This document shows, piece after piece, positions 1 through 5,410 of a DNA stretch of 5,410 nt. Below the pieces are notes generated by a model. That model worked only from the letters and a program-made list of their open reading frames with translations, was not told where the DNA came from and ran no database searches. The translations under genes were made by a program, and so were the position numbers. Position 1 is the first letter of the stretch. The number at the start of each line of letters is the position of its first letter. Location: assembly GCA_030609125.1 (NCBI GenBank), contig JAUWCW010000162.1, positions 1-5,410 of the forward strand, in the 5' to 3' direction. This stretch comes from JAUWCW01 sp030609125 [NCBI: Candidatus Rokuibacteriota bacterium] (lineage in GTDB: Bacteria; JAUVQV01).

Positions 1-1507
1 TCTTCACCTTCTGCACGTACTCGGCGGCGTACTTGCCGGCCCGGCGGCCGAAGACGTTGTAGTCCAGCACCGAGTTGCCCATGAGACGGTTGCGGCCGTG
101 GAGCCCGCCGGAGGCCTCCCCGGCGACGAAGAGGCCCGGGATGTTCGTTTCGCATTTCGCGCTTATCTCGACCCCCCCGTTCTGGTAGTGCAGGGTGGGG
201 TAGATGAGCATCGGCTCCTGCGTGATGTCGATGCCGTACCGGATGAACTGGCGGTACATGGCGGGGAAGTGCCGTCGCGTGTACCCCTCGCCCTGGATCA
301 TGTCGATGATGGGAGAATCGAGCCACACGCCGACGCGCCCGGAGGGGGTCTCGATGCCGTTGCAGTTCTGCACGCACTCGCGGATGATGGCGGCCCCCTC
401 CACGTCCCGGGGCTCACGCGGGAAGACGAAGAGCTCCCCGGACTTGTTCACGGGCTGGCCGCCGGCGCCCCGGATCCCCTCGGTGACGAGAAAGCCCGCG
501 ATCTGCTCCGGGAAGGCGGCGCCGGTGGGGTGGTACTGGACCGAGTCCATGAACATCAGGTTCGCGCCCGCCCGGTAGGCCATGACGAGGCCGTCGCCGG
601 TGGCGCCGTAGTGATTCGTGGTGGCGAAGCTGCGGATGTGCAGGCGCCCGTAGCCGCCGGTGGCGATGAGGGTGGCCTTGGCCTTGACGATGAAGTATTC
701 CTCCGTCTCGAGGTTGTAGAGCACGGCCCCCGCGCAGCGTCCCTTGTCGTCGAGGATCAGCTCGACGGCGGGCATGAAGTCCATGACCCGAACCATGTCG
801 GGGTGGTTCCGCACCTCGTCCATGAGGGTCCGCATGATGATCATGCCCGTGTAGTCCCGGGAGGAGAGCATCCTCTTGCGTGAGGTGCCCCCGCCGTGCA
901 GGACCTTGAGCTTGTTGCCTTCCACCTTGTCCCAGATCACGCCCAGATCCTCGAGCCACTTGACGACCTCCGGGCCATCCTCGGTGAGGGCCCGCATCAG
1001 CTCCGGCTTGTTCTCGAAGTGTCCGCCGCCCATGGCGTCCAGGTAGTGGCGGGTGGGGGAGTCGGTCTCGCTCACCGCCGCCTGCATGCCGCCCTGGGAC
1101 ATCATGGAGTTGGCGTCGCCCATGCGCAGCTTGGTGGCGATGATGGACTTGACGCCGTTCTGAAGGGCGATGATGGACGCTGCCGCCCCGGCCCCGCCGC
1201 CGCCGACGATGAGAAGCTCCGTCTCGAAGTCGGGTTTGGTGAGATCGAACAACTTCGGCGAGATCCGGGAGTGGGACTCGAGCATCTCCGCCACCTCGGT
1301 GGTGAGCATCTCCCCCTTGTTGGGCCCCACGCGGACCTTGCGCTGGGCCCCTTTCTGGAAGTCGGGGTGAAACCCGTCCAGCACGTCCTTGCGCTCCCGT
1401 GCGTCCATGAGGGGGTAGACGGGCTTGCCGGTCCGGGCGAGCTCGAACCTCTCGCCCCTGGTCCGGGCGACCTTCTCTAAAGACTCGTTCATGTATTCCG
1501 GATACAT
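1..1507 (-). CDS. FrdA/SdhA-like FAD flavoprotein, soluble fumarate reductase / succinate dehydrogenase type (3' end outside window)
   Basis: 502 codons are visible without a stop, and the frame runs off at position 1. The product should interconvert fumarate and succinate, or a close analogue. An extension of about 95 residues precedes the FAD domain, which opens with LLIVGGGGAG at residues 98-107. Catalytic-site equivalents of E. coli FrdA/SdhA are kept: H326 in QYHPTG, T342-E343, R367 in PRD (the proton-shuttle arginine position), H440 in PTLHY and R474 in NRLMGN. The second FAD segment LFVAGEASGG is at 459-468. The position of the covalent-FAD histidine is asparagine (N133, five residues before QGG), so FAD is probably non-covalent, as in NadB and soluble fumarate reductases. 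RGEGG of the family reads RGAGG (346-350). Whether the usual C-terminal helical domain follows cannot be seen. L-aspartate oxidase is less likely given the FrdB-like neighbour. Confidence 0.9.
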   Translation of the reverse strand, partial: MYPEYMNESLEKVARTRGERFELARTGKPVYPLMDARERKDVLDGFHPDFQKGAQRKVRVGPNKGEMLTTEVAEMLESHSRISPKLFDLTKPDFETELLIVGGGGAGAAASIIALQNGVKSIIATKLRMGDANSMMSQGGMQAAVSETDSPTRHYLDAMGGGHFENKPELMRALTEDGPEVVKWLEDLGVIWDKVEGNKLKVLHGGGTSRKRMLSSRDYTGMIIMRTLMDEVRNHPDMVRVMDFMPAVELILDDKGRCAGAVLYNLETEEYFIVKAKATLIATGGYGRLHIRSFATTNHYGATGDGLVMAYRAGANLMFMDSVQYHPTGAAFPEQIAGFLVTEGIRGAGGQPVNKSGELFVFPREPRDVEGAAIIRECVQNCNGIETPSGRVGVWLDSPIIDMIQGEGYTRRHFPAMYRQFIRYGIDITQEPMLIYPTLHYQNGGVEISAKCETNIPGLFVAGEASGGLHGRNRLMGNSVLDYNVFGRRAGKYAAEYVQKVK

Positions 1508-1513
1508 AACCTG

Positions 1514-1520
1514 CTCCTTT
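1514..1520 (-). promoter_or_regulatory. Shine-Dalgarno sequence of the FrdA-like gene
   Basis: AAAGGAG lies 6 bases before the ATG at 1507. It is a strong independent ribosome site, which matters because this gene is separated from its upstream neighbour and cannot rely on overlap coupling. Confidence 0.8.
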
Positions 1521-1525
1521 CACGG

Positions 1526-1630
1526 GATTCTTTTGCTCCCTGACTGCGTTGCGCCCTCGTTCGCTTGTGCGGCGTTCGGACGTACGCCTCCGCGCTCACA
1601 TCGGGCGACGCCTTGTCAGGAACCAAAATC
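1526..1630. repeat. Large imperfect dyad (palindromic intergenic element) between the FrdB-like and FrdA-like genes
   Basis: Nested complementary arms can be paired by eye around a centre near 1579: TTTTG 1531-1535 with CAAAA 1624-1628; CCTGAC 1539-1544 with GTCAGG 1615-1620; CGT 1548-1550 with ACG 1608-1610; GCCC 1553-1556 with GGGC 1603-1606; TGTG 1566-1569 with CACA 1597-1600; and GGCGT 1571-1575 with ACGCC 1584-1588. The element fills most of the only sizeable gap in the operon. As RNA it could fold into a long interrupted hairpin. No U-tract follows a compact stem, so it does not look like a simple intrinsic terminator. It may be a dispersed intergenic repeat of the REP type; copy number cannot be judged from one window. 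Confidence 0.6.
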
Positions 1631-1668
1631 TCTCCCGCGAATGTTTCGTTATCGGTGCTTGTTTTCAT

Positions 1669-2448
1669 CTATGATTCCATGTCCCGGTCGTAGTAGAGCT
1701 TCGACAGGGCCTCTTTCTCCGCCGTCATCAGCTTTTTGTACTCACGGTCGTATTTGCCTCTTTTCATTTCCCGGATGCGTTTTTCGAGGTGTTCACTCTT
1801 CGGCGCCAGGTACTTGCCGTAGAGGCGCTTGCCGAGGAGGGCGACGTTCATCTGGACGATCTCGGCGGGACAGCGGATGGCGCAGAGGCCGCAGGCGAGG
1901 CAGTCGAAAGAGATGTCCATGAGGGCCTCCATGTCGCCCCGCTTGGCGGCCTGGATGTAGTCCATGACCTCCAGCTCCTGGGGACAGGCCTTGGAGCAGG
2001 TGTTGCAGGCCACGCAGCGGAAGACCTCCGGGTAGAATTTCTGTATCGTCGCCACGTCGGCGGTGATCCGGTCCATGTCGTAGATCGCCTTGTGGGCCGG
2101 GTGCGCGGGGATCTGGGTCAGCCACATGCCCTCGGCCACCATGGTGGTGCAGGCCAGGCCGGTGTAGATTTTGTAGTCCCCCGGCATCCGGTAGATCGTC
2201 GCGCAGGCCCCGCAGTAGCCTTCGCGGCAGCCCGCGCCCCTCTTGATCTGGTAGCCCGCGTACTCGATGGCGCCCATGATGGTGGCCTCTTCCGGGACCT
2301 TGTAGCCCGAGCCCATGATGTAGATAGTGACGAAGTTCTCCCCGTGGGTCGGGATCTCGCAGACTTCGGCCTGCTTTTTCACTTTCGGCGCGGTCTTTTT
2401 CGGGGCCTTCTTCGCCGGCCTCTTCGTTGAAGCTTTCTTTGCTGTCAT
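1669..2448 (-). CDS. Fumarate reductase / succinate dehydrogenase-type iron-sulfur protein (FrdB/TfrB N-domain-like)
   Basis: This 259-residue protein is the likely electron-transfer partner of the FrdA-like flavoprotein downstream. Residues 1-27 form a tail with ten lysines and one arginine, plus Ala/Pro. Residues about 38-110 are a plant-ferredoxin-like domain with [2Fe-2S] ligands C74-x4-C79-x2-C82-x17-C100. Residues about 140-200 carry C145-x2-C148-x2-C151-x3-C155-P and C183-x2-C186-x2-C189-x3-C193-P, a pattern for two [4Fe-4S] clusters rather than the [4Fe-4S]+[3Fe-4S] pair of quinone-linked SdhB. The C-terminal 60 residues are charged and probably helical. The HdrB-like cysteine-rich (CCG) domain found in methanogen TfrB is absent. 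The start is set by GAGGAGG upstream. The stop TAG is followed by the 161-base gap holding the dyad. Close alternatives are other 2Fe-2S/4Fe-4S partners of FrdA-like flavoproteins. Confidence 0.87.
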   Translation of the reverse strand: MTAKKASTKRPAKKAPKKTAPKVKKQAEVCEIPTHGENFVTIYIMGSGYKVPEEATIMGAIEYAGYQIKRGAGCREGYCGACATIYRMPGDYKIYTGLACTTMVAEGMWLTQIPAHPAHKAIYDMDRITADVATIQKFYPEVFRCVACNTCSKACPQELEVMDYIQAAKRGDMEALMDISFDCLACGLCAIRCPAEIVQMNVALLGKRLYGKYLAPKSEHLEKRIREMKRGKYDREYKKLMTAEKEALSKLYYDRDMES

Positions 2449-2460
2449 GGCGCTCTCTCT

Positions 2461-2467
2461 CCTCCTC
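2461..2467 (-). promoter_or_regulatory. Shine-Dalgarno sequence of the FrdB-like gene
   Basis: GAGGAGG overlaps the TGA stop of the HydG-like gene (2468-2466) and lies 12 bases before the ATG at 2448. The purine run continues closer to the start (GGAG ending at 2459). It fixes the start at 2448 and includes the lysine-rich tail in the protein, since no comparable site precedes the in-frame GTG about 22 codons later. Confidence 0.55.
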
Positions 2468-3290
2468 AATACTCCTGAGGCAGTTTCTTCAGCTCGGCCC
2501 AGGAATAGACGGGGCCGTGGATGCAGACGTAGTGCTTGCCGATGTTGCAGCGGCCGCATTTGCCGATGCCGCACTTCATCTTGTTTTCAACGGTGGTGTA
2601 GATCTGCTCGTCTTCGAAGCCGAGCTGCTTCAGGTTGGCTATGACGAACTTGATCATGATCGGGGGGCCGCAGGTGACGGCGATGGTGTTCTCCGGCGAC
2701 GGCTTCTTGTCCAGCACGTTGGCGGGGACGAAGCCGACGAAGCCGTCCCACCCCTCCTCCTCGGAGTCGACCGAGAGGTGAAGGTTCATTTTTCCCTTGA
2801 GCTCTTCGAGTTCCTCGCTGTAGACGAGGTCGGCGGAGGTCCGGGAGCCGTAGAAGAGCGACAGCTCCCCGTAGTCTTCCCGGTTGCCCAGGGCGGTGTG
2901 GAGGACGGACCAGACCGGGGCGATGCCGATGCCGCCGCCGATGATGATCAGGTTCTTCCCCTTCCACTCCTCCACGGGGAAGGTGTTTCCGTAGGGGCCC
3001 CTGATGCCGATCACGTCCCCCTCCTTCAGCTCGTGCAGCTCCGTCGTCACCCTTCCGGTCTTGAGGATGGAAAACTGCAGGTAGTCCTTCTGCAGGGGGG
3101 ACGAGGAGATGGATATCATGGACTCGCCCGTGCCGAAGACGGAGAGCATGGCGCACTGTCCGCACTGGTGGGAGAAGCCGTTGTCGCCGACGAACCGCAT
3201 CCTGAAGGTCTTGATGGGCCGGACGCCGCCGACCTCCTCCTTGATGGAGACGATCTTTGCCAGCTTGGGCAGATAGGCGTTAGGACTCAT
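2466..3290 (-). CDS. FAD/NAD(P)-binding oxidoreductase, HydG/PyrK-like electron-transfer subunit (FlxA-type)
   Basis: This 274-residue protein belongs to the ferredoxin-NADP reductase superfamily, in the branch containing sulfhydrogenase gamma (HydG), dihydroorotate dehydrogenase electron-transfer subunit (PyrK) and FlxA. It should exchange electrons between NAD(P)H, FAD and Fe-S partners in the cytoplasm. Domains in order: FAD-binding barrel (about residues 8-105) with SISSSP at 60-65 and RGPYG at 97-101; nucleotide-binding domain with GGGIGIAP at 118-125 and CGPPIM at 207-212; C-terminal [2Fe-2S] site C240-x4-C245-x2-C248-x7-C256. Length fits the family. The usual PGQF-like segment before the flavin site reads CGQC (43-46). 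The gene overlaps the HydB/AsrA-like gene by 11 bases and ends 17 bases before the FrdB-like gene, whose ribosome site covers its TGA. NADH versus NADPH preference cannot be read reliably. Confidence 0.9.
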   Translation of the reverse strand: MSPNAYLPKLAKIVSIKEEVGGVRPIKTFRMRFVGDNGFSHQCGQCAMLSVFGTGESMISISSSPLQKDYLQFSILKTGRVTTELHELKEGDVIGIRGPYGNTFPVEEWKGKNLIIIGGGIGIAPVWSVLHTALGNREDYGELSLFYGSRTSADLVYSEELEELKGKMNLHLSVDSEEEGWDGFVGFVPANVLDKKPSPENTIAVTCGPPIMIKFVIANLKQLGFEDEQIYTTVENKMKCGIGKCGRCNIGKHYVCIHGPVYSWAELKKLPQEY

Positions 3291-4320
3291 GGTCGTGGAC
3301 CTCTTCGAGGATGTCGATGATGTCAATGCTCACGGGACAGCGCGATATGCAACGGCCGCAGCCCGTGCACTGGAATTCTCCGTGGTGCTCCACGAAGTAC
3401 TGGAACTTGTGGTTCAGCCGCTGCCGCAGACGCGACGCCCGGTCGGGGCGGGGATTGTGGCCTGAGGAGTGCATGGTGAAGTCCGGGAACTGGCAGGTGT
3501 CCCAGGTGCGGATCCTCCTGCCCTTCGGCGGCGACGCGCTGGTGAGCTCGTCGGTGAGATCGAAGCAGTGGCAGGCGGGGCAGAGGTAGGTGCAGATCCC
3601 GCAGCGGATGCACCCCAGCGCCTTCTCGTCCCAGAAGGGGCTCTCGAACATCTTCTTGAGCTTGCCCGGAAGCTGGTTCGCGTCCCTCAGGGACCGTTCG
3701 ATTCTCTGCTCGGAGTCGGTGAAAGCCGTGGCCAGCTCCCGCCGGTCCCGGTCCGTCGGCTTGGTGAAGAGATTCTTCGCCTTGCTCAGAAGCTTCTCCC
3801 CCTTCTCCGTCACGGCGTCGACGACGTACCGGTCGCCGAGGTCGGTCATGAGAATATCGAGACCCTCCCGGGAGTGCGGCGAACCGCCGACGCTGGGGCA
3901 GAAGCAGTTGGGGGAGGGGGGGTGATTGCAGGTCAGCCCCACGAGGACCGTCTTCTCCCGGCGTGCCTGATAGTAGGGGTCGTTGATCGTGCCGCCGAAG
4001 ACAATGTCCGTCAGCGTGGCGGCCCTGGCGTCACAGGGCCGGACCCCGAAGATGACCCGGTCCTTCTTCCCGGGCAGGGTCTCGGTGAGCGTCGGCTGTC
4101 CCTCCTCGTCGGTATCGAACTCGAAGAGTGTCTCCGTCTGGGGGAAGATGATCTTCTTGGGGGCCTGCACGGTGTTCGGGTACGAGGGGCTGATCTCTTT
4201 CAGATCCTCCACGGCCTCGTAGATCCAGACTCCGTCCTTTTCCACCGGCGCGTAGACCTCGAACCCCGCGAGTTTTTTCACCCACGGCGCGAATGATTTT
4301 TTGGGCAGGATCTTTTCCAT
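3280..4320 (-). CDS. 4Fe-4S dicluster protein, HydB/AsrA-like (sulfhydrogenase beta / anaerobic sulfite reductase A family; FlxC/FlxB-type)
   Basis: This 346-residue protein resembles the beta subunit of archaeal sulfhydrogenase and subunit A of anaerobic sulfite reductase, which pass electrons between a HydG-like NAD(P)H-flavin subunit and the catalytic partner. Diagnostic features are GVRPCDARA (residues 92-100), a C131...C139-x-C141 segment followed by a glycine-rich stretch, the motif C237-x2-C240-x2-C243-x3-C247-P with C250 and C252 directly after it, and C318-x2-C321-x2-C324-x3-C328-P near the C-terminus. No membrane or export signal is seen. The start is ATG 4320, with ATG 4326 as an alternative giving two more residues. 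Its last codons overlap the start of the HydG-like gene by 11 bases, which indicates a joint complex with that subunit. No sulfite reductase or hydrogenase catalytic subunit is visible in the window, so those activities should not be assigned. Confidence 0.88.
   Translation of the reverse strand: MEKILPKKSFAPWVKKLAGFEVYAPVEKDGVWIYEAVEDLKEISPSYPNTVQAPKKIIFPQTETLFEFDTDEEGQPTLTETLPGKKDRVIFGVRPCDARAATLTDIVFGGTINDPYYQARREKTVLVGLTCNHPPSPNCFCPSVGGSPHSREGLDILMTDLGDRYVVDAVTEKGEKLLSKAKNLFTKPTDRDRRELATAFTDSEQRIERSLRDANQLPGKLKKMFESPFWDEKALGCIRCGICTYLCPACHCFDLTDELTSASPPKGRRIRTWDTCQFPDFTMHSSGHNPRPDRASRLRQRLNHKFQYFVEHHGEFQCTGCGRCISRCPVSIDIIDILEEVHDHES
3299..3304 (-). promoter_or_regulatory. Shine-Dalgarno sequence of the HydG-like gene
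   Basis: AGAGGT sits 8 bases before the ATG at 3290, inside the end of the preceding gene. It supports 3290 rather than the in-frame ATG at 3326, which would give a 47-base overlap and a low-complexity Ser/Thr-rich leader not expected in the family. Confidence 0.6.
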
Positions 4321-4325
4321 TGTCA

Positions 4326-5357
4326 TCACCTGATGAAGTCGCCCGGATCGTCGTCGCGGAAGCTGGCGACCAGCGAGTCGCCCTCGGCGTCGAAGCCGGC
4401 GTCGTAGCCGAAGAGTTCCTTGGCGGCCTTTTCGAGCTTCTTGTTGAGGAAACGAACCGGGATGTCGAGGGGGCAGACCCGCTGGCACTCGCCGCAGTCG
4501 ATGCAGCGCCCGGCGAGATGTATGGCCCGGACGTAGTGGTAGCCGAAATTCTCCGAGGAGGCGGAGGATCTCTCGATCCACTTTATCCGGTCCGCCTTCT
4601 CCTCGGCGCTGGTGCCGGCGTCGACGGCGAAGTTGATGGTGTCCACCACGCACTCGTCGCAGAAGCACATGGGGCATACGGAGCGGCAGGCGTAGCAGCG
4701 GATGCAGCGCCCGATCTGCTCCTCCCAGAAGGCCCGGCGCTCGGCGGCGGACATCTTCTCGATCTTCTCCAGCGAACCGTAGGGCTTCTCGGGGCTGCGC
4801 TCGATCTTTTCACCCTCCAGGAAGTCGGAGACCACGGGGTAGCTTGCCCTGCACTCGACGCAGCGCTCGGCGAGAAGCTCGACGGCGGGAACGGTCGTTC
4901 TCTTTCCCTCCGACTCGACGCTGAAGGCGTCCTCGCCCTCGCGCTCGATGCCGTCCACCTTTCTCCCCTTGAATCTGCGGGCCACCTTCTTCTCGTCGGC
5001 GACGCCCGATCTTTCGCAGGAAACACCTATCAGGTAGACATCGCCGCGGTCGATGAACCTCTCCTGCAGCAGCACGTTCACCGCGCGGCTGTCGCAGCCC
5101 TTGACGACGATGGCCACGGGGCGGCTGTCGGGGTCTTTTTCCCGTCCCTTCCGCCGCTTTTCGTCGCGGACGAACCGGACCAGGTTGTGGACGCAGGTCG
5201 GGTCCCAGATGAGCCGCTCCGCGTCTTCGGGCTTCACGGCGAAGAAGGGTGCGGCGGTGAGACCGTCCGGTCCCCGCCGGTAGCCGACGACGTACTTCAC
5301 CGCGCCCTCTTCGAGGAGGCGTCGCGCCTCCCGGCGGATTCTATCGACCTGTGACAT
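4326..5357 (-). CDS. Iron-sulfur electron-transfer subunit, sulfhydrogenase-beta / F420-hydrogenase-beta-like (FlxB/FlxC-type)
   Basis: This 343-residue soluble protein probably relays electrons between a flavin subunit and other Fe-S partners. The N-terminal half resembles the FrhB/HydB fold: KGCDSRA at residues 86-92, GVSC at 111-114 and a C-x2-C pair at C166/C169. The C-terminal half holds two ferredoxin-type [4Fe-4S] motifs: C218-x2-C221-x2-C224-x3-C228-P and C285-x2-C288-x2-C291-x3-C295-P. Extra cysteines C231, C233 and C236 follow the first motif directly. No signal peptide or membrane segment is visible. The ATG at 5357 is chosen over the GTG at 5360 for its Shine-Dalgarno spacing. The stop overlaps an ATG of the next gene (TGATG at 4328-4324). 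The next gene is a paralogue of similar length. Such pairs sit beside HydG-like flavoproteins in FlxABCD/Hdr clusters; which of FlxB or FlxC this is cannot be settled here. Confidence 0.85.
   Translation of the reverse strand: MSQVDRIRREARRLLEEGAVKYVVGYRRGPDGLTAAPFFAVKPEDAERLIWDPTCVHNLVRFVRDEKRRKGREKDPDSRPVAIVVKGCDSRAVNVLLQERFIDRGDVYLIGVSCERSGVADEKKVARRFKGRKVDGIEREGEDAFSVESEGKRTTVPAVELLAERCVECRASYPVVSDFLEGEKIERSPEKPYGSLEKIEKMSAAERRAFWEEQIGRCIRCYACRSVCPMCFCDECVVDTINFAVDAGTSAEEKADRIKWIERSSASSENFGYHYVRAIHLAGRCIDCGECQRVCPLDIPVRFLNKKLEKAAKELFGYDAGFDAEGDSLVASFRDDDPGDFIR
4327..4331 (-). promoter_or_regulatory. Shine-Dalgarno sequence deciding the start of the HydB/AsrA-like gene
   Basis: AGGTG lies 6 bases before the ATG at 4320. 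It almost touches the alternative in-frame ATG at 4326, so it favours 4320 (MEKIL...) over 4326 (MTMEKIL...). The 4326 ATG could still be used by termination-reinitiation at the TGATG overlap. Confidence 0.5.
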
Positions 5358-5410
5358 CACGCTTCCCTCCTGAGCATCTGCTGCTGTCCCAGGGGTCTGA
5401 GGGTGTCGAC
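5357..5410 (-). CDS. C-terminal end of an unidentified upstream gene (partial)
   Basis: Only the last 17 codons and a TGA stop (5359-5357) of this gene are inside the window. The visible tail reads VDTLRPLGQQQMLRREA and carries no diagnostic motif. Its stop shares one base with the ATG of the next gene (TGATG), and the next gene's Shine-Dalgarno sequence lies inside its last codons, so the two are translationally coupled and belong to one operon. By analogy with FlxABCD-HdrABC clusters this position would suit an MvhD/FlxD-type or HdrA-type subunit, but that is inferred from neighbours only. The frame is well supported by the coupling; the identity is not. Confidence 0.6.
   Translation of the reverse strand, partial: VDTLRPLGQQQMLRREA
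5366..5371 (-). promoter_or_regulatory. Shine-Dalgarno sequence of the 343-aa iron-sulfur protein
   Basis: A perfect AGGAGG sits 8 bases before the ATG at 5357 and 5 bases before an in-frame GTG at 5360. The spacing and the stronger codon favour the ATG. The site is embedded in the end of the upstream reading frame. Confidence 0.75.

Follow-up and report, generated by a model that had tools for sequence, protein, structure and literature searches.

Gene content and relatives of a probable Hdr-Flx-Kor-Frd operon, divided by an assembly gap, in a Candidatus Rokuibacteriota bacterium

Gene clusters combining Hdr, Flx and soluble fumarate reductase-type genes, together with a model of electron bifurcation to fumarate, are described in the available parts of three publications (PMC6315080; PMC11636981; PMC7282089). 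The window analysed here, by which we mean the whole stretch of 5,410 nucleotides (contig JAUWCW010000162.1 of a Candidatus Rokuibacteriota genome, the source genome), is therefore a further member of a described cluster type, and the idea of the original prediction was already in print. The Hdr-Flx/KorABCD/tfrAB cluster of the Riftia and Escarpia symbionts and of Thioflavicoccus mobilis has, as far as the available text describes it, the same gene set, with the KOR between HdrBC and HdrA, and the same proposed electron flow as here, the likeness being one of described gene content and not of sequence (PMC6315080; PMC11636981). The papers assign that cluster to an rTCA gene cluster that includes ATP citrate lyase, whereas the source genome has one citrate synthase by PF00285 (a 464-aa frame, and nothing longer), and the gene order of the window is of the Aminicenantes type, unlike that of the symbionts and T. 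mobilis. The expression pattern of tfrAB given in PMC11636981 differs from that of the rest of the cluster, which counts against a model linking FrdAB to Hdr. In the "succinate operon" of Pseudoclostridium thermosuccinogenes, compared by its description, Flx-Hdr genes precede fumarate reductase, as here, and fumarate reduction was proposed to be coupled to ferredoxin reduction, citing a 2019 preprint; that operon starts with fumarate hydratase and has, as described, no KOR, in contrast to the cluster type of the window (PMC7282089, available parts). The accessible text of PMC12887300 links Hdr-Flx to sulfite reduction, and neither there nor in that of PMC8671834 is there anything bearing on the Hdr-Flx-Kor-Frd cluster. 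The literature searched, mostly outside subscription journals and in part as partial texts, contained no experiment demonstrating bifurcating fumarate reduction biochemically and no purified Flx-Hdr-Frd complex.

Other systems share part of the gene set. Methanogen TfrAB is also a soluble FrdA/FrdB-type pair, and TfrA is the best NCBIfam model for FrdA (335 bits for the truncated FrdA of the window and 331.5 bits for the full-length protein of the relative L042, under the cut-off of 718); however, methanogen TfrB has a fused CCG domain (PF02754), which is absent from the 259-aa FrdB of the window, and HdrB is here a separate gene. HydB/HydG-type subunits are held in common with HydBG of the P. 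furiosus SHI sulfhydrogenase, although the window proteins score far under the cut-offs. The FlxABCD-HdrABC of Desulfovibrio vulgaris (Ramos et al. 2015) shares Flx and Hdr subunits with the cluster type. FrdAB is not known to belong to that complex. Meyer et al., in a 2014 study cited in PMC5861303, reportedly dealt with fumarate and Hdr-Flox in D. alaskensis.

The window is an entire contig, and the operon is broken off at both contig ends. Five co-directional genes occupy the minus strand (5357-4326, 4326-3280, 3290-2466, 2448-1669 and 1507-2), with overlaps of 1 nt between flxC and flxB and 11 nt between flxB and flxA, and spacings of 17 nt between flxA and frdB and 161 nt between frdB and frdA. 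Coordinates, overlaps and Pfam/NCBIfam matches bear out the predicted five-gene operon of a Flx-type trio followed by frdB-frdA; the Flx names are our own assignment, by position and family. The flxC-like gene (4326-5357, minus strand) encodes a 343-aa Fe-S protein with 4Fe-4S dicluster Pfam matches and two CxxCxxCxxxC motifs, the C-terminal third of which resembles F420-dependent formate dehydrogenase beta subunits, the sole solved relatives found. This protein and the next had been predicted as two HydB-like Fe-S proteins, a description that fits the second and applies to the first only loosely, as it gives no match to any HydB model at E 0.001. The second, the flxB-like Fe-S protein of the HydB/AsrA family (3280-4326, minus strand, 348 aa), matches PF17179 (110 bits) and, below threshold, two NCBIfam sulfhydrogenase beta models (200 bits, cut-off 690; 191 bits, cut-off 750). 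The flxA-like gene (2466-3290, minus strand, 274 aa) encodes a FAD/NAD(P)-binding subunit of the HydG/AsrB family with a 2Fe-2S domain, as had been predicted (PF00175 and PF10418; PRK08345 at 236 bits, cut-off 395; sulfhydrogenase gamma models at 195 bits, cut-off 650, and 182 bits, cut-off 600), and its closest solved chain is sulfhydrogenase 1 gamma (9nez_C, E 3.6e-56). The frdB-like Fe-S subunit (1669-2448, minus strand, 259 aa) has an N-terminal tail rich in Lys/Ala, a 2Fe-2S motif and two full 4Fe-4S motifs. The frdA-like flavoprotein gene (2-1507, minus strand; PF00890, 237 bits) runs for 502 codons without a stop, its 3' end lying beyond the contig, and in relatives the full gene often has 555 codons. 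At the opposite edge, the 3' end of mvhD/flxD (5357-5410, minus strand), truncated by the contig end, comprises 17 codons, VDTLRPLGQQQMLRREA, and a stop, the last base being the first base of flxC. This tail aligns locally with MvhD of the relatives L062 and L061 with a score of 57 (best of 200 shuffles, 39), and in relatives mvhD holds the corresponding position, immediately before flxC.

The relatives were represented by 80 loci, the best of at least 519 listed and thus not a random sample, whose record titles include Aminicenantes, Pseudomonadota, Marinimicrobia, Cloacimonadota, Eisenbacteria and Thermoplasmata. The full order hdrC-hdrB-korDABC-hdrA-mvhD-flxCBA-frdBA occurs in named relatives, mainly Aminicenantes; all 13 genes are present in 10 of these best 80 loci, and 12 of the 13 in L047, L062 and L066, in two of which the missing gene is explained by the end of the locus or contig. 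Because the order recurs across many genomes, a check that the original prediction had proposed, the arrangement is far beyond chance. HdrA and MvhD, which were to be looked for upstream, lie in relatives directly upstream of the Flx genes, in agreement with the MvhD tail at the window edge. In the L042 operon, KOR, HdrA (best model HdrA2, 839 bits, cut-off 1100) and MvhD were identified by profile, and none of the profiled genes is a hydrogenase or sulfite reductase subunit; the presence of such a subunit had been named as a finding that would speak against the prediction.

The window thus probably forms the distal half of a longer operon, hdrC-hdrB-korDABC-hdrA-mvhD-flxC-flxB-flxA-frdB-frdA, divided by an assembly gap. 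A second contig of the source genome, C257, carries mdh-mdh-hdrC-hdrB and then, at its end, the first 32 codons of korD (alignment score 129; shuffle maximum 58). Neither an HdrA of the cluster type nor a matching KorABC was found in the source genome's assembly, so it is from the relatives that we infer the joining of C257 and the window into what is probably one operon. Given the full order in relatives, the break of C257 inside korD and the MvhD tail at the window edge, HdrA probably lies in the gap upstream, adjoining the 2-oxoglutarate:ferredoxin oxidoreductase (KOR). The single FlpD match of the genome was rejected as the missing FlxD, as it lies within a QmoB-like gene that belongs to an apr-qmo-sat cluster. 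Five PF01855 matches are present (on C283, C51, C331, C210 and C132). Against KorA of L042 they score 291 bits (C283, a fragment at a contig end), 213 bits (C51) and 150 bits (C331), with no match for C210 and C132; KorA across the best 80 of at least 519 loci scores from 228 to 887 (median 604), a range that includes C283. Nevertheless, C283 has a complete korD-like gene of its own (35 bits) and is therefore not the continuation of C257, and we take all five proteins as other 2-oxoacid oxidoreductases.

Catalytic residues of FrdA had been predicted to be intact and, in fact, the equivalents of H232, E245, R287, H355 and R390 in an alignment with E. coli FrdA are conserved in 67/67 proteins (those of the 80 loci with an FrdA frame longer than 1500 bp), in all of which the covalent-FAD histidine is replaced by asparagine. 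The C-terminal domain PF02910 is absent from the FrdA of the five relatives scanned and present in all three comparison proteins. The second Fe-S motif of the window FrdB is CxxCxxCxxxCP, and two 4Fe-4S motifs are found in 80 of 83 relatives (exceptions L034, L092 and L095); E. coli FrdB and both SdhB of the source genome have instead Cx5Cx3CP, without the inner cysteine. We take the former motif to denote a 4Fe-4S and the latter a 3Fe-4S cluster. From about residue 75 to about residue 534, the structure model of FrdA (L042 as the first of 30 rows; pLDDT 83.5) resembles flavocytochrome c and quinol fumarate reductases (Z about 36), residues 1-75 being barely covered by structural matches. The predicted lack of a membrane anchor is not judgeable from the window, since this is a whole contig with a cut frdA; in relatives it holds on the downstream side, where by simple hydropathy only one (L104) of the 62 loci, among the 80, with at least 1 kb downstream has an ORF with at least three predicted transmembrane segments starting within 1.5 kb of frdA. 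By these sequence features, FrdA and FrdB are a soluble subfamily that keeps the catalytic residues, lacks the FAD-linking histidine and PF02910, and has a 4Fe-4S in place of the 3Fe-4S motif. Two other SDH-type enzymes are encoded in the source genome, one a cytochrome b-linked SdhCAB (C181) and the other an SdhAB (C51). Each keeps the FAD histidine, and the window FrdAB is separate in sequence from them; one of the genome's own proteins (C46), unrelated, was excluded from the tree. Absence of FrdAB from this locus in relatives, which would have told against the original prediction, was partly observed: a close FrdB homologue was found in only 2 of the 40 relatives searched, and the one genome of these 40 that shares the gene order has no true FrdB (best E 1.1e-4).

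At least one Hdr/MvhD gene is present in the same-strand set of 71 of the best 80 of at least 519 loci, the other nine being truncated on the Hdr side, L048 by a 100-N gap and the rest by a contig end; any kor gene is present in 46. An Hdr-Frd core without Flx genes occurs in 21 of the same 80 (8 flanked on each side by at least 2.5 kb of sequence, the other 13 lying closer to an end), which makes Hdr a more constant partner of FrdAB than Flx and means that NAD(P)H is not the sole possible donor. The 27 loci among these 80 that start with frdBA never have flxB and flxA, and many end at or inside flxC; in Pseudomonadota, frdBA is distant from flxC and has hdrC next after it. In L093, L094, L100, L104 and L105, the HdrB frame either stops no more than 24 nt from the FrdB frame or runs into it. 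Farther FrdAB homologues leave Hdr: frdBA is beside a protein with seven haem motifs in L033 (FrdB identity 44%) and amid unrelated genes in L034 (28%), and in both loci the Hdr, Kor and Flx queries match nothing besides the loci's own frdBA and weak ferredoxin-type sequences. The label of a molybdopterin-type protein next to frdBA in L033 was dropped, Pfam giving no match at E 1e-6. An apparent Hdr-less FlxBA-FrdBA variant in L048, recorded as a "complete chromosome", was also rejected, as 100 N (7763-7862) stand just upstream of flxB and the FlpD fragment located elsewhere in the L048 genome is next to masked sequence.

Gene content, order in relatives and cofactor motifs can be read off the sequences; formation of a complex, bifurcation, direction, the choice of NADH or NADPH and the role of HdrB as relay or disulfide site are what we infer from them. 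On balance, we favour a fumarate reductase that is soluble, depends on NAD(P)H and is coupled to an Hdr-type bifurcating flavoprotein and a KOR, encoded by a split 13-gene operon of which the window is the distal half. FlxA would accept hydride from NAD(P)H, and FlxB, FlxC and MvhD (FlxD) would pass the electrons on to HdrA at its FAD. From there, HdrA would send one electron uphill in potential through HdrC, HdrB, FrdB and FrdA, reducing fumarate to succinate; the second would go downhill to ferredoxin or KorD, for reductive carboxylation of succinyl-CoA. The cluster would thus probably use NADH for fumarate reduction while making high-energy electrons for carbon dioxide fixation. The original proposal of an NAD(P)H-linked, possibly bifurcating fumarate reductase is partly supported: the position of HdrA in relatives favours it, bifurcation is still deduced, and KOR and HdrCB had been overlooked. 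More tentatively, KOR, Hdr, Flx and FrdAB may assemble into a single soluble supercomplex with some 13 kinds of subunit, in which one branch from HdrA would reduce fumarate through HdrCB-FrdBA, the electron of the other would be handed directly to KorD without free ferredoxin and the non-cubane clusters of HdrB would be a relay and not a disulfide site.

A disulfide end point, with Flx-Hdr bifurcating to DsrC or a small thiol and FrdAB drawing on thiols or another donor as a thiol:fumarate reductase, appears unlikely. Both five-Cys CCG motifs of HdrB are complete in 55/55 proteins (frames of about 265-330 aa), the source genome encodes DsrC near a sulfite-reductase-type gene, and PMC11636981, in its available parts, keeps a DsrC route open and sets tfrAB expression apart. 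However, FrdB lacks the CCG domain of TfrB, a model that HdrB of L042 matches at positions 263-480 of 488, and across phyla frdBA and hdr genes are found together in several differing arrangements, which suggests a physical partnership. Somewhat less probable still is a plain NAD(P)H:fumarate reductase, in which FlxABC would feed FrdAB directly and leave ferredoxin unreduced. The adjacency of flxA and frdB in the window and in Aminicenantes-type clusters is consistent with it, and a 2008 study reportedly found a soluble NADH-dependent fumarate reductase of five subunits in Hydrogenobacter thermophilus; against it, relatives place MvhD between hdrA and flxC, the Pseudomonadota keep hdrC and not flxC next to frdBA, and the 21 of 80 clusters mentioned above have Hdr and no Flx. 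We give little credence to reverse operation, that is, succinate oxidation by confurcation with KOR-reduced ferredoxin in an oxidative TCA cycle of this sulfate reducer. The citrate synthase and the sulfate-reduction genes, including the apr-qmo-sat cluster, would suit such a cycle, and KOR would provide reduced ferredoxin, but two other SDH-type enzymes with the FAD-linking histidine exist, the window FrdA has no such histidine, and energetics favour the reductive direction. In E. coli, FRD mutants without covalent FAD are hurt more in succinate oxidation than in fumarate reduction, which also argues against it. A quinone-linked FrdAB with HdrB as an SdhE-type membrane anchor is very improbable: HdrB of L042 does match the model for SdhE from methylmenaquinol:fumarate reductase (at 166 bits, under the cut-off of 500), but it scores better on the HdrB model (187 bits, cut-off 345), the 3Fe-4S motif of quinone-linked FrdB/SdhB is missing, and HdrA, MvhD and HdrC would be left unexplained.

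To the published model, the present analysis of the proposed bifurcating NAD(P)H-dependent fumarate reductase adds the cofactor features of FrdAB (no FAD-linking histidine, a 4Fe-4S for the 3Fe-4S motif, no PF02910) and the observation that FrdAB has Hdr, more than Flx, as its constant partner. For Hdr-type bifurcation, fumarate would make a strong acceptor of high potential, and the product would enter the step of the reductive TCA cycle that follows. Such a scheme would account for energy conservation by soluble fumarate reduction in which no membrane takes part; if the supercomplex exists, fumarate reduction would pay for the neighbouring carboxylation of succinyl-CoA. Given how widely the gene set is distributed, results from a single cultivable carrier would be informative for many uncultured lineages.

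The genome is fragmented (2.32 Mb in 376 contigs, 92% complete), and the 5410 bases of the window are all of its contig C75. The window carries five genes, all on the minus strand. The most upstream product is a 4Fe-4S protein, similar in its C-terminal part to the F420-dependent formate dehydrogenase beta subunit; next come a protein of HydB/AsrA type and an FAD/NAD(P) protein of HydG/AsrB type that also has a 2Fe-2S domain. The last two genes encode an FrdB-like protein and a flavoprotein of FrdA type, which continues past the contig edge. From family and position, we take the first three to be FlxC, FlxB and FlxA. The gene-by-gene description in the original prediction was correct overall, although "HydB" is too loose for the first gene and the end of frdA is not visible. 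A lysine/alanine-rich tail is found at the FrdB N-terminus (window 2448–2374), also in some Aminicenantes (loci L048 and L173, the latter from the genome of L059). MvhD frames end in such a tail in L110, an Eisenbacteria locus, and in L115 (frames of 370 and 264 aa).

An FrdB alignment scanned against species genomes gave at least 519 relatives, and one gene set recurs in the neighbourhoods of the best 80 loci, which were analysed. Ten of these best 80 have the complete order hdrC-hdrB-korD-korA-korB-korC-hdrA-mvhD-flxC-flxB-flxA-frdB-frdA (by title eight Aminicenantes, one Acidobacteriota and one Clostridiales), and L047, L062 and L066 lack one gene each. At locus L042, profiles confirmed KOR, MvhD, an HdrA2-like HdrA and an HdrB that carries a pair of CCG domains. 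The order is frdBA-hdrCB-kor-hdrA-mvhD-flxC in Pseudomonadota, where flxB and flxA are unseen because many loci end at flxC (in the exception, L080, flxA is present far upstream of frdBA), and kor-hdrA-mvhD-hdrCB-frdBA in Thermoplasmata. Of the best 80 loci, 71 contain at least one Hdr or MvhD gene and 46 a kor gene; where Hdr/MvhD is missing (nine loci), the sequence stops on the side concerned at a gap or contig end. Forty loci show Flx genes, another 21 the Flx-less core (eight of these flanked by 2.5 kb or more of sequence on each side), and 19 are not judgeable. Aminicenantes JdFR-80 carries a second hdrA-mvhD-flxC-flxB-flxA set (L172:7013–12280, minus strand), apart from its Flx-less kor-hdr-frd cluster. 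Hdr is thus a steadier companion of FrdAB than Flx, which looks like a detachable input.

Other arrangements were also seen. A Cloacimonadota locus (L103) has two kor gene sets upstream of hdrCBA-mvhD-frdBA, and in two Marinimicrobia genomes with a Flx-less Frd cluster (L174, L175) FlxB/FlxA homologues adjoin genes that resemble, by eye, those of a complex I-type or membrane-bound hydrogenase cluster. The genome of L048 encodes a 1087-aa protein (L171:8098–11358, minus strand) with an N-terminal Fer2_4 2Fe-2S domain, complex I subunit G-like by eye, fused to an HdrA-like part (578 bits); it neighbours a masked stretch with a FlpD remnant.

The original prediction had proposed a test for HdrA and MvhD upstream of the Flx genes; relatives have both there, and the window edge matches the MvhD tail, with 17 codons upstream of flxC scoring 57 (best of 200 shuffles, 39). 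Contig C257 of the same genome holds malate dehydrogenase-like genes, of which one was profiled, then hdrC and hdrB, and breaks off after 32 codons of korD (score 129, shuffle maximum 58). The korD-to-mvhD span is 5.2–5.3 kb in six relatives, and neither an HdrA of this type nor matching KorABC was found elsewhere in the assembly. The simplest reading is that C257 and the window would be one operon split by an assembly gap.

The window FrdA is 72–79% identical to Aminicenantes and Pseudomonadota FrdA; identity falls to 35% with E. coli FrdA and 32% with the two SdhA of its own genome. In the tree it groups as sister of 25 proteins from Pseudomonadota (SH-aLRT 99, by a quick method with long outgroup branches). 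Equivalents of E. coli H232, E245, R287, H355 and R390 are retained in 67 of 67 FrdA, and the FAD-linking His is Asn in all 67. Five of five relatives lack PF02910, which E. coli FrdA and the genome's two SdhA contain; two complete 4Fe-4S motifs occur in 80 of 83 FrdB, where E. coli FrdB and the two SdhB of the genome have a 3Fe-4S type motif. Only 1 of 62 loci has, within 1.5 kb of frdA, the start of an ORF with at least three predicted membrane segments. The genome has a separate cytochrome b-linked SdhCAB (C181) and, on C51, a KOR-aconitase-fumarase-SdhAB cluster (aconitase and fumarase by eye). Together, these features fit a fumarate reductase that would not serve quinones.

Among 40 relatives of the window genome searched for FrdB, a single one shares its order, and that genome (95% complete) has no true homologue (best E 1.1e-4). 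Close homologues occur in two, both distant genomes: in L032, mvhD immediately precedes frdB at a contig end; in L033 (757–4609; FrdB identity 44%), the neighbours of frdBA are a Fer4-like protein (by eye) and one in which CxxCH haem motifs occur seven times, and no Hdr gene matched within its 14 kb. As this context hints, FrdAB of this subfamily may have other donors. A third, remote frdBA pair (28%; L034) lies amid unrelated genes.

Ferredoxin potentials are −420 to −500 mV, and at these values reduction of two ferredoxins by a second NADH is computed to cost about 19–35 kJ/mol. From the E0' values quoted in PMC5861303 (−320 mV for NAD, +33 mV for fumarate), NADH plus fumarate would release about 68 kJ/mol; as this gain exceeds the cost, bifurcation would be energetically favourable. 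Bifurcation itself would fall to HdrA-MvhD, on the model of HdrA2 (PMC5296606). The mechanism turns mainly on HdrB, which would either pass electrons to FrdB or reduce a disulfide. The genome encodes DsrC (by profile), a sulfite-reductase-type DsrA-like protein, DsrKJOP-like proteins (by eye) and a cluster of APS reductase, Qmo-like and ATP sulfurylase genes, which leaves a thiol route as a less likely alternative. The APS cluster and Dsr region (L039, G000:C205:1–8515; L178, G000:C129:9000–18318) are of dissimilatory sulfate reducer or sulfur oxidiser type, with one same-order genome among the 40 relatives searched; in the Dsr region, profiles support DsrC and a sulfite-reductase domain, and the other genes were named by eye.

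We lean towards an Hdr-bifurcating NAD(P)H-linked fumarate reductase. Assembly of KOR, Hdr, Flx and FrdAB into one soluble supercomplex seems rather unlikely. Interspersed korABCD, tfrAB and flxABCD-hdrABC genes led to the suggestion of a complex in the text of PMC6315080, and KorABCD is described as lying between HdrA and HdrBC and co-expressed as an operon in PMC11636981; the same account places tfrAB outside the shared expression pattern of the cluster, which counts against a fixed complex. We lowered our confidence in both proposals slightly, because this separate expression and the absence from the same-order genome had been underweighted. A Flx-Hdr and fumarate reductase operon is also described for P. 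thermosuccinogenes, where a 2019 preprint is cited for the bifurcation idea (PMC7282089). Our finding adds to an already described cluster type (PMC6315080, PMC11636981) with a putative mechanism, in which the adjoining KOR would draw ferredoxin into the next reductive TCA step.
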